Positions 1-64,000 of a DNA stretch of 64,000 nt are shown here, piece after piece. The position numbers and the translations under genes are program-made. Position 1 is the stretch's first letter. Each line of letters begins with the position of its first letter. Under the pieces are notes generated by a model that saw only the letters and a program-made list of their open reading frames with translations, searched no databases and was not told the DNA's origin. Source of the DNA: Anadara kagoshimensis (lineage: Eukaryota > Mollusca > Bivalvia > Arcoida > Arcidae). The DNA lies in assembly GCA_021292105.1 (NCBI GenBank), contig CM037863.1, positions 7,079,298-7,143,297 on the forward strand, read 5' to 3'.

Positions 1-460
1 TTCCGCTCGATATTATATATGCATTTTTGATACAGCACGAAATAATGTTTTAACCAACTTGTCGGAATTCCTCGCTTCAATTTATCTCCCCCGAGTCAAC
101 ATAATGGTCTTTTTCCCTAACGCGAGGCAGGACACTGCGATTCAGGATATCATTCAATCCATATAGAGGTCAACGTCCACTTGTTAATTTACATTTATTT
201 TTTATATATAGCGTGTTGTGTTAACGTAATGGAAACCTTAAATAGATTAAAAGTATATGACTATGGCTCCGGGATATTAACGAGTGCGTATTTACTTTGT
301 ACATAAATCCTAATCACAATTACTATTGATTAACATGGAGTTTATCATATTGCGGACATCATGTACTTTTTTAAAAATTAGGGGGCATCGTTAAGCGAAT
401 GGTTCATTTCAAACACGGATTTTAAAGTACACAGCCAACCTTGCTAAAGTGGCTAGCTAC
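1..460. other. No feature seen
   Basis: AT-rich unique sequence. No frame, repeat or RNA gene could be supported. Confidence 0.6.
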
Positions 461-463
461 AGC

Positions 464-671
464 ACAGACCTGTCGAAAGTAACACTGAGCTTACCAAAAG
501 GAGCCGAACCCCGCTTGTCGAGTGGCCGAAATATTGATAACTAGTGATCTAAGAGCTGCTGAAAGATAGAAAGTCGTTACTGAAAAGCCATCGGGGTATA
601 ACTAACGACGGGTCGAGGTTAACGTTCATTCGGCACTAATTTCTTGTTAAACTTTCGACAGACCTATAAAG
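464..671. mobile_element. Family B MITE (208 bp)
   Basis: Ends ACAGACCTGTCGAAAGT and ACTTTCGACAGACCT are inverted. The inside is GC-richer than its surroundings with GCCGA motifs. No frame codes for a transposase. Confidence 0.7.
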
Positions 672-832
672 ATAACCTTCTTAGTATTTTCAGGTATTAA
701 CATTCGACCGCACTTCCCCGGTCGAAGTTTAAAATTTCACTCTAATTCCATACCAAAAATCTCCCTATATATATACATATGACTAAATCATGTAAACACA
801 TTTGTTCTAGAAATTAAGTTTCTAACTTAAAT

Positions 833-905
833 TGCCAGTTTTCATAGTTTTTACACTTGCTTTCTGATTTTGGTTTGAACAGGACCGGTATGTTTGTGTT
901 TGATA
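833..905 (+). repeat. Family A retroposon, 3'-end remnant
   Basis: TTGCCAGTTTTCATAGTTTTTACACTTGC through GGTATGTTTGTGTTTGAT is a diverged version of the family A 3' end. Confidence 0.45.
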
Positions 906-1252
906 AACTCTATTGAGTTTTTAAAATCTGATGTTTCAGTCTCATATGCGACTTTATATATATAATTTACTGTATAAATGTAAACCCTAATTAGCCGATT
1001 TGCAACATAGGTGATTTAGTGATGCTTGTGTGCGGCATTAATTAGTTTTCTTTTTTTCAAATGCCTAAAGATGTTGAACTAATATTTGGTATGTAAGTCT
1101 ACTATCAAGAGTTTCACATCCAGATTGAGTATTCGCCAGTCCAGTTCACTGCTTTTTGTTGAAATTGTTGGATGTCAACTTAGAAAATTTCTTTAAAATA
1201 TCAGGTTTAAAAAAATTGTTTCCAAATGCTCGCAGGTTTAGCATTAATATTT

Positions 1253-1263
1253 GGTGTGTGTGT

Positions 1264-1296
<33 letters not shown>
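1253..1296. repeat. (GT)n microsatellite
   Basis: GT/TG alternation for about 44 bases with one GG interruption near 1264. Confidence 0.95.
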
Positions 1297-1297
<1 letters not shown>

Positions 1298-1397
1298 ACA
1301 CATCATATAGAATATGAAATTGCAACTCGAATAGTGCATCCTGGTGCCTATTGATTTTTAAAATTTCAATTTAATATAAGAGGCAATAAAATATGTG

Positions 1398-1598
1398 TTG
1401 GCAAACAACACTGACCTCTACGTTTGACCTTTAATTTAAATATACATTATACATGTATGGAACACAGTGGAAACGAAGGTAGGATATGAATTGTGTATGT
1501 GTTGTTGTGAATCCTACCACTTCCCGATATAGGGTGGATCGTCATATATGGATATTCCTAATGAAAGGTCAACCGGACAAGTCAATCTTGTTTGCCAA
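1398..1598. mobile_element. Family E TIR element
   Basis: TTGGCAAACAACACTGACC and AAGTCAATCTTGTTTGCCAA are inverted, with GTTTGACCTTTAATTT and CCTAATGAAAGGTCAACC just inside. Confidence 0.65.
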
Positions 1599-1811
1599 AT
1601 CGACAGCAATGCAGGCTGGCATAGTTATGACATGTTCAACTATTTGTCTAGATTGGCCTCGACTTAACTGATGCAATCAGTCTGGGACATAGAACTCAAT
1701 TTCACGCCGTCTGTCTGAATACCGGTCAATCTGTGGAACAGTTTAACCGTATAAACAAAACTCAATATATTTCTTTTCCTAAAATATAAAATATGTCATC
1801 ACAATAAGGTG

Positions 1812-1960
1812 TTAGATGGATATATTTTACGCTCCATAGTTCCATGTTCCTTTCATTCTCAATTTCCATTACACACGTGGCGGGCGGTGCTTGCTGAACA
1901 GGCGATGCTTTCCCTTCCGGAACAATGCGTCTAACATCCCTGGTGGTAATCAATTAAATT
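1812..1960 (+). repeat. Family A copy, diverged
   Basis: Carries GGATATATTTTACGCTCCATAGTTCCATG, ACACACGTGGCGGG and CCCTTCCGGAACA. The 3' third is lost. Confidence 0.6.
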
Positions 1961-2249
1961 GTATATCAGATCTAGCCAAGATGATGTAAACCAAGTCGAT
2001 AAGAGACGTTTTGATCCGCAAGGTGGTTCTTCAGACTACCCGGTCATTGAAACCACTTTAACAGCAAAAATGATAAAAACCAATATTTTATCATTCAAAT
2101 TTTTATTGAACTTTTCATGATAATAAAAACATCAGAACAGATTCTGAGTGAAAATGAAAGTTTTAGCTTTTAAGTTTGAAGGTCATCTACACAATATTTT
2201 GGTAAAAATAACCGTTACGAATAATATATTTTCTGATCAAATATTCGTT

Positions 2250-3370
2250 AAGAACTTTCACGAAGTTGGTTTTTGGCTACAGTTAAACCTCATCATAATG
2301 CCTTCATTCTCACTATCATTCCCATCTCGCTTATTGTCCAATTAAATCCTGAAGATAATTGTCTTTTTTTTGCCACCTTGCTAATTACTACGGTAACCTC
2401 TTCAGATAATGATTACTTCTTCAGTAAACCCCAACAAAACACCCTAATTAAATTGCCATCTCGCTTACCGCTAAGTTGAATATAAATACAATGCCATCAT
2501 CAAATTTGCCATCTCGCGTACCGCCTAGAAAAATTTCAATATGATCTCTCATTTACTTTGCAACCTTACTCAACTTACTGTAGAAACCACTGTGGCTGTG
2601 ACAGTGAAATTCTCTTTATATCCATAGAAAATCAAATAAATTTGAATAAAGATCGATATTATTCACTTACTTGTACCTAGTCGTAACAGGAAATCTGTAT
2701 GCGCATTCGCGATTAGCCCAAAATATATCTGCATAGGGAAAAAACGTTGGTGCTATGGGGATTTAACATGTTGAAAAACCATGCAAATGGCGGCTTCTGT
2801 TGCGCATATGACGTAAACGTCACCAAAGACATCACTTCCGGTTTAAACATCGTCATTTTCGCATGTGTAAAATCCCCATACCGCCAACATTTTCCTTTTT
2901 ACAGACATACTTTATGACAATCGCGGATGCGCATACAGATTTCCTGTTACGAATAGGTACAAGTAAGTGAAAAATATTTGATTTTCTATGGATATAAAGA
3001 GAATTTCACTGTCACAGCCACAGTGGTTTCTACAGTAATTTAATCTTTCAACTGGCTTTTTCCCATATTAAAACCCAATATAAAACCCTCATGAATTTTG
3101 CCACTGCAAATATCGCCCAGTTAAACCTCAACATGATGCCCTTGTTTACTTTTGCAACTCGCTTACTGCCAAAGATAAACCTATATGTAATGCTCTCAAT
3201 AAATTTGCAACCTTGTTTATAAAACCCTAACATATTACCCTTACAAACTTTGCCACCTCGCGTATTGCTAAGGTAATGCCTTGTCATTATGACCACATTT
3301 CATTTGCAACCACAGTTAAAGCTACAATGATATCTTTTCCACCTCGATGATCGCCACAATATAAAGACCA
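2250..3370. repeat. Degenerate tandem repeat interrupted by the 458-bp MITE
   Basis: Recurrent TTTGCCATCTCGCTTACCG / TTTGCAACCTTG blocks spaced roughly 50-85 bases on both sides of the MITE. Period is irregular and divergence is high, so this is an old array. Confidence 0.55.
2576..3037. mobile_element. MITE with TIRs of about 62 bp and TA target duplication
   Basis: The element 2578-3035 (458 bp) has ends CTGTAGAAACCACTGTGGC and GCCACAGTGGTTTCTACAG inverted, with the match continuing through the ATCCATAGAAAATCAAAT segment. TA on both sides suits Tc1/mariner-type insertion. A second inner pair (ACTTGTACCTA/TAGGTACAAGTAAGTGA and GGAAATCTGTATGCGCAT/ATGCGCATACAGATTTCC) extends the foldback. No transposase frame. 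Confidence 0.8.
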
Positions 3371-3853
3371 AAGGTCTATTGAGTTAATATTATTTAGAAT
3401 TTTTCTTTTTCAGACACCCCCAATATGAGAACCTAACTGAAACAATACATATGTGGCGAATTCTGATTTCACTGTACATTTTCTGAACTAACTGTGGCAA
3501 TGAATCCAGGTTTTACTCGTATCGCGGGCCATGCATTTTATGTTCTGACACTTGGTGCCATCATTGTACCAAATCAGCTTCACGACAACTAATGACGTAC
3601 TAGTGTCAATGACGTCACTTATATCACAATTTATGATCAGGCCGAGTTTTCATTCTTTTTGCTTGTAATTCAAGCATGCTGGGCCTTTGTCGGAACATTG
3701 TTGGCGTGGCCGGCGATCAGTTAAATGTCGGCAATGAATCGAGGGTTTATTTGTTTTTACTTTTAGAATTGTCTGAAATTTGAAATTGTCATAAAATTGT
3801 CACATCTGATCTTTGGCTGGAAATGTCTTGATAAAAGATAATATACATGTAGC

Positions 3854-3859
3854 TTTATT
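3854..3859 (-). terminator. Candidate polyadenylation signal AATAAA
   Basis: AATAAA on the minus strand, about 207 bases after the stop codon of the secreted-protein exon. The spacing suits a short 3' UTR, but the hexamer is common in AT-rich DNA. Confidence 0.3.
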
Positions 3860-4065
3860 CTAATGCAACATTTTTGAACCATTCAAATCATATTTTGTTT
3901 AGGATTGACGCTTATGAAGGAAATGTGACGTATAAGTTCCTGTTTTTGTAATGCTTAGAAACCGGGAAAAATGACGTGAAAAGTGTCAAAGTGTATATGC
4001 TTATATTTCATAAATAACAAATTTGAAAGACATTTACATTCGAAATGATAACTATAAAGCAATTA

Positions 4066-4784
4066 TCATTTCCCTATAAGAAACAGTTTGTATTTTAGAG
4101 AGTCCTTATTAGTCACAGGAGAAGCTGCGGGTCTGTTGGAAGTCGAAGATCTAAGCATTCCGGCAAGACTTGACATAGCACCTTGAATTGACAATCGTCG
4201 ACTACCACTACGCTTCCTCATTTTATCCGAATTCAAAATTCCGTTTACCCTTGACTTGATCGAATATTTTCCCAAATCTGAAGAATCTGCTTCGTCTAAA
4301 TGTTTTGACCCGGAATGACGTGCGGCTGCCTGCATCGTATCCGTTAAACCATTTCTAACATCGAACACTACATTTTCCGACTTTTGACAGAAGGTGAAAG
4401 CATGACCATATTTGAATTTCTGAAACACCCTTATGTATCCGAGTGGGCATGCGTTAATATCCAGAAGCACAGTATATTTGTTCCGAAACTGTGGCTTCAC
4501 ACCATGAATGCCCGGATTGTGTAAGTAATACTTCTGATGGTTTCGGAGAAAATCGGAATTAACAAATTCGTTCGTTTTATCCGACACAGTATCGTAATTT
4601 TTCGTGTTGATATGGAAGGATTTTGATGGAGACCAACGCTTCAAAAGTTTTAGATTATTTGGATTAAGAAAATATTTGTGTCCATTGATCCGTGACGTTG
4701 CGTTGACCTTTAACCTTCCGATGATGAATAAACAGGATAGACAGAGTACGTAGATGTATACCTGCATATTCCAGCTTTTAGAAT
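4066..4784 (-). CDS. Terminal exon encoding an unrecognised secreted protein (233 aa)
   Basis: I do not recognise the family. The frame is open further upstream, but TTATAATTTCAG is a good splice acceptor with its AG at 4786-4785. I therefore place the exon at 4784 and the start at the ATG at 4767; the stop is TGA at 4068-4066. Residues 1-23 look like a signal peptide: a hydrophobic run VYIYVLCLSCLFIIG, then a likely cut after VNA (A23). The mature part is basic and serine-rich, with only two cysteines, C107 and C127. These bracket a 19-residue aromatic/basic loop that could be closed by a disulfide. Possible convertase sites are K43-R44, R184-K185-R186 and R190-R191. A secreted precursor, perhaps a peptide hormone or matrix protein, is plausible, but no amidation-type GKR site was seen. 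An upstream 5' exon is implied and was not located. Codon use is ordinary and there are no internal repeats, unlike the array frames nearby. Confidence 0.62.
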
Positions 4785-4796
4785 CTGAAATTATAA
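4785..4796 (-). promoter_or_regulatory. Splice acceptor of the secreted-protein exon
   Basis: On the minus strand the sequence reads TTATAATTTCAG followed by ATTCTAAAAG, a pyrimidine/T-rich tract ending in AG. It lies 17 bases upstream of the chosen ATG, so the intron would sit in the 5' UTR. This is seen in sequence; use as a splice site is inferred. Confidence 0.55.
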
Positions 4797-4864
4797 GAAA
4801 AAATGAATTAAAAAAATATCTGAGTTTCAACGATACTTAATAAAATATTAAGTTGAAAAACATG

Positions 4865-4914
4865 TACAGAACAGATCTGTCCAAAATTAAACAGTAAGCT
4901 AAAGAATAGGTGCC
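4865..4914 (+). mobile_element. Family B MITE, left end only, leading into the 31-bp array
   Basis: TACAGAACAGATCTGTCC and AAACAGTAAGCTAAAGAA match the family B left terminus. The matching right terminus was not found beyond the array. Confidence 0.5.
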
Positions 4915-5702
4915 GACTCGGCAGCTCGACACCTGGACCCTCGTCAAATCGGCAGCTCGACAACTGGACCCTCGTCAAGTCGGCAGCTCGACACCTGGAC
5001 CCTTGTCAAGTCGGCAGCTCGACACCTGGACCCTCGTCAAGTCGGCAGCTCGACACCTGGACCCTCGTCAAGTCGGCAGCTCGACACCTGAACCCTCGTC
5101 AAGTCGGCAGCTCGACACCTGGACCCTCGTCAAGTCGGCAGCTCGACACCTGGACCCTCGTCAAGTCGGCAGCTCGACACCTGGACCCTCGTCAAGTCGG
5201 CAGCTCGACACCTGGACCCTCGTCAAGTCGGCAGCTCGACACCTGGACCCTTGTCAAGTCGGCAGCTCGACACCTGGACCCTAGTCAAGTCGGCAGCTTG
5301 ACACCTGGACCCTCGTCAAGTCGGCAGCTTGACACCTGGTCCCTCGTCAAGTCGGCAGCTCGACACCTGGACCCTCGTCAAGTCGGCAGCTCGACACCTA
5401 GACCCTCGTCAAGTCGGAAGCTCGACACCTGGACCCTCGTCAAGTCGGCAGCTCGACACCTGGACCCTCGTCAAGTCGGCAGCTCGACACCTGGACCCTC
5501 GTCAAGTCGGCAGCTCGACACCTGGACCCTCGTCAAGTCGGAAGCTCGACACCTGGACCCTAGGCCTTGTCAAGTCGGCAGCTCGACACCTGGACCCTAG
5601 GCCTTGTCAAGTCGGCAGCTCGACACCTGGACCCTCGTCAAGTCGGCAGCTCGACACCTGGACCCTCGTCAAGTCGGCAGCTTGACACCTGGACCCTCGT
5701 CA
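4915..5702 (+). repeat. 31-bp minisatellite, about 25 copies
   Basis: Unit TCGGCAGCTCGACACCTGG + ACCCTCGTCAAG. Two units carry a 6-base insertion (TAGGCC) near 5560 and 5600. Because 31 is not a multiple of three, every frame reads the same peptide phases and stays open, producing spurious frames of 100-124 codons. The unit resembles the internal family B segment TCTCGACAACTGGAGCCGT at 16231-16260. Confidence 0.93.
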
Positions 5703-6374
5703 TCTGTACCTTGGTAGCTTTTCAGTAGCTGTAATCTATCTTTGGAACGTTATTGACAGCTTCAAGCTATCCATATTTTGAACTCTGCAGCGAAACTTGT
5801 TGGATTCCTTTATTTTAAGTTAGTATTGTCATGTGAAGTTTGTTAATTTCTATTAAAATAATGCATTCAAAAACAGCACATGACACTATTACAATTTTGA
5901 CATATATGTGCTGAACTTTGCAATACCAAGACACCGCATGTAAAATAACAACGGAATATTAAAATAGAAGTACATGTACGTTAAAATGCTCTACGTATAT
6001 AACAGTAATCCTTATGAAAAAGAATATCAAAGGCAGACGAAGTTAGAAATCAGGAAAGAAAAAGATAAACACTCAAGTATGAACAGTACTTTTGATTGTG
6101 GGCTTGAGTGTAGACGAGACAATTTGATAATCGTTTGTCCATTCCTTAGCCTTTCGTTAGCCGTTAGCTTTTCATTAGATCAGTGTTAAACTTAATTGTG
6201 CTGCATAGCGTGACCATTATTTTTATCCCAATATTTACGTTTTCTGTCTTTTTAAATTGTTACAGGCAATTGTATCGGGAATGCTGGTTTATTTTTGGAA
6301 ATAATGATGTCTTTTAGTGGAAAAAGTTTATTTTATCGGTGAGCAATGTGAATATATAAGGTATGTTATACTAT

Positions 6375-6620
6375 GTATAGTGTGTCAAGTTTTACCTGGC
6401 CGTTTGACCTTTACTTTGTATTTTAGATGGGTTCAATAGACTGTATAATTTAGGTAAAACAGCATGTTTTATTCCCATAAACACCCATTACCAAGTATTA
6501 CTATCATCTATCCATACATATTAACTTTATATAAGCCCTAAATTACACCATGGATGCGTCTGTATGAATATTCAAATTAAAAGTCAAACAACCAGGTCAA
6601 AGTTGACGCACTACCTATAC
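6375..6620. mobile_element. Family E TIR element
   Basis: GTATAGTGTGTCAAGTTTTACCTGG and CCAGGTCAAAGTTGACGCACTACC-TATAC are inverted ends. Confidence 0.65.
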
Positions 6621-6699
6621 AGATATTGAGACGATGTAAAATGTAGACGAATATGTATCAGGAAGATAAATGTTAATACGCTATGGTAGAGCTTGTTCC

Positions 6700-7080
6700 C
6701 ACTTCTTGTACAACGAAGTAGGCTGCTTGCAAATAAATTGTTGACTCAGGGATATTGCAAGCCTAGGCTTATCAAGGCCCTCAAAAAGTTTTATGGCCGT
6801 CATCACAGTATTGTTGATTAGTTTGATGTATCTGTGTCCAGGATTGCCTTGGATATATTTGACGTCTCATAGTTTCATGTTCCTTTCACACAATTTTGAT
6901 TACACACGTGACGGGTGTAGCTAGCTAAACAGGAGGTACTTACCCTTCCGGAGCACCCAGCCTCACTTCCCTGGTGGAAGTTCACGTGTCTAACCTAACT
7001 TGTCAGTTCCAAAGTTTTTACTTTGCTTCTGGATTGTGATTCGGAAATGGATAAGTATGTTTGTTTTTGATTCTAACAAA
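6700..7080 (+). repeat. Family A copy, longest 5' extent
   Basis: Starts near TTGTACAACGAAGTAGG, includes GCAAGCCTAGGCTTATCAAGG, the CACACGTGACGGGTGTAGCTAGC core, CTTCCGGAGCACCC and TGGAAGTTCACGTGTC, and ends GTATGTTTGTTTTTGA. With 25745-26096 it defines a consensus of about 380 bp. No coding frame or tRNA-like promoter is evident. Confidence 0.8.
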
Positions 7081-7454
7081 TAAATATACTGCTCTTTATA
7101 TTTTCTGCTAGCTTAAATATCAAAATCTTCAAACTAAGGTATTCTTCTCTAATGCAAAGTAATTCCTTAGCTAAATTTGTCATTAAGATTTAAAAATTAC
7201 AAAATATTTTGTCAACTTTCAAAATTAATGCAAAATGACAATAAGAAAATGGTAATGATAAAAAAAAATATTCTAGTCAAAGTTCTATTTACGAGAAATT
7301 GTATTCCGATCTGTTTTGTAAAATTAATAGTGGTGTAATATTAATAAATATGATGGCTGATATCAGCCGTCCTAATGTGTTCCATTTGTCATTGTAAGAT
7401 TTCTATTGTCAGTTTTATTTAATATTATTCCAAAGTTATACTGATCATTTTTGA

Positions 7455-7560
7455 AAAGTTGACAATAAGATGTCAGATTCCTTTTTGAAAGTACGTTTGT
7501 TGTCAATTTTCAAAAAAGATGTCAGATTCCTTTTTAAAATTACGTATTCTTGTCAATTTA
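7455..7560. repeat. Tandem pair of about 55 bp
   Basis: GATGTCAGATTCCTTTTTGAAAGTACG and GATGTCAGATTCCTTTTTAAAATTACG, both followed by TTGTCAATTT. Confidence 0.75.
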
Positions 7561-8182
7561 CAAAATTAGTGAGAATTATAACGTTTAAGATCAATATAAC
7601 CTGACAGTAGAAACCTGACAATGACAAATACTGTACGTTTCAGTAGGTTTAGACGACAAATATCGGTCATCGGAGATCAGACTGCCGATGAAGACACAGC
7701 CATATGTCAAATAAGCTAACAAAAGATTTCATAACATTTAACTTTGTACAAGCAATAAAACCATATATATCAAAATTTCACCTATCTTTTTAGTTTAAGT
7801 TTTGATAAACACATATAAAAAGTTACAAATACAGATCTTTGTATAAATAAATCTTCTTGAATGTAGCCTATTACATTGGATTAATCTATCTTTTTGCCTG
7901 ACGATTTGTACCAAAAAGTAAAGTACAATATATTATCAAGGAATTGAACAATGAACGAAATTGGAAACATAAAAATATGTTGCCATGGCTCTGATTAAGC
8001 TACCTGTAAAAGTATTGTCAAAAATATACAGTCCTTTTTTATAATTATCTGTTTTATTTCATTCAATATACATTTACAAAGACTTAAACATTATACAAGA
8101 GCAAGACGCAAAACAATGTATAATGAATAGTTTAAATAAGAGACAGATAGAGATAGAGATGATATCGATACCTTAAAATAAA

Positions 8183-8348
8183 AAACAAACATACTAATCC
8201 ATGTCCGAATCACAATCAAGAAGCATAGTAAAAACTTTGAAAATAACAAGTTAGGTTAGACACGTGAACTTCCACCAGGGAAGTGAGGCCGTGTGCTCCG
8301 GAAGGATAAGCACCTCCTGTTCAACTAGCTACACCCGCCACGTGTGTA
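8183..8348 (-). repeat. Family A copy, 5'-truncated
   Basis: From AAACAAACATACTAATCC to CCCGCCACGTGTGT; only the 3' half is present. Confidence 0.75.
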
Positions 8349-8401
8349 GAAAACATTTACCATATATACTTCTTTATCGACTGTGATACAAGAAAACAGG
8401 T

Positions 8402-8814
8402 ACATAAGCATAAAGAGGGCGCGGTGGCCTAATGGATAAGACGACAGTCTTCAAATCCAGGGTCTCCCACCGCTGTGAGTTCGAGTCCCGCTCGGACCAC
8501 ATGTGGGAAAGTGAATTTTCCTTGCCGTTGGCCTTTACTGATTCACCTGGTATCAGTATAATGGACTGGGGGAGTCGTACGCTTGTCTACGGTGTACTGA
8601 CTCTGTGAGCTAGCACGGTAAAGTCGTCCTGAGTGCGCGCTAGTACAAGGCAGACCATACAACACACTCGCACTTCACATGCATACACAAAATTGTTCAT
8701 AGATTAATCCATAGAGATTAATGAAATAATTCTCGTCGCGAATAGCTGAAAAATTGCTAATGCGACGTTAAGCAACATTCAACCAACCAACCAACCAACC
8801 AACATAAGCATAAA
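8402..8814 (+). mobile_element. SINE family 1, full length with 13-bp target duplications
   Basis: The tRNA-like head starts at 8415 (GAGGGCGCGGTGGCC). The A box is TGGCCTAATGG (8425-8435) and the B box is AGTTCGAGTCC (8478-8488), giving internal RNA polymerase III promoter elements. The body runs to a 3' end GCGACGTTAAGCAAC followed by (AACC)n at 8781-8800. ACATAAGCATAAA occurs perfectly on both sides (8402-8414 and 8802-8814), the hallmark of LINE-driven insertion. The head is not a functional tRNA gene because the acceptor stem is not closed. A truncated relative lies at 54184-54486. Confidence 0.85.
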
Positions 8815-8870
8815 TAAATAAATGAATAAAAAAAAAAAAATAAATAAATAAATAAATAAATAAATAAGAA
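8781..8870. repeat. (AACC)n SINE tail and adjoining A-rich (TAAA)n run
   Basis: AACC repeats to 8800, then the target duplication, then TAAA/AAAT repeats to about 8868. Confidence 0.85.
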
Positions 8871-9257
8871 GATACATCTTAAACAATTCAATATATAAGT
8901 ATTGTTAAAATCATACAGTTTGGTATGTGTAAAATGCCTTCTGAAATATTTGTGTCAACAAACCTGTCATTTTGAAATTCCTTTGGAGAATTCCTCCCCT
9001 CTCGCGGGACTTTCCTCAGAGAAATGTTACAATGATAATAAAAATTTTGTTCTAACTTCAAGAAATATTAGAATGAATTCGACAGTCGAGCCTGATTGGC
9101 TATAGGTTGAACAACAAGTGTTAGTCACTCCAATGGCAGCTTATGTTAATGTTATGCAGATGACGTCATGAACAACTCTCCTTCTTCCTGTGCTAAGAGG
9201 ATAGGAAGGTTAAAGCGCTACAAAAGTGATTGAACAACATCACTGAATACCTGTTTA

Positions 9258-9377
9258 CAAGACCCTGATACCTTTGTCATGGCGAGTAGGTTGATGGTGG
9301 CAGACACGTTATTTACACAAGACCCTGATACCTTTGTCATGGCCAGTAGGTTGATCGTGGCAGACACGTTACTTACA
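9258..9377. repeat. 60-bp tandem duplication
   Basis: CAAGACCCTGATACCTTTGTC at 9258 and 9318, each continuing AGTAGGTTGAT and GTGGCAGACACGTTA. Only a few substitutions, so recent. Confidence 0.88.
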
Positions 9378-9543
9378 TGTACACATGCTACAAATGTTGG
9401 TTCATTTCAAGAAAGCCGTGGCCATTATTATGAAAAAACTCAATACATAGTAATCGTGAATTAATGATTCAGGATCCAAAAATGACTTCAGTAATTAAAA
9501 AATCCAAAAAATAATTTAATAATTTAAACTAGATTAAATTAAA

Positions 9544-9649
9544 CTGCCCTGGTGGAAGATCAAGTGTCTAACCTTACTTGTCAGTTCCAAAGTTTTTATT
9601 TTGCTTCTGGATTGTGATTCGGACATTTATTAGTATATTTGTTTTTTAT
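9544..9649 (+). repeat. Family A copy, 5'-truncated to about 105 bp
   Basis: Begins at CTGCCCTGGTGGAAG and ends AGTATATTTGTTTTTTA. The MITE of family I follows directly. Confidence 0.7.
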
Positions 9650-9659
9650 TAGATGCACC

Positions 9660-9817
9660 AGGACCGGTTTCACAATAATTTCTAAACTAAGTTTTTCTTT
9701 AACATTAAACCTTGCATAATTAAAAATTTAATAGTTTAAATATTTTTCAAGATATTTCATACTTTTGTGACAATTTAAAGATCGTCTCAAGCTTATATAC
9801 ATGTGTTCCAGTTTTGT

Positions 9818-9861
<44 letters not shown>

Positions 9862-9945
9862 GGTCCATAAAAGATTACCAAAAAAGAAGCCAAATTTATG
9901 TTACAGACACAAGAAAAGGAATGATTGTGAAACTGGGGTTTGATC
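9660..9945. mobile_element. Family I TIR element containing a 41-base A run
   Basis: Left GACCGGTTTCACAATAATTTC, right ATGATTGTGAAACTGGGG. The poly(A) run at 9819-9859 lies inside it. Confidence 0.55.
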
Positions 9946-10094
9946 TCATAAACATTCCTTAACTAGTGTTCCTTTAACCCGACAAAAGTTAAATGTTTAA
10001 TACTTTGTTAGTTTCCAATACATTAATTATTTTATTGTTTTGTTATTTATCACCTATTTGAGTTTTGTCATATTTTTCATTTGAGTTACAATCA

Positions 10095-10362
10095 ACATCA
10101 TCACAATATTGTTGATGTATATGATGTCTCTGTATCAAAAAGTATACTGGATTTATTCGGCACCCCATAGTACCATCCTCCTATTATTCTCAATTTTGAT
10201 TTTACATGTGGCGGATGCAGCTTGTATAACAAGTGTTCGCTCTTCCAAAGCAACCAGCCTCACTTTCCGTCGTTTAACCTAATTGGCCTGTTTTCAATTT
10301 TTTTCTTTAGTTTTTTTTAATTGTAATTTGGACATGCATCGATATGACTGTGTTTGATATCA
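10095..10362 (+). repeat. Family A copy, diverged
   Basis: ATCACAATATTGTTGATG, CACCCCATAGTACCATC, ACATGTGGCGGATGCAGC and the end CATCGATATGACTGTGTTTGAT. Confidence 0.6.
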
Positions 10363-11042
10363 TAACAGAATACTTTATATATAATCCAAAGCGATTGATT
10401 GTTAGCTTGGACACATTCTCTTCTCTTTATAATATGGTTACAATGAAAATGGGGATGGGTCATTTTCTTGATTATAAAGAGATCAATATCTTGATGTAGG
10501 AACAATATTCTAATGTCTGGTGGACATAAATAAAATAGGGCTTCATTAAATTAACATTGGATTTCAATAGCATTGAACATCGACAGATTACCAGTTTGTA
10601 ACATGTCATCTTACCATCTTTTATGACATTGGTGTAATTAATTACGCAATATTAATCATCATACACCGCCTCCAGTGAAATAAAACTTGACTTCATACCC
10701 TCTTATGTACACATGTATATATGCATTTAAAGTTGAGACAATTATATAGTATCTTAAATCGCTAATCTATAGTCTTATAGTTTATGATATACAGGGATAT
10801 CTGCTGACGATGATTGGGATGTTTCTATATTTGATACAAAGGGATTGCTTTATGTTAAATGACATTTAACCTCCCAAGTGTGAGACAATTACATCATCAC
10901 TTCTTATTGAATACTTTTCATACGTTATGACAAATATTATTTTCTTGGCCCCAGATTGCAAAATATTTCATGAAAACAGTAGTGAAAATATATACCAATC
11001 TTAAACACCCCTTTGCTAGTTAGTTTAACAATGTATTATGTA

Positions 11043-11210
11043 TACAGTCTAACATGTCTTAAAGACCACCTCTATATAAAGGCCACCTTCTTATAAAGGC
11101 CAGTAGAATTGTATCACAATTGTTCTTTATTCATATTATTTGAACCTGTATAAAAGGTCACCTGTTCATAAAGGCAATTTTTACTTCTTTTATAGACAGG
11201 TTTGACTGTA
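11043..11210. mobile_element. Family C hAT-like MITE
   Basis: TACAGTCTAACATGTCTTAAAG and ATAGACAGGTTTGACTGTA are inverted ends. The middle is rich in AAAGGCCACC/AAAGGTCACC. No clear target duplication. Confidence 0.65.
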
Positions 11211-11372
11211 GATGGTCGAAAGCATAGTGTAAGGTATTTTTCCTTAAGTTGGTATATTGTGGTGCAAGAAATATCATCAATCAATTGTGACTACAAGCTT
11301 TGTTAGGTACCAAACACAGGGATCCCCTATTCAGTATTAGTAGTAACTGTTCGAATTGTGTTGTATTCTATA

Positions 11373-11613
11373 AAGTTGATAAGTTCGATGTCTCTTTGTC
11401 CAGGGTTGACCTGTATATATTTCACGTCCCATAGTCCCATACTCTTTTTACTCCATTTACATTACACACGTGGAGGGTGTGGCTAGCTAAACAGGGGTTG
11501 TTTACCCTTCAGAAGCACCCGGCATCACTTTCCCGGTGGAAGTTTACGTGTTTAACCTAACTTTTTTAACTTTGCTTCTGGATTGTTATTTTGACATAGG
11601 TTAGCATGTTTAT
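11373..11613 (+). repeat. Family A copy
   Basis: AGTTGATAAGTTCGATGTC through ACACACGTGGAGGGTGTGGC to GGTTAGCATGTTTATTTGAT. A short deletion removes the CAGTTCCAAAG block. Confidence 0.7.
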
Positions 11614-12065
11614 TTGATACAGAAAAAACATTCTCATAAAAAGTATCATGTATTTTGGTTAATGAGTCTATTTACACACATACTATCTTTAGAAAATTCA
11701 AGGCTAATAATAAAATACACAAGAGATACGAGTATAAAGCGTAAACATAAACAACTAAGGCGATGTTTGAATCTTTCCCAAACATTAACCACTTGGGCAA
11801 ATCTAAGACTATACCTCTTTTAACCCACACATTTGATTTGGATCAAGTTTTCTTGTGTAACTATACATTATTGATCAAAATCGATTTATAATATCGGATT
11901 TCATCAACATTGCTTACGGGTTAAACTCAAAGATTTAATCTTAAACCATGATGTTTTACCTACTCAGCTGAATGTCGTTTGGGACACATTAGCTTATGTT
12001 GTCTGAATTTGTTCCAGTTTGTTAAAATCCATCCATAATCATTTTACTAGCTCAAATATTATAAG

Positions 12066-12215
12066 AATCCATTATGAGTATCCATGTAGGATAGGGAAAT
12101 CTCACCCTCGGGGTTGAACATTCCAATCAGAGATGAGGCTTGCTGAGTTTCTGACTATAATGTTCAACCCTTAGGTTGAAATTTCCCTATCCTACATGGA
12201 TACCCATAATGGATT
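12066..12215. repeat. 150-bp near-palindrome (foldback element)
   Basis: AATCCATTATGAGTATCCATG at the left, CATGGATACCCATAATGGATT at the right, continuing inward through TAGGATAGGGAAAT / ATTTCCCTATCCTA and the GGTTGAACATT / AATGTTCAACC pair. The loop is only about 35 bases. Confidence 0.75.
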
Positions 12216-13090
12216 ATTTGTGTACCATTTGAGTGCCAATATTAAGCTTCAATTACGATTAACATAGACATCGACGCCATATTTGTAAAATCTAACTTTG
12301 TAATTCGACATTCTACTTTAAAATAAATATGACCATTGGAAAGATTCTACCGGATTTTTTTTTAAACATAGGTATAAACTACAAAAGAAAGTCATTTATT
12401 AAAAAATGCAATATTTAACATTTGAAACGCACTCAAAATTTCTAAATAGTGAAGAAGTAGATGTCATTTCCCAACAAGATAAAGTCATGTTCTACATTTG
12501 ATGACGTCATGTAATTGTCTTTTGCTGGTTACGTCACTAAAGGTCACGTGGTTATGTGAGATACATAGGTAAAACCCTATCTTACATGAGCAATATGGAA
12601 GAAATTAGAAAAGAAGGATAAAATGTTTGGCGGGCATATAAAAACAACTACTGACAATGTAAACAGCGTTAATTGTTTTGATTTCAAAACATTTTACACC
12701 CATCCTTTTGAGACGTCCAACCTTTCAAATACAAGATAAAGTTGTTATTGTAATGGTCATGGAATGACGTGCTGTTGACAGTCGGTGGTATACAAGGTGT
12801 GTAACCCACTTCGGAAGGAAGATGCCAATGCTGAGAACGTACTTTAAAACACACAAATAAACATAGATTAACCAATTTATCGCATTTTAATTTGCAAGAA
12901 GTATCAACGTCCTATTACTTGCTCTACTTGATAAAGTTTGTTTAAATAAAACAGGCTATATCAATATCAAATCAATGGCAGATTTCAAACACGTTTACTC
13001 ATCTGCATACTTGTAAAATCTAAAGATAACATCATTCTAATTAAAAATTATTTTGTACCTGTACATACAGTTTATTAAATAGAAGCTATT

Positions 13091-13336
13091 GTATAGGTAA
13101 ACAACATTGACCTGTGCTTGACCTTTGATTTAAATATTCATTAAGGACGAGTTGTTTTCAGAATAGGGATCACGCGTGTAAACTTCATCTATATGATTTG
13201 AACACTCATCATGGACAATGCGTATATGCATTGACTGCGAATCTTAACACTGACTACACATGCATTGGGTGGACCCTCCTATATGACTATTCCTAATGAA
13301 AAGTCAAACGGTAAGGTCAATGTTGTTTACCTATAT
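13091..13336. mobile_element. Family E TIR element
   Basis: GTATAGGTAAACAACATTGACC and AAGGTCAATGTTGTTTACCTATA are inverted with one mismatch at the junction. Confidence 0.7.
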
Positions 13337-13871
13337 ATGAAACGCCTTAACCAAATAATATAGCTGAACATTCTGGATCCCAGCAAATGAGTATATATAA
13401 TGGCAAAATGGAGATTATAGTGCGAAAATCAAAACTGATATAGAAATTTGGTTTAAAAAATTATCACTCTCTTGCTTTTATGCGTTCTTGTAAGGTCAGA
13501 AACTATGTTTTACATGTAGATTACATGTATTTCAGTAAATAGAAGCTATCGAATTTGAAACACCGAAACTGAAATACCACAATTTCAATTCTAACTAGGC
13601 ATGGTGTACATACGGTTCCATATATAGAAGTTTTTTAATTTATAACCCCATAACCGAAATAACATAACATTCCAATTTCCAGACAGGGGACATAATGGCA
13701 AAATGGTGCTCAGTTGTCAAAATCAGGCCACAGTGCCTCTCGCCGCCAATGTTCGAATTTTGCATGGACAGTTCTTCAAAATTTCAGAACTGACCATCTG
13801 GATATAAATATAGGTGAAAATGTTGACTTGGGGGCGTAAAAAGCCATCGCTTATTTCCCAGTCTTTCAATT

Positions 13872-14010
13872 CTTATGATATGATATTATTTGACTTGTCA
13901 TGATAGAATATTGACTTTTCTACTTGCCATGATATCTCAACTTGGTAGGATGTTATTTCAACTTATCATGATATATAGTAGGACTTGTCATGATATTATT
14001 GTCAATTCAA
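13872..14010. repeat. Short tandem repeat of about 35-40 bp
   Basis: GACTTGTCATGATA, TACTTGCCATGATA, AACTTATCATGATA and GACTTGTCATGATA in succession. Confidence 0.65.
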
Positions 14011-14219
14011 ATTAATCTTAATGACAACAGCCTAATATAATATATCTATAGATAAGCCTTGAGAAGTCTTAATAATGTATAAAAGCTATTAATAGTAAAA
14101 TTTGTAATTTGCGGTGCATAGTTTTCTATCCCGATGAACCTAAGACTCAAAAGCTGGTACCCTTCTTTGATTCCATCTGCCATTAATATGATAAGACTGC
14201 TTGACTCTAATACTTAAAA

Positions 14220-14415
14220 ATTGAAAATCCTTAACAACTAATGTAAAGTCCCACATGTAAAATATTCCCTTAGCTAAATGTGATAAAATACATTTTGGTC
14301 TTTTGGTTTTTAAACATCTTGAAAGGGGGAAGGTAGTTTCACAATTTTGGTCCAACAATGAAGAATTGTATTCCGAAACGGTCATTTACTGCTACGAAAT
14401 GAAACTGGTATAATT
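14220..14415 (+). repeat. Family D repeat copy
   Basis: ATTCCCTTAGCTAAATGTG, ATTTTGGTCTTTTGG, AGAATTGTATTCCGAAACGG and CTGGTATAATTGTAATTAA. Confidence 0.6.
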
Positions 14416-14571
14416 GTAATTAACAACCAGAAATAATTAAGCAGAGGAGGAGAGTAACATTGGGTAACTTGAAAGCTGAAAGTGTTAGACTTGATAACAG
14501 CCTAATTTTCCTAGTGGTAGTTTACTTGTTTTAAGAGTTCTTTTCAATTACATATATTGCAATGTTAATTT

Positions 14572-14705
14572 ACAACACTAGACGGCCTTTCAGAATACAA
14601 TTCCTCATCAGCAGTGCATGGGCCAAATTGTGATTCAAAGTCTTCAATGGTTCAATATATATCCCATGGACTAGAATTTATTTAACCAAATGTATCTAAG
14701 GAAAT
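14572..14705 (-). repeat. Family D repeat copy
   Basis: AACACTAGACGGCCTTTCAGAATACAATTCC and the following GGGCCAAATTGTGA. Confidence 0.55.
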
Positions 14706-14758
14706 ACATTCTTCTATTGTAATTTGAACATGGACCTATATGTTTGTGTTTGATTCAA
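14698..14758 (+). repeat. Family A 3'-end remnant
   Basis: TTGTAATTTGAACATGGACC followed by ATGTTTGTGTTTGATTC. Confidence 0.4.
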
Positions 14759-15784
14759 ATATTAATTCATTATTAAGATTATAAACACAACTTTATTTAT
14801 ATTACAACTTTCCAAATTAAAATTTAGGAGTTCAATCACCAATTAAGTATTAAAATGGAAAGCAACAGCTAAGACTGTAATTGCAAACTAAGAACAGATG
14901 GTATATTCATGTAATATTAAGGTGCTTATAATTAATTACATTTACAAATAACATATAATTTCGCCTAAATGTTTTATATTGAGCTGATTAAAAAAAATCG
15001 ATTGATTTCCTTTAAAATTCTTATGTTTTTTTAATGTTGCTGATAATAACAATCGAGGTCAAAATTGAATTTTCGTTTCCTTTTAATCGAAATATGTCCA
15101 TAAATACGTCAAATTATAGTTTGATACCGTCTTATTGATGAATACCTAAATAAATTATCAGGAAGAAGGTAGTCAAATTTCGAACAATGGTATAAAAGAA
15201 ATATACAAAACATTGTGTATCGTCGTAATTTTGCTGAAAGAAGAATTGGTAAATACGAAAAAGTAATACTCACAATTTTCATGCTTATATTTTTTAAAGC
15301 GAAAGAGTAATAGAAAAAACTATTTTACAATCTTCAGGTTTACATTAAAAAGCGAAATGATCGGTTGATGAGATAAAATCTTTATTTCACAATTTTTTAA
15401 TTTGTAATTTCCCCAAGAATTATTGCGGCATATCAATAATTAACTTATGACTAACACATCTAAACACTTTACACATAAATATAATAGGTCGATAAGTTTT
15501 AATATAACAAGGGAATAGTTGTAAATTGTTTTATGTTTTTATGCTTAAAACCGAATCAAAATTACTGTATGAAGATTGGCTTGACTTGAATAGAAATCCA
15601 TTGCAAAAATTATTTTATTTCTGATTAAATTATTAACTAAAATAGTTGCTTTTCTCAGTGGGACTTAAATTTTTCAAATAAATATAACACTTTTTATTGG
15701 ATTGGATTGCTCAATTTTAAAAGTTAAGAATCGACTAATAGCTTGCATTAGGGTGAATTTCATAACAAATAACTAGATGAATTA

Positions 15785-16050
15785 CATATTATACCAGTTT
15801 TAATTTTACAGCACTAGACGACCGTTTCGGAACACAATTCCTCATCAGTAGTCCTTGGGCCAAAATTATGAAACCAAAATCGTTGATACCCAAATGACTA
15901 AAATATACATTAGTAAATTTAGCTTAGGATATACTTTGCAGGAGGGAGTATACCTTAGATTTTGAGGAATTTCAAATTTGAACTTGCAGCAAATTAAGAC
16001 ATTGGTATATTTCTGACACTAAAACACAATTATTGCCTACTGAGTTTGTA
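15785..16050 (-). repeat. Family D repeat copy
   Basis: TATACCAGTTTTAATTTTACAGC, ACGACCGTTTCGGAACACAATTCC, CAAATGACTAAAATATAC and AAATTTAGCTTAGG. Confidence 0.6.
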
Positions 16051-16121
16051 ATATTCTTTAAGTAAACTATTCCCTCTGATCTTACTTAGATGGTTAACTT
16101 TTTACTTTGCATGATAGTCTA

Positions 16122-16493
16122 TACAGTAAAGGCCTGTCGAAAGTTTAACAATGAGCTAACGAAAACTAGCCAAGACTCGGTCACCGAGGGGCCGAGATGT
16201 GGACAGGTAATGCCTGAAAAGTTATCCATCTCTCGGCTTCTCGACAACTGGAGCCGTCCCCAGCTTGGAAACTCATTCGGCCTCTCGACATAGTTGTCCA
16301 GAGTTGACTGCAGGCATGTTTATTGAACGAAAGTTTTCTAGTTTACATAGGGTCGAGTGACCCAAAATGTATCGAGGAGACGAGTGTTCTAGCGGCCGAA
16401 AAGCTAGCGAGCTGGGCAGCAGCTACCGAAAAGGTGCCGAGTTTAGATATCAAGAGGCTCATTATAAATACCTTTCGACAGACCTGTACTGTA
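16122..16493. mobile_element. Family B MITE (372 bp)
   Basis: TACAGTAAAGGCCTGTCGAAAG at the left and CTTTCGACAGACCTGTACTGTA at the right. The interior includes CTCGGCTTCTCGACAACTGG, the likely ancestor of the 31-bp unit at 4915-5702. Short plus frames inside are not credible genes. Confidence 0.75.
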
Positions 16494-17029
16494 GTTCTGG
16501 TTCGCGAAACATTTCATTTATACATTAGGGTATCGGTTGTAAACTGATCTTCAGTCAGGCTAATGGATGCAGGGATCTGTAATATACCAATACTACACTC
16601 TTCTGCACTTACGTGGTATTTCTATTTGTAAAGAAAACAATTAACGAGAGTAATACCTAATTAAATTAAATCCCACATTTTAGAGACAAAGAATTAATTT
16701 TGTAACATTTTTATGTTGTCAGAAAAAAAACTTAAAAATACCGGAACAGGAAGGGCTGATAAAACTAAATAATTTTCGTATTTGACATGTCTGAATGTAA
16801 ATAATAGCCCACATATTTCCTTTTAAACAATCCCATAACCTGCCTGTTTGTATATGTATGTATAATAAGAAAAAGGACTGGCTTCGTTTTTCACAGGTAT
16901 AAAAAAAGACGCACAATGGATAATTCGAGAAAAACATTAACAACAGAACGTGTCTAAACAGATCGATTATTGTCAGGCCCTATAGGTAGGTCTATTTATA
17001 TAATATTTTCTAATTGTACTGGTATATAG

Positions 17030-17343
17030 TGCAAGCCTAGGCTTATCAAGACCCTCAAATGTTTTTTTTGGCCGACATCACAGTATTGTTGGTAAGTTTG
17101 ATGTCTCCGTGTCCATGATTGCCCTGGATATATTTGACGTCCCATACTTCCATACTGTTTTCACACAATTTTAATTACACATGTGACGGGTGTAGCTAGC
17201 TAAACAGGACGTGTCTACACTCCGAAGTCTCGGGTTCACTTTCCTAATGGAAATTCAAGTGTCTAACCTAATTTGTCAGTTTCAAAGTTTTATATTATGC
17301 TTCTGGATTGTGATTCGGGCATGGATTAGTATGTTTGTTTTTA
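17030..17343 (+). repeat. Family A copy, near full length
   Basis: GCAAGCCTAGGCTTATCAAG at the left, ACACATGTGACGGGTGTAGC in the middle and GGATTAGTATGTTTGTTTTTA at the right. Confidence 0.75.
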
Positions 17344-18259
17344 TTATTACATTTACTGTGATATCTCCAGAATAAGTTTTAACTGAAATGTCATCAATCG
17401 AACTTCAGCTGAGAAACCTAAGTTTTCCAAGCCATCTACACTTTTCACTTACGAAACGCCAATGAAAATAGATTTTGGCCATTGTTAAGATGGCTGCCAT
17501 CGAAATTAAAGAAAGTGGGTTTTCACAGATCTGCAATATAACACCACTTTGTGTCTTCAAACAACATATTCTATGCCTTAAAACGCATGTAATAACAAAA
17601 ATTGTTGAAGATAGAAGAGTACAAATGCACGTTTTATAGAAACTTTTTTAGGAAATATGTCATGTTGTTTTCCAGTTTTAAAATTTCAATTCAGTACAAC
17701 TCATAGAAGATGGAAATGCACAATTAAAAAAAGCAGCGAGCAAACACACCCAACAAGTTGAAAAACAATCAATGACACAACAGATGAAGAGAATACAAAA
17801 AGGGACGAGTATATTGAGACTACTAATTACAAAATTCCCTAATATGGAAGACACTGGAGTATTAAAACTATTGGAGTATAGCTTAACCGGCCTCAAAACC
17901 CCCGTGTATGTATGCAAAATAAAAATGGTAATTGTTCCCTAGAATGCAATTAGCGTACTAATTTTATTTTCGCGTTGGAGGAAAATCCTAATAATTAATC
18001 TGTAATCTAATTTTAATGTTTTTTACAGCAATCTTTTAACAAAAAATATTATGTATATGTCTTAACTAATCTAATTAAAAAATTAAGAAGTTGAAACTGA
18101 AACACACAATACATTCATTTATTTATTATCGCTATAACCAATAGGTCTTAAATATATTCCCCCAAACTTTAGCATCACTTATTAAAGGGGCATATTTATA
18201 AACATTGGAGTTTTAAATTAACTCTTTGATAGTTTAGATGTACACCATCGTAAGTCACA

Positions 18260-18442
18260 TACAGTCAAACCTGTCTATAAAGGCAACCCAAGGGAATCAG
18301 TAAAGGTTGGCTTTATGGGCAGGTGGCCTTTACATACAGGTTGAAATAATATGAATAAAGACCAATTGGAATACAATTCTACTGACCGTTATTAGCAGGT
18401 GACCATTATATAGAGGTGGTATTTAAGGCAGGTTGGGCTGTA
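18260..18442. mobile_element. Family C hAT-like MITE
   Basis: TACAGTCAAACCTGTCTATAAAGG and AAGGCAGGTTGGGCTGTA. The interior matches 30521-30709 (AATATGAATAAAGACCAATTGG). Confidence 0.7.
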
Positions 18443-18599
18443 TGTACTGTCTATAAAGACAATGTCGTAAATCATTTGTATGTTGGATGAACCAGATATA
18501 TATGATATGAGATTTCCGCTTCAAGAAACGATGGAAAAAATTTCTACGATTTCTTTCGATGTAACTGATACTGAAAGCCAAAAATTGTCAAACTTGAAA

Positions 18600-18670
18600 A
18601 AAAGAATCAATCATGAGTTTATGATCACTCGTCTCTGACTATTATATTCAATCCTTCGGTTGAGATTTGT
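18600..18670. repeat. Partial relative of the 12066-12215 palindrome
   Basis: TCTGACTATTATATTCAATCCTTCGGTTGAGATTT parallels CTGACTATAATGTTCAACCCTTAGGTTGAAATTT. Confidence 0.35.
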
Positions 18671-18764
18671 ATGTGACAACAAAGAAAAACAGTTGTTTAA
18701 TGATTTAGAATAAGTGGTATAGTTTATAGCAATATATAACTAAACAGACAAGTCCTTTTTCAAA

Positions 18765-18962
18765 TCACAATTAAAAATGCAAAGCGAAAGTTATTAAAAC
18801 CTGCAAATTTAATTGATCACGTGAACTCTAATAGTGAAGCGAGGCCGGTGTTCCGGAAGCCTTAGAATATAAACATTGTGTATACCAAGCAACACCTGTC
18901 ACGTTTAGGATCAAGATTGAAATTCAAGGGACATAAAACTATGGGACGTCAATTATATCTAA
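18765..18962 (-). repeat. Family A copy, diverged
   Basis: AGTGAAGCGAGGCCGGTGTTCCGGAAG and CTATGGGACGTCAATTATATC identify it; an extra stretch splits the CACCTGTCACGT segment. Confidence 0.55.
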
Positions 18963-18999
18963 AATAATTTTGAATACAGATACTACAGTCAAATTAAGT

Positions 19000-20790
19000 T
19001 TTATCAGAATATTGAATATCAAAACGAGGCCACTGACGTGAAACATAAATACTGTCACAACTATACAAAAAGGTTACTGAACCTATTACTGAATATATTG
19101 ATCAAACGAAAATGGACAAATATATCAACAGGAAACTAAAAAACTTTAAAGGATTCGCTATTACAAGAAATAGTTATTTACAAATTGAGTAAACATATAT
19201 GTTTTAAAAATATCTTTTTGACTCACAATGCCCGGATTATTTTCTACAGTAATTAACTGTTAATTTTAATATAATTTTTGGTAATCAAACGTATTTAAGT
19301 AAGTAAGTAAGTAAGTAGGTGAGTTTTGAAGCCTTATATTACTAGCAATAGTAACACCAGAGAACCTTGTATTATCTTGATGCTGTAAAATTAACACTTG
19401 TATGTACTTTGAAATATGTACTTTAAACCTCCGTGTCGATATTATGCTGGTAAAATAAGCAATCTGGAGGACATCATAAACTAAGTAGTCACTACTTCTG
19501 TTATGTAGAAGAGAAAAATAGAACCAATAAAACTGTATTTCATCAAAATCACCTGAGACAATACTTTCAATTGATCACTGTTTTATGAGTTTGCAAATGC
19601 AAGATACATATAATGTTGATAAAGTTAAGTAATATAATTTATGCAACAACTTTAAGCTTTAAAACAAAAACTAAATGTATTAACGTTGTTAAGTTATGGA
19701 ACTGTTATCCGTGAAATACAAAGGCGAAGCCATAAATAGGTAATGAAGAATAAACATATTTAAATTGTCAATCTTATCGGATCGTACGTGCTGAGAGGAT
19801 TCAAGGACAATAAAAACAAATAGACAAATATACAAAATGGAATTGCTCATCTGGGAAATATATATCTACGTTCTAAGTATCAAGGAATCATATATGCATG
19901 CAATGTACTCTTGCAGTGAAATAAACAAAAGCTTGTTAACAATAAATAATTAAATACAATATTGTGATAATACTCTAGCCTAAGGGTAGATTAGTATAAT
20001 TTGTTTTGAACAGATAATAATGACATATTATACACAAATTTTTAATTTATCTAAATTAACTGAAAAAAAATATTTAATTAAGAATTAAATTATACATCAA
20101 AAGGATTAGTACGTGATAATGAAATTTAATATCTTCACGGTGATATACTATCCATCTTATTGCATGCAATATTGATATATAGATGTATTGTATTTGTTCC
20201 TTCACATGAAGCTTTGTGCTTTAATGATGTAGTTAAAAAAGTGAAATTAATAACAACAATGGGCAGAAGAACAAACACTTTGATGTTTGACTTGGAACGA
20301 AAGCATTAAATTTAAAGTGAACACGAAAAAAGCAACAGCCAACTAACAGCAGATAATAAAAACCAATTTTATATCAAAAACACTTCAACACTGACCGGTA
20401 TGTTCATTGTTTTATTAAAAACCGACATTAAAACATGGACATGACAATGCTAGAACATTCACTTCTACATTAGGGTTCGTTCGTTTGCTTCATGAAGAAT
20501 GCAGAATTACGAAATTAAGAATGACAAAAATGTGGATTATTGAACAACATAGGAGACATTGAGCGATTTGTATATGACTACTAATAAAGTTTGCACGAAA
20601 CTTTGTGCATGCATTTATATCAGGGAAAGTATTAATAACACTTTGCGTGCTTGAATCTTTAATGTTAAATTAAGGGGGAAATGACAGAGCTAACAACCAC
20701 GTTAAGCTTTGTAACGAACTCTTTAAAAAGAGAATTTACAATGTAGTCAATCTGATAATAACACTAGCGAAAAAAGAGAGAAAGTTAAAA
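19000..20790. other. Unique AT-rich intergenic stretch
   Basis: Apart from a short AAGT run I see no repeats, splice-framed exons or RNA genes. Confidence 0.55.
19299..19318. repeat. (AAGT)n microsatellite
   Basis: AAGT repeated about five times, then AGGTGAG. Confidence 0.85.
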
Positions 20791-20796
20791 ACAAAA

Positions 20797-20946
20797 ATAC
20801 TAGTCACTGTCCGAATCACAACCCAGAAGCAAAGTAAAAACTTTGAAACTGACAGGTTAGGTTGAACACGTGAACTTCAACCAGGATGCATTGGAAGGAT
20901 AACCACCTTCTGTTTAGCTAGCTACATCCGCCACGCGTGGAACTAA
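20797..20946 (-). repeat. Family A copy, 5'-truncated
   Basis: TACTAGTCACTGTCCGAATCAC through ACATCCGCCACGCGTGG. Confidence 0.7.
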
Positions 20947-21104
20947 CATTTAGAATGTTACTTAAACGATGACAAGTTTGCAAAAGAAAAACAAATTACA
21001 AATTTTAAAATGACTTCGATGAACTTGATGAAGTATAACCGGAGATTTTAGCGATTAGTATTATGTATTATAACAAAATATTCAGAACAATATAAAACCA
21101 CTGC

Positions 21105-21350
21105 GGTAGCTCAGTAGTGCGACCGGGTCTTACCCAAGACTTGAAAGGTGGTAGTGACTTTTTTCGCCAAGCACTCGGCATTACGAAATGAAAGTCACTG
21201 TTCTTTCGGATCACGATAGGCTTGGCACGATAAATAACCCTGCTGTATAATGCCATAAGCGCAACGGACAGGCAAAATTTCTTCACCTTCGTCTAGAGCT
21301 GGCGACATCTCGATGCAGGTGAAATATTCTCGACTGGGACGTTAAACGCC
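21105..21350 (+). mobile_element. SINE family 2 copy
   Basis: The head GGTAGCTCAGTAGTGCGACC resembles a tRNA A-box arm, but the B box is decayed. The body has CACTCGGCATTACGAAATGAAAGTCAC and TTCACCTTCGTCTAGAGCTGGCGACATCTCGA, and the 3' end is GACTGGGACGTTAAACGCCATTAC. The 72-codon minus frame through it is incidental. Confidence 0.7.
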
Positions 21351-21709
21351 ATTACTAAACTAAGAAAAAGGTATCAACAGACATAGATATTATCCATATA
21401 TATCCTAATCAAGAAGTAATTATTCGTTATATGGACCATGAATGAAAATAAATATTGTCTCTAAGTGTCATAAATGCTTCAATAATAATGTTTAGATACA
21501 CGCACATACGAAAACAGAATGTATAGTGATTATTAATTTTGTATCAATAAATTATTTAGATTTTGATCGATTATAAGATGATGCTCCTTGGGAAATACCA
21601 CATTAACTCAGATTAATAAAACGATATTACTAGAATATTATTGTGTCAAATTTGATATCTATAATTCTATCATTTATCTATAAATTGATCATTTACCTAG
21701 AAGTATATG

Positions 21710-21973
21710 ATACTACTATTGATGTCTCTGTGTCCAGGATTGTCATGGATATATTTGACGTCTCATAGTTCCATGTTCCTTTCACACAATTTTGATTACA
21801 CACATGGCGGGCGTAGCTAGCTAAACAGGAGGTTCTTACCCTTCCGGAGCACCCGGCCTTACTTCCCTGGTTGAAGTTCACGTGTCTAACCTAACTTGTC
21901 AGTTCCAAAGTTTTTACTTTGCTTCTGGATTGTGATTCGGACATGGATTAGTATGTTTGTTTTTATACTACTA
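21710..21973 (+). repeat. Family A copy with a 9-bp target-site duplication
   Basis: The element occupies 21719-21964, from TTGATGTCTCTGTGTCC to GTATGTTTGTTTTT, and ATACTACTA flanks it exactly at 21710-21718 and 21965-21973. It starts well inside the consensus, so 5' truncation happened at insertion. Confidence 0.78.
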
Positions 21974-22039
21974 TAAAAATATATATCACACAGTCTTCAT
22001 TAAATTATTTAAAAAACAACAGATAGAAAAATGACAATG

Positions 22040-22165
22040 TGTTGGCTTACCCCTCTGGAGTACTCGGTCCCCTTTTCCTGGTCCGCGTCTAACCTAATTT
22101 GTCAATTTTACTAAGCTTCTTGATTGTGATTTGGACATGGATAAGTATGTTTGTTTTCGATTGTT
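22040..22165 (+). repeat. Family A copy, 3' part
   Basis: GTTGGCTTACCCCTCTGGAG to GGATAAGTATGTTTGTTTTCG, with the TTCACGTG block reduced. Confidence 0.65.
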
Positions 22166-22199
22166 ATATACAATATGTTTAACGGATCATTTTGATTTC

Positions 22200-22510
22200 A
22201 ACCATGCATTTTTGTGAAATTACTATAGAATAGCGAATGTGTGCAAAGTGTCAAATTTTTCATACTTCCATAACAAAAAAAAAAAAAATATTTTCATTCC
22301 TTAGGATTCAATTTAGAGAATTTTTAACAACAAATCAACAATTTAAACAACAATATAGCTGTAGCAAGTAAAATATAGCAATGCTATGGCGTTAGAATCC
22401 ATACTTCTATGCGTCGTCCATAATAAGTTGACGCCAATCCATTTATGCATGCGTAAAAAAGTCCTATCAAAATGCTTGAAACATGAAGAATTGAATTATT
22501 GAAGTATTAA
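22200..22510 (+). repeat. Two-copy dispersed repeat, copy 1
   Basis: TTTCATACTTCCATAACA, CAATTTAAACAACAATAT, GCGTCGTCCATAATAAGTTGACGCC and TCAAAATGCTTGAAA. A related stretch is at 24340-24640. Confidence 0.45.
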
Positions 22511-22576
22511 CTCAACTGGTGTAAAATCATACTTCTTGATTAATCCAGAATAATGAAGTTAGATAAATCAAATAAA

Positions 22577-22815
22577 GACATACCGATCCATCTACAAACT
22601 AAACTCTTCCAAAGCTATATTTGAAACTTAGAAAACTGACAGTTAAACACGTTTCCACCAAGAATGTGATGTCGAGTGTTTCAGGATGATAAGCATATTT
22701 TAGCTAGCTAAACTCGCCACGTGCGAAATCAAAATGGAGAATACATAGAACATCAGTGAATTGTGGGACGCCAAATATATCCGTAGTGATTTCGGATACG
22801 ATACAGAGCCATCAT
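22577..22815 (-). repeat. Family A copy, diverged
   Basis: GACATACCGATCCATC, TAGCTAGCTAAACTCGCCACGTG and GGGACGCCAAATATATCC. Confidence 0.6.
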
Positions 22816-22999
22816 TGGAAATGAAAAGACAATCATGCACAAGAATTTATCAAATTTGAAAATATATAGTCATGTGTTCAAGCTTCCGATATATATATAT
22901 ATACGTTATTGAACAGTCTTTTTTCAAAAAAGAATAGAATCCTGACTAATGAAACAACACATGACGTAATAGGCCATGCCATATAGTTAGAATTACGTA

Positions 23000-24330
23000 A
23001 TCAAAGGTCATAACACACACCGTATTGAGTCCAGACAAAAACAAATAGGTTCATCTAGAGAAGGTCAATTCGAATTGAAAATATTTGATTATGAAACTCT
23101 AACATACGGGTCCGATGTTCAAATAACTTCAAATCAATGGTAATTAAATAAATGTATATTTAAAGAGTGTATATAACAACATTGCGTATGCCTACCCTTT
23201 ATTCTTCTTAGTTTGTTTTTATACTCAATGAAATAACCAATACTGATTATTTTGATATCAGCCATTTTAAGATAATTCCCCTAAACCATGTATCCAATAA
23301 CCTATGTTTATTATTCTATTACGGTTGATATAATAATATTTTCATTTGAAACAAACATGTTCTAAAAATAAACATACACCAGATTAAAATGTTCAGAAAG
23401 AAAGCTAATTGCTGATTTTGATTTATATACGATCGCTGTCTTAATTTAAACTTATGACTTGTATTTGTCATAGATATGAAATATCAAAGAGTCCAACAAG
23501 TTTAACTTACATGAGTACAATGACATTACTTTACAATAGTTGTATCCTACTTGGTATAAATTACTAATTCACTTTAAAATAATAATTATATTTAAAAGCA
23601 ATGTTTTCAGTCTTGAATTTTATAAGCATTCATAAAAATATGTTTCTTCGCTGTGAAAGGTAAGTGGTTCTCTCTGAGGACTTTGGTTTCCTCAACCTTC
23701 TTTGTACTTACGCCCCAACTTCAATATAAGTAAAAAACGTTACTCTTCCATAAAAGTCAATTACTCCATTTTATTTCAATATGTTTTCCCTGTAGTGATA
23801 TTACATTTTAATGGTATGTTCTAAAGTAATATTTGTTGGTCAATTACTATAACAAACATTGTAATTTCGTGCAGATCTGCAATAAAACATTTTTATTGGC
23901 GATGTGTTTTACTTCTCTATACATAACTTAACTGCTAGAAGCGGGTTATCTCTCAAGAAGTCCAGTCAAGAAACAATTAATTAACGAAAGAAATTATAAG
24001 GTCAGTGTAGGTTAAAAAGCCAGTTAATGTTTGTATAAAAATATCCTCAAATATTGGTATAAATTCTTGATTAAGTATTTTTTCTTTTGTTTCATTTTTG
24101 GATGTTTTATCAGTTATTTGTATATTTTCATGTTCATAATCTTGGTTGCGATGGTTGTTGCCAAGTGCACGTTTTCATTTTTAAGATTCATGCATGATTT
24201 ACAGTCAAAGTCAGGAACATGAAACCAGAAAAAAACACGCAAGAAAAGATCAACGCATCTTGAGATCATCGATGATAAAATTTCCGGCTTTGAGCCGAAA
24301 ATAAAATATATAAGAATGAAACATTTCCCT
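23000..24330. other. Unique AT-rich intergenic stretch
   Basis: The only open frame, 63 codons at 24031, is hydrophobic and of low complexity, as expected from T-rich DNA. Confidence 0.55.
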
Positions 24331-24339
24331 ATTACAACA

Positions 24340-24640
24340 TAATCATTTTGCGTATTTCGCTAAATGTACAGTTCTTTCATACTTCTATAACAATAAAAAC
24401 ATTCATTCGGTGTCTTATGGTTTAATTTGATGATTTTTTTCCAATAAGTCAACAATTTGAACAACAGTAGTCTATATGTAACCGAAGTGATTACAAATTA
24501 ACATTGATCTCACGTCGGAATTTGACTTTGTGTATCATCCAAAAAATAATGACGTCACTGACGCCAATTTTGATGCAACAGTAAGGGGAAATATCTAACC
24601 AATCAAAATACTTGAAAGAAAGGTAAAGTGAATTATATAG
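24340..24640 (+). repeat. Two-copy dispersed repeat, copy 2
   Basis: TTTCATACTTCTATAACA, CAATTTGAACAACAGTAG, GTATCATCCAAAAAATAATGACG and TCAAAATACTTGAAA, in the same order as at 22200-22510. Confidence 0.45.
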
Positions 24641-25439
24641 ATACAAAATGGTTTTTACATTTGTTGATTGGGTACTTTTGCATTACTTTGCTATTAATCC
24701 GATTTTGTTACAAATAGTCCCTATGCTGATTTCAAAACGTATTACATCGTCTATCTTACTAATATTTAACATCGACAGACATTTTTGTCACATAGGATAA
24801 GACAACGTATCATTAAACCATTGATCAAAACGAATACAGGCCTTGTGTCATTTAGGATTAGACTACTGTCCATTGAACTAATAATAAAACTCCTACAGAT
24901 AGTTTCCTAAGACAGGAATGTCTCCCTTTATCATGCAACTACTTATTTTCAAAGATCTGAAGGCGGTTTGTTGATTTGCACTGACACCTGTGTTAACATT
25001 GAGAAGTAGAGTTAACTGATTAAACAGGTGCATTAGTCGCCCACTGCTTTTAACGATTGTGATAACATGTTGATTACTTAGATGAGAATTCTAAGAAAAA
25101 CGGCGAAACCGACAACAGACACACCTGACAGAGAGATTTGGAATGTCAGTTAATGGAAAATTAATAAAATGAGGAATTATAAATGCTTAAAAGCAACAAA
25201 GTAGCATTCATCAAACTGAGATATGTTTTGCTTTATTATGGGACATCTTATTTTGAAATTGTTGATTTGCACTGTCACCTGTGCTTACATTCACAAAGAG
25301 AATGAAAATTAACTATACAAGCTGATATGTGGTTATCTTGTTTAATCTTACATTGAAACCGATAGATGAATTCCCTATATTGTTTTAAATTGCAAAACTT
25401 AATATAATCACGTTTTTGTCCTTTGAGTAGTTTCCAATC

Positions 25440-25740
25440 ATTTTTTAAAAAAATGGTTTTACAATTTTGGTCCAAGCACCACTGAAACTGCCTTCCTATG
25501 CTGTGCATTGACACTGGTCTAATACATAATTTATCTCTACAAACAGACACAACAAACAGATATAAAGTCAACCTTATGTTTTAATATAAATCTTTTATTT
25601 AGAATACATTGCACTTGATTTTGCGCTTTGTATGGTATACAGAGGGTTAGACTTTTGGTCTAAGTACCACTGAATCGGCCTTCCTATGCAGTAAATTCAC
25701 ATTGGTATAATATATAATTTATCTCTACAAACAGACACAA
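25440..25740 (+). repeat. Family D 3' part, duplicated
   Basis: TTTTGGTCCAAGCACCACTGAA...GCCTTCC at 25463 and TTTTGGTCTAAGTACCACTGAA...GCCTTCC at 25650. Both continue to CATAATTTATCTC / TATAATTTATCTC and ACAAACAGACACAA. Confidence 0.5.
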
Positions 25741-25744
25741 TAAA

Positions 25745-26096
25745 AACAAACATACTAATCCATGTCCGAATCACAATCCAGATGCAAAGTAAAAATTTTG
25801 GAACTGACAAGTTAGGTTAGACATGTGAACTTCCCCAGGGAAGTGAGGGAGGGTAAGCACCTCCGGTTTAGCTAGCTACACCCGCCACGTGTGTTATCAA
25901 AATTGTGTGAAAGAAACATGGAACTATGAGACGTTAAACATACCCAAGGCAATCCTGGACACAGAGACATCAACTTATCAACAATACTTTGATGACGACC
26001 AAAAAACTTTTTGAGTTTTGAGGGCCTTGATAAGCCTAGGCTTGCAATATCCCTGAGTCAACAATTTATTTGCAAGCAGCCTGCCTCGTTGTACAT
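25745..26096 (-). repeat. Family A copy, full length
   Basis: From AACAAACATACTAATCCATG to TTTATTTGCAAGCAGCC and CGTTGTACA. Only the CCGGGTGCTCCGGAAG motif is damaged. Confidence 0.8.
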
Positions 26097-26857
26097 AAGA
26101 AACAATGAAAAAGTCTAGTTAGATCAGGAGTCCTCGATCAAACTAGAGATCAGAAAAGTTTTGACTACTGTTGCAGATATTGATAAGTTCATTTAGTATC
26201 TTTTCTTTTATTCCCTTGTATATTTCTACATGAGGTGCAATTCTTTTTTATTTTATTGAACCGTTTGGCGAATATTTCAAATTTCAATTTCATAGAAAAT
26301 TTTGATAAAAACCATGGCTTATATCTTCAATCATTAAACGCACCGATTTGATTAAATATGGTCATCTATTCGTTAAAGGAGTGTCAGAAAATTTCCAGGT
26401 AAAGATTAACATATAGGTTTCACATAAGTCTTCATATTATTTAATTATTCATAAGCGAGAGACTTTTTAGGTCACAAATGTATCATAAAAAACAATCATA
26501 TACATCAATCATTCTTTTAGTTTTTTTTTGCATGAATCAGTTTTAGTTTTTGCATCTGTTATCACGCCACTTTACCATTACTTCTGTGTTCGGCATCAAA
26601 CAATTTTGTCTATAAATTATTCAGAATCTCTCGATATGGTTTCTTATCTTAAAATATTTGTCTAAACATTACATCTAATTGCAAGAGATAAAGAATCATC
26701 AATAATTTTAAAACATGTGCTCTAATTATTTATCAATATTTTATGAAATTCAATACGTTTTAGATGTTCTGTTAACTTTGGGAATAATCGTAGAACTGAA
26801 ATTTTCCAAGTTTTATTGGCTCTATTGGTTTATACCATTATTTTGTCCTATATATTC

Positions 26858-27174
26858 AAAAACAAACATACTAATCTATGTCCGAATCACAGTCCAGAAG
26901 CAGAGTAAAATCTTTGGAACTGACAAGTTAATTTAGACAAGTGAACTTTCACCAGGGAAGTGGGACCAGGTGCTCCGAAAGGGTAAGCATCTCCTGCTTA
27001 GCTGGCTACATCCGCCACGTGTGTAATTAAAATTGTGTAAAAGGAACATGGAACTACGGGACGTCAAATATATCCAGGGCAATCCTGGACATAGAGACAC
27101 CAAACTTGATAGGCTTAGGCCTGCAAAATCCCCGAGTCAACAATTTATTTGCAAGCAGCTTCTTCGTTGTATAA
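26858..27174 (-). repeat. Family A copy, nearly full length with internal deletion
   Basis: Runs from AAAAACAAACATACTAATC to GCAGCTTCTTCGTTGTA. The block between ACACCAAACTTG and ATAGGCTTAGG, which in the 25745 copy holds CAATACTTTGATGACG, is deleted. Confidence 0.75.
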
Positions 27175-27289
27175 GTCCCTGTAGAAAAACTAGTGTTATG
27201 ATACATATTCTTATTTAATGGCTTCTATCTTTTCTGGTGGTAATTTATGGAGATGCATACATGCATATATGTATTCTGTATTTAAAATC

Positions 27290-27475
27290 ACCCTGGATAT
27301 ATTTGACATCCAATAATTCCTTTTCCTTTTACTCTCAAGTTTGATTACACACGTAGCAGGTGTAGCTGGCAAAACAGGAGGTGCTTACCCATCCGGAGAC
27401 CCCAGCCTTACTTTCCTGGTGAAAGTTCACGTGTCTAACTGGACTTGTCAGTTTCAAAGTATTTACTTTGCTTCT
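27290..27475 (+). repeat. Family A copy, ends truncated
   Basis: CACCCTGGATATATTTGACATCC to TTTACTTTGCTTCTGGAC. Confidence 0.65.
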
Positions 27476-27624
27476 GGACTTGTACTTTGCACTTGTACTC
27501 AATTGCCGCGTAGATTTTCACGTGACAAACTTTATTTGCCAGGTTTAAAAAAATTAACATTACTTTTCGATTGGTTATTTTAAATCGATTGTTTTGTTAT
27601 TGATTACGAAAAAAACATATATTT

Positions 27625-28015
27625 GGCCCTTTGGAGGTTTTAAAACATCTTGGAGAAAAGATTTGTTTCACAATGTAAGTCCAAGGACTACTGGTGAGGA
27701 AGTGTATTGCAAAACGGCCGTCTAATGCTCTAAAATTGAAACTGGTATAACATGTAATTTAAAGTACTGAGACGGTATCTCTGCTTGTAAATGTTTCCAC
27801 GAGGATATCACAACCTCAGTAGGTAATACTTTTGAATAAATATCAGAAATATACTATTGGCTAAATTTGCTACTGGTAAAAATTTGAAATAACTAAAAAA
27901 ATTAGTGCTCTCTTTGGTAAAATAAATTTTGGTCTTTTGAGTATCTTTTCAAACCTTTTGAGAAAAATGAGGAATTCGAAACGGCCGTCTTATCCTGTAC
28001 AATTACAACATTACA
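27625..28015 (+). repeat. Two family D copies in tandem
   Basis: First: TTAAAACATCTTGGAGAAAAG to GCAAAACGGCCGTC and AACTGGTATAACATG. Second: TTTGGTAAAATAAATTTTGGTC to AATTCGAAACGGCCGTC. Confidence 0.5.
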
Positions 28016-28157
28016 CAAGTATCATTACTTTTACGAGTAACATACTTTTACTCGTATTATCGACAAAAAGACACATTCAAGGTTAAAGTTGTAATCTGCT
28101 AAATACTTTGTTAAGATACGGATCTCTGACAGTATTCATGAGCTCAAAACTGGGATA

Positions 28158-28158
28158 G

Positions 28159-28187
<29 letters not shown>
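28158..28187. repeat. Poly(A) run
   Basis: About 30 A residues. No element boundary could be assigned. Confidence 0.9.
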
Positions 28188-28189
<2 letters not shown>

Positions 28190-29630
28190 GAAACATTATA
28201 CAGGAGAGTAATTAATTTAGGACACAATAAATCAAATGCAGATTCGAAAAAAACAAAATAAAGACTTATTCCTAAAACAGGACCTTAAAAGGATTAATTA
28301 CTTGATTTTACTAAAAGGTGATCTATTGGAACGTATCCTATGATGTAATTACCATGTTAAACTACTGCATTTCGAAACAAACACCGTGTAATTATATTGT
28401 GATAAATTAGCTTAACTCCTAAGTATCAAGTACATGAGCTATAAACTGTGTAAACAAAACTTCATTACACGTCGTTTGAGTGATTCCTTGAGTAATAGTA
28501 TTAGTCAGATCAATTTAGATGTATCTGGATGTAACCATCTATATTATTTGATTTTTCTCACATATAAATCTTTCTGTAACAAAGAAGAAAAATGGTGTAT
28601 TTGTTTGATGTAGGGTCTATCGTGTTTTGGTGTTGAATCGGAAAATGATGTTTGTGATAATTGTCAAACTAAAAATTTATTACTAGTGAGTCGTATAATG
28701 ATTTATTTTAGAAAACAAGCATAAAAAAGACGTGGGGATTGGAGGTTAAGTGAGTGAAAATGCATTTTTGTACATTGTACATTACGAAAACAAAATGCCA
28801 GGAGATCAAAAAATATTTTGACTGAAAGTCTTAGAGGAAAGCAATAAAAAGAAATAGCTTTTTTTTCCTTTATGACTGTTAATACTGCAGTGTTTGGAGA
28901 GCGTCTATGTTTTTTGTACATTGAACGATTCACGAAGCTGACTAGGTAAACGTATCCGATCTAACCTTGTATAATAAAGGTTTTATCGGTATATATTGGT
29001 GCGTTCTGCTAAAGGAAAAAAATGCTTTTTTCCAGTTTATTTATCATGTTTAATAACTGGGGAATATCTGATGCTTGGGTTTTAATTTTAAATTTGCTTT
29101 TTATACTTACCTTTATTCAAGCATGATGGTTCGTACTATATTGTCTTTTATTTTTAGGCACAAACCTTGGCATCCTTTATGATACTAAGTTACCATATAG
29201 AGTAAGAACTAATTGAATAAATATTTCCCCAGTTTTTTCAAGGATCTTGGCGGCCCAATAACCTGAATCTCTCTTAATTATAAAATCACCATTACCTTTT
29301 ATCGTCTAAGATCAAATCACATTGGGAACAGATCCTGTTGTGAGAAAGATTGTCAGTCTCCTTGTCAAAATGGATGATTTACTCTTGGCACTCCAGTTTC
29401 ATTTACTATCCATGAACTGGCTCCATGTAAGTAAAAAAAATCTTGACTTTGGAATTAAGTACTATTACTTCCATCCTACATTTGTTCGATTCAATAAACA
29501 GTGATTTGCTTTCAGCTAAAATTAATTCAATCAATTATTTTTATATTTTACTAGATGTTAAAAATTCAATCTTCAGTATCCAGTCCCTTGATGTTTTATT
29601 AACCTTGAATCTAGTAAGTAACTAACGTTT
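28190..29630. other. Unique AT-rich intergenic stretch
   Basis: Short frames only (up to 76 codons), with no domain, signal peptide with context, or repeat recognised. Confidence 0.5.
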
Positions 29631-29637
29631 CAATGTA

Positions 29638-30060
29638 CAGTATAACCTGTGTATGACGATCGCCCTGGGGACTGAGAAAAATGGGCCTAATAGACAGATT
29701 GGCTTTTTATAGTGTCATTTATCTAAATTTGCTGCTAGATAAAATTTGAAATTCCTTAAAAACTAAAGTATATGCACTCATGCAAAGTATTTCCTTAATA
29801 TTTCCTTAGCTTAATTTGGTAAAATATATTTTGGTCCTTTGGGTATTTTTTCAACATCTTGAAAATAATTTTGCTTTCGTAATTTGGTCCAAGCACTACT
29901 GATGAGGAATTGTATTCCGAAACGGCTGTCTACTGCTGTAAAATTAAAACTGTTATAATATGTAAAGTAAAAGTAAAATCCATTGTAGATCATCTGCCAT
30001 AGACAAGTGTACTTTTATAGAGATGTGGACTTTCTAGCAGGTTATACTGTACTATACACC
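29638..30060. mobile_element. Family C MITE interrupted by a family D element
   Basis: Left TACAGTATAACCTGTGTATGACG, right AGCAGGTTATACTGTA at about 30038-30054. The centre, 29695-29966, is a family D copy. Confidence 0.55.
29695..29966 (+). repeat. Family D copy nested in a family C MITE
   Basis: ATTTATCTAAATTTGCTGCTAG to GATGAGGAATTGTATTCCGA and AACTGTTATAATATGTAA. One of the longest copies. Confidence 0.6.
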
Positions 30061-30344
30061 AACCATAAACAGACAGAGTGAAGTATGCTTATTCTAAATG
30101 TCCCTTAGCGCATTACATTGTTTTAACATCCCTAAATAAAAACTTCAGCTGCAGGCGACGTTGATAATTGTACTTCAAACACTCTAAAGAATCAATCGTA
30201 TCCATTCTTATATCGGAAAATCAAATTAATCAATAAGTGTAGAAAGTTAAGTTATGGAAGTGTATACAGGATACAACTTTAACAATCATCAACCTTAATG
30301 ATCAAAATAAAAATAATAAGGTCTGTTAAATAAAATATGAAATA

Positions 30345-30760
30345 TACAGGGTCATGTTGGAATCAAAATCCCAAGACAAAAGTACATAATTCAACAAATG
30401 TGAACTTCCAACAATGATGTGAGAGGTCGGGCGTAAGTACTTCTGTTTAACTAACTACTTCCGTTTCGTGTGTAATCAAATTTTAAAAAATGGGACTACA
30501 GGAACGTCAAATATATCAAAATACAGTCAAACCTGTCTATAAAGGCCTCACAAGGGAACCAGTAAAAGTGGCCTTTATAGGCAGGTGACCTTTATACATG
30601 TATACAGGTTCAAATAAGATGAATAAAGAACAATTAGGATAAAATTTTACTGATGTTTATAAGCAGGTGGTCCTTATATAGAGGTAGTCTTTAAGGCGGG
30701 TTCGATTGTATATCAAAGGATTTTGAATAAAGGCACATCATATAGATAAAATTTGACTCT
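30345..30760 (-). repeat. Family A copy split by a family C MITE
   Basis: GGAACGTCAAATATATCAAA at 30501-30520 is interrupted by the MITE at 30521-30709. The consensus then resumes in decayed form (TATCAAAGGATTTTGAATAAAGGCACATCA). The family A copy is therefore older than the MITE insertion. Confidence 0.6.
30513..30717. mobile_element. Family C MITE with 8-bp target duplication
   Basis: The element 30521-30709 begins ATACAGTCAAACCTGTCT and ends AAGGCGGGTTCGATTGT. ATATCAAA occurs at 30513-30520 and 30710-30717. An 8-bp duplication suits the hAT superfamily. The insertion is inside a family A copy. Confidence 0.75.
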
Positions 30761-31394
30761 CTAACAGTACCACATTACTGGATACCATTTTATATTGTAG
30801 TTGCATCTAGTATCCGTATTTAGACAATGAACTATGTAATCAAAGCTCCATGGATGTATTTATCATTTTTCTTTACTGTTTGTTTTAAAAACATTCAACA
30901 TTTTTTCTTCTCGGCTGGGTAGGACTTATGTCAAATACGGTTGTCATTTACTAATTTCTTACATAATTGCTTGAGACCAATGTGGGTTTTTTCATTCAAT
31001 TTTGGTGGCTACATCTTCATTGCTTTAAATTATCTTAAATATCTAATATCTTTAATTTATCTAGATTGTTTTTTATATATATAGTTGTTGTATTTAGTTT
31101 CTAGAACGGTTTTTCTGGGTTTTTTTTAAATAGTTGCATTGAGTCTCTAGAACGGGTTTTCAACACTTGAAAAACAGCGGGAAAAACAATTTTCAAGCAA
31201 ATTGTTTAACAACTGTATCAACCTAAAACAAAACGTGCACTTTTAATCTGTTCACAAAGATCACAAAGAAGGTCTAGTTTTACGAGGAAGTTTTCTTAAG
31301 ATAATAACATTGTTTTTTAAAATCCCTACATAAAACCTTCAGTTGATGACGTTTATTATTATCCTAAAACTAATTTAACAATAAACTATACAGG

Positions 31395-31500
31395 TTGATG
31401 ATCAAGTTCAAATGTTTTACTCAACTCGTCAGTTTTCGAACGCTTTTTACTTTGCTTTTGGGATTATCATTGACATGGATTGGTATTTTTTAGGTTTTTT
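31395..31500 (+). repeat. Family A 3'-end remnant beside the split-repeat element
   Basis: AACTCGTCAGTTTTCGAAC, TTTACTTTGCTTTTGGGATTATC and GACATGGATTGGTATTTTT. The 31504 element begins just after it. Confidence 0.5.
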
Positions 31501-31503
31501 TAT

Positions 31504-31844
31504 ATTATCAAAGATAAGTGCTCAATGATAAGAAATAAGAAATGGCGTGCTAAGCCCCAGTCAAAATATTTCACTTATATCGAGGCAGTCTAATGAAATG
31601 GGGAAAAATAAGGAGTAAATTTATTGGCTTAAAATACAACAAAAAACAATCATATATATTTATTTATTTTTATTGGCGTAATCTGGCCACGGCGAAAATG
31701 AAGGAGCCGAGACTCCAAATGAGTCTGTAATGGGCATCCTTAGAAAATAAAATATGTTGTACCCTGGTATCAGTTGTACAGCATAAAATGTATGATTTTC
31801 CAATCTATTTTGAATAAATAGGCTGGTAGCGCAAAAATATGCCA
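31504..31844 (-). repeat. 341-bp repeat B2, outer end of the split-repeat element
   Basis: Near-identical to 32361-32700, offset 857 bases. Its outer edge, ATTATCAAAG, abuts a family A remnant ending at about 31500. Confidence 0.7.
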
Positions 31845-32110
31845 TTCAAAGTCTTTACATTCAAAGTCCTTACAATGAACTTAAAATCAGTAATCAGTTT
31901 ATCCTGTATTCCGCCGTGACGTTATATGGACTAATCTACATGTACAAGTACCAATGAACTTAAAATCAGTATTCAGGTTCTCCTGTATTCCGCCGTGAAG
32001 TCATATGGATCAATCTTCAAAAGGAGGTATATACATGTACAAGTATCCTGAAATAGAAAGAACAAACAACAGCAGTAACTGATACAATGAACAGGGGAGG
32101 GAAGGGTGGG
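31845..32110. repeat. Spacer with an internal duplication of about 80 bp
   Basis: A block beginning CAATGAACTTAAAATCAGT and running through TGTATTCCGCCGTGA and TACATGTACAAGTA occurs twice (about 31873-31951 and 31953-32045). The end is purine-rich. Canonical split-repeat elements usually lack such a spacer between A2 and B2, so it may be a later insertion. Confidence 0.5.
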
Positions 32111-32361
32111 TGAAAATCTTTATAAAACTGCAAACTCACGGAGATAACACCGCGCTTTTATACAGGAGCTTGACATAAGAGTTGACCTAAACTCAGGACA
32201 AGGACACACGCGGTACTGCCAAATCACGACGATATATAACACCGTGCTTTATACGGGTGCGTGACACATGAGCTGACCTAAACTAGGACAAGGACATGAG
32301 AGGTCCAATAAAGGAGCACCTTACTTAGATAAACGGATTTAATATATAACATTAAATCTCA
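32111..32361 (-). repeat. Internal copy A2 of the 251-bp repeat
   Basis: Matches 36890-37140 throughout on visual comparison. On the plus side it is preceded by a purine-rich run ending GGGAAGGGTGGG, and the 340-bp repeat follows without a gap. Confidence 0.7.
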
Positions 32362-32700
32362 TTATCAAAGATAAGTGCTCAATGATAAGAAATAAGAAAT
32401 GGCGTGCTAAGCCCAGTCAAAATATTTCACTTATATCGAGGCAGTCTAATGAAATGGGGAAAAATAAGGAGTAAATTTATTGGCTTAAAATACAACAAAA
32501 AACAATCATATATATTTATTTATTTTTATTGGCGTAATCTGGCCACGGCGAAAATGAAGGAGCCGAGACTCCAAATGAGTCTGTAATGGGCATCCTTAGA
32601 AAATAAAATATGTTGTACCCTGGTATCAGTTGTACAGCATAAAATGTATGATTTTCCAATCTATTTTGAATAAATAGGCTGGTAGCGCAAAAATATGCCA
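32361..32700 (-). repeat. 340-bp repeat B1 of the split-repeat element
   Basis: Matches 31504-31844 except for one base (a run of four C versus three near GCTAAGCC). It contains CCAGTCAAAATATTTCACTTATATCGAGG, a stretch also found in the 3' region of SINE family 2. Open frames inside it (e.g. the minus frame 32516-32722) are mirrored in the other copy and look non-genic. Confidence 0.7.
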
Positions 32701-33528
32701 CATGACTAATTTTAAACGCCAATAAAATTAGTCAGCGCCACCAGACAAACAAAATAAATCACAATAGATATGTATATGAAAAATCAAAATGTTTGAAACA
32801 AAATTCAAACTAAATAAATAAGTAAATAAATGTAAATTGTAAATAGTGCCATGGCCCAGATTAGCCGTCAGGGGGAGAAACAATGAATTTTTAATGAGTA
32901 AATAAATATATAATACCTAGATTATAAATAAAAAATAATTACCAAATGACAAATGTACATTAAAAGATCCTCATTTTCCTCAACTAGGACAAGATATAAT
33001 CATAGCATTAATTTAGTACAACAGGGGGCGTGGCTGGTGCGGTATTAATGTTACTGCTATACAAATCCTTGATCTACAACATTCCATGACATATTAGGAT
33101 TTTTTTCCTTCAGTCAAAACTGAATATCATAATTTGACCAACCAGCTCCCGGTTATGATTAGTTCGATTTGCTCCTAATCTAACGGTATACATGTATTTA
33201 AATATACCGGCAACACATTTCGGATGAGCTGACGTATATATAGACGAAAAATCCAAAAGGCATCAGTCCATTTTTGGATGTCGGTGATTTAAATGATTGA
33301 GATTTGGGAGTTATAACCAGTTTACCATCTTTCAAAAACATTTTCGGTTTTTTTTAATATATTGCGCACCGAATTCGCGCATCCAGTTTGCGTTATTGTC
33401 TGTGTAAGTGGTGCGACATTAGAAATGAAATGATATACTTGCAGTACACGAAGACTGTAAACATCCGGCTTTCTTTTAATCAGTATTCAGTAATATAAAT
33501 CGTCTAAATCGTACAATAAGTGATCAAA

Positions 33529-33684
33529 ATGCCTCTTAGAAGAAGAGGACGGTTTATTAAAGTATCGGAGAAGAAAAGTCGAGAAGACAGTTCTGCCAAC
33601 ATGATTTAAATGAACAAATCTGGTCCAACTGTTGTCGAACCCGAACGTACTTCTCAACCACTTGCTTCGAAAATAATAATATAA
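33529..33684 (+). pseudogene. Short broken reading frame of unknown origin
   Basis: An ATG starts a very basic 26-codon frame (PLRRRGRFIK then EKKSRED) ending in TAA at 33607. The same frame reopens at once with an ATG and runs 24 more codons to TAA at 33682-33684. A TATATATAG box lies about 295 bases upstream at 33234. It could be a captured first exon or an old transposon frame with one nonsense change. It lies inside the split-repeat element in the opposite orientation to the gag-like exon. Low confidence. Confidence 0.25.
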
Positions 33685-33689
33685 TGTCT

Positions 33690-35270
33690 TTTACAGTAAA
33701 CATAAACACATGGAAACCATACAACGGTGAATTGTCCGAATTTCATCACAACGTGCAGCACATAGGATCTATCTTTCTTGTGTAATCCAAAATGAAAAAA
33801 CGGTACGGCCTATAATCCGAGTATTACTTACACAGATGCACAAAATGTAAACTAACCATGGTATAGAGTTATCTCTCTGACCATGCCACAAAGTAATGGA
33901 AATTTATGCAAGTTAAAAGAGATATTAGGATGTTGACATGGTTGAACAAAACTGTTGTATTTTGTTCTTTTCATTGGAGTTTTTGAATTCCTATAGATTC
34001 GCAGATATTTTTACGATAATTAAGAATCTATTTTTGTACGGCGTTTCACGACAGTGAACGCGTACTTTGCTATCGCTTTCTTCCAAGATATCGGGCTTCT
34101 TTGCTATGAAATTATAAGATATGAGTACGCATGGAAATAGTGCGCCTGGTAAATGAGCGTGAAAGAAATATATGTTTTATCGTGAGATATGTATTCTGAG
34201 ACGGGTAATGCATTTGGTTACATATGCCCATTTGGAATAAATTTTCGGAATACATTTCGGAATCTAGTAAAATATTGCGACGGGATGAATCCAATAATTT
34301 CTGCAATTTGGCGAACTGATCTCGTGTTTACAATAAAAAGTAGTCCCGAGAAGTTTGCGTCCTACGATGTAAAATCATAACTTTTATGAAATAAACAGCA
34401 ATGGCAGGTGGATTTAATTAATTTTTGAAATCTACGGTAATTTAAATTTATTTTGAAAGGTATGATAACTTATTTTGATGTTGAGGCAATCGTGTCATAT
34501 TTTAAAACTGTTTATCGATTAGATTTCACTTTTGTGAAAGGGAGATAATTCGTAGTGTTGTGTGCAAATGACCACATGTGGATTTTAAATACTTCACCAT
34601 TAACATGAAACGGGAATATTGTGAGTGATAATCAGCAGTTTATTAAAACCCAGATTTAACAGCAAATGACCCAGTTACATACAATCGCTAGAATGTATCC
34701 CCTCATAGCGACGGTAGGGTTTGCAAAAATCTACTTTCTCTCTATCCGAAATGACAAAAACGATCGGGTACGACTTTATAAAAATATATTAAATTTTAAT
34801 TACTGATTGTCTTTTTCATATATTTATCCATTTTAAGAAATAATTATTTTCTACCATTTAATTTAGCAATACATGGTTTGGTACATTGTTTCTTTTTCCA
34901 AAAAACATCCGTCGGACTATGCATATATCGACCCCCCCCTTTCCCGGGGGTGGGGGGATTTTCGGTTATATTCTGTCTTGCCACAACACCATTTTGCCAA
35001 CTACGCTGTACAACAGCACGGCAGTGCTATGTTTAATATCCAGATTATATAAACATCGATTAATATTGTAAATAATATGTAAAAACATAGTAGTTTGTTT
35101 TGTGTATTGTCAAGAATCTGATGCTAATATTTGAATTAACTGAAAAGAGAAAATCTTTTGGGGATTTCAAATTTTATCAATGGGAAATTTTGAAAAATTA
35201 TGGGGTAGGGGTAATTTTTTTATTTTTAAATCCGAAAATACCCTGGTGACGTATCAGTTTCTTTGCTTTT
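33690..35270. other. Interior of the split-repeat element without recognisable genes
   Basis: No frame above about 65 codons. No reverse transcriptase or recombinase motif was seen on either strand. Confidence 0.45.
34930..34962. repeat. GC-rich C/G runs in AT-rich DNA
   Basis: ACCCCCCCCTTTCCCGGGGG followed by TGGGGGGATT, a C-run/G-run foldback. It lies inside the split-repeat element. Confidence 0.7.
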
Positions 35271-35275
35271 GTGAA

Positions 35276-35470
35276 GTACATTCAATTCAATTCATTTATT
35301 CCGTAAGTTCATATAAGTTATTGGTACAATAAATACATTATATAACAATTTAAGTACTGTAACAGTAGATACATGATAGCACATAATCGGAGATATATTT
35401 AATAATATAATAATAATAATAATAACAGTAAAAATAATACTACTAAACAGACATTTATAGATATAACGAG
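35276..35470 (-). mobile_element. 3' UTR and tail of the truncated non-LTR element
   Basis: Downstream of the RT stop on the minus strand there is an AT-rich segment with an ATT-type run at 35390-35425. It then ends in TTGGTACCAATAACTTATATGAAC-like sequence and GGAATAAATGAATTGAATTGAATG. A short tandem repeat tail (ATTGA)n rather than poly(A) is typical of CR1/L2-like elements. Confidence 0.55.
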
Positions 35471-35690
35471 TTAACAATCATTTCGGAATTTGACAGCTTT
35501 GCAGAGATATTTACCGAGATTACACAGTTGCTTTACATTATTGACACTAAATAAATTGAATAAGTTTATAAACACTAGGTTTGATCCAAAAATATGGCTC
35601 GATATATTGCTTTCTAAGACTAGAATAAACAGGACATTTAAGAATAAAGTGGTACTCATCTTCGACAATTTCAGAACAAAAATTACAACA
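35471..35690 (-). pseudogene. C-terminal fragment of a non-LTR retrotransposon reverse transcriptase, frameshifted
   Basis: The minus strand reads C-C-x-x-C, then VEDEYHFILKCPVY, then a run ending PSVYKLIQFI followed by a stop. A one-base shift restores similarity with LFSVNNVKQLCNLGKYLC and a stop at 35471-35473. The C...H...C motif with EDEYHF-KCPVY and the closing N-V-x-x-L-x-x-Y pattern are characteristic of the extreme C-terminus of CR1/L2/Jockey-type polymerases. Stops occur just upstream of the first cysteine, so the copy is 5'-truncated and dead. Which superfamily it belongs to is uncertain. Confidence 0.72.
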
Positions 35691-35699
35691 TCATAGTTA

Positions 35700-36365
35700 G
35701 GTTATACTTTTAGCAGATTTTGATAAGATTTCCCGTGGTAGATTTTTTTGTACATGAAAATGTATGAAAATTTTTAGAAAAAGGCGTTAAAATGAGCACT
35801 TTCTCTTATGTATTTTTTACCAATTATTTTAATAAATGTCCATTAAACTGCTACCTTTGACATTTTTGAACATGTTAAATATGGGTATGATGTAGTTTTG
35901 CTGTTTATAACATTTTAATGAATTTCTCGAGTTTGTTTGAGGTTGATTTTTCAATTTATACCGAATTTCGGGTAAAAATGCGATATCCTAGAAATACTGC
36001 ATATATTGAACAAGTTATTTAAAAATTAAATGTGGTGACCTACCATTATTTTTGCATATTTTTGTTTGCATGTTCATATAGAACAAACAGTGTAAAAAAA
36101 TTAGCTTGTTTTGAGTGGTGGTTCTATGTCATAGCATATGCCTTTAAAGAGATATTATTGGTACAATTTTTTGGATCAGATGGTTTTGATATAAATATAG
36201 CTATTACTGATAATTTTCAGGTTAATACTATTAGCAATATTATATCCCAAATCATGAATACTCCAATTTGAGCATTATTAACGTCATTATTATTATTAGC
36301 ATGAAAAGTATTAACAAAACATATTACCTGGATTTTCAGGAAGCTGGCTTGAAATTACAGGTTGA
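35700..36365. other. Interior segment between RT fragment and gag-like exon
   Basis: A 79-codon plus frame (36032-36271) starts with a hydrophobic stretch but shows no recognisable domain. Considered non-coding. Confidence 0.4.
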
Positions 36366-36370
36366 AAATG

Positions 36371-36617
36371 TCATGCTGCTGCAAAATATAAATTTTGCAG
36401 AACGGCCGAGGTGACCCTTTGTGTTAAGTCGTCCATGTTTACAGGTAGTTGAAGTGGCACGGGATTCACAGGGGCTGGTAAAACTAGTTCATCATTTTGC
36501 GGTGGAGCCGCAGGCTGGGGAATATTGGCAGGTGCTTCCGCATTCCGACGTAGTCTTGCATTTGTCACCACCGGGGCTGGTATGGCCCGGACTTGGCGCT
36601 GTCCAACTCGTGGCATA
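36371..36617 (-). CDS. Gag-like N-terminal exon of the split-repeat element
   Basis: The ATG at 36616-36614 opens MPRVGQRQVRAIPAPVV and continues 81 codons to TGA at 36371. The product is proline/alanine-rich and basic at the start, acidic in the middle (QNDELVLPAP), and ends in a possible helix DDLTQRVTSAVLQNL. This composition resembles the N-termini of gag/ORF1 proteins of retroelements, but I cannot name a family. TTATTTAG|T just before the ATG is a plausible acceptor that would pair with the GAG|GTAAGT donor at 36889-36881, giving an intron of about 265 bases. The short length suggests the rest of the frame was deleted. Confidence 0.45.
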
Positions 36618-36880
36618 CTAAATAACTCAAACAATAACAAAAACGCTATTTTAGTAAACCAGTAAAAACTAAAAATAAATAAACAAATAAATAAATAAAT
36701 AATGCTTATTAAAACCCATTAAAATAGTGAATGGTAAATTATTTTAAACAGTGGGATAAAAATATAGAAAAAAAACAATTATAAAAGTATTTATAAAGAC
36801 AGGTAGTTGTATGTTACAGAATTTATAAACATAAAGATAAAAATGAAAAAGCAACTTTTAAAAAGATAAAATACTACGAA

Positions 36881-36889
36881 CTTACCTCG
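36881..36889 (-). promoter_or_regulatory. Consensus splice donor after terminal repeat A1
   Basis: The minus strand reads CGAG|GTAAGT, a close match to the eukaryotic donor consensus, directly downstream of the duplicated TATA promoter and about 265 bases before the gag-like ATG. Splicing is inferred. Confidence 0.45.
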
Positions 36890-37140
36890 TGAAAATCTTT
36901 ATAAAACTGCAAACTCACGGAGATAACACCGCGCTTTTATACAGGAGCTTGACATAAGAGTTGACCTAAACTCAGGACAAGGACACACGCGGTACTGCCA
37001 AATCACGACGATATATAACACCGTGCTTTATACGGGTGCGTGACACATGAGCTGACCTAAACTAGGACAAGGACATGAGAGGTCCAATAAAGGAGCACCT
37101 TACTTAGATAAACGGATTTAATATATAACATTAAATCTCA
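36890..37140 (-). repeat. Terminal repeat A1 of the split-repeat element, with duplicated TATA promoter
   Basis: 251 bp, identical on reading to 32111-32361. On the minus strand it starts TGAGATTTAATG and ends AAGATTTTCA. It contains two successive blocks, CCGTATAAAGCACGGTG and CTGTATAAAAGCGCGGTG, each followed by GTTAT, so a TATA-type core promoter appears twice. GAG|GTAAGT, a consensus splice donor, lies immediately beyond it at 36889-36881, which suggests the transcript starts here and is spliced to the gag-like exon. Confidence 0.6.
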
Positions 37141-37238
37141 TTATTAGGAATGTAAATTTATTTTTCGCTTAATTTAAGATACATGTATTTAAGTATTGTC
37201 GTATCAAAATGACTTACTGATACACAGAATCGAGTAAT

Positions 37239-37770
37239 CGGGACCCACATGCGTATAGACGGAGACTTCGCTCATTACTTCCCTCCGGGGTTCTCAGACA
37301 TCAAATCGGACCCATATGCGTATAGACGGAGACTTCGCTCATTACTTCCCTCCAGGATTCTTAGTTATCAAATCGGGACCCATGTGCGTATAGACGGAGA
37401 ATTTGTTCATTACTTCCCTCCAGGGTTCTTAGATATCAAATTCGGACCCATATGCGTATAGACGGAGACTTCGTTCATTACTTTCCTACAGGGTTCTCAG
37501 TCATCAAATCGGGACCCATGTGAAAATTTGTTCATTACTTCCCTCCAGGGTTTTCAGACATCAAATCGGGACCCGGCCCACATGCGTATGGACGGAGACT
37601 TCGCTCATTACTTCCCTCCAGGCATCACAGTCATCAAATTGGGACCCACATGCGTATAGATGGATAATGTGTTTATTTACTTCCAACCAGGGTTCTCAGA
37701 CATCAAATTTAAACCCACATGCCGTATGGACGGAAACTTCGCTCATTACTTCCCTCCAGGCATTTATGGG
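37239..37770. repeat. Minisatellite of about 67 bp, about 8 copies
   Basis: Unit CCACATGCGTATAGACGGAG + ACTTCGCTCATTACTTCCCT + CCAGGGTTCTCAGACATCAA + ATCGGGAC. It lies about 95 bases outside the split-repeat element. Open frames here are array products. Confidence 0.9.
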
Positions 37771-37789
37771 TTCTTTTAACCATTAACTC

Positions 37790-38745
37790 TTTATTCGCAT
37801 AAAATATTACTATACTTCCTTTATAACAGCGTTCTGATATATAACCCATAAGGAACACGTCGTTTTTAACATTTTACGAGGTTTGAGAATATCACCATGT
37901 TAAATTGCTAGTCTGCTAAACCTATTAAAGAAAACATAAATAAATCGGATCCATTCTATAGTTCAAAAATACAGTATGTTTGTCACAAAACTGTCTTTAA
38001 CCAAAGCCATGGTATAGATTTTAAATATCTGTATAAAATCTTCATCTTGATTTGACGTTGAATACTGTACTAGAAATGTGCTAAACAGTTAACTGTATCT
38101 ATACTAATGATCAATACATTGTAAGACAACATATTAGCGATATGAATGCGTATGATTAGGATCCTATTGAGAATATTTCCAAGGTAAACATCGCAAATGT
38201 TGTTTTAAAACATCGAGGCTTTACTAAACTGCATTTACACAATAAAAAGGTTTTCAGAAAATATTTTATAATCTTCTTCCACAAAGCATCATACTTACCG
38301 ACCTAATATGTGTTTTTCTTGTCTTTTTCCCAGTTTTTCTAGAATATTATTTGATATATATTTTTTATCTTTTTCATACTCTGGTTGCATCGGCGGTTGT
38401 AAAAACTAAATGTTTTCGGTAACAGATATCTCTGTTTAACAATTGTATATGTCCATGAATAAAGCAGTCACTTAAAGTAATTTTATAATGGAATTTCCTT
38501 CATATTCAGTGTTGACAATTAAGCATTTGTTCTCATTCAGAGCGTTGCAAAAGCAAGCGGAATTTTTTTTTTTTACTTTTTTTTCACAAATTCTAAACCA
38601 TTAGTTAGAAATACCATTGGATTATCGCAAATTATTCTGTGATCATTAAAGTATATTTTAAGAAACTTTTTCAGTTATCATATTTGAACCATGTCAAAGG
38701 CAAATAAAGATTTGAACAAAATAAAGCAAAAACTACTAAAACATA
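37790..38745. other. Unique AT-rich intergenic stretch
   Basis: Nothing supported beyond T runs near 38560. Confidence 0.5.
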
Positions 38746-38749
38746 CTAA

Positions 38750-39240
38750 GCGCCACCCATATCAAAGAACAGGATGCGTCAAAAGAATAATATTACCAAT
38801 GTCCTATTATTTTTAGACAAACTTTGTGGTAAAAATTGTACCAAAGTCAATGTATATAAAGACATTATCGGATAAGTAATCATTATAAAAGACATTAGTC
38901 ACATTATGTTGACAATAATTAGTGTTGTCTTGTGGAATTTCCTATATTTTGTCAAATGAAATATGAATTCCGTCTAGTGAAACTTCATCTCAAAGATCAG
39001 GATGCGTCGAACGAATGGTATCACCAATGTCCTATGATTTTAGACAAATTTTGTGAGAAACATTGAACAACGTCATGTATATAAAGACATTAACGAATAA
39101 TTAATTAATTATTTTTAAGACATTAGCGACTCCGGCTAGTGGAACTTCATATCAAAGATCAGGATGCGTCGAACGAATGATATCACCAATGTCTTTATAT
39201 TTTTAGACAATTTGCTTGATAAACCCTACACGAAAAGACG
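38750..39240. repeat. Degenerate tandem repeat of 160-230 bp, 3 copies
   Basis: ATCAAAGATCAGGATGCGTCGAACGAAT appears (with changes) at 38760, 38990 and 39152, each followed by ATCACCAATGTC and TTTAGACAA and, about 60 bases on, TATATAAAGACATTA. Confidence 0.7.
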
Positions 39241-40294
39241 TGTATATCAAACAATAAATGAATGCGTAATCATTTAAAAAAACAAAAGTATATGTATACT
39301 TTATATTATTAATTAGTGTAACCATGTGGAATTCAGACTAGAGGAATTTCCTGTATTTGTCAAGTAAAAATGAATTCTGGCTAGTGGAATTTCCGAGATG
39401 TGTCGAATCGTGTCTTTTTTAATGTAGAATTTCGTGTTTTAGATTAAAATTAGAATATTAGAAAAAATGACACGGATTTCCTGTAATATATATCGTCTCT
39501 GATATTTCGAATATATTGAAAGAACACGGGTTCGGTTACATTAGTATCATTTATTTGGCATCATTAGATTATAACATTGTTGATATGTGAACTAAAATTT
39601 TACACAGCAGAAAATTATGCACTTTTCAACAGTATATGTTTAAATTTCTTTGATGTAAAGACACTAATTTCGTGTTGTTGTTAACATCTTCTATGGATGA
39701 TATATATGTTTAGGATTATAAACGGTGCGTTTATGAATCGTTGGTTATAGAGTGAGACACAATGAAACCAAAACCACTTGACATTCACTATCGTGTGCAT
39801 GTCTAAAGTAAAGGAAAAGTGGTCTCAATATGTGTTTGTCTTGTTTTTCTCATACGCTTCTATTGTGATTGGAAATGTTCGTCTATGCAATAATTCAAAA
39901 CCCAACATAATAAAACCATGTCTCTTATAAGGCACAAAGCTTCAAGACGTCCATAGAACGAATTGCGGTTAAAAATATATTATAAAGGGTAAAATAAAGT
40001 TTACAGTTTTACTTGTTTTCTAAACACCACAGTGTAACATACTGCTGACAAGTGACAAGCCATTTCAAATAAATCAGTTTGAATTCTCGGGTATGAAGTG
40101 ACCTACAGCTCACTGTAAATTGGTCACAGGTTTTATGTGACGTAAAATTTGGCGTAAAGTGGCCGCAAAAACCTCGTGAAAAATACCGTATAAATTGAGC
40201 TATAAATATTAAGGTAGTTTTTGATTTTTAATTTAAAGTCTAGTCTTGGACTGAAAATGGACATGATAAAACAGTAGTTTCAAAAAGGCTTTTT

Positions 40295-40735
40295 TAAATT
40301 ACTTTTTCAAAATCCAGAATCATCAAACCTATTTTAGTAACAAATTTCTAGGAATCCTGATCATGAACTATTGCCATTATAAACGGTGTCAGTAACAGGA
40401 AAGACATTATCATTTTAATTAATAATTGTCGTGTTTCTGTGTTGCCATGGAAAATATTTGGCAAAAGAAAGACTTTCCCGATGACAAACATCAAATCACC
40501 ATAGTTGACTTTCCCTTATTTACTTCTCGAAATCCGGAGCCAATTACATATTTTAATATAAAATATTTCTTGGAATTCTGACCATGAACCATTGGCATTA
40601 TAAATGATGTCAGTAACAGAAAAGACATTATCATTTTAATTAATAATTGTCATGTTTCTGTGTTGCCATGGACAATTTTGGCAAACTAAGACTTTCCTAC
40701 TGCTAAACGTCAGACTTCCATGGTGACACTTTCCA
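40295..40735. repeat. Tandem pair of about 218 bp
   Basis: Both copies share GACATTATCATTTTAATTAATAATTGTC and TGTTTCTGTGTTGCCATGGA (near 40405 and 40625) and a preceding GTCAGTAACAG. Confidence 0.8.
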
Positions 40736-41369
40736 AATTAATGGTTTTCCGGAAAACATTAGTGTCATACGCGCGTCAAAAATGTAAGTTTATCTTTTTT
40801 TTCTGGCACATCATTTGAATTCCCGTATATAACGACGTCATGGTGTTCGACTTGACGTTCCTGTGGATGACTCTTTTAAAATTTTGAACAGAAACAAACG
40901 GCGCTTCTTAAAAGGCAACATTGTGGGACAATTGGACCTCACTCTAAAATGTTCAATCGTGCAAACATAAAAAGTCACTTTCGACATGAAATATTCACGA
41001 TTTTGTGGTACATCATGTGACATGAATTGCTAAGATTTTTCTGTCTTTATGGCATATAAATCTTTCACTATTTTCCTGTACATGATGCTACATTAATTCT
41101 TCATCGAACAATTTAAAACAAATGGTTCATTCAATTAAGAATGTCAATGAAATCGAAAACAAGTTAAAAACGGAGGCGTGCAAGATTTTTGCTAAAATTT
41201 GCAATCAGAAAAACTTATTTTGTGTAAAATCTGCAGTTTTTAATTTTAATAAATTTTTGGTGCCGTTGTCTTAAGTTGATTGTTGACTTTGCCCAGGTTT
41301 TATCTTTTGACTTGGATACCAATACCTTACCACATAATTATTTTATCAATTTCCTTTTTACTTCTTCTT

Positions 41370-41482
41370 TTACAATTCCTCATTATTAGTGCTTGGACAA
41401 AATTTGTGAAACTGAAATTTTCAAGGATTGAAAAAATTATCCATTGGACAAAAATATATTTAAACAAATTTAGCTAAGATAA
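41370..41482 (-). repeat. Family D remnant
   Basis: AATTCCTCATTATTAGTGCTTGGAC, AAATTTGTGAAACTGAAA and CAAATTTAGCTAAGATA. Confidence 0.4.
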
Positions 41483-41517
41483 TAAAAATAAAAGTAATAA
41501 TAACAAAAATAATTATA

Positions 41518-41710
41518 CCCCCCCCCCCCCCGGCAAACTAGTTCGAGGGGAGGTATATAAGAATCAATTTAACCTCACATGGATAATCTACATAGTACAA
41601 AGGTGTGACATGACCTTGAAACCAAGGTCATATCGGAATGGTCAAGGTCGCGGAAAACAAAATGTTTGGGGCGGGTGGTATTTGCCTCTTAAGAGACAGT
41701 TCTAGTTATA
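41518..41710 (+). repeat. CCCCGCAAAC-type molluscan repeat, copy 1
   Basis: A 14-base C run, CGGCAAACTAGTTCGAGG, GGTATATAAGAATC, GACATGACCTTGAAACC and GGGGCGGGTGGTATTTG. The same sequence order occurs at 55233. Confidence 0.55.
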
Positions 41711-41881
41711 TCTAATGTCAGAGCACGGTTTAAATACGCGAATTTTTACTTTGTCTTAAGAATTACCTCCTTGTCATGTAATACCAACTGAATATTCCAA
41801 TATTTAATAAACTTGTTGAAATTACAGAGAATCGTAACTAATCTATGATAATTATGATACATACGCAAAACCACACACATG

Positions 41882-41936
41882 TGGATTTCTGACGTAGCTG
41901 ATCGCACAATAAACGAGTGCGATCAGCTACATCAGA
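41882..41936. repeat. Short inverted repeat
   Basis: TCTGACGTAGCTGATCGCAC and GTGCGATCAGCTACATCAGA are inverse with one mismatch around a short loop. Confidence 0.8.
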
Positions 41937-42395
41937 AAACCAGATATGTATCACATACCCTACCAAACTAAATGAAAAGCTTTCTTTGGTTTAATCTGTC
42001 AATGATCGGTTTCTAATTATAACCAATAAATAACGTCATATTATTGTTGTCGGAAAAGTGAATTTCCCTAAAAGTAGTTTCGGCTACTATGGTGATACGG
42101 AATATTGTATTGCACATGTGCGATACGGACCTTTGTATCACATGGCAAGAAAATGCAATGTATCGCTATAGTAAGATTCAATGGGTATGTGATAAAAGGA
42201 CATATGTTTATAGATAATGAGGAATACCAGTCATTTTTAAAACAGAATATGAACCCAAAAGCTTTGATCTGGTTTGGTATCAGCAAATATAGAAAATTAG
42301 GCAACATCCCCCGCCTTCTATAATACCAATTAAAAAGAAACAAATAGCTTTGATATGGTTTCGTGTCACACTACTCTAAATCTAAATATATACAA

Positions 42396-43388
42396 TACAG
42401 TCCTGATGAAAATTTAACACTTAGCTAACGAAATATTGCCGAATCTTGACCCCCTATTAGCTATACCTGGACATTTTACTACAGTTGCTGCCGAATCTTG
42501 GCCCCCTATTAGCTATACTTTGACATTTTTTACTACAGTTGCTGCCGAATCTTGACCATCTATTAGCTATACCTGACATTTTTACTATAGTTGCTACCGA
42601 ATCTTGAGCCCTATTAGCTATACCTGGACATTTATACCACAGTTGCTGCCGAATCTTGAGCCCTATTAGCTATACCTGGACATTTATACCAGTTGCTGCC
42701 GAATCTTGACCCCCTATTAGCTATACCTGGACATTTTTACTACAGTTGCTGCCGAATCTTGACCCCCTATTAGCTATACCTGGACATTTACACCACAGTT
42801 GCTGCCGAATCTTGACCCCCTATTAGCTATACCTGGACATTTATACCAGTTGCTGCCGAATCTTGACCCCCTATTAGCTATACCTGGACATTTTTACTAC
42901 AGTTGCTGCCGAATCTTGACCCCCTATTAGCTATACCTGGACATTTTTACTACAGTTGCTGCCGAATCTTGACCCCCTTATTAGCTATACCTGGACATTT
43001 TTACTACAGTTGCTGCCGAATCTTGACCCCCTATTAGCTATACCTGGACATTTTTACTACAGTTGCTGCCGAATCTTGGTCCCCTATTAGCTATACTTGG
43101 ACATTTTTACTACAGTTGCTGCCGAATCTTGACCCCCTATTAGCTATACCTGACATTTTTACTATAGTTGCTACCGAATCTTGACCCCCTATTAGCTATA
43201 CCTGGACATTTATACCACAGTTGCTGCCGAATCTTGACCCCCTATTAGCTATACCTGGACATTTTTACTACAGTAGCTACCTATCAGTCGACAGCTATTT
43301 GGTCTCAAGCTAGCCGTATCTCGGCAATTCGGCAGCCGAACTCCACCTCCTTTTGTTAGGCCAGTGCTACATTTACGACAGATCTGTA
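42396..43388. mobile_element. Family B MITE expanded to about 1 kb by an internal array
   Basis: Left TACAGTCCTGATGAAAATTTAACACTTAGC, right GCTACATTTACGACAGATCTGTA. Between them lies the 53-bp array, followed by family B body sequence (TATCTCGGCAATTCGGCAGCCG). Confidence 0.65.
42430..43275. repeat. 53-bp minisatellite, about 16 copies
   Basis: The unit begins GCTGCCGAATCTTGACCCCC and continues TATTAGCTATACCTGGACAT then TTTTACTACAGTT. Variants lose a few bases in the TTTTTACTACA part, so spacing ranges from about 50 to 54. Confidence 0.92.
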
Positions 43389-43974
43389 AAGCAATTACAA
43401 ACAGTCTAATTCTGGGCTGATTATATAATCGTGTCCTCCATTATATATTAATTTTAGACTTCAAAAACCGGAATGATGTAATTTTAATCATCTGAGCTCA
43501 AACATTGCTTCCTTGTGTTTTGATGATCACGGCTATGATTGGTGAGCTACCATTGTCTTATTGTAATTTCAAATTTTAATTCGAGATTTCCTCAAGATAA
43601 TAACCTAATTGCTTAAGGATTAACCACGTGTTTTATCAAGGTCCTTGTATAACAAATAACGTAAAAGGTTTTTAGAATAACGTACGTACTGTTGAGTTTA
43701 TTTTTAAAGTAAACCTTTATATAAATACCACCTTCGATACTTAGCTACGTGATATGGACTTTTATACAAGCGATCGTGATAAAAGATTACAAAAAGCAAT
43801 GGTACTTAATTTAAACTCATTTTTAAGAGACAGGTGATATTTATATCTGCTATCGTAGAATTTACTGTTGGCATGTTATCGGCATGTGGATATAATATGG
43901 AGGTGGTCGCTATAGAGTTCTTTACAGCACAGTCGTATTTTTTGTAGAGATGAGATCATCTATATTGAGTTTAA

Positions 43975-45810
43975 AGACATTGACATTTGGGAGTAGCGGT
44001 GACTTTACACATTATGTAGAGCTGACGAAAAAATGGGGTTTATTTACACATGGTGAAATTCCATAACACTGAGACCAACGGACGGCGTTTATATGTGCGT
44101 CATTGATCACGTAATTGCATTTACGGCCAGCTGTTAAAGTGACTGGACATACTGCATTTTAAGAAAAGAAAAGATAATTGTTAAAACCTCTTGCTGCCAA
44201 ACGGACATATATGTATTTTACCGACATTCTGCCATATAGACACATATGTCCTTTCAATGGAATTGCCAACTCCTGGTTAAAAGACCAAAAGATACCTATG
44301 AATGTTGACAAGTCAAAATATAATCTAAAATTAACATATGATGCCATATGACTGCACACACGTCTGATGTCATAAACTATTTTTGATGTCATATCATTTC
44401 AAATTGTGAACTTCAATTTGACACTGTCAACGTTGCGTTAAAAATTAATTTAGCAGCAAGAGGGTTAAATGTTGTATTGAATGGGGTTCATAGGCTGTAA
44501 CTGTCACTGCTTTTAAAAACAAAACACTTAATAAGAGGCATTTCTAAATGTCAAAGTTTTAGCTTTGGTCCCAGCAAATTATCACGTGACACCTGTTACT
44601 TTTTGTATGGCTTTTCCCGTTGTTTTATTTCATAGTAACCATTAAAAAGAAGTCTGTGAGAAACATCTATTTTATTTGTATTGAATATTTTTTTTAAGTT
44701 GGTTTTAATCGCGAATGTTTTTTCAGAGTAATAACCAAATAACTTTTCCGTTTCAAAGGTGTTATTTTGAGCTATAATAGTTATATGTACGTTCGATGTA
44801 GGCAAGCTCACCCTATAACTCAATATCATGATGTCCTCCTATAAACGTCGAGTAATAATCACGTGATATTTGACGTCCCTTAGATGTTATTCCTGGTAAA
44901 AATCCCATGACGACGTTCTGTGCTTAAATATTGCTATTGTTACGAAGAACATTCGCATAATTGGACGGATTGCATAGAAAAAATGAGGATTGTCTAGAGT
45001 TAATGGCAACTGCATTGACATTTGGGAGCAGCAGTGATTTTAGAAATTATGTAAAGCTGACCAATAAAGATGCGCTTTATTTTCACATGTTTCAGTTCCA
45101 TAAAACTGAGTAAGACCAACGGACGGCGTTTATATGTACGTCAATGATCACGTGATGGCATTTTACGTCACTTGTCTGGCTGTTCCATTGACTAGACATA
45201 CATATAAATACAAAAAGCAAGCCCTAGGCTATTGCTTTGAAATATTGTAAGGATTAAAAAACAAAATTGGAAAAAATAATGAACTGGTTTTTTTTTAATT
45301 TTTGAAAGGTAAATGCTATCATTGCAATGTTGTATTGAGGGAATTAAAAGGATACAACTGCCACTACTTTGCAAACTGAATACCACACACTTCTAAATGA
45401 AAATTGTTTAGAATTTTTCATCCCAGACATTTTTCACGCGATACTAAATATTTGTTTATGCGACTTTCCCCCGTTGTTCGGTCTCATAATTTTTTAGTTA
45501 GAGGAATTCTGCCGGAAACATCCTATTTTGTTTGTATGGAACAACTTTTACAGTTGATTTTAATGGCAGTGTTATTCCGTGTTATAATCCAATAACGTGA
45601 CTTTTTCCCGTTTTAAAGGCATTATTCCGAACAATGATACCAATATGTGCGCTTAATATAGGCGGGCTTCGTCTTAAAAAAACCTAACGTGGCGTTTACC
45701 TATTCAATGTCGTTGCTTCAAGTAATAATTGCATAATACTTGACGTCCTTTAGACGTTATCCCTTAAGAAAACCCAATGACTTCGCGTTCTGCTATTTGC
45801 TTGGACGACC
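43975..45810. repeat. Direct duplication of about 0.8-0.9 kb
   Basis: 43982-44160 and 45016-45205 share GACATTTGGGAG, CCAACGGACGGCGTTTATATG and GATCACGT. 44475-44930 and 45330-45805 share CACGTGACACC/CACGCGATACT, CCCGTTGTT, TTGACGTCCCTTAGATGTTAT and GACGTTCTG. The first arm holds the piggyBac-like MITE. Arms are about 70-75% similar by eye, so this is an old event. No credible frame runs through both arms. Confidence 0.65.
44181..44468. mobile_element. piggyBac-like MITE flanked by TTAA
   Basis: The element 44185-44464 (280 bp) has ends AACCTCTTGCTGCCA and TAGCAGCAAGAGGG, inverse of each other except for the first two bases, and TTAA on both sides. It interrupts the first arm of the duplication 43975-45810 and is absent from the second arm. 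The minus frame through it is not a transposase. Confidence 0.75.
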
Positions 45811-45812
45811 AA

Positions 45813-46033
45813 TATAGTGCGTCAAGTTTGACCTGGCCGTTTGACTTTTAATTTGAATTTAGATGGAGCTACTAGACTGCGTGGTTTAGGTAAGAAAGTA
45901 TGTTTCCATAGTATAAATACCCGGTATCCAGTTTCCTTAAATCAACTTTATTTAGCCCTCTAAATTACTTGGATATATCTGTTTTAATCTTAAAATTTAA
46001 GGTCAAGCGACCAGGTCATGTAAGTTGTTTATA
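45813..46033. mobile_element. Family E TIR element
   Basis: TATAGTGCGTCAAGTTTGACC at the left and GGTCAAGCGACCAGGTCATG at the right. The body is similar to the 6375 copy (TTAGATGGAGCTACTAGACTG). Confidence 0.6.
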
Positions 46034-46094
46034 TTAAGCTGTGCCTATTAAATAATATTGTTATCATACAGTATTTATAATTATTAATTTAAAC

Positions 46095-46490
46095 ACGGTG
46101 ACCTTAAAGGAGGAGATGACATTTAGTTTTGACACCATTAAATTTTTATCCTACAATGTAGAACTCGATGTTTCATGAAATGCAATCATGTTTCTCGTCT
46201 TTAAGAAAATTAAAAAAATAAAAATTCTAAATAAATAGATAATCCCTTACCCAACAACTCTTCCACCCCCACCCCACTTTATGTATTTCCAACAAGAAAA
46301 AATACAATTAAAACGCTACAAATTTCTTTACATTATAGTACAGAACTCCACATTTTATTTAATGTAAGAACTCTTTTTTTAATTAAAAATTATAAATACA
46401 ACACTCCCACCCACCCACCTAGCGTCTATCCTACAAGAAAAATATAATAAAATAAAAAAGTTATAAATATATGATGAAAACGTGTACATG
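46095..46490. repeat. Degenerate tandem repeat of about 160 bp
   Basis: ATCCTACAATGTAGAACTCGATGTTTCATG and ACATTATAGTACAGAACTCCACATTTTA, each followed by AAATTAAAAA and CCCACCC/CACCCCC, then CAACAAGAAAAAATA/CTACAAGAAAAATA. Confidence 0.55.
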
Positions 46491-46542
46491 TAAAATTCGA
46501 TATTGTAACTATATTAAATTGCTCTTTGACTTTTATGCACAG

Positions 46543-46626
46543 TGTAGACCTGTCGAAATTAACACTAAGCTTACGTAAAGAGCCAAAGACCGACTGCCGA
46601 GATATTGAGAGCTAGTGGTAAAAAAG
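46543..46626 (+). mobile_element. Family B MITE, left half, cut by SINE family 2
   Basis: GTAGACCTGTCGAAATTAACACTAAGC then AGACCGACTGCCGAGATATTG, ending at the SINE tail. Confidence 0.6.
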
Positions 46627-46905
46627 TAGAGTTGAGTTGAGTTGAGTAATGGTGTTTTATGTCTCAGTCAATAATATTTCACTTATATCGAGACGTCGCC
46701 AGCTATAGGCGAAGGTGCAAAAATTTTGTCTGTGCGTTGCGCTTATGGCATTATACAGCAGGGTTCTTTAGCGTGCCAAGCCCACCGTGACACGTGACCT
46801 CGCTTTTATTTTAAGTTCCCATCCGAAAGAACCGTGACTTTCATTTCGTAATGCCGAGTGATTGGCGAAAGAACAGTCACTACCCACTTTCAAGTACTAC
46901 TGGTC
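46627..46905 (-). mobile_element. SINE family 2 copy, inserted into a family B MITE
   Basis: Reverse orientation. The 3' tail GTTGAGTTGAGTTGAGTAATGG is at the left, followed by GTCTCAGTCAATAATATTTCACTTATATCGAG and the conserved CGCCAGCTATAGGCGAAGGTGC. The left half of a family B MITE precedes it and a family C right end follows it, so this is a mosaic. Confidence 0.7.
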
Positions 46906-46960
46906 TTTATTAGCAGTTATAAAGAGTTGGCTTTTAAGGCAGGTTGGACTGTATATAGTT
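46905..46960 (+). mobile_element. Family C MITE, right end only
   Basis: TTTATTAGCAGTTATAAAGAGTTGG and AAGGCAGGTTGGACTGTATA. It follows the SINE family 2 copy. Confidence 0.5.
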
Positions 46961-47039
46961 TCGTATGTAAAAACCTTTTGTGGCAGGATCACATGTACAG
47001 TGTCTCTTTTTTACCGAGGTGATAATCTGACTCTGGCTG

Positions 47040-47150
47040 GCTGTGTGACTAATTTTGTCAGTTCTCAGATTGATGGTGGATGGTTTTCTCCATCCGCTCC
47101 GGTTTACCCCTTCATCCCTGATCTGACTGGCTGGATATAAGTAATGACGT
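47040..47150 (+). mobile_element. Possible SINE body fragment
   Basis: GGATGGTTTTCTCCATCCGCTCCGGTTTACC followed by ACTGGCTGGATATAAGTAATGACG resembles the GGTTTTCTCC core seen in SINE family 3. Weak. Confidence 0.25.
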
Positions 47151-47295
47151 TTAGAACAAGACGTAGAACATATTTATTCTCAGTTCTTCACTGTGATATA
47201 ATATCGATTGTATTTCATTATATTGACAATTTATCAACTTCAAACCTTTACTGTAAACAACAATAAAATAGAACGAACAATTCGTTCTGGAAAAG

Positions 47296-47845
47296 CAGAG
47301 CACTTGGCAACATGAAATGTAACCAAGAATACAACTTCAAGTAAATGACAGACAGAACCAACAATGAGATTTGCACAAGATCAAATCTACATCGGGATCA
47401 CCGACTCCTGACTTTGAATGGACCAATGACAGAAAGAACCAATAAAAATTGTACAAAATCAAATCTACAACTGGACCACTGACTAACAACTCCTGACTTT
47501 GAATGGACACTGAAGTAAGGAAAATTTCGTTATTAAAATCCAAGCACTTGGCAACATAAAATACATCCAAGAACACAATAGAAGTTAATGACAGAAAGAA
47601 ACAATCAGAATTATACAAATTCAAATCTACACCAGGATCACCGACTTAAAACTCCCGACTTTAAATAGACACTGAAGTAGGGAACATTTCATTATTAAAA
47701 ACTAAGCACTTGGCAACATAAAATACAATCAAAAACACAATAGAAGTAATGACAGAAAGAACCAATAAGATTTGTACAAGATCAAATCTACAACTGGACA
47801 ACTGACTAACAACTCCTGACTTTGAACAGACACCGAAGTTAATAT
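47296..47845. repeat. 162-bp tandem repeat, about 3.4 copies
   Basis: GCACTTGGCAACATAAAATAC at 47544 and 47706 (162 apart) and at 47300 with an extra 82-base partial unit. Each holds AATGACAGAAAGAACCAAT and CTCCTGACTTTGAA. The length is a multiple of three, hence the two minus frames with repeated FYVAKCL. Confidence 0.85.
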
Positions 47846-48724
47846 TCAGTGAAATGGTAACTACAATTTTAAGAACCCCGACTATACGCATGGCTTATCT
47901 AACAACAATAATCGTCCATACGCACACGTTAAAAACTTCATGTTACTTAACAGTAAACTAACAAATATTACATGTACATGTTAAACAAAACTAGAATTCA
48001 CTTTTTAAAAAATTCAGATCAGTTTTAAGGGTTTGAAGAAAAATAAATAAATAAACAAATAAATAAATATAAATAAATAAATGTTATAATAACAATAATA
48101 ATAATAACTATTATAATGACACTTCATGTTAAAATATAATAATATTTAAGTAAACGAAACACTTACCAAATAAAAAATGATGTCTGTTTTATCATATAGA
48201 TACCATAAAATTGTAAAACTACATCATCGGAATTTATAAGTAAAATATAAAAAACAAAAAAACTCACCAATTGATAGAATCCTATTTAGACTAAAGCCTG
48301 TTGTCTGTTACAACATAATATAAAACCACTCCAAATAGATTGTCAATTATATTGGTGACCAAGTATATAAATAAGCGAGTGTTTGTAACAGATAATATCG
48401 ACAGGTACTTTGGGAAAAGGGGGCGTGGCTTATGACGCTGATGGTTGCCAACAGTAATCGTGTTTCGTTTGTCATTTAAAGCAGTTGATGAGTTTAAATC
48501 TTTGAAACGGTTGGTAATGTCTTTGGAAAGATAAACAAACTTTACATGTATAAGCAGACATCGATAGATTAATGACTACTGATTGTCCACTTAACTTACT
48601 CAGTCGATGTTGTAACTTATGGATATAGATTTTTTAGAGATTGCTCACAAAATTGTAGTTTAGCATGCCCGTCTTAAACCTGTAAGATTTTTTTTAAAAT
48701 TTTAAGAATTTTTTTTATCTAATT

Positions 48725-48903
48725 GTGCTCCGGAAGTGTAAGCACTTCCTGTTTAGCTAGCTACAGCCGCCACGTGTGTAATCAAAATTGTGTGACAGAA
48801 ACATGGAACTATGGGACGTCAAATATATCCAGGGCAATCCTTGACACAGAGACATCAAACTTATCAACAATACTGTGATAAAGGCCATAAAACTTTTTAA
48901 GAG
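48725..48903 (-). repeat. Family A copy lacking its 3' end
   Basis: Starts GTGCTCCGGAAGTGTAAGC and runs to ATAAAACTTTTTAAGAG. It is unusual in lacking the 3' end that most copies keep, so it was probably broken after insertion. Confidence 0.7.
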
Positions 48904-49099
48904 ATTTTGAGATTTTCATCTTATCGTTCATTGTGGAATCTTCAATTTTCAATGTACCTTTACAATTCACATCACTAGAAATAACATTTCCCCTTTAAAA
49001 CTAGTGTTTGTCAAAAACTAAGATGTTTACAATCAGTACAAGTGATCTTAACAAACGTTTATTTCTTCAGCTTTTTATCTAGAGTTTATAATATAGATC

Positions 49100-49146
49100 A
49101 CATGTATGAAAAAGGACATATATGTCCCTCTCGGAGTAAGAGGGTT
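49100..49146. mobile_element. piggyBac-like terminus fragment
   Basis: AAAGGACATATATGTCCCTC then AGTAAGAGGGTTAA echoes the ends of the 44185-44464 MITE, but only one end is present. Confidence 0.4.
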
Positions 49147-49739
49147 AACATTCGATGTTCGTTCAAAGTCGAGAGTTATATAATTTGATATCTTCCGCAA
49201 TTCAGTCTCTGACATATTTGTTTCGCAGATATGTCACGGTGCGTAAAAGTACAGATGCATTCCGGTAACAACAACAGTTATATTGAAAATTACTATTTTT
49301 TAGATTTCAAGCACTTTTATTTTTTGTTTTTATGTACGAATCCTTAAAATTGCAAAAATATTCAAAATGCATATATGCCGATGGGAATTTAAAAACAATG
49401 AAAAACATATGCCTTTTATTATAAAATATTGTTTCATAAAACAAAAATGATTATTTAAAAAATCTATTAAATATATTTGCAAAACCAAGAACAATTTCTT
49501 CTAGAGAAAATACTTTTAATTGGTACACATGATCTACACATAGAACTAAATATTAAACAAGTACCAAGAATAAACAATTCATGTTGTTATTTTACGATGA
49601 CCGATATCAGTTGCGTACTTTAAGAAGATACACGCAATTTAGAAGACCGCATCTGAACCAAATATGAACATAACCAAAGGTCAAGGCAAACAGAAATTCT
49701 GTGTAGTAAAGTTGTTTACGATCACTCAAAATCATTACA

Positions 49740-51020
49740 GTAATAGCGAATAGTTACGCCCAGTCAAAATTATGTTACTAATTGCGAAAAGGTTACGCTG
49801 CCAGTCAAAATCATTTCACTAATTGCGAAAAGGTTACGCTCCGGTCAAAATCATTTTACTAATTATATAATTGAGAAAAGGTAACGCTGCCAGTCAAAAT
49901 CATTTCACTAATTATAAAATTGAGAACAGGTTACGCCCTGGTCAAAATTATTTCACTAATTATATAACTGCAAAAAAGGTTACGTATGGATTAGTATGTT
50001 TGTTTTTTATAACGCCCCAGTCAAAATCATTTCACTTATTATATATTTGAAAAAATGTTACTCCCGGTCAAAATCATTTCACTAATTATATAATTGTGAA
50101 AAGGTTACACCCCGGTAAAACTCATTTCACTAATTATATAATTGAGAAAAGGTTACGCCCCGGTCAAATTTATTTCACTAATTATATAATTGAGAAAAGG
50201 TTACGCCGAGTCAAAATCATTTCACTAATTATATAATTGAGAAAAGGTTACGCCCCCGTCAAAATCATTTCACTAATTATATAATTGAGAAAAGGTTACG
50301 CCCCGGTCAAAATCATTTCACTAATTATATAATTGAGAAAAGGTTACGCCCGGTCAAAATCATTTCACTAATTATATAATCGCGAAAAGGTTACGCCCCG
50401 GTCAAAATCATTTCACTAATTATATAATTGAGAAAAGGTTACGCCCTGGTCAAAATCATTTCACTAATTATATAATTGAGAAAATGTTACGCCCTGGTCA
50501 AAATCATTTCACTAATTATATTATTGAGAAAAGGTTACGCCCCGGTCAAAATCATTTCACTAATTATATTATTGAGAAAAGGGTTACGCCCCGGTCAAAA
50601 TCATTTCACCAATTATATAATCGAGAAAAGGCTACGCCCCGGTCAAAATCATTTCACCAATTATATAATTGAGAAAAGGTTACGCCCCGGTCAAAATCAT
50701 TTCACCAATTTTATAATCGAAAAAAGGCTACGCCCCGGTCAAAATCATTACACCAATTATATAATTGAGAAAAGGTTACGCCCCGGTCAAAATCATTTCA
50801 CTAAATATATAATTGAGAAAAGGTTACGCCCTGGTCAAAATCATTTCACTAATTATATAATTGAGAAAATGTTACGCCCGGTCAAAATCATTTAACTTAT
50901 TGCGGAAAGGTTACGCCCGGTCAAAATCATTTCACCAATTATATAATTGAGAAAATGATACGCCCGGTCAAAATCATTTCACTAATTATATAATTGAGAA
51001 AAGGTTACGCCCAGCCAAAA
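49740..51020. repeat. 48-bp minisatellite, about 26 copies
   Basis: Unit TTACGCCCCGGTCAAAATCA + TTTCACTAATTATATAATTG + AGAAAAGG. Early units (49740-49860) lack the TTATATAATTG part. Because 48 is a multiple of three, a 139-codon frame at 50476 repeats LRPGQNHFTNYIIEKR; this is an array effect. The unit resembles the SINE family 2 stretch GTCAATAATATTTCACTTAT. Confidence 0.93.
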
Positions 51021-51401
51021 TTTGTTCACTAATATTCAAAAATGGTCAGTTCAATGGGATCGAGTATTTGAAGGAACCCGACGGTATTCGAACTGATAAA
51101 CTATCTCACACTGATTTGCTTGTGGAGTTGTAACCTAGATGGCACTATGATCCTTTATTACAGCCTTGAAATCACTTTGCCACTATTCCAACCCCACACC
51201 TCAGACAACCTAGGGTACAACTCACAGACAAATGAAAAATACACCCGACAAGATGAACACGTGTTGAGACCTTTCCTCTTTTACCGCACACGAAGAAAAA
51301 AGTAGCAACTGAAAAGTTTATGCTTAGCAACAGTCTCCGTAACCATGAACACGAAACAATACAAAGATGTCGATAATGCTTATGATAAAAAGCCATAATC
51401 A

Positions 51402-51545
51402 AAAACAAACAAACGAATCCATGTCCGAATCACAATCCAATACAAGGTGAAACCAAATATACAAATTCATGTCCAAATCACAATGCTAAGACAAGGTAAA
51501 ATCAAATATACAAATCCATGTCCAAATCATAATCCTTAGAAAAGG
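51402..51545 (-). repeat. Family A 3' end in triplicate
   Basis: A unit of about 55 bp built on ATACAAATCCATGTCCAAATCACAAT and AAGACAAGGTAAAAT occurs three times. Only the first carries the AAAAACAAAC terminus. Confidence 0.55.
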
Positions 51546-52065
51546 TAACCTGGGTCAACAAGTATTAAGTTTAAATGTGTAGACATCTGATTATAAAATT
51601 CCATACTTTGAACGGAGACAGAACCAAATATCCAGTGGAATTGTTACAAGGACAAAATTGAAGTGCAGATTGTCATTTGATAATTTTATTTCAGTTTTCA
51701 TTATTGACATTTTTTTAAATTTACTTTGCGACATTTATTGTTATTTTGAGGGGAAAAAATAACAAAACTTTATGTATGCTGACATCTAAACCTCGATATT
51801 ACATTAAGTTACAAAAATTCGAAACATTAAAATCGTCAAATTGTCTTTTTTATTGACGTTAAATGCATTTAAAATTCACAAAAAAGACAATGCATTCAAA
51901 ATACATTAAATAACAACAGTAGAATTTCAGTTGATTTCGTGTAATTTTTCAATATTCAAAGTAGCCAAGAACAAGAACGTTGGATAAGAACACGCTCAAG
52001 AATCGTTGACTTATCATTGCCTAGGATCGCATCCCACCCAGGCACAGGACCTAGCGGGAGCAAAA

Positions 52066-52192
52066 CTTTCTCTGTTCAATTGCAGAAGTTACAGAAGTCG
52101 TCTGTTCAATTACAGAAGTCGTCTGTTCAATTACAGAAGTTACAGAAGTCGTCTGTTTAATAACAGAAGTCGTCTGTTCAATTACAGAAGTT
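52066..52192. repeat. Short tandem repeat of TTACAGAAGTCGTCTGTTCAA
   Basis: Units of about 21 bases, some preceded by an extra TTACAGAAG, occur five to six times. The 62-codon plus frame is generated by the repeat. Confidence 0.8.
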
Positions 52193-52479
52193 GATGGTTT
52201 TCTTCGGGTATCATATCCCAGCTCTCATTGCATTCATTTAAGAACATTCTTAATTGCGGTGTACATTTCCTTTACTCCATTCCAACTAAACATTCCAGAT
52301 CTGACCAACTAAATATACATCTTGTAATAATGTTGGATGGGGCGTAAAAGACCATTGCACATCTCCAGCATCCCAGAACTGACAAGGCCTTCACTGCACT
52401 ATATACCAAAACATCTTATATGGCCAAAACATAAATGAAAGAATTTTGACTGGGGTGTAAAATAACATTACTCAACACC

Positions 52480-53750
52480 ACGCAACCCTTTTCCTTCGCT
52501 GTTCTGTGCCGCCGTTCGTATATTATTAAAACCACGAGTGATATTGTAATATCGTGACCTTGACTATGGCGTAAACACTTAATTTATCGACTCTAAACAA
52601 CTCTATTTTCCCATGGCTTTTCTTGACTATCGTGCGTAATATATCGAAGCCATATTTTGCATCGCCGTATCGTGGTCTAGACTACGGCGTAAAGGGCCAT
52701 TTCTTCACACCACACAACTCTTTTTTCCCGTGGCTGTTTTTCACCACAATGCGTATTATAATAAAGTCACTGTAAAATCGCCATATTGTGATCTTGACTA
52801 GGGCGTAAAACACAATTTCTCCACTCCACACAATATTTCCCCGTTGCTCTTCTTGACCAGCGTACGTAATATATCGAAGTCATGTTTTGTATCGCTGTAT
52901 TGTGATCTCTACTAGGGCGTAAGACACAATTTCACTACTCCACACAACCTTTTCACGTGGCTCTTTATAGCCATCCTACGTAATATACCGAAGCCATGTT
53001 TTATATCGCCGCATCTTGACTTTGGCGTTAAACACTTAATTTATCCACTTCACACAACTCTTTTTCCTGTGGCTGTTCTTCACCACAATGCGTAATATAA
53101 TGAAGTCACTGTAATGTCGCCTAATCGTGATCTTGACTTGGGCGCAAAACGCAATTTCTCCACTACTCAAGTCTTTATTTTCGTGGCTCTTCTGTATTAA
53201 CGCATGTATTATATTGAAATCACGTGCAATATCATCTCATTTTGAACAGGACTAAGACGTAAAATACATTTTTCTCCATCCCACGCGACACTATTTTCGC
53301 GGCTGTTTTCGGCCACCGTACATATTGTATTGAGGCCACGTGAAATATCGCCGTTTCGTGATTTTGATCAGTTCTTTGGCACTTCTCGGTCACCGTACGC
53401 ATTATATATATTGAAGTCACGTGTAAGATCTTTACTTGTTCTCTGGCTTTTCCAGGCCTCCGTAGGTATGATATTGAAGTCACGTGTATTATCGCCATAT
53501 TGGGACATTGACTTGTTCTGTGGCTGTTCTCGGCCACCATACGTATTACATGTATATTAAAGGCATGTGTAATATGGCCGTGTCGGGACCTTTAATTGTT
53601 CTGTGGCTGTTTTAGGGCACCGTACGAATGATATTAAAGCCATGTGTAATATCGCCGTGTCGGGACCCTGACTTGTTCTGCGGCTGTTCTAGGGCACCGT
53701 AGATATGATATTGAAGTCACGTGTAATGCCGCTGTGTCGTGAGATTTAAA
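52480..53750. repeat. Complex tandem array drifting from about 115-bp to 75-bp units
   Basis: The first part (to about 53300) has units with CGTAATATATCGAAGCCATG, GATCTTGACTAGGGCGTAAA, CAATTTCTCCACTCCACACA and CGTGGCTCTTCT. From about 53380 the CGTAAA...CACACA part is lost and the unit shortens to TGATATTGAAGTCACGTG plus ATCGCC, GGGAC, TTGTTCTGTGGCTGTTCT. Confidence 0.8.
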
Positions 53751-54170
53751 CATTAACACCTTTGTGCATTATCGTATTTTGTACCGTTTTATAGAGCCGT
53801 ATCAGATTCTATCACTTAGAACTAAGGAGACAAATATGATTTTTGCCTTTTAAAATAAATCTTTAAAATAAAATATTTCCATTAAACAGTTGACTGTTTG
53901 ACATAAAAATTTGATTGAAGTAATCACTAAGATCATTTGATATTATGAAACAATATAATAAAAGAAACATGCATGCAAAAAACATGTTCTGGTAGTTTGA
54001 CATAAAATTGCTGAATTCATCGATAAGATGTACATATTTATTGTAAAAATATGACAAAATATTTAAATAAAAGAAACTCAATTAAAAAAATGTAAATCAT
54101 GTTCTAGGCAATAACTAATACAGTCAAAGTTACAAATAAGAAAAGAAAGGACAAAATGGATCGTTCTGAA

Positions 54171-54499
54171 GAATAAAACAAAGCTGGTTGGCTGGTTTAA
54201 TGTTGCTTAACGTCGCGCCAGCTATTTTTCAGGTATTTGCGACGAGAAATATTTTAATAATATCTATTGATTAATCTATGAACAAGTTCGTGTATGCTTG
54301 TGAAGAGCGAGTGTGTTTTATGGTCTGCATTGTACTGGCTCGCACTCGGGGCGACTTTAAGGTGTAAGTGCACGGAGTCATTACGCGCCGCAGACAAGCG
54401 TACCACTCCCCAGTTCATTATACTGATACCAGGTGAACCAGTAAAGGCCAGTGGTAAGGAAAATCCACTTTCCGAAATGTGGTCTGGAATAAAACAAAG
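54171..54499 (-). mobile_element. SINE family 1, 5'-truncated copy with 13-bp target duplications
   Basis: Reverse orientation. The 3' end TTGCTTAACGTCGCG lies at the left, and homology ends near the ACCACATGTGGG junction, so the tRNA head is missing. GAATAAAACAAAG is repeated exactly at 54171-54183 and 54487-54499, so the truncated form inserted as such rather than being broken later. Confidence 0.8.
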
Positions 54500-54686
54500 T
54501 GTACGAAAGTATATGTTAAGGTAATCGCATTGACTAATTTAATAAACATCTTACAGGAGATACATAATTAGATGGTATTGATGACTTCTAACCCTTAGGT
54601 TATTTCCATACTGAAGACATAGCAGCAAATAAAAACAATGTGCAGCATTAACTCAATTCTAACACGCATTACTAACCATTATGTAC

Positions 54687-54951
54687 AAGTTTCAGTTCTA
54701 CAATAATTTCTTAACTAAGATTTTCCTTAAATTAAATTTCTTAAATTTGAAAACTTAATAATTCTGTTAATTGTTAAAATATTCAGGGTTTTTAAGGTGT
54801 CATTTTTAAGGTAATTACATGCTTATAACCTACAAGTTTAGTTTTGAGAAAAAAATCCATTCATTATTTCAAATGAGATCGTCAAAATTAGCTCTTGAAT
54901 TATGAACTGAAAAAAATCTTAGTTAAGCAATAATTGTGAAACTAGGGCTTT
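54687..54951. mobile_element. Family I TIR element
   Basis: Left AGTTTCAGTTCTACAATAATTTC, TTAACTAAGATTTTCC; right AAAATCTTAGTTAAGCAATAATTG, TGAAACTAGGGCT. The inverted ends are about 40 bases. Confidence 0.65.
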
Positions 54952-55149
54952 CTAAGCTTATTTTTTATACTTTTCAAATTTGTTATATTTTAGCTCCCCT
55001 ATAATGATCCATATATTTAAATTCTAAAGTAATATTTGCCGTGGCATTTTTCTATTTATCAATTGTTTAATTTAAAATTAATATAGTGAAACACAAAACA
55101 AACATATAATTAGTGATGTTATAATGTGGCAGATAGCTACAAGGAGTGG

Positions 55150-55185
55150 AGTGAAGTAATGGGGTTTTTACACCTCAGTCAACAG
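55150..55185 (-). mobile_element. SINE family 2, 3'-end fragment
   Basis: GTGAAGTAATGGGGTTTTTACACCTCAGTCAA resembles the reverse of the family 2 3' terminus. Short and degenerate. Confidence 0.35.
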
Positions 55186-55232
55186 TTTTTTAAATTTTGA
55201 TTTGAACATGACATTAGATGTTTGTTTTTTTT

Positions 55233-55560
55233 ACCCCCGCAAACGGTTTTAAGTGGGTATATAGAAATCGCAATGTCCTTCTATCTGTCTGTCTGTCCGT
55301 GTAAAATCGTGTCCGGGCCTTATCTCATAATTGCTTTGGACGACTGCCATAAAATGTTACATAAATAATATTAATGGTCCTAAGGTGTTTTATGACCTTG
55401 ATGACCTTGAACCAAGGTAATATCTTCGAAAGGTCAACATTAAACTTTTGTAGATGTTGGGGCGGGGGTATTTTTATTTTTATTTACTTCCGGTTCGATA
55501 TCTCTGCTGGCAGAAGTTTCCCCAAGGTAACCATTAGCCCAGTCGGCATTAATTTTTTAT
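55233..55560 (+). repeat. CCCCGCAAAC-type molluscan repeat, copy 2
   Basis: TACCCCCGCAAACGGTTTTAAG, GGGTATATAGAAATCGC, TCTGTCTGTCTGTCCGTG, GACCTTGATGACCTTGAACC and GGGGCGGGGGTATTT. Confidence 0.6.
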
Positions 55561-55685
55561 ATTTTGAAAATTGACTGGTATGTGTATATTTTGTTTTATT
55601 TCTGGGTCGGTATTTCTACTGGTGGAATTTTAATTTACCAAAAAGGTATCATTAGCCAAGTGACACATAACTTTTGGTTGTGGAC

Positions 55686-55735
55686 TGAACATGGATCGGT
55701 ATGTTTATGGATCGGTATGTTCATAGATCGGTATG
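55686..55735 (+). repeat. Family A terminal motif in triplicate
   Basis: GGATCGGTATGTTTAT, GGATCGGTATGTTCAT and AGATCGGTATGTTTGAT follow one another: three tandem copies of a unit of about 19 bp resembling the 3' end. Confidence 0.45.
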
Positions 55736-55754
55736 TTTGATTATGATCAATGTT

Positions 55755-56095
55755 GTCACTTATATGGAGGCATGTAATTAGTTCAGGAATTGCAAAGGGA
55801 ACCGATATAAAAGGAGAAAACCACTGACCTTCCGGAAACAAGGTGGCAAATGATTCACACAGGTGCCTGTCCCGAGTGGGATTCAAACCTAGGCGTCACT
55901 AGGCGTTATGATATGTAACAGGACGCTGCAACCCATTCAACAATAAGACCTCTATGCCTTGAAATAGGACCATCAGAACTATTTCTTCTTAAATAAAACA
56001 TATTAATAGAAAAGGGACTAAAAATTTGATGGATATTGGGATAGAAACAAGGGTAATAACTTCTTACTTTAAAATACATTTCCGTTGTTTCCAAT
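55755..56095 (-). mobile_element. SINE family 3 copy (tRNA-like head)
   Basis: On the minus strand an A-box-like segment TTGTTGAATGGGTTGCAGCGTCC is followed by a B-box-like GGTTTGAATCCCACTC (near 55880), then GGTCAGTGGTTTTCTCC and a decayed 3' part. It resembles a Ser/Leu-type tRNA head. A second copy lies at 56400-56722 in the same orientation. Confidence 0.55.
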
Positions 56096-56174
56096 TATAA
56101 ATTTGTGTCTAAGAGAAGGTAGCCTCTACCTGCTGATGTAACCAAATTAATTTCTGATCATGTATTTACTCAGC

Positions 56175-56395
56175 CATAATCAAAAACAAACTTACTAATC
56201 CATGTTCAAGTCACAATCCAGAAGCAAACTAAAAGGTTTGAAACTGACAAGTCAGGTTAAACACGTGAAGTTCCACCAGTGAAGTGAGGCCAGGTGCTCC
56301 GGAAAAGTAAGCTCCTCCTGTTTAGCTAGCTGCACCCGCCATGTTTGTAATCAAAATTGAGTATAAGCAACATGGAACTATGAGACGTCAATTAT
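56175..56395 (-). repeat. Family A copy
   Basis: AAAAACAAACTTACTAATCC to CTATGAGACGTCAATT. It lies between the two SINE family 3 copies. Confidence 0.7.
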
Positions 56396-56399
56396 TAAT

Positions 56400-56722
56400 G
56401 TTGACGTTAAATGGAGGCATGCTTGTTCAGGAATGGTAGAAGAAACCGATGTAAAAGAAGTAAACCCGCCAGATGTGGCAAACCTTTTCACACTGGTGTT
56501 TGCCCCGGAGTGGGATGCCAACTTAGGCGTAAATAGGCATTATGTGTAAGCGGACGCTTTAAACCATTCAAACACCGAGGCCCCTATGCCTTGAAACAGG
56601 ACCATAAGAACAATTCTTTTTGAGTTACACATTATAATAAGAAACGGATAAAAAATTATAGTTATTGGAGTAGAAACAGGGATAATATCTTATTTCTTAT
56701 TTTAAGATACATTAAGATTGGC
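56400..56722 (-). mobile_element. SINE family 3 copy
   Basis: Parallels 55755-56095, with GGTGTTTGAATGGTTTAAAGCGTCC and a damaged B box (GTTGGCATCCCACTCC). The two copies flank a family A insertion, so they may be a duplication split by that insertion. Confidence 0.5.
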
Positions 56723-56759
56723 ATAAACACATTTTTGTGTAACATGTAACTATCAGTCA

Positions 56760-57070
56760 CGAATATTATATACAACGTTGCTTCACCTATGACGTAATTA
56801 TGACGACATGAAATCATCCTTTGTAAAATAAATTGGTCTTTATGAGGAACGAAGGTTTTTTTTATTAATGACGTAATTTAAACAATCTTTGTGATACAAA
56901 TAAGCATTTGTTTGACGAATTTTTTTTCTACTTACGTAAAATTTTATTAAAGTAGTCTTTGCAAAACAAGTAAACATTTATGACGAACATAATTTTGTTT
57001 GTCTTAGTTATGACGTAATTATGGCATTAATAAAACAATCTTTGTGATACAATTAACTTTTTAGATATGA
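56760..57070. repeat. Degenerate tandem repeat of about 90 bp
   Basis: ATGACGTAATTATG at 56790 and 57010 and TTAATGACGTAATTT at 56865, with AACAATCTTTGTGATACAA at 56880 and 57035. Confidence 0.6.
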
Positions 57071-57214
57071 CCAGTAAAGCTAACACATTGTAAGTTACGT
57101 CAAAGGTTTATGTGTATGACGTAGGGATAAATATAGAAATATCGTTTCACAACAATAACCTTTCTGCTTTAACTTTTTTTAAAAAAATATTTATAATTGA
57201 TCCATGCATAAATG

Positions 57215-57350
57215 CATCAGGACCAGAAGTACTAATTTCGTGTATGGCATAAGAAACGTACATTGTCTATGTATTAACTGTGAATTCTTAATCATATATG
57301 ACTGTTACTAGTGAAACGTCAGACAGGTCAGTTTTGTTTGCCTATACCAT
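57215..57350 (+). mobile_element. Family E element, right part
   Basis: TATTAACTGTGAATTCTTAATC and GAAACGTCAGACAGGTCAG then TTTTGTTTGCCTATACC match the right half of 13091-13336. Confidence 0.45.
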
Positions 57351-57664
57351 ACTATGTCAACATAGAGTTACAGTACAAATAACTATAGAAAGTCATTGGT
57401 TTACTTGTGTACTTCAATGAAACTTAAAATATACAGATTTACCATTTGCTTTTTTACTAATTAAATGTTGACGTCATAAAACATAACATAATTAGCAGAT
57501 AAAATGTCATTTTGCACGATATGTATTCTATTTATATACCAGTGTATATATATATTTGATATGTGTGTCCAGATGTTATCATTTAACACCAGATGTTCCA
57601 TTACTGTTCAGATACGTTCTTATTCTTTTATTTTACGTATTAAAATAACATTCCCTCTGTACCT

Positions 57665-57735
57665 TTGGGCCGTGGTGACCGAATGGTTAAAATGGTTAAA
57701 AAAAGACTTTTACCCGAGATTCTATCTGAGATCAA
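57665..57735 (+). mobile_element. tRNA-like SINE head fragment
   Basis: GGCCGTGGTGACCGAATGGTTAAAAT resembles the A-box arm of a Ser/Leu tRNA. No B box or 3' body is clear. Confidence 0.3.
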
Positions 57736-57899
57736 AAGCAGTACATTGCCATCGGTAAAAGCTTTTGAAGTAAGAGTAAGGTAGAATGACGACAGTTCAG
57801 TCAAATTTCGTTAACTTCGATAACTTTACGAAGTATGCCCGGTTTAACGCCAGACATGCATACTCCTTTATAACGCAGAAACCGAAACCTGACAATAGA

Positions 57900-58070
57900 A
57901 ACATACTAATCCATGCATGTCCCATTGCAATCAAAAAGCAAAGCAAAAACCGTAAAAATAGCAATTTTAGTTTAACACGTGAACTTTCCCCAGGGGAGTG
58001 AGGTCGGGTGCTTTAAAAGGGTAAGAATGTCCGTTTAAGGAAGTTACACTTCCCACGTGTGTAATTTAGA
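57900..58070 (-). repeat. Family A copy, 5'-truncated
   Basis: AACATACTAATCCATGCATG to CTTCCCACGTGTGTAATTT. Confidence 0.65.
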
Positions 58071-58190
58071 GCAGTGAATCTAGGTTCTACTGTAAAAACA
58101 AAATGACGTGTTAAAACATGATGACAATAATTCATGTCCAACTGTTTAATATTTAAGTTAAAATTGGTTAAATGATATTTTTGGATAATG

Positions 58191-58197
58191 TTTTTTT

Positions 58198-58228
<31 letters not shown>
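58191..58228. repeat. Poly(T) run
   Basis: T run with a single C at 58200. Confidence 0.9.
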
Positions 58229-58479
58229 GATACCAGTTTAGATAATAATTATAGATTGATATTAAAGCTGACCGATTTATTTATTTTTATTTATTTTTGT
58301 TTAAATGTCAAACATGATTTCCCATTCACGATTCAACTTTTTATAACCGAATTAATATAAACATTTACGTTTGGCCTACAATTAATTTGAATAATGATAC
58401 AGCTGCTATGTGTTATAACAAGTTACTCATAATAATATGTTGTCTTAACAAATGACTTTTCATATTTTCAAACACAAGC

Positions 58480-58570
58480 TTAACGATTCATGTTCAAATA
58501 ACAATCTAAAAGCAAAATGAAAAAAAGAAACAGGGAAGTGAGACCGGGTACTCCAGAAGGGGATAAGTAC
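58480..58570 (-). repeat. Family A remnant
   Basis: AACGATTCATGTTCAAATAACAATC and AGGGAAGTGAGACCGGGTACTCC, joined by a deletion. Confidence 0.45.
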
Positions 58571-58654
58571 TCTTAGAATTGACATACCAATTCATATCAA
58601 TATCACAATTCTAAATAAAAGTAAAACGTTGAAAGTGTCAAAATAAGTTAAAAT

Positions 58655-58937
58655 AATGGCCGTCACCACAGTATTGTTGATAAGTTTGATGTCTTTGTGT
58701 CCGGGATTGCCCTGGATATGTTTGGCGTCTCGTAGTTCCACGTTCCTTTCACAAGTTTTGATTACACACGTGGCGGGTGTAGCTAGCTAAACAGGAGGTG
58801 CTTGTCTTTCCGGAGCACCCGGCCTCACTTTCTTGGTGAAAGTTCACATGTCTAACCTAACTTGTCAGTTCCAAAGTTTTTACTTCGCTTCTGGATTGTG
58901 ATTCGGACATGTATTAGTATGTTTGTTTTTGATTATA
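58655..58937 (+). repeat. Family A copy, arm of an inverted pair
   Basis: GGCCGTCACCACAGTATTG to GTATGTTTGTTTTTGATT. Well conserved. The copy at 58940-59120 lies in the opposite direction immediately after it. Confidence 0.75.
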
Positions 58938-58939
58938 CA

Positions 58940-59120
58940 CGGGACTTTCCACAAGAGAAGTGAAACCGGTCAATCCGGAAAGGTAAATAATTCTTATTGT
59001 ATCTAAACCCGTCATGCGTGTAATCAAAACTATGGGACGTCAAGTAAATCCGGGACAATCCTAGACATAGATACATCATATTTATCAATTATATTGGGAT
59101 GGTGGTCGAAATAAAGTGTT
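58940..59120 (-). repeat. Family A copy, second arm of the inverted pair
   Basis: CTTTCCACAAGAGAAGTGAAACC to TGTAATCAAAACTATGGGACGTC and on to the CAATTATATTGGGATG segment. It has lost its own 3' end. Confidence 0.6.
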
Positions 59121-59149
59121 GTTGTCTGAACTGATAATTTATATAGTTA

Positions 59150-59282
59150 TAAACACAAGCATAACAGTCCATGTTCTAATAACAATCTAACAACCAAAAT
59201 AAATGAAAAAAATTCGATACATGTTTAACACGTGAACTTCAACAACGAAAATGAGACCGGTTGCTGCGGAAGGATATACTAG
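59150..59282 (-). repeat. Family A remnant
   Basis: ACACAAGCATAACAGTCCATG through TTTAACACGTGAACTTC to TTGCTGCGGAAGG. Confidence 0.5.
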
Positions 59283-59299
59283 TAATCATTTTAATTTCT

Positions 59300-59495
59300 C
59301 AAAAACTGAGCTTACTCCCTCATTCAAAGTATTCCCTTAGCTTAATTTGGTAATATATATTTTGGTCCTTTGTGTAGCTTTTCAACATCTTCAAAATGAT
59401 TTTGGTCCAACCACTACTGATGAGGAATTGTATTCCGAAACGGCCGTGTAGTGCAGTTAAATTAAATATACTGGTATAATATGTAATTTAATTAT
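59300..59495 (+). repeat. Family D repeat copy
   Basis: GTATTCCCTTAGCTTAATTTGG to GATGAGGAATTGTATTCCG and CTGGTATAATATGTAATTTAA. Confidence 0.6.
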
Positions 59496-59756
59496 AAAAA
59501 TTTTAATAAGTTTATTTGAGATTGTCTTGTACTTACGTGTTTGTATTTGGTTAATTGATTTTTCGTCTTTTATTTGTATCGTTTCGTGTTCTTTGACATG
59601 TTAGCGGTTTTAATTATAAACTTGTGTTATTTCGTTACTTAGTTGCATTGGCTTACGACAAGTACATTAGTGCATACTTTTCAGTTTAAACATTCTTCTA
59701 TTCTTTAAAACCATACCATTTTTAGTATTTTAGTATTCTAATCGTTTTATCGCGTC

Positions 59757-59998
59757 ACCGTTTCCTTTAGCACTCGGTATTACGGAATAAAAGTCACGGT
59801 TCTTTTGGATGGGAACTTAAAATAAACGAGGTCCCGTGTCAAGGTAGACTTTGCACGATAAAGAACCCTGCTATATAATGTCATCAGCGCAACACACAGG
59901 CAAAATTTCTGCACCTTCGCCTAAAGCTGGCGACATCTCGATTTAGGTGATATATGCTTGACTTGGATGTTAAACACCATTACTCAACTCAACTCCTT
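59757..59998 (+). mobile_element. SINE family 2 copy, head missing
   Basis: From GCACTCGGTATTACGG through GCTGGCGACATCTCGATTTAGG to GTTAAACACCATTACTCAACTCAAC. No tRNA-like head is visible. A family B right terminus follows at about 60000. Confidence 0.65.
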
Positions 59999-60029
59999 TA
60001 GTTCAGTGTTAAACTTTCGACAGCACTGT
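59999..60029 (+). mobile_element. Family B MITE, right end only
   Basis: AGTGTTAAACTTTCGACAGCACTGTA matches the family B right terminus. It directly follows a SINE family 2 copy. Confidence 0.45.
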
Positions 60030-60274
60030 ACTTAACTCGTTTTATTGTGTCACTGTCTTCTATCAACAACTTCTATATAGAATCAAAGAAACCGGTAACA
60101 TAACCGCACAAGCCAAGTAAATGATAAAATAGCCAACGTAACCAATGGCACAATACATATGATTTAGCATAAGATTTGATAGTAAAAACGAAAACACATG
60201 ACAAGGGCATAAATAAATTTGGATGGAGTAAATAACGTTTTTTTGCAATTGATTGTAAAACAGTCTAAAACCCC

Positions 60275-60310
60275 AATGCTAAAGCGCCACTGACGAGGAA
60301 TTGTATTCCG
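60275..60310 (+). repeat. Family D fragment
   Basis: AAGCGCCACTGACGAGGAATTG-TATTCCG, cut by the family A insertion that starts at 60322. Confidence 0.45.
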
Positions 60311-60491
60311 ATTAAGTTAAAAACAAACACTAATCAATTTCGAATCACAATCCAGAAGCAAAGTAAAAACCTTGAATCTGACAAGCTAGGTAAAACACTT
60401 GAAATGGAAGTGAGACCAGGTGTTCGGAAGAGTAAGCACCCCCTGTTTAGTTAGCTACACCCGCCTCGTGTGTGATCAAAATTAAGTTAAA
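60311..60491 (-). repeat. Family A copy with an 11-bp target-site duplication
   Basis: The element is 60322-60480, from AACAAACACTAATC to CGTGTGTGATCAAA. ATTAAGTTAAA flanks it at 60311-60321 and 60481-60491. Its 5' end differs from that of the 21719 copy, while the 3' end agrees. Confidence 0.75.
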
Positions 60492-60499
60492 GAATACTA

Positions 60500-61440
60500 G
60501 TGTCAGATTGTAGTTAAGGATACACTTACTATGTTGCTTTAGAAAAGGTTGTGACAATGGATCCTGGAATTATATATTTTCAACTAAGAAATTCATATTG
60601 TCATCCAAATCTTTGGGCCTAATGTATTTACACTACACTATGTCTTCTTCGCAATGATTTGTGATATTGTTTATGAGACTGAATAAAGCTACAAAGAAAC
60701 TATCGGAAATTGAGTCTACCAGAAATATTAGATTGAAGCTGAAATAGGAAACTGGAGGACATAACTAATAAGTTATTATATAAATAATTTTTTTTCTCTC
60801 GGTAAAGATTCTTTTCACTGTGCGGTCAGCGTTTGGACGGACGAGAAAACCACGATTTGAGGTCATTAAACGGGCGTTACCGTTGGTAAAGATAAAATGC
60901 CAATAAAAACCAGACTTTTGTCATGTGAATCGAAAAATGTTTTTAATTGATATACATGTATGTTAGAATGAGCTTACCAGGAGTTAATTACCTTTCCGGG
61001 GCACATCCATGTATGTTTAAATATACAGCAATATTTCAAACAAGCCGAAGAGAGTGGTGTAGCTCATCAGGTCCTTTTTGCAATTTTGAAATTTGCTAAT
61101 TAAATTCCCATCTTTAGACAAACAGGGTGTTTAGGGAACACTATCCCCCACAATGGTGAACAGGAGCGAATTCCAAGTTTTATTGACCACTGGTTGTATA
61201 TTTAGTGGGGTGGTTGGACAATGTTATAGATTTAAAACTACACCAATGAGCATTTGCTCCAAAATCAGAACTTTTATGAGTGTTTCACATATTCTTCTAT
61301 AAATTTTGTCTCGTCTTGTTTGCTTGTTTGTCATTTACTGTTATTGTTTTCTATACAATTGCTATTTACCGATCAAGGACCTTTGAAGTCAAATTTTGTT
61401 TCAGTTTACCAAGTGGTCGAGAGGGGATAATACTGATACC
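60500..61440. other. Unique intergenic stretch
   Basis: No open frame or recognised repeat. A short GC-richer patch at 60830-60890 has no visible structure. Confidence 0.5.
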
Positions 61441-61442
61441 AA

Positions 61443-61504
61443 TACGATAATAACATCATCTATCGTTGTTGAGTACGATAATAACATCATCTATCGTTGT
61501 TGAG
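61443..61504. repeat. 31-bp tandem duplication
   Basis: TACGATAATAACATCATCTA + TCGTTGTTGAG occurs twice with no difference. Confidence 0.9.
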
Positions 61505-61689
61505 TCAGGAACTAGTCAACTTCAAGGTATTTGTCCAAATTCGTTTAAGGCAAAGATCTCACTGGCTTTTATTTGTCAAATTGGACAACATGCTGTTATT
61601 TTTACAAGGTCTCCGATGTTCGAGCGGTCGAAAACAACGGTTTTCGGGTCACAATGTTAATCAATGTCTCGCTTCAAATTTCATTCTTT

Positions 61690-61842
61690 CAGACCCGAGT
61701 GTGAGAACATTTAAGTCACGGTTCTTTCGGATGTGAACTTAAAATGAACGAGGTTCCGTGTCTTGGTAGGCTTGGCACGATAAAAAAAACTCTGCTGAAA
61801 TACTCTTGACTGGGACGTTAAACACCATTACTACTAATACTA
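61690..61842 (+). mobile_element. SINE family 2 copy, internally deleted
   Basis: AAGTCACGGTTCTTTCGGATG through GGCTTGGCACGATAAAAAAAACTCTGCTG, then a jump directly to GACTGGGACGTTAAACACCATTACTAC. The block from TATAATG to GACATCTCG is missing. Confidence 0.6.
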
Positions 61843-61849
61843 CCACTCT

Positions 61850-62800
61850 TTTGGACAGTAGTATGAGAACGTAAATGGGATTGGTGATGGTCGGTGGTTT
61901 TCTCTAGGTGATACATCATTTCGCAAGTGACCACCTAGTTATATATCAAGACTTTGAGGTCACGTTTTTCTTCACTGTCTAGGTTCCAATTCAATTCTTT
62001 TTGTAAGAACAATAATACATTAGCCGAAGGTAGGTGGATAAACTATTCCAGAACTGACTACCTCGATAAAATGACGGAATATATATATTCTGGGGCGTAA
62101 AACAACCATTTGCTCCAACCACAACCAATACATATAAGAAACCATTAATATTATTAATCCTGCAATAACGTCAATAACTTAAAGCCGAACATCCTATACA
62201 AACAAAAACTAATCAGCGTAGTAACATTTGATTGGATAATTTATTGTATTACCATGACAACTGAGGTATGAAATTGAAAACATCTCACAGCTCATTAAAT
62301 GGAGACCTATTTGTAGACTTTCCCTAACATGTGTATAACATCTCCATCTATCATGATGGTTTTTACATATTTGTACAATTTCTCTGTAGGTGTCCAAATT
62401 ACTTTGTAATTGTTGCAGTATCAATTCAATTTTAACAATCGATTTATACTAGAAACGAATGTTTTATTCTTGAGTAAAATTTGTCAGCTCACGTGCCAAA
62501 GTCGCTGATCTTCGGACATTTCAGTTTTCCATATTATCCAAAAAAGTGACTGTATAGACATCAGTTAATGCAATGTAACAACTCCTTATATAGAAGTCCA
62601 AACTTCATTAGGCGTTGGACTTCATTAGGAGATGCTTTAATGCACTCCACTCGCTATGTAAGGAACTAGTTTTCATTGATGTAATATTTAAAAATTATAT
62701 GTATTCCATCTACATTTATCAAATATGTATCAAGAGGTTCGCGAGAACAAAATACCCAAGTCCCAAGCATATAGAAGGGTTAAATGTTTTTCCACGACTT
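61850..62800. other. Mostly unique intergenic stretch
   Basis: A GGTCGGTGGTTTTCTCTAGG motif at 61887 may be a SINE core remnant. Short frames of up to 71 codons are not supported by anything else. Confidence 0.4.
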
Positions 62801-62804
62801 TGAT

Positions 62805-63000
62805 CTTTTTATATGATCTAGGTTCAATGTCATGACACACCTTTGGACCTGTAAGGTTTTATGACAGTCGTCAACAGCAGCTATGACATATGCCTAGACA
62901 TGATTTTACACAGATAGACATACAGACGGACGGACAGACAGACAGAAAGAGTGATTCCTATTCACCTTCCCCCATCAAATTAGTTTGCGGGATGTGTAAT
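62805..63000 (-). repeat. CCCCGCAAAC-type molluscan repeat, copy 3
   Basis: ACGGACGGACAGACAGACAG, GATTCCTATTCACCTTCCCCC and TTAGTTTGCGGGATG give the reverse of copies 1 and 2. Confidence 0.55.
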
Positions 63001-63166
63001 AAGCTTCAATGTAGTTCTTATTTATTCAATAGTGTCATTACTTGTAGCTTTTGACTCCGCCAATCATTTCCCAGTTATTTATTGTGTTTTTTATTTATTA
63101 TGCAAAAATAAAGCATATTATAGATGTTTTGGCAATATGTATACGAAAAGGTGATACAATATACAA

Positions 63167-63366
63167 TACAGACCTGTCGAAAGTTTAACACTAATCTAAC
63201 GAAACATAATCGATGATCGGCGGCCAAGTGGCCAATATTGGTAACTAGTTATCAAAAAGCTGTCGAGAGATTCTGCAGAAAATTTGCCAAGCTATTGCTA
63301 ACAGCTTCGATCCCGATTCGGCACTAATTCTTTAGCTTAAATGTTAAACTTTTGACAGGCATGTAC
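63167..63366. mobile_element. Family B MITE (200 bp)
   Basis: TACAGACCTGTCGAAAGTTTAACAC and TGTTAAACTTTTGACAGGCATGTA. The interior has GGCGGCCAAGTGGCC and CCCGATTCGGCACTAATTC as in the 464-671 copy. Confidence 0.72.
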
Positions 63367-63562
63367 TGCAGGGGAATGGATTTTGGTAATAAAGAAAGCT
63401 AATATAAAGAATGTGCTCCTAAAGTAATTCATCTAGGGGTCGTATTATTAGGCATATTAGCTTTTATTTATGGTATAAAAAATCCCTTATACCTCTTTAA
63501 TAAATTAACGACATATGGTTGTTTGATGGTCAAGCGTAAGAGCAAAGTCTCGCAAACATATA

Positions 63563-63602
63563 GTACAGACCTGTCAAAAATTTAACACAGAGCTTAGAAA
63601 AA
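63563..63602 (+). mobile_element. Family B MITE, left end only
   Basis: TACAGACCTGTCAAAAATTTAACACAGAGC; the remainder is not recognisable. Confidence 0.45.
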
Positions 63603-64000
63603 GAAGTTGAAATATGTTGATATCCATAAATTAAATAGCGGGCATATACTTAAAAAAAGTAAAAGAACAAAACTTTTATCAACTTTTACCACATTTGAAA
63701 AGAACTGCAAGATATGAATCAAAATTAAGTTAACATTGATCAGAGTATACATGTGATTTATAAGCGTAAGTGTGATAAGACCAAGGTTTTGTAAAACATT
63801 TCAGGTAACCGATTATTTCTCTTGGCCAAGGAATCACCATATCTATTCAAGTATTGCTATAAGAACATTATTCTGTTGATTCGAGAACTTGTTTTCCAGA
63901 ACGTTCCATACATTCGTTAAGAGGTGTTGATCATGTAGTACAGCCGCGAAACCTATTCAGAGATTGTCTGTCGGGTTGTCCTTTATTGTTCGTAAATTAT

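Follow-up and report, generated by a model that had tools for sequence, protein, structure and literature searches.

A young, non-autonomous split-direct-repeat element, very probably derived from an Ngaro-type retrotransposon, in the genome of Anadara kagoshimensis

The locus at 31504-37144 raises the question of what kind of mobile element leaves two interleaved pairs of nearly identical direct repeats at one site. In the window (the whole 64,000-nucleotide stretch analysed), the minus strand reads A1 - interior - B1A2 - S - B2 from position 37144 down to 31504. The 5′ split direct repeat A1 (36889-37144) consists of 251 bp and a 5-bp core at 37140-37144, giving 256 bp, and is 100% identical to A2 (32110-32365, 256 bp including the core). 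B1 (32361-32700, 340 bp) and B2 (31504-31844, 341 bp) differ solely by a single-base indel within a short G run. The preliminary description of identical 251-bp repeats and of 340/341-bp repeats one base apart was thus accurate, and 0 substitutions were present over the 586 sites compared between A1 and A2 and between B1 and B2. The internal B-A junction is formed by a B1/A2 overlap of exactly ATTAT (32361-32365, plus strand). A spacer S (31845-32109, 265 bp) lies between A2 and B2, and the 4188-bp interior of this non-autonomous family spans 32701-36888. No further full-length copy of A or B was found across the 64-kb window, where the next best hit covered 48 bp of B at 83%.

Sister copies were sought in the window's own 1.1-Gb genome, in which the best 40 of 118 candidate A matches were scored. 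Among these, 30 matches formed 15 pairs, 14 of which were 4.0-4.8 kb apart, so the repeat arrangement of the window is no accident. The order A1-interior-B1A2-S-B2 was present in 14 of the 15 paired loci read (window included). Locus L020 showed no recognisable B2 within the stretch read. The 10 single A matches of the best 40 yielded solo A-S-B units at three of five loci read. The genome search proposed in the preliminary description therefore did recover more loci with the A1...B1A2B2 order, spacer included. The family occupies many contigs, with differing flanking bases and identical borders. A plain tandem or segmental duplication that has nothing to do with transposition was named beforehand as the outcome that would speak against a mobile element. 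Such duplication does occur in this genome (two coding relatives, L030 and L033, have common flanks), but it is contradicted by the dispersal of the window's family between constant borders and has a negligible probability. Divergence was lower within copies than between copies, both for A1/A2 (0.0021 versus 0.0104 substitutions per site) and for B1/B2 (0.0065 versus 0.0175), and to judge from these values the repeats are homogenised within copies. One copy, L012, counts against simple homogenisation, with 9 of its 13 B1/B2 substitutions in a single 16-base tract.

The ends of the sister copies define the mode of insertion. The outer 5-mers were unequal between ends in 14 of the 17 copies with both ends read; no 5-bp target duplication is therefore made, as had been proposed from the window copy. 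ATTAT, or the same five bases, occupied both outer ends in the window copy and in 2 of 16 others. The earlier observation of ATTAT at both outer ends and at the junction consequently stands for this copy and fails as a general rule (3 of 17 copies), and ATTAT as a target duplication of the window copy was rejected as a candidate on the same count. What the ends of the 17 copies have in common is a TAA-like core and, on the A side, a T contributed by the element; these 17 end pairs locate the recombination core at TAA to the single base. Such ends are consistent with insertion through a short shared core without target duplication. An LTR retrotransposon or other DDE element that made a 5-bp ATTAT duplication and was then locally rearranged would explain the few copies with the same five bases at both outer ends, but is contradicted by the 14 copies with unequal 5-mers and by the tyrosine recombinase of the coding relatives; this explanation is scarcely credible. 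DIRS1-like elements likewise use a 3-bp core and make no target duplication; their termini are mostly NTT, ATT being the commonest (PMC3266345). The junction here is GATAATGAG. They differ in having inverted repeats and a methyltransferase, as opposed to the split direct repeats of this family.

The preliminary description also called for full-length relatives; relatives with RT, RNase H and recombinase frames were found, the RNase H by motif. In relatives L029, L030, L032 and L033, A and B were 87-92% identical to those of the window's family and the gag and 3′-UTR parts 78-83%. The ends are thus better conserved than gag and the 3′ UTR, as expected if trans-acting enzymes read the ends. The order A1...B1A2-S-B2 was present in L030, L032 and L033, and L029 contained A1...B only; L030 and L033 were counted as one insertion because their flanking bases are identical. 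Pfam searches of L029 and L030 identified RT (RVT_1, E 1.7e-8), divided over two frames in both, and a recombinase (Phage_integrase, E 9.3e-5, short of the curated cut-off) in which the R, HxxR and Y motif residues were read by eye. The RNase H and SGNH-like frames gave no Pfam match at E 0.01 and are presumptive, having been recognised only by motif. L032 and L033 matched the RT, RNase H, recombinase and SGNH-like frames of L029 by tblastn. At each of nine loci with recombinase matches (79-100% identity; four of the nine read), a gag match preceded the recombinase on the same strand, at a distance of 2.3-3.4 kb. The relatives that share these ends carry gag, RT and tyrosine-recombinase frames.

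Comparison with these relatives resolved the interior of the window copy, all parts of which lie on the minus strand. The gag start (36374-36616) runs for 81 codons to a stop; gag has 46 matches in the genome, frames of up to 368 aa among them, and is uninterrupted in L029, L030 and L031. In the window copy, gag is interrupted by a 2.8-kb insertion (33333-36141, AAAG at either side), which contains a high-copy repeat (about 34030-34600) and a 5′-truncated non-LTR retrotransposon fragment (35279-35691, GAATT-type tail, ATG at both sides; weak zf-RVT match, E 0.2). A second gag piece follows (32992-33332, 82-83% to L029 and L030) and ends at the approximate joint (32988-32991) of a 3.18-kb deletion, corresponding to 1718 to 4897 of L030 and 1603 to 4783 of L029 in element orientation. 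The deletion removed the gag end, RT, RNase H, the tyrosine recombinase and most of the SGNH-like frame. The end of that frame and the 3′ UTR (32701-32987) are common to the coding relatives. The interior had been described as replaced; it is not replaced wholesale: a 2.8-kb insertion splits gag, and a deletion and a normal 3′ end follow. Pfam searches of 30 window frames (29 of them interior) gave weak matches only. The best of them, Pcf11_C (E 0.0074), fell short of the cut-off and lacks credibility. RT and RNase H were absent from the 29 interior frames, in agreement with the mapped deletion. Capture of a host gene by the interior was rejected, as no coding match was credible. Searches with the gag peptide returned 14 pattern matches in viral contigs, none confirmed, and nothing in plasmids; a 26-base A pattern found nothing in viral contigs.

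The 2.8-kb insertion recurs in sister copies, and a subset of them shares the non-LTR insertion, indicating that defective interiors were themselves copied. Late insertion of the non-LTR fragment into the window copy alone was rejected, since sister copies share it and six others (L016-L021) lack it and show its empty site. With a broken gag and neither RT nor recombinase left, the family must rely on helpers, for which the coding relatives are candidates. The family illustrates how a parasite of this sort comes about: insertion into gag, loss of the enzymes by deletion, then probable amplification in trans.

Upstream of gag lies a 5′-UTR intron (36626-36885, minus strand; donor GAG/GTAAGT, acceptor TTTGAG/), with a second acceptor, TTATTTAG/, 8 nt downstream of the end of the first on the same strand. 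Taken singly, an intron loss could also be explained by deletion through microhomology, with GAG or AG at the joint. The intron was missing exactly at its borders in L017, L020, L031 and L032, that is, in two of the 17 copies of the family and two of the 5 relatives (L029-L033), with two acceptors used. These natural intron-less copies point to an RNA step and are strong evidence for an RNA intermediate. They contradict a Crypton-like tyrosine-recombinase DNA transposon, in which two units, the long A-interior-B and the short A-S-B, would have inserted in tandem at one site without an RNA step. The element is formally A-x-B followed by A-S-B, solo A-S-B units exist, and fungal and oomycete Cryptons with short terminal direct repeats are reported (PMC3212892). 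Against this, all but one of the 15 paired loci read repeat the compound order, the relatives have reverse transcriptase between the same ends, and the same paper found animal Cryptons to be without terminal repeats. The combination that defines a Crypton, a recombinase without RT and a DNA intermediate, does not describe this family, and the explanation is very improbable.

The element is very probably a young, non-autonomous family copy from an Ngaro-type tyrosine-recombinase split-direct-repeat retrotransposon, mobilised in trans. Sister copies, intron-less copies and the coding relatives that share these ends all bear out the preliminary assignment to young, non-autonomous elements with split direct repeats. 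Its wording, PAT/Ngaro of the DIRS order, was right as to class, and Ngaro fits better than PAT. Members of the DIRS/PAT clade carry a methyltransferase domain, and the 10 frames scanned from L029 and L030 gave no methyltransferase match at E 0.01, which argues for Ngaro. Descent from the DIRS/PAT clade with the same split repeats is improbable: PAT elements have repeats of the same kind and occur, according to PMC4157794, in the mollusc Lottia, but in addition to the missing methyltransferase match, an SGNH-like frame follows the recombinase, as reported in amphibian Ngaro (PMC9210276). The split repeats A1 - interior - B1A2B2 with identical pairs, relatives' frames without a methyltransferase match (L029, L030), insertion through a short common core that leaves the target unduplicated, and transposition through RNA, as indirectly indicated by four intron-less copies and two acceptors, are all Ngaro-like. 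RT and RNase H (by motif) are absent from the window copy and present in relatives with the same ends, so that it was filed as a non-autonomous derivative, not a complete Ngaro. It is a clear fresh example of an already known kind of retrotransposon.

Tyrosine-recombinase retrotransposons belong to the mobile elements that have been studied less, and the circle model of their replication is largely based on end structure. Here one genome offers defective copies, solo units and coding relatives, all with the same ends. Within A1 a tandem unit occurs twice, at a distance of 90 bp. Both units contain TATAAA and CAGT, which in the second fall at A positions 204 (TATA) and 236 (CAGT), and both motifs occupy identical A positions in L029 and L030. 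A promoter near the A1 end would start the RNA, at a predicted position of about 36908; the loose TATA-to-CAGT pattern is not rare alone, with 14 occurrences in the window, of which 4 fall inside A copies. The 5′-UTR intron would sometimes be spliced and the spliced form copied back, the best reading of the four intron-less copies. The RNA would end at the poly(A) signals of B2, where AATAAA lies at B positions 171, 177, 181 and 220 and likewise inside B1; this motif too is not rare alone (13 on the element strand of the window, 8 inside B copies). From these start and end positions, the cDNA would lack the outer parts of A1 and B2. Since the missing parts adjoin in B1A2, under the standard split-direct-repeat model that unit would be the template for closing a circle, which would carry a B-GATAATGA-A junction. 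The end structure observed suggests that a tyrosine recombinase supplied in trans by the coding relatives would recombine the junction GATAATGAG with a TAA-like target without target duplication.

Known systems share parts of this organization. Ngaro-like elements such as DIRS-53_XT of Xenopus also have A1 - frames - B1 A2 B2, with A1 equal to A2 and B1 to B2, and encode gag, RT/RH, YR and then SGNH (PMC9210276); of these, RT, RH, YR and the greater part of the SGNH-like frame are missing from the window copy. The 265-bp A2-B2 spacer and 5′-UTR intron found here are not mentioned for DIRS-53_XT-type elements in the available sections of PMC9210276. The Ngaro of Cafeteria burkhardae has split direct repeats, solo AB units read as recombination products, and ORF1-deleted variants, but its B1A2B2 is written without a spacer and its deletions fall in ORF1, compared with RT and YR here (PMC8547959). 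VIPER/SIRE of Trypanosoma cruzi has split direct repeats and a non-autonomous unit of A2 - short unique stretch - B2 (PMC6681497); the host is a kinetoplastid, the stretch in SIRE is about 30 bp as against 265 bp here, and SIRE is the short unit only, whereas here a long defective element is also repeated.

The spacer was first described as 266 bp and atypical; its size is 265 bp, and it is a trait of the family, coding relatives included, being present in three solo copies and in L030, L032 and L033. Near its start is a polypyrimidine/AG stretch resembling a 3′ splice site, spotted by eye and also seen in L030; a regular-expression acceptor scan listed one entry, at 35153, and this stretch was absent from the list. 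Retention of S in defective copies, solo units and coding relatives, variation mainly in the number of an approximately 79-bp unit, and the 3′-splice-site-like stretch would fit a working module. We suggest only tentatively, as a somewhat unlikely reading, that A1 - frames - B1A2 - S - B2 is a distinct layout in which A-S-B works like an LTR and the processing of its RNA is important when helper and parasite replicate. Within S, two 68-bp segments, 88% alike, lie 79 bp apart.

The repeats lay on the minus strand as A1 (37144-36889, 256 bp), an interior (36888-32701, 4188 bp), B1 (32700-32361, 340 bp), A2 (32365-32110, 256 bp), a spacer S (32109-31845) and B2 (31844-31504, 341 bp), in agreement to within a base or two with the layout of the preliminary description; the spacer proposed there as 266 bp was present between A2 and B2 and measured 265 bp. 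A1 and A2 were the same over all 256 bp, B1 and B2 differed by a single base in a G run, and ATTAT (plus strand) was common to B1 and A2 and recurred at both outer ends. No full-length match to A or B was found elsewhere in the 64-kb window; the best other match, at 83%, covered 48 bp of B. Adjoining the insertion was a satellite (37236-37780) of 68-bp units.

The genome (1,115,223,567 bases, 36 contigs) was searched with A, and the best 40 of 118 candidates were scored as matches. Thirty of these formed 15 pairs, window included, spaced 4.0-4.8 kb apart in 14 and 9.6 kb in one. Besides the window, 14 pairs were read, as were 5 of the 10 single matches. The order A1-interior-B1A2-S-B2 was found in 14 of the 15 paired loci, window included; at the remaining one, L020, B2 was not recognised. 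Three single loci (L024, L026 and L027) were solo A-S-B units, and two (L025 and L028) contained A1 and the beginning of the interior, the opposite end lying beyond the stretch read. The middle of the interior (33200-34600) matched the same paired loci at 90-100%, whole or piecewise. Recurrent repeat order and interior matches thus place the window copy in a dispersed family, and the reservation that no other locus might share its order fell away. One family copy (L022/L023) carried an extra insertion of ~4.8 kb in its interior.

The five bases preceding GAGATTT at 20 outer A1 ends were TTAAT (9), ATAAT (6) and GTAAT, CTATT, ATATT, TCATT and TTTAT (1 each). Only the last T was invariant, and it is therefore most likely part of A. 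The outer B2 ends, read in 17 copies (L020, L025 and L028 contributed none), had TTTGATAA and then a base that was T in 8, A in 8 and C in 1; because this base varies, it is derived from the target. A DDE-type target duplication would give equal outer 5-mers, which were unequal in 14 of the 17 copies with both ends. The absence of target duplication was thereby upheld, and the ATTAT noted at both outer ends applied to the window copy, one of the three with equal 5-mers, and mostly not to the others. The end pattern is that of a TAA-like core used for recombination, and this core is close to the 3-bp junction that PMC3266345 reports for DIRS1-like elements.

Relative to L029 and L030, two coding relatives in the same genome, interior positions 1-747 and 3557-3897 were continuous and included gag, which was split by a 2.8-kb insertion (36141-33333, minus strand) with AAAG on either flank. 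Past position 3897 the alignment jumped ~3180 bp and resumed with the end of an SGNH-like frame and the 3' UTR; the deletion joint had two or three bases common to both sides. The suggestion of a replaced interior was therefore not upheld in full: recombinase and RT were deleted, and the gag pieces, SGNH-like frame end and 3' UTR still aligned. A further relative, L031, was 79-87% identical to the window in the gag parts and lacked the 2.8-kb insertion; it had an A and part of a B, and neither RT nor recombinase gave a coding match in it. Inside the insertion lay a truncated non-LTR fragment (35691-35279, minus strand) with ATG on both sides, whose empty site was visible in six copies and which was likewise missing from L028. 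Another ~570 bp of it (~34030-34600) was a high-copy genomic repeat, the only part of a 1401-base query matched at 19 places, at ~95% (best 40 of 2978 candidates scored). By comparison with relatives and sister copies, the insertions and the deletion were fixed in source copies, which were amplified afterwards.

CACGAG ended A1 in each of the 17 family copies in which an A1 was read, and in 15 was followed by an intron-like stretch of ~260 bp with GTAAGT (14) or GCAAGT (L019). CACGAG was fused directly to TTATTTAGTATG in L017 and to TATGCC in L020, the latter form recurring in L031, and in the coding relative L032 to GTATTTAGTATG, the L017 acceptor; L029, L030 and L033, also a coding relative, kept the intron. 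The intron-less copies showed one donor and two acceptors and were spread over different subfamilies. A single case of this kind could result from a microhomology deletion, given the GAG or AG at the joint. However, all four cases had exact splice borders and are best read as spliced RNA reverse-copied into DNA. For retrotransposition these copies are the strongest evidence, since the window copy is without RT.

The gag start (81 residues, 36616-36374) had 46 genome matches, some within frames of 180-368 aa. Of the four coding relatives read, L030, L032 and L033 had the order A1...B1A2-S-B2 and L029 had A1...B only; L030 and L033 were counted as a single insertion because their flanking bases were identical. 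These two lie 1.1 Mb apart on contig C3, a segmental duplication bearing a coding relative. Between the repeats were gag with a C/H-rich end, RT, RNase H, tyrosine recombinase and an SGNH-like frame. The anticipated coding relatives were thus recovered with Pfam matches for RT (RVT_1, E 1.7e-8 in L029) and recombinase (Phage_integrase at E 9.3e-5, which misses the curated cut-off; by eye, FFRVGE, HSFR and, late in the frame, a Y), and with a presumptive RNase H assigned by motifs only. The SGNH-like frame, which we take as such from GSS, GGND and DGVH, had no Pfam match, and a Pfam scan of 10 frames from L029 and L030 detected no methyltransferase; L032 and L033 were compared with the frames of L029 only. 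The RT region was divided between two frames in both L029 and L030, and the recombinase frame was open in L029 (341 aa) and L032 (342 aa). A recombinase query scored the best 118 of 532 candidates as matches, among which nine loci at 79-100% identity each had a gag match 2.3-3.4 kb upstream. In other recombinase subfamilies, at about 40-52% to L029, many copies scored equally and had long open frames, for example a 341-aa frame, 43% to L029, with equal score at ten loci; these subfamilies are probably further very young Ngaro-type families.

TATAAA and CAGT occurred together in each of the two tandem units of A, and AATAAA at positions 171-220 of B. By themselves these motifs prove little, because the patterns also occurred elsewhere in the window: 4 of 14 loose TATA-to-CAGT patterns lay in A copies, and 8 of 13 AATAAA on the element strand in B copies. 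In L029 and L030, A and B had the motifs at the same positions. With such a promoter and poly(A) signal, the RNA would start near A position 237 and end near B position 200, without the outer parts of A1 and B2, which stand side by side in B1A2. In the split-direct-repeat model the B1A2 junction supplies the outer parts absent from the RNA; here this would proceed by circle formation and recombinase action. An analogous circle model is described for DIRS1 in excerpts of PMC3266345.

Among family copies, relatives left out, substitutions per site between A1 and A2 were 0.0021 within copies (15 copies) versus 0.0104 between copies, and between B1 and B2 0.0065 (14 copies) versus 0.0175. The lower values within copies indicate homogenised repeats. 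The window copy had 0 substitutions in 251+335 sites of A and B, in keeping with a young insertion. The exception, L012, had 13 B1/B2 substitutions (12 in a second alignment), nine of them inside one 16-base tract that had nothing close among the other B copies read. In the L012 B2, this tract sits at the first poly(A) signals. Identity to L029, L030, L032 and L033 was 87-92% in A and B versus 78-83% in the gag and 3'-UTR parts, a difference consistent with conservation of the ends because they are recognised in trans.

S was present in all 15 paired loci, the three solo copies, L030, L032 and L033, and absent from L029. It varied chiefly in the count of ~79-bp units, with one more in L016, L021 and L027 and one fewer in L030, and had near its start a polypyrimidine stretch ending CAG (TAG in L030; by eye); a role of S in RNA processing is proposed. 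For SIRE of T. cruzi, PMC6681497 already describes a short run of unique sequence that separates A2 from B2. Given this precedent and its presence in family copies, solo units and coding relatives, S is a lineage feature and no peculiarity of the window copy.

Excerpts of PMC10294476 and PMC8905726 report Ngaro elements in bivalves, and those of PMC8547959 solo AB repeats and ORF1-deletion variants of Cafeteria Ngaro, comparable to the solo A-S-B units. Among the papers listed by searches aimed at non-autonomous Ngaro/DIRS families, no title or abstract opening dealt with a non-autonomous Ngaro family; subscription papers and Repbase lay outside this search, and therefore no priority is claimed. 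The family is another case of a known element type, with unusually complete sequence evidence.

The window also held a 256-aa open frame (4066-4836, minus strand), with a hydrophobic stretch resembling that of a secreted protein and no credible Pfam match, and tandem arrays at 4794-5685 (31-bp units, open in more than one frame), 42437-43292 (53-bp) and 49842-51067 (48-bp). A dispersed repeat family with cores such as CACCTCCTGTTTAGCTAGCTACACCCGCCACGTGTG, its members about 60-95% alike, occurred in both orientations at 6780-7087, 8162-8368, 21685-21979, 26851-27107, 48725-48901, 56175-56431 and 58652-58945.
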